This document shows positions 1 to 64,000 of a stretch of DNA of 64,000 nt, piece after piece. The position numbers and the translations under genes are program-made. Under the pieces are notes generated by a model. The model saw nothing but the letters and a program-made list of their open reading frames with translations. It had not been told where the DNA came from and ran no database searches. Within the stretch, counting starts at the first letter, position 1. Each line of letters begins with the position of its first letter. This stretch comes from Hexactinellida sp. DTS-2022 (lineage: Eukaryota; Porifera; Hexactinellida), in assembly GCA_028753945.1 (NCBI GenBank), contig JAPNXP010000001.1, forward strand, positions 16,668,501 through 16,732,500, read 5' to 3'.

Positions 1-2191
1 TTAGGCAACGAAAATACTTTGAGATTAATAAAGAGTTTGTCTCTATTATTATTGTGGATATGAGGAGATAGGACTTAATGAACTCAAAACAATCGGAGAC
101 ACTAACGAGATTAGCACCATAGTATAGTTGATGATCCATAGGTACATCTATTAATGGCATTATATCTGTTATGAGGTTATGACAGATGATGGGAATGAGA
201 CAGGCAGCTCTATCTTCCAAGAGGCCGCAGAGGAATCGCACGACCATCCTATACATGGAAAATACTTCATCAGAGCTAACAAGAAATCTAACAATTATAC
301 ATTCCTTTAACCAGTTCAAGTCACTAAGGTATATAGCTGCCATGTGTTCCTGGATTGTCAAATGTGCGAAGGTCCAAACATTCACTCTCTGGCCTAGTTT
401 CGTTATACTGACATGCACCTGCATGATGGCTAGTCGCTCAGTGGTGTATTCACTCTCGTCTATTCGAATGCGCATGTCTTCCTCTCTAGAGCTGAGTTCT
501 CTATGGAATATTCCCTCGTATGCCTCGTAGCCTATGTCACGGATGCATTTCCAGATGGATGGGTGGAATTGTGACATTCTATAGACTCTCGTTAGCCTCT
601 TTAGTCCCATTCTAGATAACTGACGCCTGACTATGTACAGTATCAGTTCCGTATACAGGTTTGTCAGCGTCTGAGACAGGATGTTAGCTGTCTCGTTAAA
701 GAGAGACGAGAATAGACTGGCGTTTACGGGGACCAGCGACAGTTGATTTATCTCATCGTGTCTGAAGAAAAGTAGTTTCGTGTCTCGTAGCTTATCTGCT
801 GTACAGATTCTTTTCTTAAAGTATGCGTCTCTGTCTGTTGGAGAGAATCCCAGCACCTGGTAGTTGCTTGCGACTTTCAACTCCTGACCATGTTCCTCTC
901 TGATGTTGCTCCAGGCACCGGGCCTGCTAGTCAGTAGGACGGTGGATCTACTCAGGCTGCGTTTCTGCAGCAGCGAGTACAACAGTGTGGTCTTAAATGG
1001 AACATCCTTAATGAATTCATCTGCCCCGTCAATGATTAGTAGCAGGCCCTCTCCTCTTGATTTCGTTATATTCTTTGCTAGAGACTTTGACCATCTGATA
1101 CCAACTGACAATGCAAGGAACAACCAGTTTTGTAAAAATATTTCATCCATTTTCTCTTCCTTCTCCTCTCTCGTTTTTTCCATCACATGCCATTCTTCGC
1201 TACGACAATGTATTAATAGAACGTATTCAAAGTTGGTTATCTTGTTATTGCCATAAAGAAGAGCTAGATATTGGCACAAAAATGATTTTCCAGACCCTGG
1301 GTTACCAATCAAGCATAACACAATGGGTGTATTTGAGTCGAGCGTCGAAATAATGTTAACAAAATCTACTACTTCTAATGACTTCTCCTTTTCGCTCATT
1401 GTTCTTAGGAAATCTATTTCATTAAGACTGGTATCATCACTCGACTGCATTACTATTTCCTTGACAACCGTTAGAGGTGTGTATACTGAATCGAGAGAAA
1501 TTGCCTCATCATCATCAAAGCGGAGATACACCTTTTCATTTTGTAGTTTTGTGTATTCCCTTAGCTTAACAACCCAGTTCTCTTGTTCCCCTAGATCTTC
1601 GCTTTCTAGTTCCTCCACTAATAATGTTTGGAAATTTGTTTTGGTCATCCCATGGAACACATGTGCGTGTTTTTGTACTTGTTCTATTACGTCGTATCTC
1701 TCTACAGCTATCATTGCTTCACATAGTTGTTCTAAGTTTGGGGCTATAATCCCTCCCTCAATAGACTTCTTGAAAGCTGTCTCAAAACTTAAATCTTGTG
1801 TTACTCGCACTGACATTCCACTGCCTATGATTAACTTCCACTGACCCATCTTCACTTCTCTTCTCAACAAACTAACGAATGTTTCAGCGGAAGGAACTCC
1901 AATTTGTTCTTGTGCACTTCCAACTTTGCCACGTATCCATGGTAGTTTATTTGCTATTGGTATGAGATCGTTTCTCCCAATGCTTTCCAGTGAATCGAAC
2001 AATGCCACCGGATCAAAATCTGGACAATCATATTTCAATGCAAATAAAAAATCTATCTGACTAGTTCCTGTTTTCTCAACGATTGCGGAAGGTGTGCCGA
2101 GCTTTTCATGTAGCATTCTTACGTTTTCTTGCGTTAGCGAGTTTGCAAGTTCGTTCATTAACTTTACTTCTTCAAAATTACTCTCTGCCAT
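1..2191 (-). CDS. NLR-type receptor: two death-fold domains plus NACHT (5' part, runs off left edge)
   Basis: Reading the minus strand from the ATG at 2191 gives about 730 codons with no stop before the window edge, so the gene is intronless here and incomplete at its 3' end. Residues 1-90 look like a death-effector-type six-helix domain (a segment ending GRNDLIPIANKLPW). About residues 105-180 look like a second death-fold segment. The NACHT ATPase follows: Walker A GNPGSGKS at 296-303, Walker B LLLIIDGADE at 383-392, sensor-1-like LLTSRPGAW at 419-427, and the winged-helix signature TFAHLTIQEHMAAIYL near 607-622. Leucine-rich or other sensor repeats would lie beyond the edge. Family members act in the cytosol as ligand-triggered oligomerising immune or cell-death receptors; that role is inferred here. 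Sponges and cnidarians have large families of such genes. The NACHT call is firm, and the DED subtype is tentative. Confidence 0.88.
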   Translation of the reverse strand, partial: MAESNFEEVKLMNELANSLTQENVRMLHEKLGTPSAIVEKTGTSQIDFLFALKYDCPDFDPVALFDSLESIGRNDLIPIANKLPWIRGKVGSAQEQIGVPSAETFVSLLRREVKMGQWKLIIGSGMSVRVTQDLSFETAFKKSIEGGIIAPNLEQLCEAMIAVERYDVIEQVQKHAHVFHGMTKTNFQTLLVEELESEDLGEQENWVVKLREYTKLQNEKVYLRFDDDEAISLDSVYTPLTVVKEIVMQSSDDTSLNEIDFLRTMSEKEKSLEVVDFVNIISTLDSNTPIVLCLIGNPGSGKSFLCQYLALLYGNNKITNFEYVLLIHCRSEEWHVMEKTREEKEEKMDEIFLQNWLFLALSVGIRWSKSLAKNITKSRGEGLLLIIDGADEFIKDVPFKTTLLYSLLQKRSLSRSTVLLTSRPGAWSNIREEHGQELKVASNYQVLGFSPTDRDAYFKKRICTADKLRDTKLLFFRHDEINQLSLVPVNASLFSSLFNETANILSQTLTNLYTELILYIVRRQLSRMGLKRLTRVYRMSQFHPSIWKCIRDIGYEAYEGIFHRELSSREEDMRIRIDESEYTTERLAIMQVHVSITKLGQRVNVWTFAHLTIQEHMAAIYLSDLNWLKECIIVRFLVSSDEVFSMYRMVVRFLCGLLEDRAACLIPIICHNLITDIMPLIDVPMDHQLYYGANLVSVSDCFEFIKSYLLISTIIIETNSLLISKYFRCL

Positions 2192-3510
2192 TGTAATCTA
2201 TAATAATATGTACATATTAAAATTAGTCATCTCTTTTCTCTGTAATTTATTTGAATTACATTTCCCTTGCTAATTATCTCATTGCATTTATAAGCACGTC
2301 AATTTGTTTAAGTCTTTAATTAACTAGTTGTTAAATATAAACATAAAGGTAACTAACCCAAGCGTAATGGATGTTAATACCGCGAAGGAAACGAAAGTCA
2401 TCGCAGTACGGTACAAGTGCATTATACCCACCTTTCCTACTAGGTATGTGAATCCAGAGATACAGTATGCTTATACCTGGAACACGGAGACGCTCTAACG
2501 ACTTCAAAGCTTAAACTAGATTATTTTGAGCAATTGAAGAAATTGTTAGTAACAAAAACAAGAGTTTGTTGAGTTTGACGAGTTTGAATTTCCTAAGTGC
2601 AGTATCAAGCTGGGCGACCATTGGACACAGATTGAATATAGGGTGCAGGGAGCGACCCATATCGCAAGGCACCGGTCGACCGGTCGGGTCGGGTCGGTGC
2701 GGGTCGGGTACCGGTCGAACCCTGATCGGCCGGTCGAGATCTCTATATGATCTATTCGATATCATAATGTCATAATTTGTTTTGATTGAATCTGGCTCCA
2801 ATAGCCCTTGAGAGCATAGTAGTCTTAAGGAGGCTTCCTTAAATGGTCTATGGCCATAATATTTATTCCTAAATTATATGACATGGCACTACAGTAGATT
2901 CTTATTCTATTATTTATAAATTATTGCTAGCTATGATTGACCGGTCGACCGGCCGGTCGGGTCGGGTCAAATTTCCAACTGCACCGGTCGGGTCGGGTCA
3001 TGAAAATCCCGACCGGTTCCATTTCTGCGAGTCTAGCCAAAAATGTGCTGTAATTAGTGTCTTCCGAATCATCCTAATATCTTGCTCCTTCCACCGCATT
3101 ATGTATTTAAAGAATTAGCATTCAAGAAATGTTTCGAATCGACCCTCATTTTCGACCTGAAAAAATTGCTAGAATCCATGTACATAGTTATTGAATATTT
3201 AGAACCTCCCACTTTGTAGAAAGGAAATCTTTTAATGAAGTTGAAACCGGGATTAATTATTAGAGACTTGTTTCAAAAACGTTGATTGGAATGATCAAAG
3301 GGGATTTTAGTTTTCCTTTTGGCCACACTATTAATTCACCATTGTAAAATACCTCTGTAACTTATTGAACGCTCTCTGGTCGTTGGAATTTATGAACCTT
3401 TGCAAGTTATGTGAGGTGAGTATGTTTTATCTAATATCAAGTGTGTGAAGAACTCCATCCAAAGCTAAATAATCCTGCATTATTCTTCCAAACTTATGGG
3501 CGTAGCCATA
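2192..3510. other. NLR upstream region and GC-rich repeat patches, no gene
   Basis: No coding region is supported. A segment near 2302-2360 (with an ATATAAACATAAAGG core) recurs in diverged form at 10612-10670, so it is a dispersed repeat or a shared upstream piece. Two GC-rich patches, about 2640-2745 and 2938-3030, are built from ACCGGTC and GGGTCGGGTC units. They belong to the same small element family as the complete copy at 18859-18947. Confidence 0.5.
2938..3030. mobile_element. hAT-like MITE remnant (ACCGGTC family)
   Basis: The patch contains repeated ACCGGTCGGGTCGGGTC units and ends GACCGGTTCCATTTCTG. This matches the right terminus GACCGGTTCCGTCTCTG of the intact copy at 18859-18947. 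The left terminus is lost. Another scrap of the same end lies at about 4243-4275. Confidence 0.55.
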
Positions 3511-3639
3511 GGGGGACGGCCGCCCAAATAGTTTTTGTGGCTACACACATGCTCCAACTGTAATGAAGCTAGATCCAGAATTTGTAATGTCCAGTCGAAA
3601 TGTTTAAAATGTTCCTCAAAGATATACCAAAATATCGTA

Positions 3640-3927
3640 ATATCTCTCTGCGCTTGGCTGACACTACAAGGCGTTCACAATCGGAAGGACAGACTGCCAT
3701 CCCGAATAGCCCTAGCGACGTGTGAAACACGTTCTTTTCGATTTCTTAATTTTGGATAAGCACAGTCCAATAGGCGCTTTCGATATCAACCTTATGAAAG
3801 TAACAACTTCCAGTTTATCGACAATACTATAGGGCTTAGGGATGCTGTATTCGTTCTGCTTCTTAACAGCATTCAACTTTCTGTAGTTCGCAGCGATACA
3901 AGGCTGCCGTATTTTTCCTGTTAACAC
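3640..3927 (-). pseudogene. Ty3/Gypsy reverse transcriptase fragment
   Basis: Read on the minus strand, 3927-3712 carries a short stretch resembling the N-terminal part of a Ty3/Gypsy reverse transcriptase, with the NYRKLNAV block followed by PKP and a VDKL segment. Continuation towards 3640 needs a change of frame and carries stops. No LTRs, integrase or protease were seen nearby. It is a short decayed retroelement relic, not an active gene. Confidence 0.6.
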
Positions 3928-3959
3928 GACATCTGAAAGAACTGAAAAATACTTGGCAG

Positions 3960-6900
3960 GTAGTTGGGCGGATTAGCTAAGCCATCTCTACATGCAGGCG
4001 ATTTATATACAACTCCCATTTAAGTGGCATTCGACGTGGTCATTGTGGGTTATTGGAGGAGGCGTCTCAGTCACTATAGCATGGAGCGATATTTTTTGGT
4101 CCGTCCTGAGAAATAATAATTTTCTAGCATTAGAAAGTGCACTGGTATTGATTCATTAAGTTCTGCACTTTCAGCCTATCTTTCACGTCCAGTTCTTGTC
4201 TGACTAACTCCACTGTGCTAGTTCTAATACTTTCACTATTTGCGCCGGTCAGACCCGACCGGTTCCGTCTCTGGGCTAGAGTCTTATGCGAATTTTATGA
4301 CAATTTCATATCTAATCATTTTTATACTTCATAACCCTTGAGTTAGGTGCGTAGAAAATTTAGCCTGGATATACCCAATTATCCGGGGTTAAAAATCTCT
4401 CCAAAGGGGACTAATTTTACCAGCCTTCAGCGAATTATCTCTACTTTATCTCGAATCAGTCTGAAGTAACACTGTCAGCACTCAGCAAGTATATTTACAT
4501 GAATTATTTAAACTGAATAACTATTCAACCTATTCATATATTTACCATAGTTACGTATATATTATTGTAAATTAATAGAGTATGCATGAATGCTAGGTTG
4601 ATAACTTGATAAGCAATAATTGTCACTAAGCCTCAGGTTATTTATAGTATTGATCCAAAATATCTTCGTTCATTTGAAAATTTGTTGTTTGTTATGTAAT
4701 TACCCCTAACCTTACTAGACGAACCCTAGACACTAAACAACATTTAATAATTGTAATTAACTTGTTACAATATGCATACAATAATTTTGTATTGGTTTTT
4801 ACACAAGAAGATTTGGTTAAAATTTAGATTAATATTTTTATCTAAAAATTTAATTAGCATGGGGACGACAGGCGAAGCCTCTGAAGAACATTAATAGTTA
4901 CTGGCAGAATAGACAAAGGCGATATTGCCCCGGAAATATGTCTGGCTAAGAAAAGTATAATATTTGCAAAGTCCAGCTACCCACATACAATGATTTCACT
5001 ATATGGACATTTTTCTATGAACACCGAGCGACCGTTGCGAGTGTGGAAATTTTTGAGACTTTTCGAGCACATAATAAAACTGTCAGACTATGAAATTCCT
5101 GTCATAAGTCCAGGAATTTGGTTGTTCCTCTTGGAAGTAAGACTTTCCTGGTCGGATCTCCGGTCTATTCCCCACTATATTTTTAATCTCAGTTTAATTT
5201 TGAGCAACACCTTATTTGTTTAACATGTGCACACTAAGGTAATTTTGGTGTTTAGATACATGGGGCTATGATTTTTATTGTATTTTAACGAATAAAAGAA
5301 ACACAAATAATAGTCCAGCAGCCAAATTTAATTGTTGAGCTGTAGAGGGATAAAATGAACTTTAGATGTAGAGACATGCTAAATACTATTTTCATGGGTT
5401 TGTGACAGCCATTTTCGATATATGGAAATTACTAATTAGTCATTTTATAATCTTAACATTTGTAATCTTGACATAATATTTGTGTCTGAAATTTCTCAAA
5501 CAGTCATAAATTGCTTAAAAATCCCAATTAAATGTAGATTCAAAAGTTTCAAATGAAAAAGTTTTACAAAAGGTAGAAATAATAGTTAGATTATCAGAAA
5601 ACATCGGCCAAATTCTGATCATTTTCGATCATTCTAAGATCTTCGATTTAGACAAAATTTTGCCGCATTTTTGTGAAATTTCCGATATCAAGATTTGCAA
5701 TATACGTCAGTTTCTTTAAATGTAATTTAAAATAGAAATTCTTAATTATGGAAATTGATTGCTATAATTGTTTTCATAATGCTAGATTATTCATCTAAGT
5801 CATCAAAGTCATTCGGTCCATGGTAATGTTGAAACGAATGTAATGTTTGAAGAACATCGTATTTTCTATTTATCAAGTATACTGATAAGTATTTTGTGTT
5901 TTATAGACATGTGGTACAACGACAACGTTATTTAGTAAGTAAATGAACTCACTTGCCTCTGAATAGTTGTCGAACTTGATTCGCTGGTTTAGTTGAGTTA
6001 ATATTGTATTCTATAAATTGAGACAATATTCAAATTCACGTTTAAACTAACCATTAAGAAATATACGTATTAATATGCTACAAGTGCATCCAATGTATCT
6101 ATGTACAATTTTGAATATAAAAACAGTTACTGAGAAATTACATTATATAGGAATGTCTAGGGAAGTTAGCAAAATACAGTACCACTTTATGAATCTAATA
6201 TTTAGCACTAAGAAATGTAATAAACTTGCCAATGTATTTATCTATGCACTGTTTTATAGTAACCATATATAACTAAGTACATTCAATTAGGGAAATGTCC
6301 CGATTTTTTTCTGTGTCAATATTATTGACTTAGGCAGGTTAATTTTAACGTTTGATTTGTACTAATTTGAAAGGTATGCGAACGGATCCTTTAAAATGTT
6401 ATGATACAAAATATTGAATTAACTCGTGTTATTTGGGTCCAAAGTGAGTATTGTTCTTTGAGACAGAACGATGATTCTCGGTTTTGGAATGAACAAGAAA
6501 TTGTAAATTCTCTAAATAAAGGTTAAGCATAATAAATACACACATTAAAGTATATAATGTACTCAGTGAGATAATGTGGTTAAGTGTATGCTCGAAAATA
6601 TCAAAATATTGCAGAGAACTTTATACGTTACAGGCCCGAGTTTTATCCAGGCGAATACATTTTTATTTGGTTAACCTAGACAGCAAAATTGGCATAAACT
6701 CCACATAGAAATAATAAGCGTACCAATTACTTTAGGTCTTTTGTGAATCTAGAGCTTTTTGTCGGCAAATTTTTGGATGATTGCTAGTTTGAATTTATCG
6801 TTTGCAACATTTAATGGAACAAATTAATTATGGCATACACTGTGTATCCTATAATATAAATGGAATGTTCTATAATAACCTGGTGATAATTTGTTCTGAT

Positions 6901-7520
6901 ATCAGGTGTAGTAGCTTAATAATAAGAATGATTCGTAAGAATTGAATTTGATTGATTCGTAGATTCAGAGGTTTACCTGTTGATTTACTGAGATACGTGC
7001 AGAGTGTATTACTATTATTAAGTTAGTAAATATACAGTATAACAAGACAGGAATATTATCTGCATACATATTACAAGCTGTAGATTCTCAGAAGAATAGC
7101 CACGTGGTGCATTGAACTGTATAATAGAGCAGTACTGATTGTACAGATTAAATGAAGTATATGTAACTTCATACAATTACATGTTATAATCCTAATTAAT
7201 TTACCAGTATACGATGCGTAGGTTATGTTAAAGGTTCTTTGTTTGGGTTAAATAAGGTTGCAAATTGCAATGTCTCTCGATACTACTTTGTCAAATATTG
7301 TTATTTTGTTATTACTTGGGTGAATTGGCTCAATTTACCCAGTTCGCTTATTCAAATCCAAATTTTTGATGAATTGAGGAATATTCGGTTAATTGGGTCA
7401 AACTTCTGTAAATGTAATCACTCGTGTATAATAGTATATATTTACGGATTCATATTCTAGTAGCATACGTATATTATTAAATAAATAGTTACATCCTTAA
7501 TATAGCATATTTTCGGTTAA
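3960..7520. other. AT-rich intergenic region, no recognisable gene
   Basis: This stretch is strongly AT-rich. Its ORFs are all under about 80 codons with no motif or compositional support. The only recognisable piece is an ACCGGTC-family terminus near 4243-4275. Confidence 0.5.
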
Positions 7521-7526
7521 CATAAT

Positions 7527-7813
7527 CAGGGCCGGCGGAAGCGGTCAGGCCGAACAGGCCATGGCCTCACCACTTTATCAATGATCAAGCCAATAGCCTT
7601 CCAGTCTTCAGGGCCGTAGCCACCAAAATCAAAGTGGTCAGGTTATTCTGACCAACCTGACCGAGTGGTGCCATATTTGGAAATTAATCAACCAAAAGTG
7701 GTCAGGTTGAAACCTGACCAACCTGACCAGTGGCTACGGCCCTGGTCTTACATCAGTAGTTAGGCCGATCAAGCCATGACCTGACCACTTTATAACTGCT
7801 TCCGCCGGCCCTG
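7527..7813. mobile_element. MITE with CAGGGCCGG termini and 5-bp TSD (outer)
   Basis: The left end CAGGGCCGGCGGAAG matches the reverse complement of the right end CTTCCGCCGGCCCTG. The flanks are ATAAT at 7522-7526 and ATAAT at 7814-7818, a 5-bp target duplication. It contains another element of the same terminal type (7609-7744). Confidence 0.85.
7609..7744. mobile_element. MITE with CAGGGCCGTAGCCAC termini and 5-bp TSD (nested)
   Basis: This 136-bp element has inverted ends CAGGGCCGTAGCCAC and GTGGCTACGGCCCTG. It is flanked by GTCTT at 7604-7608 and 7745-7749. It sits inside the 7527-7813 element and is therefore the younger insertion. Confidence 0.85.
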
Positions 7814-7978
7814 ATAATTATATGTATGCAGTATTTACCCCTCAGTATATACATAAATAATGTACATACAATAAATGGAGAGCATTCTAAGCAAGATCGG
7901 GGTGACCAATATCAACGGTCATACAAATTGGCTTTCTCGGGGCCATTCACTCCGAAACATATGATAAATATATATATA

Positions 7979-8548
7979 GTAGAACTTCGTTAGTAACGAA
8001 CATTAGGGGACCGTCAAAATGTGTTTACTTTATCCGAAATTCCTATTAACCGATATCATTTGTATTGAATAGGCGTTGAAGGGGGCTGAAATAGTGTTCG
8101 TATTACAGGGCCGTAGGAGCAGGTGCGGCAGGTGCGGCCATGGCCGCACCAATAATTTTAGTGACCACACAAATATTCGGGAACACATTTAAGTCACCGA
8201 CAACTATAGGAGCGGCATAATGGTATTGGTAAACACAACTGCGTGCTGCTGCCACCGCCAAACTGTTCGTAACCATTATTATAATATCGTATTTGTAACC
8301 ATTAGATTATTTTCCAAGTAGCAACTCTTGCTACTCTTCAATAAAGACTATAAAATTTTATTAGTATTATTGAATTTATGTATTTCCCTTAGTGGAGTAA
8401 CTAAAAATATAGAGTCTAAGCGCGTATAAAGAAGAAAAGATTCATGTATGTTTATAATAAATATGGTTACGTCACTGTGCCGCACCAATAAATGTTGGCG
8501 TGCTACGGGCCTGTATTAACCGTGTTCGTACTAACGAGGTTGTATATT
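7979..8548. mobile_element. MITE with TTCGTTAGTA termini, interrupted by a second MITE
   Basis: The ends TTCGTTAGTAACGAAC and GTTCGTACTAACGA are inverted. The same terminal motif recurs near 17339-17520, 20287-20420, about 32160-32330 and 51990-52165. The element at 8106-8513 splits it. Confidence 0.6.
8106..8513. mobile_element. MITE with CAGGGCCGTAG termini and 5-bp TSD
   Basis: The left end is CAGGGCCGTAG and the right end is CTACGGGCCTG, flanked by TATTA at 8101-8105 and 8514-8518. Both ends carry gtgcggc/gccgcac motifs. The copy at 40761-40906 has the same architecture. Confidence 0.8.
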
Positions 8549-8624
8549 ATTTAATGGTGCCTTAACAATAATATGGCGAATAATAAAAGAAATCATGTTC
8601 CATGCTTGTGAGTACGCTCAAAGC

Positions 8625-8975
8625 TAGCTCACCAGGATATGAATAGACTCTATAGAACGATTAACGATGAGGTATTATTACCTCATGTCTCTTACCATAA
8701 ATTATTAGGGATCGTCGTTGATGAGATGCTATCGTGGTCCAAACATATTGGCTATTTGGTTAACAAATTGATTTAAGATTAAGAACTCTATATACGTAGA
8801 GTCAAAAAGTTTTTACAATTGTCCACCAGGCTCTTTATTATTACTCATTCATTGGTTCTCACTTGGATTATTGTAATACGGTGTGGGGAGGAGCATTTGC
8901 TTGCGAACTAAAACGTCTTACTCTTATGCAAAACAAAAGTGCTAGAGTTGTTCTAGGTGACAAATATACAAATAG
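8625..8975 (+). pseudogene. LINE reverse-transcriptase C-terminal fragment, 5' piece
   Basis: In shifting plus-strand frames the sequence reads like the C-terminal part of a non-LTR retrotransposon polymerase, with segments KLLGIVVDEMLSWSKHI and, further on, LMQNKSARVVLG. Both match blocks shared by CR1/Jockey-type ORF2 proteins. A stop near 8773 and at least one frame break show decay. The foldback element at 8976-10242 cuts the sequence inside TACAAATAG, and the LINE resumes at 10252. Confidence 0.65.
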
Positions 8976-10242
8976 GGGGCTGACTGAATAGTGGAATCTA
9001 GTGGAATCCAGTGGAATCCAGTGGAATCTAGTGGAACCTAGTGGAATCTAGTGGAATCCAGTGGAACCTAGTGGAATCCAGTGGAATCTAGGGTGACTGA
9101 ATGGTGGAATCTAGTGGAATCCAGTGGAATCTAGTGGAATCTAGTGGAATTACTAAATTTTAGTGGAATTGACTGAACGGTGGAATCGAGTGGATTTTCT
9201 AAAAACCGACTGAACAGTGGAATCGAGTGGAATCGAGTGGAATCGAGTGGAATTTGACTGAATAGTGGAATCGAGTGGAATTTGACTGAATAGTGGAATC
9301 GAGTGGAATTTGATTAAATTGTTAAACACCACGTATATGCTATAAGCTACATGTCCATCATATTACGTTAATATTCGCCCATGTAAAATTGTTTGCAACA
9401 ATTAAACTAGTGTTGTGCATGAAGTGACACAATGTGATACTATATTATTATTCTGACTAATCACCTCTATTGAACTGCCCAATGAATACCAACTGGATTT
9501 GCTAAGGAATTGTTGATAAATAATGTTTATAGGATGTGTCTAAATAACATGGTAACAAAGTCTAACAAATAAATACTATTGAGTTACTGTTAGGCTTTGT
9601 TACCATGTTATTTAGACACATCTTATAAACATTATTTATCAACAATTCCTTAGCAACTCCAGTTGGTATTCATTGGGCAGTTCAATAGAGATGATTAGTA
9701 AGAATACTAATATAGTACATATTGTGCCACTTTTTGCACAACACTAGTTTAATCGTTGCAAACAATTTTACATGGGCGAATATTAACGTAATATGATGGA
9801 CATGTAGCTTATAGCATATACGTGGTGTTTAACAATTTAATCAAATTCCACTCGATTCCACTATTCAGTCAAATCCCACTCGATTCCACTATTCAGTCAA
9901 ATTCCACTCGATTCCAGTTCCACTATTCAGTCAAATTCCACTCGATTCCACTCGATTCCACTATTCAGTCAAAGATTCCACTCGATTCCACTGTTCAGTC
10001 GGTTTTTAGAAAATCCACTCGATTCCACCGTTCAGTCAATTCCACTAAAATTTAGTAATTCCACTAGATTCCACTAGATTCCACTGGATTCCACTAGATT
10101 CCACCATTCAGTCACCCTAGATTCCACTGGATTCCACTAGGTTCCACTGGATTCCACTAGATTCCACTAGGTTCCACTAGATTCCACTGGATTCCACTGG
10201 ATTCCACTAGATTCCACTAGATTCCACTATTCAGTCAGCCCC
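8976..10242. mobile_element. Foldback transposon with tandem-repeat inverted arms and 9-bp TSD
   Basis: The outer ends GGGGCTGACTGAATAGTGG and CCACTATTCAGTCAGCCCC are inverted. TACAAATAG occurs immediately outside both, at 8967-8975 and 10243-10251. Each arm is about 600 bp. The outer part is a tandem array of 10-11-bp units (GTGGAATCTA/GTGGAATCCA and variants), and the inner part is unique sequence pairing about 9320-9570 with 9590-9830. The short spacer near 9570-9590 encodes nothing, so this is a non-autonomous foldback element. A 9-bp TSD with long inverted ends is typical of Mutator-like elements; that assignment is inference. Confidence 0.88.
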
Positions 10243-10251
10243 TACAAATAG

Positions 10252-10376
10252 CACTTCGCATTATTATATCTCGACAACTTCCTTGTTATCTGTGTTAAGA
10301 TGGCTTTCAATTCAAAAGAATAAATTACAGATGCTTAATTGTTTATATGAGCATTTATTTGAGGAGCATGTTTAAT
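10252..10376 (+). pseudogene. LINE reverse-transcriptase C-terminal fragment, 3' piece
   Basis: This is the continuation of the LINE coding relic, in the same frame as its 5' piece once the foldback element and one copy of the 9-bp duplication are discounted. It ends at a stop near 10374 after about 40 codons, including LLSVLRWLSIQKNKLQMLN, a typical LINE C-terminal region. The in-frame continuity supports a clean insertion. Confidence 0.62.
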
Positions 10377-10379
10377 AAA

Positions 10380-11351
10380 ACAAAACACACAAAGAGTCAT
10401 TCTATGACCGCAGACTACTAGGAATGATTTGTACAATCTCTAGCTTTCAAGACCAATGATCTCTCAATTTAAGAATTCCTTTGCTTACACTTCAGCAAAA
10501 TTATAATTAACTTCAAACTTTGAATTTGCTAATTTGGGGGGGGGGGGGGCTATTATTGGAGGTAGGCGATTATTCGAATAGGGGCTACTATTAGAGTATA
10601 TAGTACGGTATGTCATTTTGTTTAAGCCTTTAACTAGTTGTATAAATATTAAATATAAAGGTAATTACTCCAATAAAATCAGTTGTTCTCTGTCAAATTT
10701 AAAAATCTATGTTTAAATGAAATACTCTCGTGATGGATTTATTTCTCAACTAATCAATGAACTCATTTTTTTAATGAATTCCTGTAATTATTTAATTAGA
10801 ATATTTTTGATTTGTTCTCTGCAGTTATATGTTTCGTTTTTGTTTTTGTTGTTTGTTTTTCATTGCCTCTTATGTACATTTAACTTTAACTATCTATCTA
10901 TCTATCTATCTATCTTTTATCTACGTATAAAGAATACATGAGACTTTACAGGTTAATTATTCCAGCTAGTTTGTCTCCACTAACCAAAGGATTTATAATA
11001 CTGGCGCTTTTGATCCTGGAGATGTTTGATTAATCTGTTTTAATTAATGTGTAAATTATTGTATATTATTCTAGAATCTAAATGCTTTCATATCATTCAA
11101 AATGATGATAATTCTTAATTTCTGACAAAAAAACTATTGCTACATGTGCTGTTAGTCTAGAATATTTGCTTTGAGGTACAATGCTCTCTCCCATGTTTTT
11201 AAAAGTTAAAATCTGATCATATATTATTCAATTATTCAAGGTTACAACTTCACAATAGTAAATGATCATAGAATATAATTATCAACACTATTATTAGTAT
11301 AATTACCCGCGACGACAAACTATGTAATGTAGTAGGTATGAGCAGTCACGA
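10380..11351. other. Intergenic region with G-run and (CTAT)n microsatellite
   Basis: No gene is supported. It holds a 14-G run at 10536-10549, a diverged copy (10612-10670) of the segment upstream of the NLR, and a (CTAT)n microsatellite at about 10890-10915. Confidence 0.6.
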
Positions 11352-12668
11352 TTAGATATCTAAAATTATGTAAATAACTACAACAGAAATTACATGAATG
11401 CTGGAAAGTACCAGGAATGTCCAGAATCCTCCAATTAAGTGTAGCGAAAAGTAGAAAATAAATACAACACAGAAACTTACAAAATTGAGAACTATTTCAG
11501 TAATGGCCACTGAGATCTCTTTATACGACGTATACATTATACCCATCATAGAGTATAGCACTGAACCGAAGCCAAGTGCAAAGCTAAACCCATAAATAGC
11601 AAGGTTTAAAACAGGCCAGAAACTGAATATATGACAGAGCTGAGGAGACAGATTATTACAGTTTACTGTGTGTTGAGAAACAAAATAATACATAGCCATT
11701 GAGAAGTGTGAAAGCGCTTGAGTGGATGAAGATACAATTAGCAGCCATTTTAATTTAAAATAATTCAAAATCCCAATTGAAATGAAAGAACCAAAGATTA
11801 GAAAAGCAGGATAGAAAATCGCAGCGAGTTTGGGATCAATTCCTTCCTGATTCTCTAGGATGTGAGAGGAAAATGAGATCATAGCTGGGTGCCCACCAAG
11901 TTCTTCAAATATTCCCACAAATGTCACTATTAGGATGGGTTTGAGCACCTTTAAATCCTTGAGAGCAATGAGACTAGCTCTCAAACTCGACTGGGAACTA
12001 GCAATATTGGTAATATTCTGGATTTCAGTATTAGCATCAAAGTCATCACCATGGAGATAGAGTAGAGTATCAACTGCTCTTGTATGCAATCCTTGACGTA
12101 CAAACCACACAGGTGAGTGAGGAGTGAAGAGCATTAAACAAGCAAAAAGGACAACTAAGCACAGACCAAATACAGCTAGCCATCTAAAGGAAAGCCAGAT
12201 TCCTATTGAATACACGAGTAATAAACCAATTCTCATACTGAAGCCCAATGCGCCACTTAAGACACGACGTTGACAATCACGACTAATCTCTGCAACATAT
12301 GAATTAATAAATACCATCATAATACCATTAGAAAAACCAGCAATTCCAACACCGAATATCAGGGTATAAGGTGTTTCAGCCACAATAACTAATATCCAAC
12401 CAATTACCCCTACGATGCAGTTAACCAGTGCTATAGCATTTGTACTTATGTTAGTTTGCATAATACAAGGGAGGGAAATTAAGCCTACAATCCTTGTGAA
12501 ATAAATTATGCTTGCAAAAATCGGCAAGGAATAATAACCTAGGATACCTTCTTGTAGCAGTTGTTTCTGTGTTGGAGATGGGTAACCAGCAAGAAACGCT
12601 ATTGTGAAAGCCCCTATGTAGCCAGGTATCACAGAAAAGTAGGTAGGAAATTCTCTTATGTTCACCAT
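11352..12668 (-). CDS. MFS transporter, divergent SLC2/trehalose-transporter-like
   Basis: This is an intact 438-codon single exon. The hydrophobicity pattern gives about 12 membrane helices in two halves, separated by a polar loop near residues 195-235. Family marks: YVAEISRDCQRR after the fourth or fifth helix, resembling the Y(L/I)xE(I/V)s..xxRG motif of Tret1/GLUT-like carriers, and a relaxed version of the PESPR block (TPHSPVWF). Helix 10-11 keeps FGSVLYSMMGIMYTS where sugar transporters have a G(P)xPWxxxxExFP block, and there is no C-terminal PETKG. The fold is therefore clear, but key substrate-site motifs are eroded, so sugar transport is uncertain. It probably resides in the plasma membrane or an endosome. 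The next gene, on the same strand, lies about 0.9 kb upstream. Confidence 0.85.
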   Translation of the reverse strand: MVNIREFPTYFSVIPGYIGAFTIAFLAGYPSPTQKQLLQEGILGYYSLPIFASIIYFTRIVGLISLPCIMQTNISTNAIALVNCIVGVIGWILVIVAETPYTLIFGVGIAGFSNGIMMVFINSYVAEISRDCQRRVLSGALGFSMRIGLLLVYSIGIWLSFRWLAVFGLCLVVLFACLMLFTPHSPVWFVRQGLHTRAVDTLLYLHGDDFDANTEIQNITNIASSQSSLRASLIALKDLKVLKPILIVTFVGIFEELGGHPAMISFSSHILENQEGIDPKLAAIFYPAFLIFGSFISIGILNYFKLKWLLIVSSSTQALSHFSMAMYYFVSQHTVNCNNLSPQLCHIFSFWPVLNLAIYGFSFALGFGSVLYSMMGIMYTSYKEISVAITEIVLNFVSFCVVFIFYFSLHLIGGFWTFLVLSSIHVISVVVIYIILDI

Positions 12669-13577
12669 AAATATACTGTAATATTATAAGTCAAATTATG
12701 TAATGCACAACCAAATTCAAGACAATTATTTCTCTTTAATTTAAACCAAATTAAATACAATCCAATACAATACGATACAATACAAGACAAAACAAAGAGC
12801 TTCATCTCAAATAGCATGCATATATAATTTTATTTAACTCGCACGTAAATGAAGTTCTATATTAAAAATAAACTATATTCAAACATGAATGCATAAATTT
12901 ATCCTTATTTTTGAATAAATTACTCATCAAAACAGAACAAAGAGATATTTGTTAGTTAAAACTCAAGATTACGAGTTTTTATGGTTTTGAATAATTGGGA
13001 GAGATACTGTCTTATTTTATAATATTTCTAAAGTCTGTAAACTTAAAATATATTTGCCTTTAGAGCGCTCTTTAAAAATTCATGAAACTCATCTTATAAT
13101 TCAGACTAACCGGGTAAGATTTATTAACAATTGTAAATGATATCTATAGTTGTGATAATCAAAAGAACTATCACAGGCCAAGGGCAATCCCAAATTTAAC
13201 ATATTAAAAAAACAAATTTGAGCTGAGGGAGTCTCTCCCAAATATGGGAGGAGTTCCCCCCAAATTGAGTTTATGTGGGTACTTGGGGTGGACTCCAAAA
13301 ATACATATTCAATTGTAAAAAATAGTGGGTCCCCCCATAAATGAGGGAGTCCCCCCAAACAAGTTTTAATCTTTACAGATTTTGGAGAGGTCCCCCAAAA
13401 TGAAACCCTATAATGTGGTTTTCTAAAATATTGGTAAATAATAATAATATCTTTAACAAACTAACTGACAACTCATTATAATATTTTTTGGAAGTGCATA
13501 CGATACATACAATTAAAAATGAATCACATGTCAGTATTAACAGATTAAACACATGCAAATATATTAAAACATATCAT
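12669..13577. repeat. AT-rich spacer with ATACAAT repeats and GGGGGACTCCCCCC-type repeats
   Basis: A short tandem of ACAATAC-like units lies at about 12750-12795. From 13200 to 13405, imperfect GGGGGGA(C/G)TCCCCCC motifs and their complements recur, separated by AAATTTG-like stretches, and look like a decayed palindromic element. The ORFs crossing the region are composed of this repeat and are not supported as genes. Confidence 0.5.
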
Positions 13578-14151
13578 TTAATCACTATCATCATCACTAT
13601 TTCTAGAAGTTGCTATTAAAGCAGCACCGCCCGCGACAGCTATTACAGCGCCAATACCAACCGCAACCCCTACACCAATAGCTGCTGCTGCCTTCCTGAC
13701 CTGTCCGGATTTCTTATTCCCTGTGGCACAGTATGTAGCGAAATGCTCACAGTTGTTAGTCGCCAGAGAATATTTTCCCCATCTGTCAGAATATTTGAGA
13801 TAATACTACGCGGTTTCCACAATCACGTCTCTAGGGAGAGTACTGCTAAACCTAGAGAATAGTTAAAAAATAAACTAATTGAATATGCAGGAATAATATT
13901 AAAAATCAAAAACAACGATAATATTGAATAGATTTTCTTAAAATACATACGTACCTCTCCTTTAATACTTCGTAATTTCTAGCAAATTCGTCGAAGGTCC
14001 ATCTATGAACACTTGATTCATTTGAGAAGTCAATAACTATTCCATCCCCCACATATACTCCGTAATGATTTCCTACTTGTACTCCGTCAATATTTCTGTA
14101 TATAACATCTCCAGGCAGGAGATCTGATGATTGGCTAACTTGGTTACCCAT
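13578..14151 (-). CDS. LRAT-domain (H/NC) protein, two exons, possible in-frame stop
   Basis: Exon 1 (14151-13955) starts MGNQVSQSSDLLPGD and contains NHYGVYVGDGIVIDF, the catalytic-His block of LRAT/PLAAT-type acyltransferases. It ends at a strong donor (GAGAG|GTACGTATG). Exon 2 ends at 13578 and contains TNNCEHFATYC, with the catalytic Cys, followed by a hydrophobic Gly/Ala-rich segment and an acidic tail, probably a C-terminal membrane anchor. Two acceptors fit the phase. The one at 13830 restores the family-like helix before NCEHF but meets TAG at 13808-13806. The one at 13782 avoids the stop and gives 133 aa but deletes about 15 residues. It is either a recent pseudogene or a shortened isoform. 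MGNQVS also fits an N-myristoylation site. Family members transfer acyl groups between lipids or hydrolyse phospholipids. Confidence 0.75.
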
Positions 14152-15490
14152 TCTTATAAATTGATAATTATATATTAATAGTGTTAAGGTTAATTGTAAT
14201 TAGTAATGAATATTATTACATTTACGCACGTGTATATACAAATCAGATTTGCTATATATTCAATAGTAAACGTATTATGTTTAGGTTAATAAATTCCTGA
14301 AAGAAAAAGTGTGGGAAATTAGCACACAAGGAGATAATTATCCAGTAGCGGTTTAAAGAAAACTATAATAAAACACAAACATTTAAAATTGTTCAAATCT
14401 ATTAAATATTGTTGGAATGAAATCCAATTTCTAAATTCCCAACTCTTTTGTTGTAGCTATACACTACTTTCCTGTATTTATAATAAAAACTAAGTATATC
14501 ATACACAATATTTTTTCTAATTTTCTTCTCATGGAAATTTGCTCTATAATCACCTACGCTATTTATGAGCTGAGAAATTGTTTAATAATATTGGATAATC
14601 TTGAATCTTCTTATAACTTAAGTTTGAGTTCATCCTCTATCTCTAGATAATTAGATTAATTAGTGTGTGCATTGCGATAGCAAATGATGCATTGTATGTA
14701 TGCGAAATGATTAAACATTTTAATTATCAAACTTAATGTTATATAAGATTTTCTGGAAGAATCACAGAGCTAAATTTGATCATTCTTGATTATAAATTAG
14801 CAAAGATATAGTATTTATTAATCAAGTGCAAAACTAACAGTCATTGGATGTAATATTTTGATTCTGATATTAATACTACTTTCAACTGGAAATCTTGTCA
14901 ATTTTAATTTTAGCAATTCCACACCGAAGCCTTTTAATTTTTGACAACATTAATTTAATTTTAAGAATGCTTGGACGAATATTGCTATTAATGCATAATT
15001 TAATTTATTTCCAGTTTATTTAGGAAACATTAACTTATTATTGCAGAACTCAACTGGTGTTTATATTGCAATGCCTGACTACTACCTCAGCCCAATATTG
15101 GTATTGACATAATGTGTCCACTATACTGTAGGGTTGGTAGGGCAATGGTCATATCAAGAATTTATCATTAATTCATACTTCCGTTAATTATAATACTAGA
15201 GGTGGTTCAAAATGGGACTACCAATTCTAAGCCCTACAATCTCCATCCCGACTGGACGCCCATGTACATATGTAGTTCCTTTTGAGTGAATCAATAACTA
15301 TTTATGTCCGGAGTTAATACTCCGTACATTATGAAAACAAACTCTCAAACAGATATTAATTAATTAATATAGTAAGTTTATATAATACAATGGTATATAC
15401 GTGTATCCATTGTTATAAAGTAACATCATCAAATTTTGCCTCTCAGCATGTTTGGATATTTAAAAGTTGATCGTAATCCATCAATTTAAC
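14152..15490. other. AT-rich intergenic region, no gene seen
   Basis: No open frame with motif support and no clear inverted-repeat element was recognised. The stretch holds short AT runs and the presumed LRAT-gene promoter near 14160-14300. Confidence 0.45.
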
Positions 15491-16431
15491 TTGTTGTTTC
15501 TTGTGGACTTGGTTATGTGTACAAAATCAAACAAATAAAGAGTTTTCTCTAAGGACAAGTTACTATACACTAGTAAAGATATTTTCTATGATTCTTAGCA
15601 GAAGCATCTACTGTTGCTCTCTAATTTCCTTTTTACTAGCACAACACTGTCATTGGATATTGGTAGTTTCTTCAAGGCAGCTACTGTCAACATTACAAAT
15701 GCTGTCTCCACATTGATATTCTCCATAGCACTTGTCTCAATGAACGGAATATTCAAGCTATCAGCAAATTCCTTTCCTGTTGAAACATCAACAACTCTTT
15801 CGCTCTCCAAGTCACATTTATTGCCCACAAGTATGCACTCAGTTTGTTTGTCTGAGTGCTGAGTGTGCTGACAAAGCTCTTTGTACCAATGTTCTTTTAG
15901 ATTATCGAATGATTGTCTGTTTGTAATGTCGTATACTAGCATTATTCCATGAGCTTGTTGATACAAGTGTGGATGTAATCGACTGAACCTTTCTTGTCCA
16001 TGTGTTTCCAAGATTAGTACTTTTACAAATTTACCATCAATAGTAATTCTTTTAATTATAAAATCAACACCCATGCATGGATTGAAGGCTGGTGACATGT
16101 CTTCGTGATGGAAGACATTGGAGAGACTTGTTTTCCCGACAGAAATATCTCCAATGGGTACGATATCAATTCTTATGTACCTCTCCGCACTCATTGCATT
16201 AACTTTCATCAACCTTTTGATGATAGTATTCAGTTTAATTCTTTTAGATTCAATTGTCTAACTTAATTGAGTGGTTTCATTACATTTCCACTGGCTAGTA
16301 GTTTACTATAACAGCTATCTAATTACAACCATCTTTGTTATCCATTGCATTCAAGGCCATTGAATAAGAATACTCGCCAACTGACTTGTTTAAGAGTTGT
16401 GCAATAATAATTCATTCAAAATTAAAGAATA
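15491..16431. repeat. Tandem duplication unit 1 (Rab copy 1)
   Basis: This segment (coding region plus about 200 bp upstream and 100 bp downstream) matches 17522-18475 almost base for base. The unit continues at 17315-17521 after a transposon insertion at 16432-17314. Confidence 0.88.
15595..16212 (-). CDS. Rab-like small GTPase, degenerate switch II (copy 1)
   Basis: A 205-codon single exon with a Rab-family layout: P-loop GDISVGKTS at residues 21-29, a G2-region MGVDF, G3 changed to ETHGQERF at 69-76 (WDTAGQERF is usual), G4 NKCD at 131-134, G5 ETSA at 159-162, and a C-terminal CFC suited to double geranylgeranylation. Family members cycle between GDP and GTP on membranes to direct vesicle traffic. 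Here the DTAG aspartate is Glu and the following Thr-Ala is Thr-His, and copy 1 also has Leu at residue 68 where Rabs have Trp. Magnesium coordination and GTP hydrolysis may be altered. It is about 97% identical to the copy at 17639-18256. It could be an intronless retrogene of a Rab1/8-like ancestor that then duplicated. Confidence 0.88.
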   Translation of the reverse strand: MMKVNAMSAERYIRIDIVPIGDISVGKTSLSNVFHHEDMSPAFNPCMGVDFIIKRITIDGKFVKVLILETHGQERFSRLHPHLYQQAHGIMLVYDITNRQSFDNLKEHWYKELCQHTQHSDKQTECILVGNKCDLESERVVDVSTGKEFADSLNIPFIETSAMENINVETAFVMLTVAALKKLPISNDSVVLVKRKLESNSRCFC

Positions 16432-17314
16432 CGAGCCCTTCGGTCTCGGTCGCTTTGCGACAGATCGGTGCTACGCACCTCAAGTTAACGGCAGCGTAGC
16501 GGCCTTACTCCTCACTAAACAAATGATTACATAGTTAGTAATATTTGTCATAGTTATATACTTATAATACCCGTTGAAAGCTAACTTCTGGGTTGATTTT
16601 GGATTTTCATTAACTTTGTTTACCTATTTGTGTAAACAACAACAATAAAGATTCAAATTAGAACTTTAGAAATGCGAAATTCTTGTTCAGCATACTTGTT
16701 AACCTATAATACCCGTTGAAAGCTAACTTCTAGGTTGATTTTGAATTTTCATTAATTTGTTAATTTTGTTTACATAATTTGTGTCAACAACAACAACAAC
16801 AACAACAAATATTCATATTATAAATTTTTAAACGCGAAATTCGTGTTCAGCATACTTGTTTACCTATAATACCCGTTGGAAGCTAACTTCTAGGTTGATT
16901 TTGAATTTTCATTAATTTGTCTACCTATTTTGTGTAAACAACAACAACAAATACAGGTAAACCTCCCAAAGCGGCACCTCCGAGTAGCGGCACAAAATCA
17001 TTCTCCCGATGAGTGCCGCTTTGGGAGTTTTACCTTACGAGCAACCTCCCAAAGCGGCAACCTCCGAGAAGCGGCACAAAATCATTCTCCCGATGGGTGC
17101 CGCTTTGGGAGGTTTACCTGTATTCATATGAGAAATTTATAAACGCGTAATTCGTGTTCAGCATACTTGTTTACCTATTATAACATTTGGAAGTTAGTTT
17201 ATATCCCAATATTAATTGCGGTTTCTTATCCCCCATCACTTAATACAATCCGGACAAACACACACACAAACACACAAACACACACAAACAACAATCGAGA
17301 TTTAATAATATAGA
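16432..17314 (-). mobile_element. Helitron-like non-autonomous element (copy in Rab unit 1)
   Basis: Absent from duplication unit 2, where AAAGAATA joins directly to TTTATT, so the ends are exact. In its own orientation it starts TCTATATTATTAAATC, followed by a TTGTTTGTGTGTG-rich 5' region. It ends CCGAGACCGAAGGGCTCG after the hairpin GTCGCAAAGCGAC. It inserted between A and T with no duplication, as Helitrons do, although the end is CTCG rather than CTRR. Internally it has three or more diverged units of about 150 bp containing TATAATACCCGTTG, plus a nested MITE (16952-17122). It encodes no protein. Confidence 0.75.
16952..17122. mobile_element. Palindromic MITE with CAGGTAAACCTCCCAAAG termini
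   Basis: The ends TACAGGTAAACCTCCCAAAG and CTTTGGGAGGTTTACCTGTA are inverted, with TA at both edges. Two internal inverted blocks (CCTCCGAG, GCGGCACAAAATCATTCTCC) are repeated in tandem. It is nested in the Helitron-like element. Confidence 0.75.
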
Positions 17315-17521
17315 TTTATTTTGTCATGGATAGTTATATCCATGAATCTCGTTAGTACGAACACCTGTAGCTAGCCGTATTCACTATGTGTTAAGTTCTT
17401 AGAGAATACGGCAACAGGGCCAAAATGAGTTCGGAATTTCGTAATACCCGGTGTCAATTATCTTGAAAAGGCTTTGAAGGGACTGAAATAGCCATGTAAT
17501 AAAAAGTATTCGTATTAACCA
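17315..17521. repeat. Remainder of duplication unit 1, with empty site for the 18543-20278 element
   Basis: This matches 18476-18542 joined to 20287-20420. The target octamer is GCCGTATT here and GCCCTATT on both sides of the insertion in unit 2. Confidence 0.82.
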
Positions 17522-18475
17522 AGTTGTTTCTTGTGGACTGGTTATGTGTATGAATTTTATTTATGAAATCAAACAAATAAAGAGTTTTCTCTAAGGACAA
17601 GTTACTATACACTTAGTAAAGATATTTTACTAGAATTCTTAGCAGAAGCATCTACTGTTGCTCTCTAATTTCCTTTTTACTAGCACAACACTGTCATTGG
17701 ATATTGGTAGTTTCTTCAAGGCAGCTACTGTCAGCATTACAAATGCTGTTCCCACATTGATATTCTCCATAGCACTTGTCTCAATGAACGGAATATTCAA
17801 GCTATCAGCAAATTCCTTTCCTGTTGAAACATCAACAACTCTTTCGCTCTCCAAGTCACATTTATTGCCCACAAGTATGCACTCAGTTTGTTTCTCTGAG
17901 TGCTGAGTTTGCTGACAAAGCTCTTTGTACCATTGTTCTTTTAGATTATCGAATGATTGTCTGTTTGTAATGTCGTATACTAGCATTATTCCATGAGCTT
18001 GTTGATACAAGTGTGGATGTAATCGACTGAACCTTTCTTGTCCATGTGTTTCCCAGATTAGTACTTTTACAAATTTACCATCTATAGTAATTTTTTTAAT
18101 TATAAAATCAATACCCATGCATGGATGGAAGGCTGGTGACATGTCTTCGTGATGGAAGACATTGGAGAGGCTTGTTTTCCCGACAGAAATATCTCCAATG
18201 GGTACGATATCAATTCTTATGTACCTCTCCGCACTCATTGCATTAACTTTCATCAACCTTTTGATGATAGTATTCAGATTAATTCTTTTAGATTCAATTG
18301 TCTAACTTAATTGAGTGGTTTCATTACATTTCCACTAGCTAGTAGTTTACTATAACAGCTATCTAATTACAACCATCTTTGTTATCCATTGCATTCAAGG
18401 CCATTGAATAAGAATACTCGCCAACTGACTAGTTTAAGAGTTGTGCAATAATAATTCATTCAAAAGTAAAGAATA
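17522..18475. repeat. Tandem duplication unit 2 (Rab copy 2)
   Basis: Nearly identical to 15491-16431. It lacks the Helitron-like element that follows unit 1. Confidence 0.88.
17639..18256 (-). CDS. Rab-like small GTPase, degenerate switch II (copy 2)
   Basis: A 205-codon tandem duplicate of the gene at 15595-16212, with all G-box positions and the CFC tail the same. About eight residues differ. Copy 2 keeps the ancestral Trp at residue 68 (WETHGQERF), has His at 44, Ile at 49, Lys at 55 and Gly at 169, and shows small changes near residues 108-121. Both copies keep an open frame and share the unusual ETHG switch-II sequence, so that change predates the duplication and has been retained. Retention suggests a functional GTP-binding protein rather than a dead copy. 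No promoter element was recognised. Confidence 0.88.
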   Translation of the reverse strand: MMKVNAMSAERYIRIDIVPIGDISVGKTSLSNVFHHEDMSPAFHPCMGIDFIIKKITIDGKFVKVLIWETHGQERFSRLHPHLYQQAHGIMLVYDITNRQSFDNLKEQWYKELCQQTQHSEKQTECILVGNKCDLESERVVDVSTGKEFADSLNIPFIETSAMENINVGTAFVMLTVAALKKLPISNDSVVLVKRKLESNSRCFC

Positions 18476-18858
18476 TTTATTCTGTCATGGATAGTTATAT
18501 CCATGAATTTCGTTAGTACGAACACCTGTAGCTAGCCCTATTGGGATCCAGTCAACTCGTACCTATTTCAACTCGTCCATAATTATTTAGTCAACTCGTC
18601 CCTAGTATTTTTAGTCAACTCGTGCCTATTTTAGGCACTAATGGTCTTTATTTTTGGTCAACTCGTACCAATTTTTTTGGTCAACTCGTACCTGTTATTT
18701 CGGACAACTCTTACGCGTACCTATTCTATAAGAACCTTGTTCATCAACTTATTCCCAATTTGATTAATTAATAACTTGATATTAATATTAAATAATGAGA
18801 TCGTTTTTATATAATGATGAGAAACAATAACATATTTATCATATATTATGATATCTAG

Positions 18859-18947
18859 CAGAGATGGAACCGGTCAGGATTTTCATGACCCGACCCGACC
18901 GGTCCAGTTCGACCGGCCGGTCAAGGTTCCGACCGGTTCCGTCTCTG
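18859..18947. mobile_element. 89-bp hAT-like MITE (CAGAGATGGAACCGGTC) with 8-bp TSD
   Basis: The ends CAGAGATGGAACCGGTC and GACCGGTTCCGTCTCTG are inverted. ATATCTAG lies at 18851-18858 and 18948-18955. This is the complete reference copy for the ACCGGTC patches at 2.6-3.0 kb and 4.25 kb. Confidence 0.88.
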
Positions 18948-19429
18948 ATATCTAGCTAGATGAGTAGTTGAGCACATGTGTTTAATCCTTAATGACCTTT
19001 AGTTTTCCGGGAGTATATCTAATGTATACGACGTTTTTACAAATGGTACACGGTCAAAACTTTATGGTAGTTATAAATATATTTTCTTCTGAACCCAAAC
19101 TAAATTGCTTTTAGTGTTTTACCATCGACGTGAAACGTCATAACAAATGCTTGAAAACCGTCATGATACAATATTCCGTGATTTATAAGGCCAAATGTGC
19201 AATGCAAGAAGCAACAAATTTGAAATTTCTTCTCGAAAACTTGTCCGTTCGGTTCCGTGAATTAGGGAAGCTCCATTTTAATCTCAAGTATCATAAAATT
19301 TCATCAATTAACCGAATGGTGTTGTTTCCCACAAATTATTCATTGTTCTAAAGATTTTGAGAGGTAAACTTAAATTTATATAAAAAAGAAGCTTGATCAT
19401 TGCATTATAGTATATGCATATAATAGAGC

Positions 19430-20050
19430 TCTGCGCGGGTCATATGCGGGACCCGCACCCGCCCCGCAAATCCGACAATATAAACAAATGAACCCGCACC
19501 AACCCGCAACTAACACACATTAACCCGCGCTCAACCCGCACCAAAACTCGTTGACCAGTATTATCGCTAGGATTATATAATAGGGTGTAAACACTCGGCG
19601 CACAATGCGGGCACAAAAATATTTACATCATTAAGGAATAAAGAAGACGGAAATATGTTTTGGGCGGAAATTTGAAGATAGAATTACGTGTTTATTATTC
19701 GGGAATACGAAATAATTCACCGTACAATTCGTTCCATCGCAAGACTTCTGCCATCTTAAGATTATATTGATCATTTTGTTTAGGAACTATAGAGGGGTAC
19801 ATTGTTACAATTAGTGGAACTGCACCCCCAAATAATCCTTAGCGAGAACTCTTGCGCAAACCCGCGCTGACCCGCATCAACCCGCACCAACCCGCAGTAA
19901 GAATCTCTGACCCGCACCCGACCCGCATTACGATTCCGTGACCCGCACCCGACCCGCCCCGCAAATATTCTGATTCTTTGACCCGCAAGAACCCGCGAAT
20001 TGCGGGTCCCGCAACCCGCATTTATTAACCCGCCCCGCGCAGTGCTCTAG
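19430..20050. mobile_element. GC-rich TIR element (GCGCGGG...ACCCGC repeats)
   Basis: The left end AGAGCTCTGCGCGGGTC and the right end CCCCGCGCAGTGCTCT are inverted. Both halves are packed with ACCCGC and GACCCGCACC units, while the centre (about 19560-19850) is AT-rich. No clear target duplication was found. It is nested in the 18543-20278 element. Confidence 0.6.
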
Positions 20051-20464
20051 TATAGAACACTATGGCTTGATATTAATTTACTCCTCTTATATATCCAAGT
20101 TTTTAACCATCCCCTAAATTTGGTTAACTAGTCAAGCCTCTGTTGACCATTGACATAGTACAAATAAAAGTTGGTATTTGGGACGAGTTGATTAGCTACG
20201 AGTTGATATTTGGAACGAGTTGATTAGGTACGAGTTGACTGGGGCGAGTTGATGTATGGTACGAGTTGACTGGCAATCGCCCTATTCACTAAGTGTTAAG
20301 TTCTTAGAGAATACGGCCACAGGGTCAAAATGCGTTCAGAATTTTGTACTCGGTGCCAATTATCTTGAAAGGCTTTGAAGGGACTGAAATATCCATGTAA
20401 TAAAAAGTATTCGTATTAACGGAATTTCGTATTCATTAACCGTGTTCGTTCTTACGGGTTCTCC

Positions 20465-20876
20465 TAAAACTGCCATACAATTGGACTGGAAAATTGGTCT
20501 AAGAAAAAATTGGTTCGAGCCCTGGGAGACCAAATTTACGTGGAAAAATGGTCTTAGGACCGTTTTTCCATGGAATATTGGTCCGGTGGACTAATGTTAT
20601 ACAGTAGAGCCTCTGAACAACGGACACCTTGTGACCGGAACCGTTGTCCGTTATTTAGAGGTTGTCCGCTATTTAGAAGTTGCTTTTCTATTAGACATAT
20701 GCTAAATAAATAAATCCGTGCCACGAGGGTTGTCCGTTATTTAGAGGTTGTCCGCTATTTGGAGTGTCCGTTATGGGAGGCTCCACTGTATTCCATTGAA
20801 AAATAGTCCTAGCCTTGAAATTTTGATCTCACCATGGGACCAATTTTCCAAGAGGACCAAAATTTCCATGACAGTA
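20465..20876. mobile_element. MITE with CTGYCATxxAAATTxGGTCC termini, interrupted
   Basis: The ends near 20467 (CTGCCATACAATTGGAC) and 20876 (GGACCAAAATTTCCATGACAG) are inverted. Repeated AATTGGTC motifs lie between them, and the TA-flanked MITE at 20602-20788 is inserted inside. A related short element with CTGTCACGAAATATTCGGTCC ends lies at about 41027-41090. Confidence 0.6.
20602..20788. mobile_element. Tc/pogo-like MITE (CAGTAGAGCCTC termini, TA target)
   Basis: The inverted ends are CAGTAGAGCCTC and GAGGCTCCACTG, with TA on each side. Internal repeats read TTGTCCGTTATTTAGAGG. It has no coding capacity. Confidence 0.75.
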
Positions 20877-20977
20877 CTAGTATATTTCATAACTACGTAC
20901 GTATTATTCAGTTCAGTTCCATTAATTACAAATTGAATATGTCCATAGCGACTAGAATGCACTTCCAATAGAGTAGC

Positions 20978-21892
20978 ATGGGAGCGAAGGAAAGCAAGCC
21001 GTTTCGTGGGAAGCTCCATCGCATATTGATCGGCCACTCGGGTGCTATAACCTGGGTCTCCTTCTCCCCGAACAGCCGCTACCTCGCCACCTGCAGCACC
21101 GACAAGTCCATAATACTCTGGAACCTACGCACATTCAACCCACTCCGCACCCTGCGCGGACACACCGGGGAGGTCAGGTGCTGCTGCTTCTCCCCCGACA
21201 GCAAGCTCCTGGTCTCCTGCTCCACTGATAGGACCCTGCGCACCTGGCGCGTAGACTCCGGAGAGTCTCACAGACTCGCTTCCCACACAAAGGCTGTCAC
21301 GCACGTGTCTGCTCACCCCTCAGCGCTGAAACTAGCCTCCGCTTCGGTGGACCGACAGGTTATCCTCTGGGACCTCACAGCGAGTAAGGTCTCCAAGAAG
21401 AAACTGGTTGGACACAAGGACACTGTGCACCAGGCGCACTTCTCGTCTGACGGCGTGTTGGTGGCCTCCTGCTCAGCTGACCGCTCCGTAATCCTCTGGA
21501 GCGCCAGCTCGGGCAAGCAGGTGCTCTCCATCCGAGACGGCGGCTCTCCGATCCTCTCCTGTCCCTTCTCGCCGGACGGCACCCTCCTGGCCTGCAGGGT
21601 GGACGGGGGCCGGGTCCGTGTGTGGAACCACATACACACGCAGGTGGTGAGTCTACTCAGGGCCTCGGAAACCGAGGTGGGGGCGTGTGCGTTCCTGCCG
21701 GACAACCAGCGTATCGTGACGGGGTCCGCAGAGGGGAGTATAGCGCTGTGGAGCGCGAGAGAGGAGAGAGACACGCCTCTGATGCTGATACGGGAGGCAC
21801 ACGCGGCGGATATAACCTGTGTGCAGTTCTCTGATAATGGGAAGTTCATGGCGTCTGCTTCTGTGGATGAGCAGGTTAAGGTGTGGGTATAG
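20978..21892 (+). CDS. Seven-bladed WD40 repeat protein
   Basis: A 304-codon single exon made almost wholly of seven WD40 blades, at about residues 14-49, 56-91, 98-133, 142-175, 183-217, 225-259 and 272-304. The repeats show GH...V..V.FSP...LA..S.D..I.LW signatures, for example HSGAITWVSFSPNSRYLATC. Such beta-propellers are scaffolds for protein complexes, and nothing here identifies the partner. The N-terminus MGAKESKP fits an N-myristoylation site with a basic follow-up, so membrane attachment is possible. The gene is much richer in GC than its surroundings and prefers C/G-ending codons. The lack of introns suggests a retrogene or a highly expressed intron-poor gene. The start is the first Met of the frame, just before blade 1. 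Confidence 0.9.
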   Translation: MGAKESKPFRGKLHRILIGHSGAITWVSFSPNSRYLATCSTDKSIILWNLRTFNPLRTLRGHTGEVRCCCFSPDSKLLVSCSTDRTLRTWRVDSGESHRLASHTKAVTHVSAHPSALKLASASVDRQVILWDLTASKVSKKKLVGHKDTVHQAHFSSDGVLVASCSADRSVILWSASSGKQVLSIRDGGSPILSCPFSPDGTLLACRVDGGRVRVWNHIHTQVVSLLRASETEVGACAFLPDNQRIVTGSAEGSIALWSAREERDTPLMLIREAHAADITCVQFSDNGKFMASASVDEQVKVWV

Positions 21893-23336
21893 CTACCCGG
21901 TCACTTCTTTAATTCTTATGATTATTTGTTTGTTTGTAACTTATTAATATTTTCGATATTTTATATTCTTTCTAGATAAAATCTGGGTGTTTGTAAAGGA
22001 TTGATGTTAGTAAAGGATAAAATTGGGTTGACTACATCTGGCACATTATTTCTTCATACCCAGATTCACCAGCTTTGACCAAAAGTCAATAATCGCCTAG
22101 GCTAATTACTATTCGAGTAAATTTTGTACACAATTTAGTGTTCTAGTCTCCAAATATATTTGGTTGATAGCTGTGTCGCATAGACTGAGGATGCAAATTC
22201 CATCGATATTTTTATCCGATACCAATACAAATTTTTAAGATATTTGAGTATGGATTTGTTACCTTATTGGTTCCAATTATTATTATAATCTAAGAATCGA
22301 TTTTTTTCTGGGGTGCAAGCCACCAACGGGTAATTAATCTAATAATTCTACGAGCAGGCGTTCAGATGGATAATCCAGAGGTACAAATATATTTTTGGCA
22401 TAGCCACGATTTTTTGATTATTGAATCTCAGAGGTTTACATCTAGTATTTCTCACTTTTAATACCATTCCCTCCACACAAATGTTATCGTTGAGATCTCA
22501 TATACTTTATTTACTCGAATAGTAGCCTAGGCGATTATGTTTTCTTTGCCATATTGGGCCTAAAATTTAGGAATTTTCGAGAATATCATATTTGGACTGA
22601 TATTAGATTGTTTGTTTACTACGGGCAGCGGTAATACATTTTTATTTGCTACTTTTTGCTATTTGCTACTATTCGAGGTAAGCGATTATTCGAGTATATA
22701 CGGTATTTTACTGAGACATGCTTGTTATTATTCATGTCACTTCTAATATCCATAGCTCCCAATTTAGTAATTCTTTATTAATAGTTTATATTAGTCCATT
22801 GTGTGTATTTGATATTTACCGTAGTCTTTGGATCGAAGTACTGTAATTGTTATGGGCAATATGCGAAATTGGGCATTTTGCATAATGCCCAATTTCGCAT
22901 ATTGGCCATAACATATATACGTACTATGATAACAAATCCATGGTCCATTTACTAATTCGTGCCATATTCTCAGTGAATCCCAATTCTGACGTTTGTATTG
23001 TTTTAATCTTATCAATTAGACAATATCTCACATTACTCAATTCGTTCTAGACTATTATACATACTTTCCCTTCAAGTGAGTATGTAATTATTCTACTTCT
23101 CATGTTAAATCCTCATTTTCTAATTTTTTCGATCCGTCCACATTTATACTTATCTAAAGGACCGAAATGTGTAAAACATTGTTCTCAATACAATCCTATG
23201 GAAACTTAGACTAATCTAGACAAAACCCCATTTGACTTTAGTTAGTAAGAAAGTTACTTATTCATTAGAATTCAGATTGGAATCAATTTATTGATGTGTT
23301 TCCTTAAATTTGCAGAAATACAAGTGATTTGGTTGA
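21893..23336. other. Intergenic region with a MITE and a perfect-stem hairpin
   Basis: A TIR element at about 22498-22708 has ends TACTTTATTTACTCGAATAG and a matching inverted CTATTCGAGG...CGAGTATATACGGTA. Scraps of the same family lie near 22060-22135. A 64-nt hairpin lies at 22849-22912. No gene is supported. Confidence 0.55.
22849..22912. repeat. 29-bp-arm hairpin
   Basis: The arms 22849-22877 and 22884-22912 are inverted copies with a single mismatch (GTTATGGGCAATATGC against GTTATGGCCAATATGC) and a 6-nt loop. No target duplication was seen. Confidence 0.8.
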
Positions 23337-24172
23337 TCAGTAGGATAGTATGTCCTGTCTGTCTTCTGAGACCGCTACAGCCATGCTATCTATCTCCAGC
23401 TCGAGTCCCCGCTTCTCCCTGACCAGTCTCTCTCTCTCGGAGCGCAGTCTCTCTATGTCGCTCCCCAGGACTCTCAGTCTCTTCCTGCAGGTGTCTGGGT
23501 GCTGTCTCGACTGAGCGTTCCTCCGCCACTTCATGAACACGCGCACCTCCTCGTGGCTGCAGTTTGCTGTGTACAGCAGACTCAGGAATGAGTGCAGCTT
23601 CATGTTGGTGACTCGGTTGTCAGTCAGATGCAACCGACTGTATGTCTTCCTGGCAGAGTCAACCGTTACGTTGTTCTTACTCATTAGTTGGATTGGTGTG
23701 TTAGCTATGCTTGTTTGTTGTCTATCTTATTTTTCGCTATTTATACATATATATTTGTTGAAAATTTGCACGTTGGCTCATTATTTAAATCCCCTATTGG
23801 TAATTACTGATTAATACCGTCTGTCATAAGAACATATTATAATTATTATATGTGTTGTGTGTTGTTTGTTCAATTGATATAACTACATTACATTTGAATA
23901 ATATGCTCTATTAATCTCGTGTCCTCAATTGTTATACTTTATTCCCTATTATCCAACTACTGGTATTGAGTTGTGCGACACACTCGTGAATACACTATAT
24001 AGTGTGTTGTTGAATCCAAAACTTTTCTGTGAAAATTATACTTTTCTTAGTAAATTTCTAGGGTCAGTTCATTCATTTTCATTACCAGTAATATACTATT
24101 AGCACATGATACAGTGACACACTGGATAATATCATATTTCATATAACCAATTGTATATTTATGTAAGCACTT
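23303..24172. repeat. Inverted duplication, left arm (contains 115-codon gene)
   Basis: This pairs with 27393-28240 in opposite orientation. The coding part is almost identical, while the upstream part carries scattered substitutions and small indels. Confidence 0.85.
23337..23684 (-). CDS. 115-aa coiled-coil protein, unrecognised (copy 1)
   Basis: A small intact frame, GC-rich against an AT-rich background. Residues 1-70 are mixed and probably globular and helical (KLHSFLSLLYTANCSHEEVR). Residues 70-105 form a highly charged heptad-like helix (DIERLRSERERLVREKRGLE), predicting a coiled coil and dimerisation. I do not recognise the family. The near-exact copy at 27861-28208 differs at one residue (Asn/Thr 23). 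Conservation of the frame in two copies whose flanks have diverged supports a real gene. Confidence 0.72.
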   Translation of the reverse strand: MSKNNVTVDSARKTYSRLHLTDNRVTNMKLHSFLSLLYTANCSHEEVRVFMKWRRNAQSRQHPDTCRKRLRVLGSDIERLRSERERLVREKRGLELEIDSMAVAVSEDRQDILSY

Positions 24173-24664
24173 TTGAGATTGGGCATGATGCATTTAGAAT
24201 TGTGCCCAATAATCCATTTGACTGTGATAATTAATGTATTTGGATACCCCATTTTGTATAATAGCTGATTAGAAATAAGATTATGCATATTAAGGTCTAC
24301 TAATTTAGTAAGTAAATAAATACGGTATCTTATTTAATCTCTACCGATCTTGTTTGATAATGCTTTCTCTCTCTTGTTAATAACTGAGGCACGTGCGAAG
24401 AACTCAAACTGAGGTTCTATAGTATATTTTATGTGGGGGCCTACCCCTATACTGAAGAGCTTTGATAACAAAATAAGTTTATTTGGAAACATAAATGAGT
24501 ATCAAAAACATAAAATAAAAATGCAAACGTTCAACCCCTTCAAATATTTTCCTTAATATTATTATTAATGTTCCTAGTTTATTGTTGGTAAATACCTGAA
24601 AGTTGTTATAACTATAATTTCTATTGCACTATCCAAGTTATTTTATTGTTATGTGTACTCATAA

Positions 24665-25046
24665 GGCCACTGTTTGTTGGAATCTTGTTTAAGCTCCACC
24701 ACCCGCGTCAGATTTCACTCCCGCACGAATATTGTAATTATTGTAATTTATTCCATTATTACACCTACATTTCAACGTAAGGTCACTCTGCGTTGCCAAT
24801 TATATTGTAGGACACACTCTAAAATAGCCATAATTAGCTATCAACAAAATAAGAACTTATAGCAAGCATTATTACCCAACAATTGGATATTTTATCTATA
24901 AACACTCACACATTTGAATATTTGCTCAGATAATTATTAACTATGTCGTCATCAAATAATGAGATAATGATAATGAGATGCCGCCCGCCCGCATCCTGTG
25001 ACAGACTTCGTGTGGAGCTGAAACAATATTACCATTAACACTGGCC
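24665..25046. mobile_element. Harbinger-type MITE (GGCCACTGTT termini, TAA target)
   Basis: A 382-bp element flanked by TAA at 24662-24664 and 25047-25049. The ends GGCCACTGTT and AACACTGGCC are inverted. A second copy lies in the opposite orientation at 50867-51235. A 3-bp TAA/TWA duplication is typical of PIF/Harbinger. Confidence 0.82.
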
Positions 25047-25050
25047 TAAT

Positions 25051-25402
25051 CAGTGGCGTGGCCAGGTGTTGATAACTGGGGGGGGGGGGGGGCGTGGTAT
25101 CGGGAGAGCCCATCAAAATTACATTTTTATTCCACTACAGTCCGAGATTTTCTTTTCCCTAGGTAATAACAATAGCTGTAGATCCATATTTGAGCGTCTA
25201 TGGTTAAAAGATGATTCCCCTCCCCCCCGGTTCAATTTTATTTTGCAAAAATTTATAATAAAGGTCTTTAAACCAGGTGACCAAATTAGCTCAGGATCCA
25301 TCCAAGTGTGTGGAAAATTCATTTTTTTAATAGGGGTCAAGCCCCCAGACCCACCTTTCATTCGCTCGCTCCCCCAAAGCAATAATCCTGGACACGCCTC
25401 TG
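25051..25402. mobile_element. hAT-like MITE (CAGTGGCGTGGCCAGG termini)
   Basis: The left end CAGTGGCGTGGCCAGG and the right end CCTGGACACGCCTCTG are inverted with few mismatches. It holds a 14-G run at about 25079-25092. It abuts the Harbinger-type element. No matching target duplication was found, and the open frames inside are TE shadow. Confidence 0.65.
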
Positions 25403-26066
25403 CCACAATGCATGTTTATTTAAATAAATTTAAAGCCATATAAATTATAATGCATGAAATCTCGAGCCACTGGTGCCAGGCATCTCACGAAGTGTGACAT
25501 TTATTGAATTTTGTCAATGAAGAAGATAAAAATCCATGGAAGGTTGGCAAATGTATGTGAATGCTCACTCAATGATAATTAACGATAGTAATAAAGTGAA
25601 AATTTCAGTTCTCAATAATGGAGTCGTTGAAAATCGATATTCCCCAATGGAGAATATCCCATTGTCTGAAAATAAAGTCTGGTAACTTGTAAATCAATTA
25701 CATTTAACCAATACTCAAATACCTCACCCTACCGTAATACAACCCAACAGATGTTGCAGTCAAAGTGCGTTTCTGTCAAAACTCACATTGACTGCAACAT
25801 AGATATATCTACACTTTAAACTATTTATCCGATTTGTCAATTATAATTTGGTTGTCGTATTCCTTTGAAAGTCCTTGGTATACATATTATCAGACCTCAA
25901 ACTAGAATTGTGCAGTACAGAATATACACACGAAACACATCTTTCGACAAAGTTATTAATTAATTAACACTGTTAATAAACGTCAGTCCTATATTGTTAT
26001 ACTACATGGGGTAGGTTGAAATTCGGTTGACTTCATTTAAATACATTAATAAATGTTTCATAGATA

Positions 26067-26249
26067 CAGTCGACTCCGCTTAATTGAGCCACCTCGGGAC
26101 CAGGTTGTTTTGACCCGATTAAGCGGAAACCGATTAACCGAAAATATTGTAAGTCAAACTGTAATTCTGTTCTATAAATCCTGTGAAATTTTGACCCGAT
26201 TAAGCGGAGAAACCGATTAACCGGTGGCTCTATTAAGCGGAGTTGACTG
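26067..26249. mobile_element. pogo/Tc-like MITE (CAGTCGACTCCGCTTAAT termini, TA target)
   Basis: A 183-bp element flanked by TA. The ends are CAGTCGACTCCGCTTAAT and the inverse of CAGTCAACTCCGCTTAAT. It carries two internal TGACCCGATTAAGCGG blocks. The sister copy is at 34150-34333; decayed copies lie near 42034-42090, 42450-42530 and 58960-59095. Confidence 0.82.
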
Positions 26250-26410
26250 TATATAGATATATAGATATATTATATTGAACGATTAATACATCGCTTGTTC
26301 TAATATTCTAGAATTATTTATTATAATATTTATCACATGGAATATTGGATAACCGGTGCACTTTATGAATCCGTAAATCTCCCGGTTGTGGGATTCAAAT
26401 TTATTATTAA

Positions 26411-27225
26411 CGAGCCCTTCGGTCTCGGTCGCGTTGCGACAGATCGGTACTACTCACCTCAAGTTAACGGCCGCTATGCGGCCTTACTCCTCACTAAACC
26501 TACTAAGTAATAATTAATTTTTTTATTGGTTTGTTATTTTTTAATTGGCATGACACTGTTCTGGCACCAATGATTAGTTACTTCAACTTAAGTTAAAACA
26601 CTCTAAAGTCTAGAAATGTTTCGGTGAAACTGAAAGATATTCGGATTCAATTGAAACAGAAAGTGAAAGTTGGGTAAAATCTATTTAAAACTTTAACCCA
26701 ACTCCCCAAGTCACTTAGGAGTTTACGTAATAATTTTAATAAGATAAATTGTAATGTAACTTTAGTATTTTAAATAGGGAATGTTCTGAAACTTTTATGG
26801 TACAGTAATTAGTTAGTTATTAATTCATTACGTAATACTATAGCCATTATTTCTTAAGATTAATTAGTTCGGGTAACTTTGGTATTTTTGCTATTTTAGA
26901 ATAGATAATTTCTGGAACTAATAATCAGTTAATTAATATAATACTTCTAAAGATAGGTTTGATCTGTTAGCTTTGGAATTTTGAATCGAGACTGTCATGG
27001 TAGCTCCTTTTCTCAAATAGCAACTATAATATACATTGACTCAAGGATTATACATTATAAACGCGAAATTCATGTTCAGCATACTTGTTTACCTTTTATA
27101 ACATTTGGAACTTAGTCTCTATCTCTTTATAAATGTGGTTTCTATTCCCCATCACTTTAATATAATCCGGACAAACACACACACAAACAAACAAACAAAC
27201 AACAATCGAGATCTATTAATACAGA
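26411..27225 (-). mobile_element. Helitron-like non-autonomous element
   Basis: In its own orientation it starts TCTGTATTAATAGATCTCG, followed by GT-rich sequence. It ends GTCGCAACGCGAC and then CGAGACCGAAGGGCTCG. The flanking bases are A on the left and T on the right. It shares both termini with 16432-17314 and with the pair in the TFIIE-beta intron. No protein is encoded. Confidence 0.7.
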
Positions 27226-27392
27226 TTATTATTATTAATTATACCACCAAAGTGTAAGGATTTCAGGAATTGTTTATAACATCAACCTCTACTAATGACG
27301 ATTAAATGCTAACCAGATTTTCTCAATGAAAATGAATGCTGTACTATTTTATAAGGAATATTATAGATCGATAAATGCATTAATCTCAAATG

Positions 27393-28240
27393 TGCTTACA
27401 CAAATATACAATTGGTTATATGAAATATGATATTATCCAGTGTGTCACTGTATCATGTGCTAATAGTATATTACTGGTAATGAAATGAATGAACTGACCC
27501 TATAAATTTACTAAGAAAAGTATAATTTTCACAGAAAAGTTTTGGATTCAACAACACACTATATAGTGTATTCACGAGTGTGTCGCACAACTCAATACCA
27601 GTAGTTGGATAATAGGGAATAAAGTATAACAATTGAGGACACGAGATTAATAGAGCATATTATTCAAATGTAATGTAGCTATATCAATTGGACAACACAA
27701 CACTTCTTATGACAGTAGGTATTAATCAGTAATTACCAATCAGGAGAGTCCATAAGGGATAAAAATAAAGAGCCAACGTGTTTTTAACAATTATACGTGT
27801 ATAAATAGCGAGAAATAAGATAGACAACAAACAAGCATAGCTAACACAACAATCCAACTAATGAGTAAGAACAACGTAACGGTTGACTCTGCCAGGAAGA
27901 CATACAGTCGGTTGCATCTGACTGACACCCGAGTCACCAACATGAAGCTGCACTCATTCCTGAGTCTGCTGTACACAGCAAACTGCAGCCACGAGGAGGT
28001 GCGCGTGTTCATGAAGTGGCGGAGGAACGCTCAGTCGAGACAGCACCCAGACACCTGCAGGAAGAGACTGAGAGTCCTGGGGAGCGACATAGAGAGACTG
28101 CGCTCCGAGAGAGAGAGACTGGTCAGGGAGAAGCGGGGACTCGAGCTGGAGATAGATAGCATGGCTGTAGCGGTCTCAGAAGACAGACAGGACATACTAT
28201 CCTACTGATTAACCAATCACTTGTATTTCTGCAAATTTAT
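27393..28240. repeat. Inverted duplication, right arm (contains 115-codon gene)
   Basis: This is the inverse of 23303-24172. The arms are separated by about 3.2 kb of transposon-bearing sequence. Confidence 0.85.
27861..28208 (+). CDS. 115-aa coiled-coil protein, unrecognised (copy 2)
   Basis: Inverted duplicate of the frame at 23337-23684. It has an N-terminal mixed region and a C-terminal charged coiled-coil helix, with one residue different (Thr 23). The coding DNA shows only one or two base changes over 348 bp. The adjoining upstream DNA carries visible indels, for instance near 27690-27790, so the coding region is either under strong constraint or being homogenised by gene conversion. 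It lies about 390 bp upstream of the TFIIE-beta start on the same strand. Confidence 0.72.
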   Translation: MSKNNVTVDSARKTYSRLHLTDTRVTNMKLHSFLSLLYTANCSHEEVRVFMKWRRNAQSRQHPDTCRKRLRVLGSDIERLRSERERLVREKRGLELEIDSMAVAVSEDRQDILSY

Positions 28241-28592
28241 ATGTTGACTTATTATTTGTTCAAATCAGTAATTATTGATTAAAAGATTTCCACATCGAGT
28301 TTCCAATTGTCTTTTTATTTAACTAATCATTCCAAATTGTGATTCCATGGCCTTAGTACATGGTTACCCTTTTCTGACTCAACTTTCTATTTAACGACAC
28401 TCGTTTGGGTAGGCTAAAAAGGTTACTATATCCGATATATGTCACTAAATCCGAAGTGCTTTCAAATACCGTTACGGACCTCTGGGCAAGATAAAAAAAG
28501 TCCTTATTACCGATTTGCCCCATGTGTTTAATTCAATGTTTACTGATAATAATAGGTAGTGATCTGGTCCTTACTGTATCACCATTAGACTC

Positions 28593-28840
28593 ATGGCATC
28601 AAACTCAGTTGAAGTTGACCGGATAGACCCAGAGCAATTGGAATCTGCTCGTAAAGCAATGAAGTCGGCTAGTCCTATCCGTCTAATTAACCTAATACTG
28701 CAGGTGCTGCAGAAGAGATACCTGGAGCGGAGAGCTCCGGTATCTTTCTCTGGCATTTTGTCGCTGTTAGAGCTGTCAGACATGAAGGAGCAACTCAGGA
28801 GCGATATTAAGAGACTGTTGTTAAACAACCGGAAAATAAA
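28593..28840 (+). CDS. GTF2E2: TFIIE-beta subunit, exon 1
   Basis: Exon 1 encodes residues 1-82 plus two bases of codon 83. Residues 25-82 (RLINLILQVLQKRYLERR ... RLLLNNRKI) match the first winged-helix domain of TFIIE-beta, the factor that joins TFIIE-alpha at the RNA polymerase II preinitiation complex and helps recruit TFIIH. The frame runs into a stop right after the donor, AAA|GTAGGG. Splicing to 32527 completes codon AA|G and continues TAC GAC CAA in frame, giving 248 aa. The long Ser-rich N-terminus of vertebrate TFIIE-beta is absent. The start Met is the first in frame. Confidence 0.85.
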
Positions 28841-29336
28841 GTAGGGATTAACTTGTTTATATTTTAAGTAAACTCAGTTAAATATGTAGTCCTCGTAAGT
28901 ATGCACTTATGTTATTTCAATGCAGTATAACTAATTTAATATATAAACATAGTGGTAATTACATACACATACTATTAGCCGAAATAGTTATATTAGTTTC
29001 TCCTTCCCTTAGGATTACTAACACCTTGCACATGTTATACGTATATACAATGTAGCAAACACTGAAATAGTAATTATTAATAACTTGTCATAATTATCAT
29101 AATTATTTTACTATTACAGTTGTATTGCTAATTCATTCAACATTTTTACATAGTAACATGCTTATAATCTAATTCCTTTTAAGAACTCCCTATTTAATTC
29201 AATTTCAATTTATCAAAGTATTTGACAAACCAAAATTACTTGTATTTGAATTTATGCAAGGAGACAATATTAGTCTGCTAAGTACAGTTCATATTGCACA
29301 CAAGAATCCCAGTATAGTATACATTATAATATGATA

Positions 29337-29369
29337 TCTATATATTAAAAGCGGAATTGTTGTGTGTGT

Positions 29370-29400
<31 letters not shown>

Positions 29401-30623
29401 GATTTTTGTCCGTAATTGATTGAAAAGACCATGCTACCAAGAGAGCTGAAATTTGGTATATAGGAGTAGTTTGTCACAGCGACATGGATCTGTTGGTTTT
29501 TGAAACAAAATAACGGGATTATGACGTCACAGTTGCTAAAAACAGATATTTTGTACTAGCTTTCCAATTTTGCTCCGATTTGTAGAAAATTCAAAGCATT
29601 AGACGTACACTAAATTTCTACACCTGATAGCAGTTCACGAATTCCCATCTTTTCTTCTGATTGTGACACAGTTAATTAATTAGTCCCTGCACTAATCAAC
29701 CATAAATAGTGTATCGTACCAACACAGGTATAGCAAAGTGCAAAATCGATTTTCGATTGTGTTCTATTGCAAACAATTCAAGTAAGAGTGATTAACGAAG
29801 TTATTAGTTCAAATGTATCATATTGTTCTTCGCACTATGTGGGTGATCTGATTTGTTTGGTTTTAACAATAATGTACTCGAGTAGTTAACTTCTCTGATG
29901 CATTGTTTATTTATTACACCTATATTGGCTTCCTATTAATAAGACAATTAATGGAATTACGTAATTTCTAACCTATACTGAAATTATGAAATTAATTAAG
30001 TAGTTTGATTCATCAAGGATTTAGGATCTGTCTAATTATGAGATTGATATGTTTATTATTACTATCAATTAAATCAAATATTTTACAACCCTGGATTTAA
30101 CCTCTGCATAATAATGGTTTAATGGTGAGAATAAGACCGCGAAGCGGTCTTATTCTCATCTTTAAACTATTATTATGCAGAGATTAAATCCAAGCTAAGT
30201 AAATTACTTTGCAATATAATATACTGAAATAAATAATTGCGTATAATTTATCAGCCACGGGTTTCAATTTAATTGAGCTAACAAGCTAACCTTTTAATGG
30301 AGCTGAAATGAGCTACCTTAGTTAAGAATTATTGAGCCAATATCATATATTATTAACTAATAATTAATAACTAATAAGTAATGAGAATAACATACATAAC
30401 ACATCATTCCCCAAACAGATTACATTAACGAATCACAACCCAGAATGAATTTAAGCGCGCGTTAAGTAGTGAGTGTAATATACTAGCCACAGGTTAACTT
30501 ACATATTACTAATATTACTGTCTGTTAGAGGAGGGAAAGGCCGCGAAGTGGCCGTTAATTGCATCGCGTAGTGCCTAACACGAACGAACAAAGGTCGCGA
30601 AGCGACCGAGACCGAAGGGCTCG
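29337..30623 (+). mobile_element. Helitron-like element, tandem copy 1
   Basis: It starts TCTATATATTAAAAGCGG directly after an A, followed by a (GT)n tract (29361-29400). It ends CCGAGACCGAAGGGCTCG directly before a T. It contains a long hairpin at 30092-30192 with GCGAAGC at its tip, and further hairpins GGCCGCGAAGTGGCC and GGTCGCGAAGCGACC before the 3' end. No ORF of note. Confidence 0.72.
30092..30192. repeat. 101-nt hairpin with GCGAAGC tip
   Basis: The inner 31 nt (30127-30157) pair perfectly as 14+14 around a GAA loop. The outer arms TGGATTTAACCTCTGCATAA and the inverse TTATGCAGAGATTAAATCCA extend the stem to about 49 pairs with a few mismatches. Confidence 0.85.
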
Positions 30624-30627
30624 TATG

Positions 30628-31812
30628 ATTAAAAGCGGAATTGTTGTGTGTGTGTGGGGATGTTTGTCCGTAATTAATTGAAAAGACTACCTAGAAAGCT
30701 GAGATTTGGTATATAGGAGTAGTTTGTCATAGCGACATGGGTCTGTTGGTTTTCTAAGCGAAATATTGTAAGCATGACATGACACGGTAACCTTTTCCTT
30801 AATAACTTTTGCAAATTTGACTCCGTTAGTATAAATTTTATATGAAAATCGACAACACATAGTGGAAAACCTTTGTGAAAATTATCAATTTTTACGAACT
30901 TACATAGCGAAAGTTATTAGTTAAAATGTGTCCTATTATTTTTAACAATATGTGGGTGATCTGATTTGTTTGGTTAACAAGAATGCGCTTAGAGTAGTTA
31001 ATTTAATGCATTGTTTATTTATTACACCTATATTGGCTTCTATAATCTATAATAAGACTATCAATGGAATTAAGTAATTTCTAACCTAGGATTTCTACTA
31101 GAAATGAATTAAGTTAAGTAATCTAGGTTTTGGTTCTGCCTAACGATGAGATTTATTATGTTAATTATTGCTATCAATTAAATTAAATAATTCACTAACC
31201 CAAACTCCTGCAAAAAGAATTGTTTATTGAGATGTAGAACTTTATTACTATTTATAAATCAAATATTTTGCAACCCTGCATTTACCTCTCCATAATAATG
31301 GTTTAATGGTGAGAATAAAACCGCGAAGCGGTCTTATTCTCATCTTTAAACTATTATTATGGAGAGATTACACCCAGAGTTATTAATTACTTTGAATACA
31401 ATTCACTGAAATAATTAATTGCGTATAATTTACCAACCACAGGTTTCAATTAACAAGCAAACGTTTTAATATAGCTGAACGAGCTACCCTTAAGAATTAT
31501 TGAGCTATAAAATTAAATAATAATTAATAACTATTGAGCAATGAGAATAACTTAAATAACATGATTTCCCAAACAAATCACAGTAACTAATCACAACCCA
31601 AAAATGAATTTTAGGCACGGTTTATTAAGTCAAAGTGTGTAATTTACTAGCCACAGGTTAACTCATTATTAATATTATTGCTTTGGAGAGGGAAAGGCCG
31701 CGAAGCGGCCGTTAATTGTATTGCGTAGTGTTTAACACGAACGAACAAAAGTCGCGAAGCGACTTTTGTGAGAGAGTGATCCGTCGCGAAGCGACCGAGA
31801 CCGAAGGGCTCG
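30628..31812 (+). mobile_element. Helitron-like element, tandem copy 2
   Basis: It follows copy 1 head to tail after the spacer TATG. It starts within ATTAAAAGCGG, so it lacks the first few bases of the family 5' end, and it ends GGGCTCG before TATGATT. Four GCGAAGC-tipped hairpins are present (31323, 31700, 31754 and 31786). It is diverged from copy 1 by substitutions and indels. Confidence 0.72.
31282..31370. repeat. 89-nt hairpin with GCGAAGC tip (copy 2)
   Basis: Homologous to 30092-30192. The outer stem reads CTCTCCAT/ATGGAGAG here against CTCTGCAT/ATGCAGAG in copy 1, a paired change. Confidence 0.85.
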
Positions 31813-32526
31813 TATGATTATATGATGTAATCTAGTTTATTCTTAATTCTGTTTAGCAAAAAATTATTGAACATCTATCAATCTCATTCAATTAATAACC
31901 AGTAGTTTAAAGTGCATATTATATATATATACGTATAGTAATCCACCCAAAGTTATGATACTTCCTTTGTTGTAAATATTAATTATAAATACCATAAGAT
32001 ATAAATAGATCATGACTAAATTTTACATTTACTAACAGAATAAATATCTCCAAACTTCAGATCCCTACCAGGTTGTTTATGTTTTCAAGTTAATTAATAG
32101 CTATAGCCCAAATATGGCTTTGTTGTTCTTGCTTTACACATAAAACTTTTATGTAAAGATACTGGTTAGAACAAATACATAGGGATAGTTATTATTTGTT
32201 CGTATTATCTGGAAATTCAAATTCACCGGAGTCACTTGCATTCATTTGTAAGTGCTAACGAGATTCAACTTTTTGGTACTAATTACTTAATCTGTGTTCG
32301 TATTAACGAGAGTCTACTGTAGTTACATAGGATTGTTTGAATAAGAGTTTAATTAATTAATTAGTTAAACCCAAAAAAATGGCTTGGGGTCAAAGGTATA
32401 AATAAATATTTCACTTTCAATTGAAATTCAATTAACTTTCACTTTAAGCTTTCACATTCCAAGCCAGCTTTGATTAATAGCCACAAAACAGCTAAATAGG
32501 TTACCTATTTTATTCTACTCCTTAAG

Positions 32527-33025
32527 GTACGACCAAAGAGAGAATATCTACTCATTCAAGCCCTCCCTAGAGGTGCGTAACATGAAGCAGCTCCGCTTGC
32601 TGCTGCAGGGCTACGAGAGCCAGGGCCGGGGCGGGATCCTCCTCTCAGAAGTGAGGGAGGCGATTCCAAACTGCGATTCCGCTTTGGAACGTTTGAAAGA
32701 CGACCTAATTGAGGTCGCTACTAGAGATAAGGGGGATAAGGCGTACTTTTATAATAATAAGGAATTGTCCATTGAAATAGACGAGAGTTTTAATTCTCTC
32801 TGGCGGTCAATATCAGTTGAGGGTATAAGTGGTGTTACAATTGAAACTGAGCTGCGTAAGGTTGATGTTGACGTGCTTAAGGGTGCTACCGATAACTCCC
32901 AGGAGAGAGGCGTTAAGAGGAGGGCTAGGGGTAGGGACGCCGGTAAGAAGAGACGAGCTACTGCTCATGTGTCCAATACACATCTGGAGAAAGGATATCT
33001 CCATGACTATAGAAGTCTTAATTGA
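32527..33025 (+). CDS. GTF2E2: TFIIE-beta subunit, exon 2
   Basis: This exon encodes residues 83-248. YSFKPSLEVRNMKQLRLLL begins the second winged-helix domain, and GRGGILLSEVREAIPN matches its conserved GLGGILxxDIxEALPN block. DESFNSLWRSISVEG matches the conserved DEEFQKLWRSVxVD block. The C-terminal basic segment (GVKRRARGRDAGKKRRA, about 211-227) and the tail ending LHDY also match the family. The acceptor phase fits exon 1 exactly. An internal ATG at 32573 is not the gene start, because conserved sequence lies upstream of it. Confidence 0.88.
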
Positions 33026-34149
33026 GAATGTGAATAATAGTTTGCTATCTTTGATTTGTATTAATTGGTTTATTGTTAATTAACTTTCTGTTTTCAAGCA
33101 ATATATTAATTAACTTCATGTCCATATATAGACACTATTAGACAGTTCATTCTTTGAGCAGTTAGTCATATAAATAACATCAAGAAAATTATTTAATAAC
33201 GTAGTTACAAATGCTGTTGTTGATTTAATCCGCTCTTTACTGATAGCAAATACAAACCAGATTAATTTCTCATTAGAGAATCGTAGAATATTAAGGGAAT
33301 ATCGACAGTTCGTTGCATTATAGTATCACCATTATTTATGTGCTATTGGATAATCGGAATTATTTGTAGAATAGATGAGTAGATACTATATGCTTATGTA
33401 CTATCATCAGTGATGTTTAAATTCCAGAAATTTAGGTTTCGTATGAAAATAATTTCCAAGGAATTTAAGGAGTTCAAGGAGGGATGAAACTTGAATTACA
33501 GTATGGTATAAACCAAACTAGCTATTCAAGTGTAACCAGCACAAATTTGGGTCTCAGAATCCCAGTCGAATTTTGTCGAATTCCCCACTTCTGAGAAGGT
33601 GTAACTCTTTTGCACTTTCCTTGTACCCCGTTTGATGGCACTAATTGTTGTATCCCAATATAACCATTTTGTAATCCATAACCCAGTCGGATAGAACGCA
33701 TGACTGGTATATAGCCAGAAACCAAGAATTATAATATATATAATATCGTGCATCTAGTTACAGTATGATATCTGCAAGGTGAAATAATAATTTCCGTATT
33801 ACAAATAGCAGACTACCATCCTTTCATTCCTACAGTGTGGTTCACGGCCACTATTGATACAATTTCCAGAGAAACTGATGTATTCCTATTCATTTGTATT
33901 GGTAAGAAATTGGTATAGGTACTTCGGAGAAAGAAATAGTTTATCTGTATTACGTATTACATTGTTTCTTCGTGTCCCATGGGACCATAGCTCATTAGTA
34001 GCGGCCCTGTGACCCATGAGTCATGACCCATTTAGAATTTCAAGTATTCTTAAATACGAATCACTCATCTTCATCATAATTTTGATGTGCATAGAAATAA
34101 TAAACTTATTTGACATACCAACAAGTAGTTCTGTTACTGTGACAGTATA

Positions 34150-34333
34150 CAGTCGACTCCGCTTAATAGAGTCACCTCGAGACCAGGTTGCTTTGACCCG
34201 ATTAAGCGAAGAAATCTATTAACCGAAAATATTTTAAGCCAAATTGTAATTCCATCTATAAATCCTGTGAAATTTTGACCCGATTAAGCAGTGAAATCTA
34301 TTAACTGGTGGCTCTATTAAGTGGAGTCGACTG
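34150..34333. mobile_element. pogo/Tc-like MITE (CAGTCGACTCCGCTTAAT termini, TA target)
   Basis: TA-flanked copy of the family at 26067-26249, with the same internal TGACCCGATTAAGC blocks. Its right end is AGTGGAGTCGACTG. Confidence 0.8.
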
Positions 34334-34343
34334 TATTTAGATA

Positions 34344-34602
34344 CCGTATTTCCCCGAATAAGCGCCCCGGCGCTTATTGTTTTCGTGGGCCAAAATTATC
34401 CTGAAATTTTTGTGAAAAATCCAGAATATAATATTTAGGTGGGTTCTAATGGTTTCCACCAACAGTATACCTACTGAAGTTGCCAAAATCAATGGAATTA
34501 CATTTCAGTGATCTACTAATGTGTTTAAATTTATCATACCAATGTCATTTTTATTGACCCGGCGCTTATTCAAGCCCCCGGCGCTTATTCGGGGAAATAC
34601 AG
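34344..34602. mobile_element. MITE (CCGTATTTCCCCGAATAAGCGCC termini, TA target)
   Basis: The left end CGTATTTCCCCGAATAAGC and the right end GCTTATTCGGGGAAATACAG are inverted, with TA outside both. A GCGCTTATT motif is repeated internally near the right end. Confidence 0.8.
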
Positions 34603-35685
34603 TATTTGAAATTGTGTGATGGGTCAATGGGTCACTCGAACTCGATGGGTCATGGGTCACCAATGATGACCCATGGTCCACTCTGTACCCTTAGAGGCAA
34701 GTTAGGGCTTAGCTAATTGGCTGGGATATGAGAATTAATGAGAGCTGCTATTGGGGAGCAGTTCTGATCTTATAATTCAAACAATGCATAAATACCTGAG
34801 ACATTGTCCATGGAATTTCAGCACTTGAGTTTGGGAACAAAATATTAGTCTATTACAATTGTTTGTGTAATACAGGTCTGCTTATTGTGAAAATTTTGTC
34901 TGCTTAATATGAAAAACTTTTTAATGTAAACAAGTCCTATGGTCCCAAATTAACAACTTACATAGAGTTTGCATTAAGTTGAGTTTGTTTATTATAAAGT
35001 ATCTCTATTGTGAACACAATTTTTGGTCCCTTGATGTTCATAATAAAAGAACATGACTGTATTTATTGTTCTTGAAGTTAGATACGACTGTGTGTGTAGA
35101 TAAATTAGGCAATTGATCTCGGATTGTTGCTATTGATCTAGTCTGTTCTAATTCCCATTTGGTCCTTTTCTCAGGAGTATCCACAGAAAGTGGGGTGATT
35201 TTTTTGAAGATATATTTGCTTTGCTTTTTGGTGGAAACACGTAGTTTGATATCCCAGTCCGTAAATGTGACAAGTATTTCTAGAAGTTATAATTGTACAA
35301 GAGGTCTAATTTATTCACTCTAGTGCCTTTATGTTACTTGTAAAAATTAATATTTCATCACAGGTACTAACTATTGTTAGTATCGGTAAGAGCCACCTGA
35401 TTTTATTCAGCAAATAAATTCATATACTGTAATCATTGGATACTGTGCACTGCATAATGTAAAGATGTAATATATATTGTATTGGATATAAGGAACCTCA
35501 TAGGGATAACTTATATAACTTATATAGCTTCAAATTACAAAATGCATTTTCTAGGTATTATTATTAAATAATATTGCCTTCATGCTTAAGAGTAGAATTT
35601 AAGAATAATCAATAAATCCCAGTTAATAAATTTAGGGAAAAAATCCCAGAGTTTAGAAATTACAGTATAAATAAATAAATACCTG

Positions 35686-36864
35686 TTGATTAAAACATCA
35701 ATAGAAGTAATGAAAGTATTCTGGCCATATTGCATCTTTATCCTTGTATGCTTTATTGTGATTGTTTTTATAACTATTGTGTTTTGCTTTTGGTGCATCT
35801 ACTTGTTTGAAGCTATTCTGCGTAAATGGAAGATATACAGACATGCACTGCTATGTCTACAGGAAGGAGAAACTGATTTCCAACAACAAACACTGACTTA
35901 CAACTCTAAAACTGAATTTGCTAAGAATGTTTTCCTATTCTTTATGAACTTAGTGGAATGGACGGGGTTCATGTTAGCTTTATTACTAAATATCCCAAAT
36001 TATTTAAACTATATTCAGAACGTAAGTCATATGAATAAATCTATGAACATATTGGAACACTCAATCGTAGGCCATTACTCAATTAATCTTAAGTTTCCAA
36101 CTAATAAAAGTGAAACACTAATAGCCGAAGAGTTTTTCGAACAATATTTCCCGTGTTTTGATAACATTAGCTTTGCGCTTAGTCTTATCTTAATCGCTAG
36201 TTTGTGCATGTATTTAGCATCGAGATATTCACAGAAAAGTTGGATAAAATCGGACAAAATACCCTATTTGATTGGTGTATTCCTGGTCTGTGAGATCGTT
36301 ATACAGATAGCATCAACGTTCTGTCACACTCGTATAATTGCTACGTGGTGCGATAAATTAATTGTAACAGCATCACTAATTATTGCCATCCAGCAATATA
36401 GGAAACTCATCATGGTAATCAACTGGTTAATTGTGGATTTAAATGTATGTAATAACTCGACCTTGCTAAGGAGACATGTTAGAATGAAACTTCACTTCAC
36501 CAGAATTATGCGACTTCTTCTAATAGGAAGTATAATTTTATTAGTAGCTGAATATTTCGAGAGTATAATACTTACCTTAATCATAATATTGCGAGAGAAT
36601 CATCAATCAAACTTCTACAAGAATTTATCTCTCTGCGGATTTTCAAACATATCTAATCCTGTTGATTTGAATATTTTGATAATCCTATACTGGACTAAAA
36701 TGTTTCTTAGCCTTATTGGCTCAGCTTTTATTCTCCTCCCGTATATCGGATGCGGCTTGTTAACAATGTGTACAATTCTATGGCGACTGTGCAGGGGAAA
36801 GACTGGTTACAGAACTCACTTTCGTAATCCACTCTTTGCACCTCTTATCCCAGATGAAAAATAA
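35686..36864 (+). CDS. Polytopic (about 7-TM) membrane protein, family A
   Basis: A 392-codon single exon. Hydrophobic segments lie at about residues 11-41, 79-104, 160-178, 192-212, 224-252, 275-302 and 325-365. N-glycosylation sequons NVS and NKS sit in the loop between the second and third segments. I do not recognise a named family and see no GPCR DRY or NPxxY motif. The 371-aa protein at 59269-60384 has the same layout: a membrane segment near the N-terminus, a cytoplasmic loop of about 40 residues with a LCLQEGE/RCLSGDS block, then (A/W)KNxxLxxxNxxE entering the second segment. The protein at 42711-44864 is a longer relative. All three alternate with TM-anchored GTPase genes. Met 1 or Met 9 could be the start. 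Confidence 0.75.
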   Translation: MIKTSIEVMKVFWPYCIFILVCFIVIVFITIVFCFWCIYLFEAILRKWKIYRHALLCLQEGETDFQQQTLTYNSKTEFAKNVFLFFMNLVEWTGFMLALLLNIPNYLNYIQNVSHMNKSMNILEHSIVGHYSINLKFPTNKSETLIAEEFFEQYFPCFDNISFALSLILIASLCMYLASRYSQKSWIKSDKIPYLIGVFLVCEIVIQIASTFCHTRIIATWCDKLIVTASLIIAIQQYRKLIMVINWLIVDLNVCNNSTLLRRHVRMKLHFTRIMRLLLIGSIILLVAEYFESIILTLIIILRENHQSNFYKNLSLCGFSNISNPVDLNILIILYWTKMFLSLIGSAFILLPYIGCGLLTMCTILWRLCRGKTGYRTHFRNPLFAPLIPDEK

Positions 36865-38319
36865 TCCTTGTTAAATAATACTTTAATATTATGTAATTTG
36901 TTTATTGTGATATAATGTATGCTTTAACAATTTAAATTGTGTCATTTTAAAATTAATTTAAGGAATCTATGCCTGCAAGAAGGTACAGCGTTGGGTACGG
37001 GTTTCAGCACCGACACAATTATGATATTATGATCGGCCACAATGCATAGTACAACCTGTGTCCCAATTAATATGCAGCTGTCCAGACTGGGAGAGTACCG
37101 AACGGCCGATCCCAGTCTGCTCTCGGTTCAAACTTCCAATGTCGGTCCTGTCTGTTTGGAATGAAGAACCACGGTCCAACGAACCTGGACAAAAATTGTG
37201 TAATATGGTATGGAAATATTTTAAGCAAGACGAGGGAATTAAGAGATTATTTTAACTGTAAAATATATCACCTTTCACAACCAATCGATTATTGTACATT
37301 ATTTGAATTGTGTGATTTTCCAATGGGTCACTTGATGGGTCATGGCCAACAATGTTGATCCAGGGTCCACTCTGGCTCGCAATTAGAGAAACATAGAAAT
37401 TATTTTGTGGTGCTATGTCAGATCCAAGTTTATTGAAAGGGGGGAAATGCGAGCTTAGCGAGTAATTTAAGGGGTATTTGGTGCTTGTCCCCAATAATCT
37501 TTTTACTTTAATACCTCAACAGTGAGTTTAAAGTTATTATACGCTACTTTTATTAAAAGTAAATTGGTTTGAATTAGTATTTAATCGACAATCGCTGAAA
37601 AAATTAGGGAGACATTTATAGTACTTTTGACCGTGGTATATAGGATATTCTTAGAATAAATACACTTCTCTTGGAGATCAGGGATCCCTCCCCTCCGCGG
37701 AACTACCCATGTTGTCTATTTATAATTGTGATAGTATTAGGAGTAGTTGCCATGGCTTTTACTCACTCTGAGGCGGTTTACTATTTTATGAGTCAATCTG
37801 TAATCAGTGGCTGCGCTAGCCAGCCGCCACTGGTGTGGGACAGGCTATTAAACAGGGGCACACTTACATTAATGAGGTGGGACACACTAACATTCAGGTG
37901 GGGCACATGTCCCACCCTCTCGCCGCCTCTGTCTGTAATTCCTACAACATAATGCTAAAATAGATTATACCAAACGCAAACGATCCACATTTTGCACATG
38001 ATATAACCGAAGACAGGGGGAATACTCTGGGCTTGCACTTTTTATACACGGGGTATAATCTAGGCTAGGACAGATTAAACCGGATATATTCGAGGAGGGG
38101 GGTATAATCTGGGCTGTTACAAGGAATTTACAGGACCCAAGCACTTAATTATAAAGAGAGTTGACTGTATTACAAATACAAATCAAATAGACATATGTAA
38201 ATGATATTTATTGGATAGGTATATTTATGTGATCTACAAGAAAAATAATGAAACGACAGGCCTAAGATACAAGTAAAAGTGAAATAATACCTACTTACTG
38301 AAGCTAAAATACTAACTAT
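36865..38319. other. Intergenic region with one hAT MITE
   Basis: It contains the hAT-like MITE at 37805-37931 and a TGGGTCACTTGATGGGTCATGG repeat near 37320-37370. ORFs in this interval are composed of repeat sequence and are not supported. Confidence 0.5.
37805..37931. mobile_element. 127-bp hAT-like MITE with 8-bp TSD
   Basis: The ends CAGTGGC and GCCTCTG are inverted apart from one base. TCTGTAAT flanks it at 37797-37804 and 37932-37939. Confidence 0.85.
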
Positions 38320-40653
38320 TCACCAGAAGTCTATTTTCTCGAGATAGCTACCTACAGCAGACCAAACTCCTTCTTTCGTTTCCTTCTCTTGTTTTATTTT
38401 TTGCTTATATTTCTCAAATGGATCATATCCATGTTTAGCGACTTCTGCTAGGCTGTCTACCTTCTCTTTAACTGCGTTTAGGTGATTTACCCTATCTTGC
38501 CATCCAGGTTCTGCTGTTGATTTCTCAGATTCGATTAGGATACGAATATACTGTCCTGTTGAGAGTGGATTTGGCTTTAGAGCGATTTCGTTCAGCTTGT
38601 TAATACTTTTGCGTAGAATTTCTGTGATTCCTAATATCTTTATTTGTACTGCCTCGAACTCATCCACCATCTCCTTAACAATATCATTCGCAGATTTAAG
38701 TTTTCCCGTTGCATCTAGGTATCGTTTCTTTAGATCCTCAGAAGTCTTAGTGACATCTTTACACTCTGTGGTGAAGTAGTATCCCATGTTCTTGTGTAGA
38801 TCCCAATTACATAATCCAATGCATACAGTGCATTTTGCATTACTCCTACCACCTCCATCCATTGCAGCACATCCGTACTTTTTTCCATCATCTGGAATTC
38901 CACACGGATGATGACAAGTGAAGTTACATGTAATGCAGTTTGTTACGTATGTACCCGGGTTGAGTTCATGCTTAACGATAGAATCCTCGGGAACAGTATA
39001 CGTGAAATCTTCGTTTCTAGCTAGATCGGCTTTATGTTGTTGTACAACTTCTACTTCTTTCCTTAGTTGTTCCAATTTGTTCAGGCCCCGCTTGATCTCA
39101 GATTGGAGTCCTTCAATTTGTGTTTCAATTCGTTCTCTTTCTTCTAGAACAGATTTTGTTTGTGTTAGGGATTTAGATTTGATTGTGGCGAAATGATAAA
39201 AAAACTTCTCAAAACTTCTCATGCCCATTTTCCAGAACATTGTAGCGAACTCATCCTCTGCTGTGTTATCATCGAAAATGACTGAATTGTTGAATTTGAA
39301 GAATTCCTGGTATGGCATGCGAGCTTCATTTATTCCATTCAAGACTTGTGGCACTTTTCCGTCCGCGAATGTTAACAATAGGTAAATGTTCTCGCCAATG
39401 TCTTTGCCGAAGAGAGACAGTATTTGATCGAAGATGTATTTCTGTGTAAAGGTAAGTCGTGGAAGAGAAGATTGTGCTACGAACCCCACTGCATCAATAT
39501 GGTCTATTCCATCTTTCCCTGGGACTGTGAAAAATTTGTGAATCTGTTTTGTGATCACTGTATCTCTCTCGATTCCCCTGGTGTCTCCAAAACCCGGCGT
39601 GTCGATTATCGTTAGCGTGTAAGGAACTTTGAACCCTTTTTGATGATGAATGGTATAAGCTGTGATCCAAGAAGTTTGGCTGTATGCTTGGTTCCCTTTC
39701 CCATCTCCATCCTCCGTTACCAACTTGAAACGAAATTTATCTTTATATTCCACACCAAACACATAGTTTATCATGCTATTAATTAGCGTAGTTTTTCCAG
39801 ACCCTGTTGCTCCAAGTATCATTATTACCTTCTCATTCTTGACATATGATCCAGTTGAAGATTTTCCAAACTCAAACTTTTCTATTTGAGAAATTATATT
39901 GCTGGATATCTTGTGCAGATTAAGGTTATATATTTTCACTGGCTCCAAACTTTTGTGACTACACGAGCTCTTCTTTATATTTTCTTTCACTGCACGAGTA
40001 AGTAACGATTGATTCTGGTATTCAATTTCTTCCTCTGATTTGTATACCATCGAAGACACTCTCGAAGATATCTTATAGAATGTCCTTGAAACCAAAGGCA
40101 TTCCCCACTTACTTTCTGCTCGTTTCGGATTTTCTTGGATCTTTGCATCTGTAGTTTTGCCTCTTTTTGGAGTTGGACAAATTGTTTCATCTCCATTACT
40201 AGATTGTATTAGCTGAGATGAATGGTTTATTGTTACCATATTTCCACCTGATGCACCCTGTGTTTCCGTATCTATAGAATCAGCATTTGGTATTTGTGAT
40301 GCCTCCCTTCTCTCAATATGAGAGGATTTTTCTACATCGTCTTTATCGTCTCCACTTGATTGCATTTTCGATGAAGGATTCCTTTTTTCCAAGTGAGAAC
40401 CCAATCCGCCCCGTGATTCGGACTCTATAGGATCAGCACTTCGTGTTTGTGGTAATTCCCTTCTTCCAATAGGATGATTAGTTTGTGCTAACAGCGTTTT
40501 CTGTAAATGAGCGATGTATAAAATCGCCCCTACAAACCCAATAAGAACTGTGGTAAAAAGTAATTCTAGAATCATTGCTGTATAGTTGAGGTGTTCGCTT
40601 ATGACAAATCTATTTATACTTATAGTTTTCATTTGATTCATCATTGTTTGCAA
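38320..40653 (-). CDS. Membrane-anchored AIG1/septin-like GTPase with Cys/His cluster
   Basis: A 777-codon single exon. A membrane segment lies at about 27-49. A low-complexity linker contains a tandem repeat of about 40 residues (65-104 and 116-156). The P-loop is GATGSGKT at 281-288, G3 is DTPGFGD at 351-357, and TFADGK at 428-433 stands in the G4 position. A coiled coil spans about 495-545. A Cys/His cluster at 573-620 (CxxCxxxCHxxC, then C595, C608, C611, C615) is probably zinc-binding, and a second helical region runs to the end. The G domain belongs to the TRAFAC septin/AIG1-like P-loop group, and the cellular role is unknown. Paralogues lie at 52930-55188 and 62684-64000, with a decayed relic at 45602-46716. 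The G domain is far better conserved than the N-terminal linker. Confidence 0.82.
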   Translation of the reverse strand: MQTMMNQMKTISINRFVISEHLNYTAMILELLFTTVLIGFVGAILYIAHLQKTLLAQTNHPIGRRELPQTRSADPIESESRGGLGSHLEKRNPSSKMQSSGDDKDDVEKSSHIERREASQIPNADSIDTETQGASGGNMVTINHSSQLIQSSNGDETICPTPKRGKTTDAKIQENPKRAESKWGMPLVSRTFYKISSRVSSMVYKSEEEIEYQNQSLLTRAVKENIKKSSCSHKSLEPVKIYNLNLHKISSNIISQIEKFEFGKSSTGSYVKNEKVIMILGATGSGKTTLINSMINYVFGVEYKDKFRFKLVTEDGDGKGNQAYSQTSWITAYTIHHQKGFKVPYTLTIIDTPGFGDTRGIERDTVITKQIHKFFTVPGKDGIDHIDAVGFVAQSSLPRLTFTQKYIFDQILSLFGKDIGENIYLLLTFADGKVPQVLNGINEARMPYQEFFKFNNSVIFDDNTAEDEFATMFWKMGMRSFEKFFYHFATIKSKSLTQTKSVLEERERIETQIEGLQSEIKRGLNKLEQLRKEVEVVQQHKADLARNEDFTYTVPEDSIVKHELNPGTYVTNCITCNFTCHHPCGIPDDGKKYGCAAMDGGGRSNAKCTVCIGLCNWDLHKNMGYYFTTECKDVTKTSEDLKKRYLDATGKLKSANDIVKEMVDEFEAVQIKILGITEILRKSINKLNEIALKPNPLSTGQYIRILIESEKSTAEPGWQDRVNHLNAVKEKVDSLAEVAKHGYDPFEKYKQKIKQEKETKEGVWSAVGSYLEKIDFW

Positions 40654-40760
40654 TGACTGTTATATTCTACTTTCAATATTATGAAAACCAAATTCCTAAA
40701 TATTGATTTAATATTTCCAGTATTTGATAAATCAGTTTTATTCTTGTACAATGTACTAAA

Positions 40761-40906
40761 CAGGCCCGTCGTAGGCCAATTATTATTGGTGCGGCCAAGT
40801 GACGTCACTTAATTGATTCGCAGTGTATAACCCGAATTATGATGCGGGCACCTAAAATATTGGTGCGGCCTATGCCGCACCTGCCGCCCGTGTTCCTACG
40901 GCCCTG
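40761..40906. mobile_element. MITE with CAGGCCCGTCGTAGG termini and 5-bp TSD
   Basis: The left end CAGGCCCGTCGTAGG and the right end CCTACGGCCCTG are inverted. CTAAA flanks it at 40756-40760 and 40907-40911. Its gtgcggc/gccgcac subterminal motifs match the element at 8106-8513. Confidence 0.85.
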
Positions 40907-41499
40907 CTAAAGGTGAATTTGGGAAATTCATCATATATCTATCTAGGGTTCAAAAGGTCTATTTCTCTTTTATTCAACGGCTTTAAATGGACTCGGATAG
41001 ATTGAATTAGTTATCTACTTGTACTGTCACGAAATATTCGGTCCGTGTTGTTTTTGGTCCGGCCGGACCAAATATTTCTTGACAGGACTTTTCATTAATT
41101 CTATTCTATAACAAAGACAGATTGTGAGTACATTTCCTTCTGCAAGAATACTCTTTGCACTATTAATAATTTAATATACTGACATATTTAATTTAAATTA
41201 ATTCAGTCTGTATTTAACATATGGAGGCGGCTTCAGTTTCTTAATTAATAGGGGTTAACGGTGTGCTTAATTAAAATTTAGGAAGGAAATTCATTTTGAA
41301 TTAATAGTTATTCCAAAAAATTACACTAATAATTTCAATGTACATTTAAATGGTGTTAAATTATGAATAAACTTAATAATTATTGATAATACATAATTAG
41401 TATCATAATCTGAGAGATGATATAAGATAGAAGCAAACATCCAATTTATCAACTGATCTTTATGCCACGTAACACCTCTACATATGTGTCTGAGTGTCT

Positions 41500-41915
41500 C
41501 AAAAGAACATCCTCAAAAGATGTGTTTTTAAAAAAAAAACACATTTTTCGAAATGATTGAACGAATATTCGTTCGTTTGCAAACGAATATTCGTTACGTT
41601 ACGAATATTCTTTCTGACGAATATTAGATTGAAACGGATATTCGTTGACTAATTTTGGACAGCAACAAGACTTTTGTATAGCTTAGAGATAAATATAAAT
41701 TCCCACTTAAACTAGCTGATTATTAGTTAGCTTGTGTATAAAACACTTTGTAACTATTATTATACCATTGTAACATTATCAAAAACCTATTTTCCAATGT
41801 ATTTTTTCTCTAGAAATTGATTTAATGCTTAGTCATCCAAACGAACGAATAGTCGAATATTCGTTCGTTTAGAAAAAGGTTCGTTCGTTGCATTTCGAAT
41901 ATTCGTTTCAGCCCT
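41500..41915. mobile_element. MITE rich in GAATATTCGTTCG
   Basis: Inverted GAACGAATATTCG/CGAATATTCGTTC blocks bracket an AT-rich core, and the right end reads CGTTTCAGCCCTAG. Relatives lie at about 49070-49365 and 55567-55952 (ends AGGGATGAAACG/CGTTTCAGCTCTA). Confidence 0.55.
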
Positions 41916-42710
41916 AGTTTTTTTCAATTTTGTGAATTCGAGTATTCGTTGGAGTTAGCAGGGGTTTTCAACCAGTGGGTCGCGGAAGGTGGGACTTATT
42001 GGTGAATACAGTTAATACTTTACTTAGTAAGTACAGTCGACTCCGCTTAATAGAGTCACCTCGGGACCAGGTTAACTTTGACCCGATTAAACTATACATC
42101 CATATGTAAATCTTAAACTAAGTTAGCTGTTCAGTTTTACATGTGGAGCTGGGCAATTCTGATATGGATTCAATAGGAGCAATTATAGTCTATGATTTGA
42201 TAGTAATTCAAAGCTAGATCAATTCTATTTTCCAGGTAAACTTATTTTAATACATCGTTAAGATTAATACAGAGTCTTTCAGACCATATTTCGTTAAACT
42301 TGCATTCAAAAATAAATTTCGGAGTTCCGAAAACAGCCGTATCTCGGAAGTTAAGAATTGGTAGCATTATACAGTCAATCTGTGGAATGAATGACTTGTA
42401 TCGCATTCGGAGAATTTGCTATAATAGTTCAGTAGACTACTTTATGGTGCTATTTGGTCTGAGGGTATTTTGACCCAATCAAGCGGGGAACCCAATTAAC
42501 CAGTGACTCCCTTAACTGAGTCTAATATGTAGTTTCCTGTCTGGTTTTTAACATTATGATTCTTTTGGAGCAATCCATCTAATTAATCCATTGGCCTAAT
42601 AAGTATGCTTAGTTATCTTAACTTATCTATTGTAATTTGTAATTTGATAGTAGTCTAGTATAGGCTATTTGAATTGCTAAATATCCTTCGAAAGTCTTGA
42701 CCCAATTTCA

Positions 42711-44864
42711 ATGACTCCAATATGGGACATGTTAATGACAGGAGTCGTTACAGTGGAACGCTACACATTTATTGTATATTTACTGATATTCATAGCCAAC
42801 TTTCTCATTGCCATTTTAAGCTATCCCATTGCTATAAGGCTATCAGCTGAATTGTACAAACAGATCTTAAAGTACAAGAATATAGTCCAACAGTATAGGT
42901 TAGATGAAGATGTGATTCAATACATAGGTTACTACGATCATTTCAAGGTAATCTATTGTCTCATCCTTTCTTTAATATTATACTTAACGTTTACGATCAT
43001 AAGCAGTGTAAATGGAGTGTACATGCTTTGTCTCTACAAAGATTTGAATAAGAATGCTTACCGGCATAACATTCATACTCTAGGTACAAGTAAACTGTTC
43101 TCAAATACTAATACGGGAAGTCCATTGGTGTTAAAATATTTAACAATTCCTACAAATAACTACGTCTTATACACAATAGAAGCATTCAAATGTGTCGGGC
43201 AAGACTCAATTTTATTATTTGCATCAGTTTTTATCTATCAAATTGTATGCTATTTCGAGAGGCGAAAATTTTCCCTATTTTTCTTCTTAAAAATATATAT
43301 CATCCGGATAATATTTGTTTTATTCTGGAATACAAACATTTTATTTGCGATTATACAAGCTTTCAATTACTCCACTGAAATAAAAGAATTGATAATGTGT
43401 TTCTATCTACCATTCCCTATATTCAGAAAACTAATTGAATTATTTGAAAATGGACTGCTAACTGGCATATCTATTGCTCTTGTGCGGGTAGCCTATCGCA
43501 CCATAAACATTAAAGAAACTTCACACAACAATGATAGTTTGATTATTCAAGAGATTGGAGTGGAACGTTATGAAAAGGTACAACTCGCTATCAAACTGTT
43601 CAAAATATTTTGTATAGGGTACATATCCACTGTAGTATTAATCTTTGTAATAAATATACTCGAGTGCCATTTTATTTTTTTGTTTTTATCTTTCGATAAG
43701 AATTACAAAGTTCCGCAGTTTGAGACTACTCAGATTTCAGTAGGAATCATAACTGGACTACTGGGTATCCTACCGACATTCCTTTACATTCTGTTTCTTT
43801 GGAAATTATGGTTTTACTATGGAAAAGTATTCAGGAAGAAAAAGTTTAGATTTCGACTTGAGGATTTTGACACTTTAAATATTCCCCCGGCAGACTTGTT
43901 GAACAATCCGCATCTTTCAAAACTACCAAACCAAGACAGGATTATATTAATTCATCATATTGTAGTTATATTCATAACGTCAATACTAATCAGTGGGTTC
44001 TGTAGTCAGTTCCTTAGCATACGATGGACAGCCCCTCTAACACTGAAGCCTGGAGACTACCTTCTTACAAATGAAACCGGGTCAGTTCTTAGCTGTGATG
44101 GGCAGTTAGAATATTCATTTTCTTATTCGCCTATTTCGCTCATAGATCCAACTCCATATCGTAACAGGTACAGGTTCAAGGGTAAGAACTGCACAGATTC
44201 AATTCGCTTCTACTCACCGCCCTTAGAATCTTACTATATTACCCAGCAAATTAGTATTGCTAATGTTTCCAAATTAGTTTACTTTGATATTTGGCTTCCA
44301 GAACGATCCTATATCCATAACATTTCAGATTGTATACAAAGAATTGTACTTCGCGGACCAATAATCCCTTTCCCTTGTTACCTACCAATTGAATATTTAT
44401 ACTCCCCTCAAGCTGATGAACTTTGTCATCGATATTATACTAATGACACGGAATATTTTATTGAAGTTAAGAATAGCACTTGTGAAGAAAATCGGTCAAG
44501 TTGCACTACTAGTTCAGTTGCCATTTTTAGCGTAGACTGTCGACTTGATGAACTCTGTACAAATCCATCTATTAATTTCACCATAGAGAGACAGGTATTA
44601 AAGGGAATTGAAACTAGCGAAATGTGCAACTTTCATAATATTTCGGACTGCAATTCTCAGCAGATTGGATTAATAATTTACGAACCAAGAGATTTATACT
44701 TCTCGAAGAATGCTTCACGTGGTAGTAATAGTGACTTGTGTCTCTTCTCTGCCGTATGCCACTACTCTCTATGGGTTCCTATTCTAGCATGTATTGGCAT
44801 CCTGTTATTATCCCTGACCTACGCTGTAATTTCATTAGTGCTGATACATAGATATCTAACTTAA
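42711..44864 (+). CDS. Polytopic membrane protein with glycosylated ectodomain
   Basis: A 717-codon single exon. Residues 1-440 have about seven or eight membrane segments (near 19-43, 80-107, 164-182, 188-215, 300-330, 343-372 and 415-440). Residues 440-690 form a polar, Cys-rich segment with many N-glycosylation sequons (NET, NCT, NVS, NIS, NDT, NST, NRS, NFT, NAS), so it is extracellular or lumenal. A final membrane segment at about 692-713 ends in a short basic tail. The N-terminal half resembles the simpler proteins at 35686-36864 and 59269-60384 in segment spacing. I recognise no named family. It looks like a receptor or adhesion-type surface protein. It lies between the GTPase at 38320-40653 and the GTPase relic at 45602-46716. 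Confidence 0.75.
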   Translation: MTPIWDMLMTGVVTVERYTFIVYLLIFIANFLIAILSYPIAIRLSAELYKQILKYKNIVQQYRLDEDVIQYIGYYDHFKVIYCLILSLILYLTFTIISSVNGVYMLCLYKDLNKNAYRHNIHTLGTSKLFSNTNTGSPLVLKYLTIPTNNYVLYTIEAFKCVGQDSILLFASVFIYQIVCYFERRKFSLFFFLKIYIIRIIFVLFWNTNILFAIIQAFNYSTEIKELIMCFYLPFPIFRKLIELFENGLLTGISIALVRVAYRTINIKETSHNNDSLIIQEIGVERYEKVQLAIKLFKIFCIGYISTVVLIFVINILECHFIFLFLSFDKNYKVPQFETTQISVGIITGLLGILPTFLYILFLWKLWFYYGKVFRKKKFRFRLEDFDTLNIPPADLLNNPHLSKLPNQDRIILIHHIVVIFITSILISGFCSQFLSIRWTAPLTLKPGDYLLTNETGSVLSCDGQLEYSFSYSPISLIDPTPYRNRYRFKGKNCTDSIRFYSPPLESYYITQQISIANVSKLVYFDIWLPERSYIHNISDCIQRIVLRGPIIPFPCYLPIEYLYSPQADELCHRYYTNDTEYFIEVKNSTCEENRSSCTTSSVAIFSVDCRLDELCTNPSINFTIERQVLKGIETSEMCNFHNISDCNSQQIGLIIYEPRDLYFSKNASRGSNSDLCLFSAVCHYSLWVPILACIGILLLSLTYAVISLVLIHRYLT

Positions 44865-45601
44865 GAATTGGATTGATTAAATTGTACTGTAAATACTCTT
44901 TCTTAAATACTTTTTAACAATTTGTTTCCCCGTTTAATACTAAGTTTTATGTACATTATTTTTTGAATGATTTTATCATTGAATTATCAATATTTATTTT
45001 TGTGTATATAATTGTTGATGACAATACCATAAACTTCCCCGTTGCGATCCCGTATCCTGGATTGTTGTTGTTTATAGTACAGACTGTACAGTATAGATTA
45101 CCCATGGTCTACTTAATACCGTATATGTCACCTAGGAGGCCAAAAAAATAGAGGGCCAATATATTTATTCTATTTCCAGACAAAGTAAAACTGATATCAA
45201 TAGCCAATCGAACTTTCTAGGGGATTCCATAATACGAAATTCATTGCAACTACAGTCAACTCTCATTATATCGAAGTGCTTCGGACCTGTAAATTCCTTC
45301 GTTAAATCCAGATATTCTTTATAAGCGGTAAATAAATAATGCATTTACTGCTCTGGGGGAAAATCTTCATTTCGTTATAAACGGTTATTTCGTTATATCC
45401 AACTTGGTTATAACAGGAGTTTCCTGTATTGAAAATATTATTACGGCCATTCGTTGTAAATTTACATCATTAGCAATTCCAATGTTTTTTTTTCACGCTC
45501 AATCACAAGCAACTATGTTATTATAATGTTAATATCTATTATTCTAAACTTTACTCACTCAAATACAAAAAGCTTCCTAATTACCAAAGCTAATTGAGTT
45601 A
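44865..45601. other. Spacer with a TA-flanked MITE
   Basis: No gene is seen. It contains the MITE at 45253-45426. The rest is AT-rich. Confidence 0.5.
45253..45426. mobile_element. pogo/Tc-like MITE (CAGTCAACTCTCATTATA end, TA target)
   Basis: It begins CAGTCAACTCTCATTATATC and ends TATAACAGGAGTTTCCTG, between TA dinucleotides. Half-copies with CGTTATAACGGGAGTTGACTG lie near 46720-46862, and a decayed one near 58800-58905. Confidence 0.7.
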
Positions 45602-46716
45602 ATTATCTGCCAAAATTGAATTTTGTTGAGATAATTCCCGACAGCACACCATATCCCTTGTTTTGTTTCTTTCTCTTGTTTGATTTTTAGTTTGTATGCC
45701 TCAAATGGGTCATATCCATGCTTAGCGACTTATGCTAGGCTGTCTACCTTCTCTTTAACTGCGTTTAGGTGATTTACCCTATCTTGCCATCCAGGTTCTC
45801 CTGTTGATTTCTCAGATTCGATTAGGATGCTATATACACACACACCAGTTGAGAGAGGATTTGGCCTTAGAGCGATTTATTAGTTTGTTGATACTTCTAC
45901 CATTCTACGTAATACTTTTCTGATAACAATTGTGGTAATTTGTACCACCTCGAACTCATCGACCATATCGGCAATAATTTGGGTGGCACTTTACTTTACC
46001 ACTTGCCTCTTGATACCTTTTCTTCAGATGTCCTGTTAACTTCCTGGCGTTCTATGGTAAATCTATATCGGAAATTACTGTGTTGTTTCCATTCACACCC
46101 ATTTATTACACAGTACACTTGACGTTAATCATTCCACCGTTATCCATCGCAGCACAATTGTACTTCTCTCCGTCATTTGGGATTCCACATTGATAATGAC
46201 ATGTATAGTTACATGTTAGGCAGTTGTTACTTATGTTACCCGTGTTGAGTTCATGTCTAACTATAGTATCCTCTTCAATAGTATACGTGAAATCCTTGTT
46301 CCTATAGCGATATATGCTTTGTGTTGTTCCACGACCTCAACCGCTTTCTTTAATAGTTCCAACTTGTTCAGACCTCTCTTTATTTCAAATTGAAGCCCTG
46401 ATATTTGTGTTTCAATTCGTTCCCTTTCTCTAAGAACTGACTTAGTTTGTGTCAAAGATTAGGAATTATAGTTGAAAAATGTTCAAAAAACTTCTCAAAA
46501 CTTCTCATGCCCATTTTCCAGAACATTGTAGCGAACTCATCCTCTGCTGTGTTATAATCGAAAATGACTGAATTGTTGAATTTGAAGAATTCCTGGTATG
46601 GCATGTGAGCTTCATTTATTCCATTCAAGACTTGTGGCACTTTTCCGTCCGCAAACGTTAACAATAGGTAAATGTTGTCGCCAATGTCTTTACCGAAAAG
46701 AGACAGTATTTGAATA
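45602..46716 (-). pseudogene. 5'-truncated, frameshifted GTPase relic
   Basis: The minus strand matches the C-terminal two-thirds of the 38320-40653 and 52930-55188 GTPases, starting just before the LTFADGKVPQV block and running through the coiled coil, a damaged Cys/His cluster and the C-terminal helical region. The P-loop and DTPG region are missing. The homology stops at about 46716, exactly where a half-MITE (GTTATAACGGGAGTTGACTG end) begins. Several frameshifts and small deletions occur, for example at about 46452, 46300 and 45850. The best-preserved piece is 46452-46664. It is a dead paralogue of the cluster. Confidence 0.85.
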
Positions 46717-46861
46717 GGATCTTATGAAATATCGCTTAAACGTAATGGAATTTTCCCCAGAGCACTAAATGTATTAATTATCATCCTCTTATAACGAATA
46801 TCCGAATATAACGAAGGAATTTTCAGGTCCCAAGCACTTCGTTATAACGGGAGTTGACTGT

Positions 46862-47240
46862 ACTTGTTTACCTTATCTAACATTTGAAAGTTTTCCTCTA
46901 GGTTCATTTGAATATTAATAGATTTGTTTACCTCTTTTTGCAAACAAAAACTATGTTCGGAACAAAGATTTGTAGACTATATTATAAATAGAATACTTGT
47001 TTACCTATAATACCCATTGGAAGTTAGCTTATTCGTTCTTTTTGAATTTTCAGTAATTTATTTACATACGTGTATTTTGTAAACAACAGCAATATACGTA
47101 TATTCACATTATAAATTTGAAATGGATATTCGAATTCAGCATACTTGTTTCCCTGTAAATCCGTTAGAAGTTAATCTCTATTCCAATTATAAATGCGGTT
47201 TCTATTCCCTCATCACTATGATACAATCCGGACAATCAAA
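46862..47240 (-). mobile_element. Helitron-like family fragment
   Basis: It carries the TACTTGTTTACCT, CAGCATACTTGTTT and ATACAATCCGGACAA blocks of the 16432-17314 element in the same order, but lacks the CGAGCCCTTCGG terminus and is diverged. Confidence 0.55.
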
Positions 47241-50200
47241 CAAAAATATGGCTATTTGTGTTGTCTTTATAACTCAATAGGTAAACGAGTTGTAAAATAT
47301 TATAATTTTTGATAATATTTCGACGGTTAAAATATGTAATGTGAATTATTGAGTATAAGATATTTGCAGGCTTGCCGTGCTGCAAACCAGTAAGACTTGC
47401 CTTGTATACAATGGATATCCACGGAGATCTCCATGGGTGGATATCGAGGTTTTTGTCATATTCTTCGATATTTATGGATATCCATTTCAAATTGATTTTA
47501 TTAGACAGTTTTTATACAGTGCTTTAGAGCAAGTTCACCTAGCAAAGGCCATCAACAATTTCCCAGAAAAAGATGTTCTTGAAGCTGTTTCCGTTATTGA
47601 CGGACTTTGAGTATATGCTGGTTTATGTACATACACGTACAGTGCATACAGTACAACATTTAGTTGTTAAATAAACATAAATTTTAGAACTTAAATCTTC
47701 TGGAAAGTTTGTAGATATTAGGTTTTAGAAATATCCATAAATATTCCTGGCTATTCACAAATAATTGCTTGGATATCGCTATGAATATGGATATGGATGC
47801 GATTTTCATCTCCACAGCAAGTCTGGTTAGATTTGATTTTACGATTTCAAAAGTTCAATAATCCGTTTTTTTTAATATTCGTTTCTCAAGGTCTTATTGA
47901 GAGTATTCAACAATGCTAATTAACTTCCCCTTGTTATACCATTGTTTCTAATTTCGCAAATAATGCACAACAACAAAATAATTATCCTACATGGGGTCGT
48001 TGTTTGTTTACCTACTTTCTAGATTTAAATATTTAATTGGTATTGAACCATATAGCCTTCAAGTTGACCAAATTATATCAATTTGGTCTAACTAATTAGC
48101 ATATGAAACTAAGCAGCACTGTAACAGTAATACAATACTCTTTTGATTATGATCTAATATCTTTTACTTATTGATATCTCTAATTACATGGAGATTATCT
48201 CATCTCCCCAACTAGCTATAATGTGTATCAACGAGACGACATAAAAAATATTGTAAGAGAAATACATCAAAATTTTTCCACTTTTGAGATAATGCCAGCT
48301 GAATGCTGATGATTAAGTTCAAATGAATTAATATGCTAACTTGTAATATGCTATTGACCGATAATAATTCTATTAGTAGTATCTTATTATAAATTCTATT
48401 TTAATAGAAGATGATTTAATCTCCATAAACTAGTGTATGCTTGTTTAATAGGAGATTACATCTTACACAATTACATTAAACAGAATAATTATGGGAGAAG
48501 TATAAACTTTTAGCATAGTCCACTTGGAGATGATGCTTGGATAAATGGTCACACATATCTCAGATAATATTAATTCGTTTAATTGATCCATTTATGTCTT
48601 TTATGATAAGATAACGCGTATTATATCAATGTGTTTGTGATTAAGATTATTCTAGTCTATTTGTAGATAATGTTTGCCATACTACCGAATACCGATCAAC
48701 TTAAATTTTGAAAAATATATAAACAGATGTTTAGCGAACATATCTAATTGCGTATGGTTAAGTGATGAGAACAAAAGTACTCATTTTCTAATTTTTTGAT
48801 TTATTTTAATAGTATAGAGTAATAATTTCCATATATGGGTATGTATATTTGATTACGTCATTGTGGTTAAATCCGATGTGAAATCATTCTCAAAAGTATT
48901 TTATATTTTCTAGCGTATGTATTTGAAAACCTAAGATTAGTTTATTCCATGGCAATAGATAATTCATTTTACGAGCAATCAGAAAGTAAACACTGGCCTG
49001 GAAATGAAATGAGCAATTACTTGACTTATTTATATAGCCGTATAATATAGTAGGCCATGGGCTGAATCAAATAAACCGAATAATCGGTCGAAATGATTGT
49101 ACGAATCTTAGATTCGAACATATATTCGTTTACTACTTTTTTACAACAACATTACTTTTGTTTAGATTGGAGGAATCGTAAATATAAATTCCTCCCAAAA
49201 CTAACCTTTGTAATAACTAGTGTCTAATACACTTTGTCGCTATGAATCATTAAACAATTGCAACATTTAAAAAAACTATTTTACTGTACGTATTTTGAGG
49301 TTTGAATTTGATTTAATGCTTAGCCATCAAACGAAAGAATATTCGACGGTTCAGCCCCTGTGCAACAAATACGTACGGACAATATAATACAGAACTACAA
49401 TATGTAACAACAGTGTAGTTCTGTATTGGATTATATAAGGCCATATAAAATAAATAATGTGTTTATCATCCCCGCCCGTCCCAATTTTATCCCCCCGTCC
49501 GGAAATATTTTATTATTATCTTATGAAGAAAATATTAGCTATAAGCTTGTATAAAGTACTCCTAAATTCCTAATGTATTTATTTTTAGTAAGCCTTGTAT
49601 TTTAGAGCATTATTTTAAATATTTAACCATTATCATGTTATTTTCTAATTAAATTGGAATGGGATATTACTACTGTATTTGCATATTAATGGGAACGAAA
49701 AATAAATACAAAATCCCGTCCGCAGTCTACTATTTTCTTGAAAATCTGGATGATAAACAATTAATTTATATTACCTGGCATATCCCTACTTGTTACAGAT
49801 CAAGTAGGCACTATAATTGTTTTATTAGCCCTTTTTGGGAGTTGAAAGTTCAATTTTATGTATAAAATATAAATGTGTCCTTATTTTCGGCACGCCAATG
49901 TCATTAACAAGTAAAGGCGCTTCCAATAAGGGTTTTATAAGCCAAGTTTAGCAGATTTATTATATTATTCATACATTTCTGTGGCAACTAGGCTATGATC
50001 CAATTTATAAGGAATCTTATTTCAATTTATACTTTTTTCATATTCTTATTTTATGGTTTGATAATAATTTACATGTATAATTATTTAAAAGAGATAAGAA
50101 TAACTTTCAACGTCAAATACGTCGTGTAGATAAGAAATTTAAAGATACTGTTATCCAATGTAATAAGAATAAGCGTGTTGGCGAACAGTATAAGATCAGA

Positions 50201-50866
50201 TAATTAGTTATTAAATGTAAATTATAATTACAGGTAGAGGACAATTTGGGAATTTTTGGGTGTGCTAAGTGCTGACTCCCCAGAACGTATCATCCAGGTG
50301 TGTGTTTCTCTTAAATTTAAAGGAAAACTCTTAGATGTGCGAAAATCGACAAATTCTTCGGTATAATTAATACAAATTAGTAACTTTGGCGCTTGTGGCT
50401 TATCACAACAAATTATATTGTCAAGTATTCACCGAAATACTTCATTTCCTCTAATTGTAAAGGGGTGCTCAAACGCTCTTCTAACTTCATAGAATCCGCC
50501 ATTGGGAATTACTCTATTTATTTTATATTATGTAATAATATGCCTAGTATGAGAAAAAACTCTTAGTAGAATGAAGGCGAAACAAAGACAGTTGGAAAAA
50601 TCAGTAAGTATCCAACCGAGTTGGTTTTCAATTGTGAAAATTTGAATTTATTAAAACATTGATTCCCTCCTATTATTTATTTAAAGGGCTTGTTCAATAT
50701 AAATCCAGCTTCACAGAGGCAATTTTTTTGGTACTATTTATGCAGTAGGTTAATAAGTGAACTTATTTTTTCTTTTTCGTCTATATTTGCAGCTTCTATA
50801 ATTAAAACTAACCTTGAACAATTTAATATTTTAATGTTCTTCATTCTTGTTTTTGTTTTAACTTAA

Positions 50867-51235
50867 GGCCAGTGTTAATGGTAATATTGTTTCAGCTCCA
50901 CATGAAGTCTATCAGAGGATGCGGGCGGGCGGCATCTCATTATCGTTATCTCATTATTTGATGACGACATAGCTAATAATTATCTGAGCAAATATTCAAA
51001 TGTGTGAGTGTTTATAGATTGTTGGGTAATAATGCTTGCTATAGGTTCTTATTTTGTTGATAGCTAATTATGGCTATTTTAGAGTGTGTCCTACAATATA
51101 ATTGGCAACGAACAGTGGCCTTACTTTGAAATGTATGTGTAATAATGGAATAATTACAATAATGGCAATATTCGTGCGGGAGTGAAATCTGACGCGGGCG
51201 GTGGAGCTGAAACATGATTCCCACAAACAGTGGCC
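50867..51235. mobile_element. Harbinger-type MITE (GGCCAGTGTT termini, TAA target)
   Basis: Inverse-orientation copy of 24665-25046. The ends are GGCCAGTGTTAATGG and AACAGTGGCC, with TAA at 50864-50866 and 51236-51238. Confidence 0.82.
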
Positions 51236-51439
51236 TAATGCATAAAACACTTCAATTATCTATGCTTGCTGATGTAGTATGCAAATATTCTATATGAACC
51301 TGACACCCATTAGCGAAATATTTACAATTTTTCAAAAAACGAGGTCGGGTTCAAAACTGATTAGAATGTTAAAATTATTTTTAGTGCGTACCAATTATCA
51401 TCCAACCTTAAAAAAAAACAATATCTAACAAGACCGGGT

Positions 51440-51800
51440 GTCATAGTGCCAGCGGTCCCCCCAAAAAATGTCCCCCTCGGACTCCTCACCCTAGTGCCAG
51501 CTGTCCCCCCGGACCAGTGGCGCTAGTGTCAGCTGTCCCCCCTCAGGGCCAGATGTCCCCTCGGACTCCTCACCCTAGGGCCAGCTGTCCCCCCGGACCA
51601 GTGGCCCTAGGGTCAGATGTCTTCCCTCAGAACCTCACACTGGGGTCCCAGAACAATAAATTTCACAATGCACATCACTATAGTTTCATATTCTACATTT
51701 AAAGTATTCCGATTGGAGTACATCTAACCCTGAGGGGAGACAGCTGACCTTAGGGCCACTGTCCGGGGGTACATCTGACCCTAGGGTGAGGAGTCCGATG
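51440..51800. repeat. Imperfect tandem repeat (GTCCCCCCGGACCAGTGG units)
   Basis: Units of about 40-60 bp containing CTAGTGCCAGCTGTCCCCC and CTCACCCTAGGGCCAGCTG recur from 51455 to 51640. An inverted version (ACATCTGACCCTAGGGTGAG) lies at about 51725-51800, so the whole may be a TIR element with repeat-built ends. Confidence 0.65.
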
Positions 51801-52191
51801 GGCCAACGGACCCTTGCAGGTACCAGACATGGAAGCGAACCCCCTAAGGATAGGTACTATCACTTCTATGCCTCATACAAACCAATCCCTTCACTTATTC
51901 AAAGGAAATCGCATGTTGGCATGTATTATTTTAATTTTCAATAGACATGCATACCAATCCTACTTACCTTTCATATTTTGGCATTTATAGTAGACTCTCG
52001 TTGGTACTAACAAGGAAACTTTCCAAATCTGTTCGTATTATCGGGAATTCATATTAAACTAAGTCACTTACACGTCTTTGTAAAGACTAGGGCAATTCAA
52101 CCTGGTTCGCCTTAACCGATAATTCGCTTATCTGCGTTCGTATTAACGAGAGTTTTATACTGTAGTGATAATTTATTGTTGTTTTAATTAC

Positions 52192-52295
52192 GAAGACGAA
52201 GTTAACAAGCTGAAAAAGATAAAAGACGACTACAGAAAGAATTAGATGATATTTCAGATCAAGCTGAGAGAGCTGTTAAACAATACGAGACAAAG
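52192..52295 (+). pseudogene. Myosin-II-tail-like exon fossil
   Basis: A 104-bp segment reads as a coiled-coil rod. It starts EDEVNKLKK in one frame and, after a 1-nt shift, continues DKRRLQKELDDISDQAERAV and then KQYETK, ending at AAG|GTACAG, a good splice donor. The pattern resembles the C-terminal rod of myosin heavy chains (RRKLQRELED-type block). There is no neighbouring exon, and the frame breaks, so it is probably a stranded exon copy. Confidence 0.35.
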
Positions 52296-52350
52296 GTACA
52301 GTTCTTGACTTACTATATATTTAGTATACTGTAAAAATACAATTTAACTA

Positions 52351-52521
52351 CAGTCGAAATCGGGTTTTTTTTCCTTATCGGGTTATTTTGCCTCCTTGCT
52401 TCTCCTTGTTTCTTCATAACCTCATAGAACTGTATATTGTTAAATACGGGTTTTTTTGCGTATCGGGTTTTTTGCCTCTTTTTCCATGCATTTAGGGGGG
52501 GAAAAAACCCAGTTTCGACTG
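52351..52521. mobile_element. pogo/Tc-like MITE (CAGTCGAAATCGGG termini, TA target)
   Basis: The ends CAGTCGAAATCGGG and CCCAGTTTCGACTG are inverted, flanked by TA. A TATCGGGTTTTTTTGCCTC block is repeated internally. Confidence 0.75.
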
Positions 52522-52886
52522 TAGTTGTAGCGCCGATTTAGTCTTATCTACAAAATACTACCAATTAACCAAAATAATCGTCAAAGGTCTTTTTTATAAT
52601 TACGCTTTCCTTTGCAATTGTTATGAAGATTTATTTATATTTACACATAATACAATCATGCCAATTTTTTACAATAAAAATATATTTTTCTATGTTAATA
52701 ATAGTCATTTTAATTATATTTGTAATAATCTAATATCTGATATTTCATAGAGGGTACAAATAAATATTATTGCGAAATTTTGCAGCCAATTAGCAAGAAA
52801 TTACACTAAAGGTCATTTTTATAAATTTGAACACAATTGCTGACTAATAAAAAAATGTTAAATAGTGTATGAACTTATCCAGGTAG

Positions 52887-52894
52887 TATAAATA
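52887..52894 (+). promoter_or_regulatory. Candidate TATA box for the 52930 GTPase
   Basis: TATAAATA lies 36 bases before the first base of the start codon at 52930, allowing a very short 5' UTR. In such AT-rich DNA this could be chance. Confidence 0.35.
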
Positions 52895-52929
52895 TGGGTT
52901 TCTGCAACTAAGATCACTATACAGTTGCA

Positions 52930-55188
52930 ATGCTTAATGAAATACTAATTGCATTTATACTTATTTGCATGGTGGGGGGACTGTTCTATATAATTATAAT
53001 GCAAATGGAACTACTAATAGAGAGATCGGTGCATTCGATGCCAATCATACCATCAAAGGAATCACAGGTAAATGGAAATGAAACCTCTATTGTAGCTGGT
53101 GAGCATTCCACGGATGGTTCAAAAGAATACCTTGCAAATAAATGCAAACTCCAAAGAGAACCGTATTCACCTGTAATACGTCAGAGATATAAGAAAGGTC
53201 TACCAATCTGTACAGAAAGTGCATCTCTCGAAACGAGTCAGCCATGTTGTACCGATTTAGATGATGTACAGCAATATCCCATTGAACCATTTCTATCTTC
53301 CTTTACAACAAATATGCTCCAAAACACGCAAGGGATACAAACCCAAAACTTGCAGTATCCTACTATCGATGATGATAAGAAATTAAACCATGAGAAGAAA
53401 CAGAAAAAAAACATTATTTCTGGTTTCTGGGGAAAAGTGATTCCTTTCAAAACAACGACAGAAAATGAAATCATGCCGCAAGAATTAAACGCGAAAATGA
53501 TAGAAGAAAAATTTAAACATGCCCTCATAAAGCGTTCAACCTTGTACGAGAATATAGGCACACTGAAGTTATACAATTTGAGATTGAAACAGGTGTCTAC
53601 CGATCCTAAATCCAGGCTTAGAAAATTTGAATTTGGTAAAAAGAGCCTAAATGCTTTTGTAAAGAAGGATAAAGTAATAATGATAGTAGGCGCGACAGGG
53701 TCAGGCAAGACAACACTAATCGATAGCATGATAAACTATGTGTTTGGTGTGGAGTATGAAGATAATTTTCGTTTCAAGTTGGTAACGGAGGATGGAGATG
53801 GGAAAGGAAACCAAGCATACAGCCAAACTTCTTGGATCACAGCTTATACTATTCATCATCAAAAAGGATTCAAAGTTGAGCACACTCTAACGATAATCGA
53901 CACACCTGGTTTTGGAGATGTAAGGGGAATCCAAAGAGACGTAGAAATTACGAAACAAATACACAACTTCTTTACTACTGCAGGAAAAGATGGAATAGAC
54001 CATATTGACGCAGTGGGGTTCGTAGCACAATCTTCTCTTCCACGACTTACCTTTACACAGAAATATATCTTCGATCAAATACTGTCTCTCTTTGGCAAAG
54101 ACATTGGTGACAACATTTACCTATTATTAACATTCGCGGATGGAAAAGTGCCACAAGTCTTGAATGGAATAAATGAAGCTCACATGCCATACCAGGAATT
54201 CTTCAAATTCAACAATTCAGTCATTTTCGATGATAACACAACAGAGGATGAGTTCGCGACAATGTTCTGGAAAATGGGCATGAGAAGCTTTCAAAAGTTT
54301 TTCGATCATTTTTCAAAAATTGCATCTAAATCCCTAACACAAACTAAATCAGTCCTAGAAGAGAGAGACCGCATTGAAACACAAGTAGAAGGACTTCAGA
54401 GGGAAGTTAAACACGGTCTCAACAAGTTGGAAAAGCTTAGGAAAGAAGTTGAAGTTGTGGAACAGCACCACGCAGATCTCGCTATAAATAAAAATTTTAC
54501 TTATACGGTTGAAGAGGATGGTATCGTGAAGCATGAGGTTGAACCGAATAATTATGTAACGAATTGCCTTACTTGCAACTTTACATGCCATTATCCATGC
54601 AGAATCCCAGATGATGGAGACAAATTTCGTTGTAGTGCAATGAATTGCGGCGGAATAGATAACGCACAATGCAATATGTGTCCAAACAGATGTTCATGGA
54701 AGCTGCATAAGAATATGAAATATTACTTCACAACTGAACGGAAACAAGTGACTAAAACCTCCCAGGAGCTGAAGACCAGATACCTAGATGCAACTGGGAA
54801 GGTGAAATCGGCGAACGATATCATCCAAGAAATGGTCAATGAGTTTGAAGCTGTACAGATCAAAATAATCGGCATAACAGAAGTCTTGCGTAAGAGCATT
54901 AATAAACTGAATCAAATCGCTCTCAAACCCACAAACATTTCAACCAGTCAATATATCCAAATTCTAATCGAAGCAGAGAAATCAGCAGGTGAGCCGGGTT
55001 GGACTGATCGAGTGGAACATTTATTGCACGTAAAGGGAAAGGCTGACAATTTGGCTGCAGTTGCGAGGCAAGGATTTGACCCGTTTTTGGAATATAAACG
55101 TAAGATACAAGAGGAAAGAGAAAACAATGAAGGTGTGTGGTGTGCTGTTGGAAATTACCTCCAGAAAATACAGTATTGGGCTGTTTAG
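52930..55188 (+). CDS. Membrane-anchored AIG1/septin-like GTPase with Cys/His cluster (paralogue 2)
   Basis: A 752-codon single exon. The membrane anchor lies at about residues 4-27, and the linker (28-235) is unrelated in detail to that of the 38.3-kb paralogue. The P-loop GATGSGKT is at 254-261, DTPGFGD at 324-330, TFADGK at 401-406, a coiled coil at about 465-520, and the Cys/His cluster starts TNCLTCNFTCHYPC at 544-557. From about residue 245 to 470 it is nearly identical to the other copies, down to long stretches of DNA, while the anchor and linker differ. The anchor plus cytosolic G domain suggests a membrane-tethered, possibly oligomerising GTPase. Function is unknown. A TATAAATA lies just upstream. 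Confidence 0.84.
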   Translation: MLNEILIAFILICMVGGLFYIIIMQMELLIERSVHSMPIIPSKESQVNGNETSIVAGEHSTDGSKEYLANKCKLQREPYSPVIRQRYKKGLPICTESASLETSQPCCTDLDDVQQYPIEPFLSSFTTNMLQNTQGIQTQNLQYPTIDDDKKLNHEKKQKKNIISGFWGKVIPFKTTTENEIMPQELNAKMIEEKFKHALIKRSTLYENIGTLKLYNLRLKQVSTDPKSRLRKFEFGKKSLNAFVKKDKVIMIVGATGSGKTTLIDSMINYVFGVEYEDNFRFKLVTEDGDGKGNQAYSQTSWITAYTIHHQKGFKVEHTLTIIDTPGFGDVRGIQRDVEITKQIHNFFTTAGKDGIDHIDAVGFVAQSSLPRLTFTQKYIFDQILSLFGKDIGDNIYLLLTFADGKVPQVLNGINEAHMPYQEFFKFNNSVIFDDNTTEDEFATMFWKMGMRSFQKFFDHFSKIASKSLTQTKSVLEERDRIETQVEGLQREVKHGLNKLEKLRKEVEVVEQHHADLAINKNFTYTVEEDGIVKHEVEPNNYVTNCLTCNFTCHYPCRIPDDGDKFRCSAMNCGGIDNAQCNMCPNRCSWKLHKNMKYYFTTERKQVTKTSQELKTRYLDATGKVKSANDIIQEMVNEFEAVQIKIIGITEVLRKSINKLNQIALKPTNISTSQYIQILIEAEKSAGEPGWTDRVEHLLHVKGKADNLAAVARQGFDPFLEYKRKIQEERENNEGVWCAVGNYLQKIQYWAV

Positions 55189-56919
55189 ATTTAGTTAGTA
55201 GTAGTGACTGTAGTGTTAGAGCCTAGAAGCTAAGTAGTTCTACCTCATCCCCCCACCCCTCATGTTAGCTATTTGCTTGTGTCTGTATTTTCTTTTGTGG
55301 GAAATTTGTTTTTAATTAAACTTACTGCTTAGTACGAATTGAATAATGGAGCGACATCTAAAATAAAGATGGATAACAAATTTTAGTAATTTTTGTTTGT
55401 TGGTCTGGACCGTGCCCTCTATGGTCCAGATCGTGGTCGCTCCGCTCGTTCAGCGACTATGGTTTGCTAAAAATTTGAAAAATGAACCCTTTCTTAATAT
55501 TTTTATATGATAAGCCTTTCTAACTGTCAGTAACAAGTGATTGTACTATAATCTAACGTTCTAATGTAGGGATGAAACGCATATCGAAATATAACGAACG
55601 AACCTTTTTTAAACGGACGTATATTCGAATATTCGTTCGTTTTGATGACTAAGCATTAAATAAAATTCAAGACTAAAAAACACAGTGGAAAATATTTTAT
55701 TGTAATGTTACAATGGTTTAATCATAGTTACAAAGTGTATTAGACACAAGTTAGTTATTATTCAGCTAGTTTTGGTAACAATTTATATTTACGATCTCTC
55801 CAATCTAAACAAAAGTCATGCTGTTGTCGAAAAGTAGTAAACAAATATCTGTTTCAATCAAAAATTCGCCCAAGCGAATATTCGTTTGGGAACGAACGAA
55901 TATTCGTTCAATTATATCGAACGAATATTCGGTATATTCGTTTCAGCTCTATTCTAATGTATTTTTGTCTAGTATCCAAAATCTTTCACAATTACTTTTT
56001 AAACCGAAGTATATTTATTCATCCTAATCCTAAGAAACAACGTCCACTCCTTGGGGTACAGTGTAGCATATTATGGTCTCGTGAATTTTTGAAATGTCTA
56101 GAATAATCTACTAAGTCTCGCAGTTGTTCGGTATCGGAAATTGGAAAATAGCATCCATCGTATCTGGATTCGAGGGTCTTCGCCCCGGGACCTTACTGGG
56201 GGGGGGGGGCTTACAGCGCCCCCAGATGATTTTTTTTAAAAAATAATTCCCCTTAAAATAATTCCTGGATCCGCCCCTGCTAGTTCCTGCGGAACGCTTT
56301 TACGGGCCCTCGGCCCCTTTACAAATTTATCGTTCACTGGTATAATTGTATATTGTGTGGGTATATACTGTATGATAGATACGTACATTCATAGACGTAT
56401 TAATTTAACTATATTAACTTTATTGCAGAGTTTTGGAATATACAACACAACACGCTCATCCGCACTACACGCGTACTTAAAACTTGCACTCGGGCCTGCG
56501 GCCCTTGTTTATATTAAAAGAAAATAATTTTTTCAAATATTTTGCCGGTTGTATTTAAATATTGTGAAATGTAACGAAAAATTAACTAAAATAATACATC
56601 CCCACTCCCTAGGTCACGTTTTTTTCCATTTTTAATGAAATTTACGCTCTGACACACATTCGTAATCCTTTGCCCCTTGGATACGCTAAGTAACGTTCGA
56701 AGGCCTCATACACAGGTTAATTATATTATGGGAAATAATTCATATAAAAATTATTTTAAACTGGCCGCTAGCCTATGTACAAATGACCGTTGTATAGAGT
56801 GACATTTTGCAGATTCTACTATACAGCATGTGGGTACAGAGCAAGTAATGCCAACCTCTTTCAGCTGTGGCTCCCTAAGCAGTATATTATATCGGTTTAG
56901 GTTTATACGTATAAGGAGA

Positions 56920-56985
56920 ATAAATTCGAAAATCGGTTCAGGCATCTCAGAGGAGATGTGAAGACAGACAGACAGACAGACAGAC
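56920..56985 (+). repeat. LINE/SINE 3'-tail-like segment with (GACA)n
   Basis: AAAATCGGTTCAGGCATCTC followed by GAGATGTGAAGACAGACAGACAG and more GACA units resembles the 3' ends of RTE- or CR1-type retroposons of invertebrates. Confidence 0.45.
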
Positions 56986-57231
56986 AAATATTGATAAACA
57001 TTGTCTTGTAAAAGTCCATAGTTCATGCCACAGTTAATGGTTCATACCAAGTCGTGTCACAACTCAAATGTTTATGAAAATGTTCAAATCTCTGAACTTT
57101 GTCCATGACTGACAACACTGGTAACTTTTGTAGGTCCTTGGCCCATTGACTCATCAAATTAACTATATTATAATGAATCAATTCTGTGCATTGTTCACAT
57201 ACACTATTGTACTACCTATAGTTTATACCAG

Positions 57232-57576
57232 GGTTGTTTGATTTAAATCAATGATTTTTATTAATAAAATCATAATTTAAATAAAAAATCTGATTTAAAT
57301 CAAAAATATCCGATTTTTATGATTTAAATCAGATTTTTTATGTCTATTATTTTTGCGAAAAGTAAAGAAATACATTGATAATGAGTCAAATTACATTGAT
57401 AATGAGTCATTATCAATGTAATTAATCCATTAGCCAAATAATATACGCCAGTGTGATATAGATTGCAAAAAAAAAAATTAAAATCAAAATTCTGATTTAA
57501 ATCAAAAAATCGGATTTAAATCAATAAAATCGGATTTTTTTATTAAAAAAAAAATCATGATTTTTATCAACCCTGC
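57232..57576. mobile_element. Palindromic MITE (CAGGGTTGTTTGATTTAAATC termini)
   Basis: The ends CAGGGTTGTTTGATTTAAATC and ATGATTTTTATCAACCCTG are inverted. The interior is built from TGATTTAAATCA and ATCGGATTTAAATC blocks. This type of element is widespread in animals, and its hAT affiliation is inferred. Confidence 0.65.
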
Positions 57577-57619
57577 CTTTACACAGACAGTGAAACACAA
57601 TACAAATGGGTCAGATGTG

Positions 57620-57960
57620 TTATGAAACTTATGATCCTCAGGAGTACTTGGGGTTGAGGAGCCCTGGGTAGGGCTGACCATGACTACGGGTCTTGGTTTC
57701 ACGAGCCGGCAGTACGACTGGTAACCATAGTCTAGGACTACAGATACATGGGCAGTACGGCACTCGCAGGAGCCACGGGCTGGAGCGAGAGGTGCGGCAG
57801 TACGCATGGTGGTCGAGGGTTACCCTCCTGATGAGTCCCTGTGATGGGACGAAACCCACACATAACTTCCCTATGAGTTGAGGTCGACTAGAGCGTCTAG
57901 TCTTCATACTAGTACGTGGCCTCATCTCATAACATATGTCACAGAACCAAGACCCATTTT
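57620..57960. mobile_element. GC-rich hammerhead-bearing repeat (retroelement candidate)
   Basis: An abrupt GC-rich island in AT-rich DNA that contains the hammerhead motif at 57804-57864. Imperfect inverted sequences border it: ATGGGTCAGATGTGTTATGA near 57606 and the inverse of ATGGGTCTTGGTTCTGTGAC near 57958. No reverse transcriptase is present. Hammerhead-carrying repeats in animals include Penelope-like elements and short retrozyme-like or satellite repeats, so this is probably a non-autonomous member. Open frames crossing it are not supported. Confidence 0.55.
57804..57864 (+). ncRNA. Hammerhead self-cleaving ribozyme, type III topology
   Basis: All core positions are present in order. 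A GUC cleavage triplet ends at 57814. Stem I is GAGGG/CCCTC (57815-57819, 57823-57827) with a TTA loop. CTGATGA lies at 57828-57834. Stem II is GTCCC/GGGAC (57835-57839, 57846-57850) with loop TGTGAT. GAAA lies at 57851-57854. Stem III pairs GGT with ACC next to the core and extends to about eight pairs with two single-base bulges. Predicted self-cleavage is between 57814 and 57815 of the plus-strand transcript. Activity is inferred from the match to the known consensus. Confidence 0.85.
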
Positions 57961-59268
57961 ACTCATCTCCCACTCTGCCTTAGTTGTATTATGAAACCAT
58001 AAATTATTGCTTTCAATATCAGGGATTAGCATTTAGGAGCGCTGAAGACCTTTAATATCTCTTTATCTAGTGATAAAAAAACAAAATGCTTCTTGTGGGG
58101 AAGATTTTGTTAGAATATTATATGCATAGAACTTTATTAAGACTTTCAAATAACTACGATAATAGACCTTGGATATCTCTAGTACATTATACGATAATTT
58201 GTTTATACATTTTTATAGCAATACCACGGATACTAGTCATACATAACACTGTATGTGATAGTGCACTATTCTATTCACCACTTATCTGGTAGTTACTTGG
58301 TAATGTACTTACAATTAAATTTGTTTAGGGGGAGTTACTACGAAGTCACAATTCCCTAGAATATCCAGGAATTTATTACTTGTCACACTTCCAGGGATAC
58401 ATTGAAAATCCAGTTGCTCAGATTTGATGAAAATTCAGGGGTTTATAACATTTATATTATATCTGATTAAAATAGTTCGCCCGAATGTCAGCAGTGTATA
58501 GTTACTTACTTGAATAGTTCATTAGTTTTGTTTTATGACACTATTTTATTTGAAAATTATTGATTCCTCAACTCTCTGAATAAGACCTGTAGACAGAAAG
58601 TGATAGTGAGTGGGGCTGTCAGAATTTCAGTGGGGCATCGCTCATAAACATTTTATGAAAACCCATGGCCTACTATATTATACGGCTAGATAAGTCAAGT
58701 ATTTGGTCATTTTATTTCCAAGGCAGTGTATGCTTTCTAATTGCTCGTAAAATGAATTACCTATTGTTATGGAATAAACTAGCCAATTAGAAAATAAGAA
58801 AAGTACTCATTTTTACTCCGGTTAAAACGAATTCTGCTTATAACAAACTCCGCTTATATTGAAATTAAACTACGGTCCCGAGCACTTCGTTATAACGTGA
58901 GTTGTACAACTAATTTCCGAGTTAAGGACTTAAGACGAATTTGCAACGCAATGAACATTGTCGATTCCCCTGAATTGGGACACCTCGGTGCCTAACATTG
59001 ATCCAATTAACGAAATAAAATAAAAATTAGCTTATAATTTTGAATAGATTTTGTTTTGGAGATTTTTCGAATTAAGTGGAGTCGATTGTACTTATTTTAT
59101 CATCTACTAGTTGCATTTTATTGAAAAGACCTCAATATTACAACATTCTTCAAATAAAAATGAGCACACAAACAAACCCAAATATTTTTGTATAAATATT
59201 AGGCACCAAATATATATGGGATATACTAGTAGACATTACTTTTAAGAAATATACAAATAATGGGTGAA
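57961..59268. other. Intergenic region with decayed MITE pieces
   Basis: Partial TA-type MITEs occur near 58800-58910 (CGTTATAACGTGAGTTG) and 58960-59095 (GAATTAAGTGGAGTCGATTG). A short open frame at 58086-58292 has hydrophobic content but no homology I recognise and is not called. Confidence 0.5.
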
Positions 59269-60384
59269 TTAATTTTTATTTAATAACTCTTCCAAGTCCT
59301 TATTTGCAGTAGTATACTGTATTTTCTTTGTACCAAAAATAAACATATAAATATGTTTACACCAAATACCGATTGTGACGAACACGAATGGCGACAGGAT
59401 TATTGATAGTGATAGAAAGAGAAAAACTCTGCCAATCAATTGCGTATATTGCATTACTTTCAAAAATGTTTCAACTGCTTCTTCAGTATGGATAACATAG
59501 TTTAACGAACTGAACAAATTAAACGGAAAGTAACAGTCTCCGTACAATAATGCACTAATCATTAATTCTGTAAGATTAATTAAGACCTCTGCTAATAGTA
59601 AGAACAGATAATACCATGTTATGATATTAATAGTGTGCTTGCAGTATCTGTACTGTTTCATCTCTTCCTTGTTGGAACCGTGTTGTGTGAGACGCTCCAA
59701 AGCTCTCTGGAGCAAGGCACATTTGAATAGTCTGGAAGTGCGAACAAATATACAGAGATATGCGAGTACAATAACGAAGAACATTACGGTACTAATAACT
59801 ATTGTATATTGTATAAATCCAGTTAGGATAATGACAGTACTTAACAAAGTGGTTATAATTAAGAACAGCCGAGAATTTAATGTGTTGTACGGTTGTTTGA
59901 TATTCTTCATACGAATAATTAGATAATTCATTAAACATGCACTGAAGGCAAGCACAAATAACTCAGCAGATCTCGCTATCGAGTTAAGTCCATAGAAAGG
60001 AATTTCCATATATATAATATCAACTTGATTCAGTGGAGGCTTTTGATAACTTATACAATCAGTGAATGGTAATGCGAGTGTATTATTACTTACTTTATGG
60101 TAGGTAAGGTAATGCTGTATGGTATCTGATGCCAAAAATACTATACCAGCAATAATCTCAGAGATATTAATCAAGAGTAATAGAGTATTTTTCCATATTT
60201 CAGTTTCATAATGATAATACCATTGTTTATTTAAATAACCTGAATCACCTGAGAGACATCTCGCTACTCCTCTCTTGTATTTTCTGCAGCAATGGATTCT
60301 CCTGGCGAAAACAAACCCCCAGTATCCACTGAATATTAGGAAAATAGATACAAACACTGAGTTTAGGATGATTTTGAATATCAT
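59269..60384 (-). CDS. Polytopic (about 7-TM) membrane protein, family A paralogue
   Basis: A 371-codon single exon. Membrane segments lie at about residues 5-28, 64-86, 140-160, 171-192, 195-215, 255-283 and 312-345. The first cytoplasmic loop is basic and Cys-rich (ARRIHCCRKYKRG) and is followed by RCLSGDSGYLNKQWYYHYE. The entry to the second segment (WKNTLLLLINISE) parallels AKNVFLFFMNLVE of the 35686-36864 protein, and the last two segments also line up. Overall similarity is low, so these are old or fast-evolving paralogues. No enzyme or GPCR signature motif is seen. The neighbouring genes are the GTPases at 52930-55188 and at the right edge. Confidence 0.72.
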   Translation of the reverse strand: MIFKIILNSVFVSIFLIFSGYWGFVFARRIHCCRKYKRGVARCLSGDSGYLNKQWYYHYETEIWKNTLLLLINISEIIAGIVFLASDTIQHYLTYHKVSNNTLALPFTDCISYQKPPLNQVDIIYMEIPFYGLNSIARSAELFVLAFSACLMNYLIIRMKNIKQPYNTLNSRLFLIITTLLSTVIILTGFIQYTIVISTVMFFVIVLAYLCIFVRTSRLFKCALLQRALERLTQHGSNKEEMKQYRYCKHTINIITWYYLFLLLAEVLINLTELMISALLYGDCYFPFNLFSSLNYVIHTEEAVETFLKVMQYTQLIGRVFLFLSLSIILSPFVFVTIGIWCKHIYMFIFGTKKIQYTTANKDLEELLNKN

Positions 60385-62683
60385 TTCAAATTCTATTATG
60401 AGTTATAATTATTGAGTCTTTTATACGAAGATGTTAATGCTGATTATTATCCAACTAACTTCACCGATTGCATAAAATGGTGAGTATTTCACTTAAATAC
60501 TCGGGTAAACTCTTATTGTAATTTAATATAACACGCATACATAGCTTCAATATTACTTACTGCATATTTAACTTGTTTGCTGTATTATGTTAAAGTCTAT
60601 GATTGGTTAGCTTCCAGTAAACACATATCGAACATACAATATATTATGAACAGTAATTAAAGGATAATTGTACCTTGGGAAAATTATGCTTCAACTTTCA
60701 GAATATTGCTGACTATTGTGGCCTAAGTTGTTTAATACGTCTTTTATTGTCTACGTATTACGTATAATACGTATAATGTAATACGTATTATACGTATACC
60801 TTACTTATAATATCGAGCTCATGGAATTTGATTTGAATAACTTTTGGTTTAATCGTTATTCTTTTATTGTTAATCGACTCGTAGTATAGTTTGTATAGTA
60901 CAAATATGATTATTTGTTAGATGTTGTTTTTACAACAAGAATTAGAAATATTCTATTGAATTTACTTCAAAGATATCCCAGGTTGATCATAGATTTAACG
61001 TATAATACGTACTGGTGGATAGCGTATCACGTATAATACGTATTATACGTATTATACGCAATACTCGTATTAAACAACTTAGATTGTGGCAGTTGAATCG
61101 CCCCCGTTCGCGTTCGTTATCTGCAATTTTAAACATTTCATTTTTGGTTCCATAACGGGCACCTCCCTCAACCGTGCACCCTTATTGGTGTAAAGCCAAG
61201 ATAAATATCTATACATTTAACCACTAATGGAGTTTTATGATAAAATAATATAGCAAATACAAATGTTAAACTATCCACAACCCGTTAAAACATCAGTTTT
61301 TGATTTTTGAATGAATGTATAAAATATAGATTAACACTTTGGGATTGTACATGTATTATTATTCATTGTATTTCTGAGGTACGGGAAATTCCCACTAACG
61401 GTGAACAACCCAAACACTTCGCAAAGACATTTCACAGAAACAAAAATTCATGAAATATATGTATATATTTATATATTAGTATCCTACGTTGTATAAACCC
61501 ACTGATTCCTGAAACCCGAAAATTCTTGTAGACTAAAGCTAAAAAAGAGGATTTTCTATGGAACATCCCCCCGGATAATCCTTATAGGAAGAGCACATAA
61601 GCCATTCACATATTAGTTGGCAGGTACTCATTTAATATAATACTTTAAATTATTATTAGGTTTGTACTGTGATTCCCTACATTATTCAACTGTGGAGCTT
61701 CTAAGCATATATCAAACATTCTGCAGACTCCCTCTAATCAGGGACGTCGCCACGGGGGGGGCATAGGGGGGCAATGCCCTCCCTGGTAAAACATTTGGTA
61801 ACTATTTCATTCCTCTGATCCATCCTTGTACGAGGCTCCAATTTGGCCAAGATCCCTAGACACCCAAATATTTTCTCGCTCGCTCCGCTCGCTCGACTAT
61901 GATGTAAATTTACACTTATACTGAAATGAATTATACTAACCAAATCTTTGTATTATGTTTTTCAAGATATACTACATGCGATCATATTATCTAGTCTTAC
62001 TCAGTTTGACATTAATCAAAATGATCACCTAGGAACGCAGAAATTTTTGAATTATTTAGTGAATCTCTGTACGCTTGAATAGGGTGTTAATTTACTCAAA
62101 CACAAATCTACATTTTAGGGTTTAGGTATTTTAGGTATTATTCGACAGACAATCAATAATTTTTCAAAACACGTAATTCATATACAAATTTATTACATCC
62201 TGTACGTCTGGACAGAAAAACCGAAATGCTTGTAGTTGAAATCCCTGTACGGTTGACAAGAAGGGTCTGTTAGTAATTAATTTGCGTATTATAGGATATT
62301 CGGAGTTATTTTGGCAATTTTGGTACTAATATCTAATCTACTGTTTTACAAACCCAATACACCTTATGTCAACATACGTTTCTATATCTCGAGCTATTCA
62401 TCTATCTTATTTATTTGACTACCAATTAACTTTATATTTACTTTTATATAATTATACATACAGTATAGTACAAGTATAATTTGAAATTTATTTTAACAAT
62501 ACAATTTCAATTGCCTATCCACTAAAAGAAACACCGAAGCGAACATTTCTTTGCAGACCAATGAATAGTGATATTTACAGAATAGATAAAATCATGTAAT
62601 CACCACAACTAAACACACACACACACACGCCTAAGATACAAGTAACACTCTACCTCCTATTTACTGAGACTAATACTAACTAT
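60385..62683. other. Intergenic region with one hAT MITE
   Basis: It contains the hAT-like MITE at 60723-61082. A GC-rich scrap at about 61740-61900 (GACGTCGCCACGGGGGG, CTCGCTCGCTCCGCTCGCTCG) looks like a hAT-like element end, and a short (CA)n tract lies near 62612-62628. No gene is seen. Confidence 0.5.
60723..61082. mobile_element. hAT-like MITE with TACGTATAATACGTA core and 8-bp TSD
   Basis: The termini CTAAGTTGTTTAATACG and CGTATTAAACAACTTAG are perfect inverses. ATTGTGGC lies at 60715-60722 and 61083-61090. Subterminal arrays of TACGTATAATACG make both arms strongly palindromic. It encodes no protein. Confidence 0.9.
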
Positions 62684-64000
62684 TCACCATAAATTAATTT
62701 TCTGAAGATAATCACCAACAGCCGACCAAACTCCTTCTTTCGTTTCTTTCTCTTCCTTGATTTTTTGCTTATATTTCTCAAATGGATCAAAGCCTTGTTT
62801 TGCGACTTCTTCTAGGCTGTCTACCTTCTCTTTAACTGCGTTTAAGTGATTTACCCTATCTTGCCATCCAGGTTCTGCTGTTGATTTCTCAGATTCAATA
62901 AGGATACGAATATATTCTCCTGTTGAGAGTGGATTTGGCTTTAGAGCGATTTCATTCAGCTTGTTAATACTTTTTCGTAGAATTTCTGTGATTCCTAATA
63001 TCTTTATTTGTACTGCCTCGAACTCATCCACCATCTCCTCAATAATATCATTAGCAGATTTAACTTTACCACTGGCATCAAGGTATCGTTTCTTTAGATC
63101 CTCAGAGGTTTTGGTGACATTTTTTCGCTCTGTAGTGAAGTAGTATCTCATGTTCTCGTGTAGATCCCAATTACATCTTCCATTGCATACAGTGCATTTG
63201 CATTACTCTGACCACCTCCATCCATTGCTGCACATCCGTACTTTTGTCCATCATCTGGAATTCCACACGGATGATGACAAGTGGAGTTACATGTCAAACA
63301 GTTCGTTACGTATGTACCCGGGTTGAGGTCATGCTTAACGATAGAATCTTCATCAACAGTATACGTGAAATCCTTGTTTCTAGCAAGATCTGCTTTATGT
63401 TGTTGTACAACTTCTACCTCTTTCTTTAGTTGTTCCAATTTGTTCAGCCCCAGCTTGATCTCAGATTGAAGACCTTCTATTTGTGTTTCAATTCGTTCTC
63501 TTTCTTCTAGAACTGATTTTGTTTGTGTTAGGGATTTAGATTTGATTGTGGCGAAATGTTCAAAAAACTTCTCAAAGCTTCTCATGCCCATTTTCCAGAA
63601 CATTGTAGCGAACTCATCCTCTGCTGTGTTATCATCGAAAATGACTGAATTGTTGAATTTGAAGAATTCCTGGTATGGCATGTGAGCTTCATTTATTCCA
63701 TTCAAGACTTGCGGCACTTTTCCATCCGCGAATGTTAACAATAGGTAAATGTTTTCACCAATGTCTTTGCCGAAGAGAGACAGTATTTTGATCGAAAATG
63801 TATTTCTGTGTAAAGGTAAGTCGTGGAAGTGAAGATTGTGCTACGAATCCCACTGCGTCAATATGGTCTATTCCATCTTTCCCTGGAACTGTGAAAAATT
63901 TATGAATCTGTTTTGTGATCTCTGTATCTCTCTCGATTCCCCTAGTATCTCCAAAACCTGGTGTGTCGATTATCGTTAGCGTGTAAGGAACTTTGAATCC
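62684..64000 (-). pseudogene. AIG1/septin-like GTPase paralogue 3, two frameshifts, runs off right edge
   Basis: The minus strand encodes the same protein as 38320-40653 from just after the P-loop region to the C-terminus (stop at 62684). The DTPGFGD block is present near 63960-63940. Compared with the 38-kb copy there is one extra T near 63786 (TATTTTGATCG against TATTTGATCG) and one missing T near 63198 (CATTTGC against CATTTTGC). Each shifts the frame, splitting the gene into 64000-63790, 63741-63148 and 63151-62684. Everything else is highly conserved, so the lesions are recent or are base-calling errors in T runs. The P-loop lies beyond the window. In the 38.3-kb paralogue this region contains coiled coil and Cys/His cluster, and both are recognisable here. 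Confidence 0.85.

Follow-up and report, generated by a model that had tools for sequence, protein, structure and literature searches.

The hammerhead ribozyme predicted in the window (the whole 64,000-nucleotide stretch of sponge DNA analysed here) lies, with a probability that we put at roughly 0.8, in the solo LTR of an animal LTR retrozyme, each LTR of which has a type III hammerhead. Such an element, ~830 bp long, non-autonomous and without coding capacity, would work in the way proposed below. What would be new is the presence of the LTR retrozyme design in an animal genome; as far as the available portions of the literature go, this design has been described so far from plants. The features of the window copy are collected in Table 1.

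Table 1. Parts of the hammerhead-bearing LTR and its flanks, in window coordinates.
Feature	Position	Strand	Basis
Type III hammerhead ribozyme (predicted); predicted cleavage after C57814	57807..57860	+	RF00008
GTC of predicted cut	ends at 57814	+	direct reading
Stem I, 5 bp, loop TTA (GAGGG-TTA-CCCTC)	57815..57827	+	direct reading, RF00008
Core CTGATGA	57828..57834	+	direct reading, RF00008
Stem II, 5 bp, loop TGTGAT (GTCCC-TGTGAT-GGGAC)	57835..57850	+	direct reading, RF00008
Core GAAA	57851..57854	+	direct reading, RF00008
Stem III 3' strand, CCCACA (CCAC in most relatives)	57855..57860	+	RF00008 marks, fold
Retrozyme solo LTR (TGTTATGA...CTCATAACA), 317 bp, 53.6% G+C	57618..57934	+	ends match family TGT...ACA
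Left target-site duplication GATG	57614..57617	.	worn, 3/4 versus right side
Right target-site duplication TATG	57935..57938	.	flank reading; window copy = row L009

The presence of the hammerhead motif is confirmed. When the whole window was scanned with cmscan, a single match rose above the gathering score; it is to Hammerhead_3 (RF00008), covers 54 of the 54 model positions, and scores 53.9 bits (gathering score 48.5; E-value 4.1e-9). The conserved core and three stems are all present, with stem III as the open one. An earlier note on this DNA, made from the letters alone, had placed here a hammerhead with a complete core, a type III topology and a bulge in stem III, inside a GC-rich island; direct reading and the RF00008 alignment bear out its coordinates and each of these points, and the element indeed stands at the G+C content given in Table 1 versus 35.2% for the window. 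Non-standard pairs in the alignment are confined to stem III, which is disturbed because GAAACCCAC replaces the GAAACCAC that most relatives have at the bulge, and given this bulged stem the window hammerhead may be weak or inactive. The opposite strand of the copy contained no ribozyme in a both-strand Rfam scan of the window.

The surroundings of the ribozyme identify the feature as one worn solo LTR rather than a satellite or a complete element. Read with its flanks, the copy is GATG / TGTTATGA...CTCATAACA / TATG; its first 11 bases give no alignment to relatives, and from base 12 onward it is 92.8% identical to one relative (L010, over 319 columns) and 88.0% identical to another (L011, over 326). 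A DNA search of the genome with the island returned 50 matching pieces, the window's own place included, and the others fall within 57629-57950. The earlier note had asked whether genomic copies share the flanks from 57620 to 57960; they do so over 57629-57950 at most. Likewise, where the note had proposed an unannotated ribozyme-bearing retroelement or satellite, the first half survives; a satellite or a lone motif is ruled out by the fixed ends and target duplications of the copies.

Several other features of this region deserve mention in their own right. Just upstream of the solo LTR, at 57302-57541, lies an A+T-rich inverted repeat with 38-nt arms that are 89% complementary. Within the LTR, a motif, GGCAGTACG, is repeated between successive LTR hairpins (window 57706-57806), and at C1:17175.8-17176.5 kb (L027) a 44-bp unit based on this motif is repeated in tandem; we take the motif to resemble one strand of a sarcin-ricin-type motif. 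Farther away, the window holds related long GTPase-like frames in both orientations, at 38320-40659 (-), 52912-55188 (+) and 62684-63840 (-), the first two with the P-loop GATGSGKT and the third showing the later part only. It also holds two tandem, nearly identical small Rab-like GTPase frames at 15595-16257 (-) and 17639-18301 (-), and, ~4 kb apart, two 129-codon frames that are nearly identical but oppositely oriented, at 23337-23726 (-) and 27819-28208 (+), probably a repeat.

The hammerhead is far from unique in this genome. The earlier note had called for a genome search with a hammerhead model, and such a search across 112.4 Mb in 18 contigs yielded at least 68 type III (RF00008) matches, at least 64 of them over the cut-off. 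This count is a lower bound, in that scoring covered 68 of the 12319 first-look candidates and the 68 do not include the copy in the window. The type I hammerhead model gave 0 matches genome-wide, in a search whose controls likewise gave nothing. The loci fetched were 64 of these 68 and additional ones from the island DNA search; from them we collected by pattern 64 distinct motifs with an intact core; the pattern required at least 4 of 5 stem I pairs, at least 3 of 5 stem II pairs and the first pair only of stem III, and it excluded broken-core copies (L083, L087, L090 and L049). Among these 64 motifs the stem III pairs after the first are formed in 63, 60, 58 and 56, and the position beyond those four is paired in 29; TA, GC and AT types are all seen at one stem III pair, and three pairs of stem II show CG as well as TA. 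Stem I is near-invariant, with 61-64 of the 64 motifs paired at each position and changes that are one-sided only, so that covariation tells us little there. The covariance support that the earlier note had looked for among genomic copies is therefore found as compensated types in stems II and III, and not in stem I. It might be argued that a hammerhead-like sequence arose by chance in a GC-rich repeat, for which the bulged stem III of the window copy could be cited; this explanation is refuted by the 68 or more genomic matches together with the compensated changes, and we regard its probability as negligible.

Two further groupings emerged from the same search. Eight of the 68 hammerhead places fall within 0.91 Mb of C1 (13.00-13.91 Mb; L066, L067, L068 and L073 were fetched), several of them with identical scores, and this cluster has perhaps been spread by a larger repeat. 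A second hammerhead-bearing family, which starts TAGTATCGGG and has other ends, was seen at L005, L008, L019 and L076 (C1:15507755-15510808, C1:3998963-4002016, the C1:17364.5 kb region and C11:14269980-14270930); target duplications were looked for at these four loci and not found. The exact ribozyme pattern occurred 0 times in viral contigs and 0 times in prokaryote genome contigs, two collections outside which other animals fall. As to the host, Ets-domain matches, seven in all at about six places of the genome with two of them pieces at a single place, fit an animal, Ets being an animal marker. A wnt search gave 0 matches, as did its controls; together with the small genome and the 35% G+C of the window this would suit a glass sponge, O. 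minuta being one that lacks Wnt and has 36% G+C (PMC10280926). An 18S stretch is present as well (L098).

The evidence that these hammerheads belong to an LTR element comes from the ends of the copies and from what lies between them. Family copies start TGT and stop ACA. Both LTR ends were readable in 48 cases, in 36 of which no hairpin follows the end. Exact 4-bp duplications flank 18 of these 36 end-to-end LTRs and a 3/4 match flanks 6 more, as compared with 0.6% exact and 8.1% at 3/4 in a control in which the left flank of one copy was re-paired with the right flank of another. The 12 LTRs with no recognisable duplication include four rows (L004-, L012-, L050- and L070-) that border an internal region, where no duplication is expected, and one locus (L020) was assigned to the hairpin group by a loose test. 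A single complete copy, LTR-inside-LTR and duplicated at its outer flanks, was found. This copy, C15:3148004-3148837 (minus), reads TACT, an LTR of 330 bp, 174 bp of internal sequence, a second LTR of 330 bp and TACT again, and its two LTRs have one difference between them. It is non-coding, the longest stop-to-stop frame being 88 codons in 834 bp, and its inside ends in a polypurine tract (PPT), GGCTAAAAAGGGAAGGTGA, immediately before the 3' LTR. The hallmarks of LTR retrozymes found here include, accordingly, a type III hammerhead within direct LTRs of ~300-400 bp, 4-bp target duplications (3/4 only in the window copy itself) and no coding capacity.

The spacing of the ribozymes would define a compact RNA. 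The predicted cleavage sites lie 504 bases apart in the C15 copy and 486 apart in an array at C1:7627.8-7629.9 kb, hereafter the C1 array. Folded as a circle, the 504-nt unit reaches -203.7 kcal/mol versus -168.3 +/- 7.1 for 40 dinucleotide shuffles, making it 5.0 SD more stable, and the circular fold includes the hammerhead stems as well as the hairpin described below. It is at this point that a retrozyme of the kind already known from animals, or a satellite of that kind, has to be weighed: such an element would have a type I hammerhead, tandem repeats and a Penelope-like helper. The animal host and the tandem and inverted arrangement of the C1 array agree with it, yet the type I model was silent (as were its controls), and the LTRs, PPT and 4-bp duplications found with our type III ribozyme contrast with animal retrozymes, which are described as carrying a type I hammerhead without LTR, primer-binding site (PBS) or PPT in the available text of PMC7229834 and PMC7761336. 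The complete LTR copy largely refutes this explanation, and we consider it extremely unlikely.

The sequence that follows the LTR is unusual for an element of this architecture. A tRNA primer site is expected to start TGG; none was found by eye after the LTR, and with it the tRNA-Met site that marks LTR retrozymes is missing from what we could read. Instead of a TGG start, L050 continues with TAAGTACTCC..., which is a hairpin arm. More generally, the LTR end leads into a hairpin whose stem has 7-9 pairs and whose loop is structured; its far arm goes on as the complement of the LTR end. In a hand-chosen set of seven internal regions (L010, L032, the C1 array, L050, L058, L093 and L095), pairs 1-7 of the hairpin are formed in 7/7 and pair 8 in 6/7, and more than one standard pair type occurs at pairs 2, 4, 5, 6 and 8; these regions hold 5 distinct 8-nt arms, and with so few the number of independent changes may be small. 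Excluded from this count were an irregular hairpin (L039), a broken one (L049), and three (L045, L059 and L060) that lie in the middle of an inverted dimer, where they would be palindromic anyway.

Such inverted dimers, in which the hairpin is followed by an LTR in reverse, are seen in some copies, and six inverted arrangements were examined. Exact outer 4-bp duplications surround four of the six: CGTA (L045), TGAA (L060), CTAT (the C1 array, with five LTRs in the order ++---) and ATAC (L093, where the first LTR end is worn). In a fifth arrangement (L059) the outer duplication matches at 3/4, and the sixth, in which LTRs from two subfamilies form the inverted pair (L004/L032), lacks an outer duplication (GTAT versus TCAC). 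Since an exact duplication surrounds the whole, at least four arrangements were inserted as dimers. These dimers would most simply come from the hairpin snapping back while the element is being reverse-transcribed. The self primer of Tf1, an element that primes its own reverse transcription, is said (Atwood-Moore, 2006) not to be removed.

A candidate for the element that would provide the enzymes is found in the same genome. The 16-mer box that spans the PPT and the LTR start, AAAGGGAAGGTGATGT, occurs at 7 places (6 exact, 1 mismatched), and the reversed pattern at 0. Four of these places are retrozymes, three of them in one array, and two exact ones (L099 and L100) are mutually alike and are not retrozymes; at L100 an open frame of 119 codons ends in a stop ahead of the box. 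Among the six retrozyme insides whose right border was read, the box is exact in two (L050 and the C1 array) and diverged in four (L070, L077, L095 and L093). The reading of the candidate helper covered its ends and a 1.1-kb piece. Its C6 copy has LTRs of 187/187 bp with 1 difference between them, is flanked by ATGT duplications and has the ends TGTGAT...ATCACA. Upstream, the 1.1-kb piece gives a match to Integrase_H2C2 (E 1.2e-19) and one to rve that stays below the 32.6 cut-off (25.2 bits, E 2e-5), and a stop codon within the integrase region shows that this copy is not intact. The PPT-LTR box, the ends and the duplication length are thus common to this element and the retrozyme, and the former also shows the integrase piece. 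As in LTR retrozymes, then, PPT and LTR start are held in common with a resident, integrase-bearing LTR element, which is the probable helper of the retrozyme and would supply it in trans; going by its integrase domains, and by these alone, we would call it gypsy-like.

These observations also bear on two alternatives in which the hammerhead-bearing units are not the products of an LTR-type cycle. The first is a MITE-kind DNA transposon, mobilised by a Ginger-like or other DDE transposase, in which the hammerhead would be a passenger or would free the RNA from host transcripts. Ginger elements have TGTNR...YNACA ends and make 4-bp duplications, and single units of our family, with short inverted ends on both sides and 4-bp duplications, would suit such a mechanism, as would the inverted dimers, which use two left ends and are likewise flanked by 4-bp duplications. 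However, a Ginger-like transposon has no direct LTRs and moves by excision with a single DDE transposase, and against it stand the direct-repeat copy with 1 LTR difference and one outer duplication, the PPT immediately before the 3' LTR, the recurrence of the PPT-LTR box in an element that bears an integrase and has its own LTRs, and the retention of the hammerhead where other parts of the copies look very different by eye. We therefore judge a DNA transposon unlikely. The second alternative is an endogenised viroid-like or delta-like circular RNA that replicates itself, the insertions being occasional reverse transcripts. A compact, structured unit of 486-504 nt with a hammerhead is what one would expect of such an RNA, the inverted dimers resemble snap-back products, and both polarities have been seen for plant retrozymes (PMC4918200, available portions). 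Nonetheless, the LTR ends, the PPT box common to the resident retrotransposon and the regular 4-bp duplications point to LTR-type insertion, and in the both-strand Rfam scan, which covered the window copy, the other strand is without a ribozyme; we consider this explanation highly unlikely.

Returning to the LTR retrozyme and its probable helper, the start of the latter suggests how both might be primed. In the C6 copy the LTR is followed by TTAAGTATTTAGTTAT, which could pair over 14 nt with part of that same LTR; 0 of 1000 single-base LTR shuffles reached this length, the shuffle maximum being 11. L103, the other helper copy in which a 5' end could be read, is worn, and no self-complementary primer site was apparent in it by eye. 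A helper that may prime itself and a retrozyme that carries a hairpin would fit together, and the retrozyme is probably self-primed and would use this helper.

These features can be assembled into a life cycle. The element would be transcribed through both LTRs, and cleavage by the two hammerheads would release a unit RNA of ~486-504 nt, as their spacing suggests, which a host ligase would close into a circle, by analogy with plant and animal retrozymes. On the anatomy described above, the hairpin right after the LTR would take the place of a tRNA as primer for reverse transcription, its 3' arm lying on the primer-site arm beside the LTR end, with reverse transcriptase and integrase presumably supplied by the gypsy-like element with the self-complementary primer site. 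The cDNA would be inserted with the 4-bp duplications that we observe, and a hairpin left unresolved would lead to the insertion of snap-back inverted dimers such as those found. Solo LTRs arise as a standard outcome of recombination between the LTRs of LTR elements, and the window copy may well have been left in this manner. We hesitate to press the most specific form of this scheme, in which a circular RNA carries its own primer as the hairpin after the LTR and has dropped tRNA priming, is matched to a self-priming gypsy-like helper, and by snap-back deposits inverted dimers and plus/minus arrays through normal 4-bp integration; we hold it tentatively, at a little under even odds.

It is informative to compare the sponge element with known systems, as these are described in the available portions of the papers cited. 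The closest are the LTR retrozymes of plants (Cervera et al. 2016; PMC4918200), which have a tRNA-Met primer site, 4-bp duplications and a PPT-LTR box common with gypsy elements. Shared with them are the type III hammerhead in LTRs of ~350 bp, the non-coding inside, the 4-bp duplications, the frequency of lone LTRs, the PPT-LTR box common to a resident LTR retrotransposon, and a sequence that is highly variable outside the ribozyme. The sponge element differs in its animal host, in having a hairpin instead of the tRNA-Met site, and in its inverted dimers joined at the hairpin. It is also smaller, with an inside of 174 bp and a unit RNA of 486-504 nt, whereas plant LTR retrozymes measure 600-1000; the G+C content of the unit is 54%, as against over 55% in plant retrozymes (PMC7229834). 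The ribozyme itself has a stem I of 5 bp with a 3-nt loop and a stem II of 5 bp with a 6-nt loop, and plant type III motifs have a 6-bp stem I with a 6-8-nt loop and a 4-nt loop II (PMC7936874). With the non-LTR retrozymes of animals (PMC7229834, PMC7761336) it has in common the host kingdom, a hammerhead, a small unit RNA and tandem copies.

Type III hammerheads in animals are unusual but not unprecedented (PMC7936874, PMC6155905). The topology is known from delta-like agents, termites and dipterans, the termite examples being isolated motifs, and as described in the available text of PMC7936874 helices I and II of these motifs are longer and show loop pairing, whereas those of the sponge have short stems I and II and lie within LTRs. 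In mammals, a discontinuous type III hammerhead occurs in Clec2 genes (PMC6155905). The TRIM elements of bivalves (PMC6934838) resemble the sponge family in being short, non-coding LTR elements with no conventional primer site and with both solo and tandem forms; no helper was found there according to the available portion of that paper, and the word hammerhead is absent from its main text.

With regard to priming, the helper recalls self-priming elements of the Tf1 kind (PMC4600332, PMC6317226, available portions), since the bases after its LTR are complementary over those 14 nt to its own LTR. This likeness lies in the LTR complementarity; in Tf1 it is the 5' end of its own mRNA that primes, unlike in the retrozyme, where both arms are joined as a hairpin after the LTR. 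The literature that we searched lacked most subscription papers and all preprints; within it we found no report of an animal LTR retrozyme, none of a hammerhead combined with self-priming or hairpin-primed reverse transcription, and none of a hammerhead ribozyme in Porifera, with a single paper, unrelated by its title, for Amphimedon.

An LTR retrozyme in an animal would suggest that the combination of LTR and hammerhead is older than plants, has arisen more than once, or has crossed between kingdoms, and it bears on the origin of viroid-like circles. The probable helper offers a system for testing directly what primes a hammerhead circle that has no tRNA site, and the inverted dimers with target duplications provide a countable genomic trace. 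If the proposed scheme is true, the sponge family would represent a hammerhead-circle element that replicates by hairpin-primed reverse transcription.
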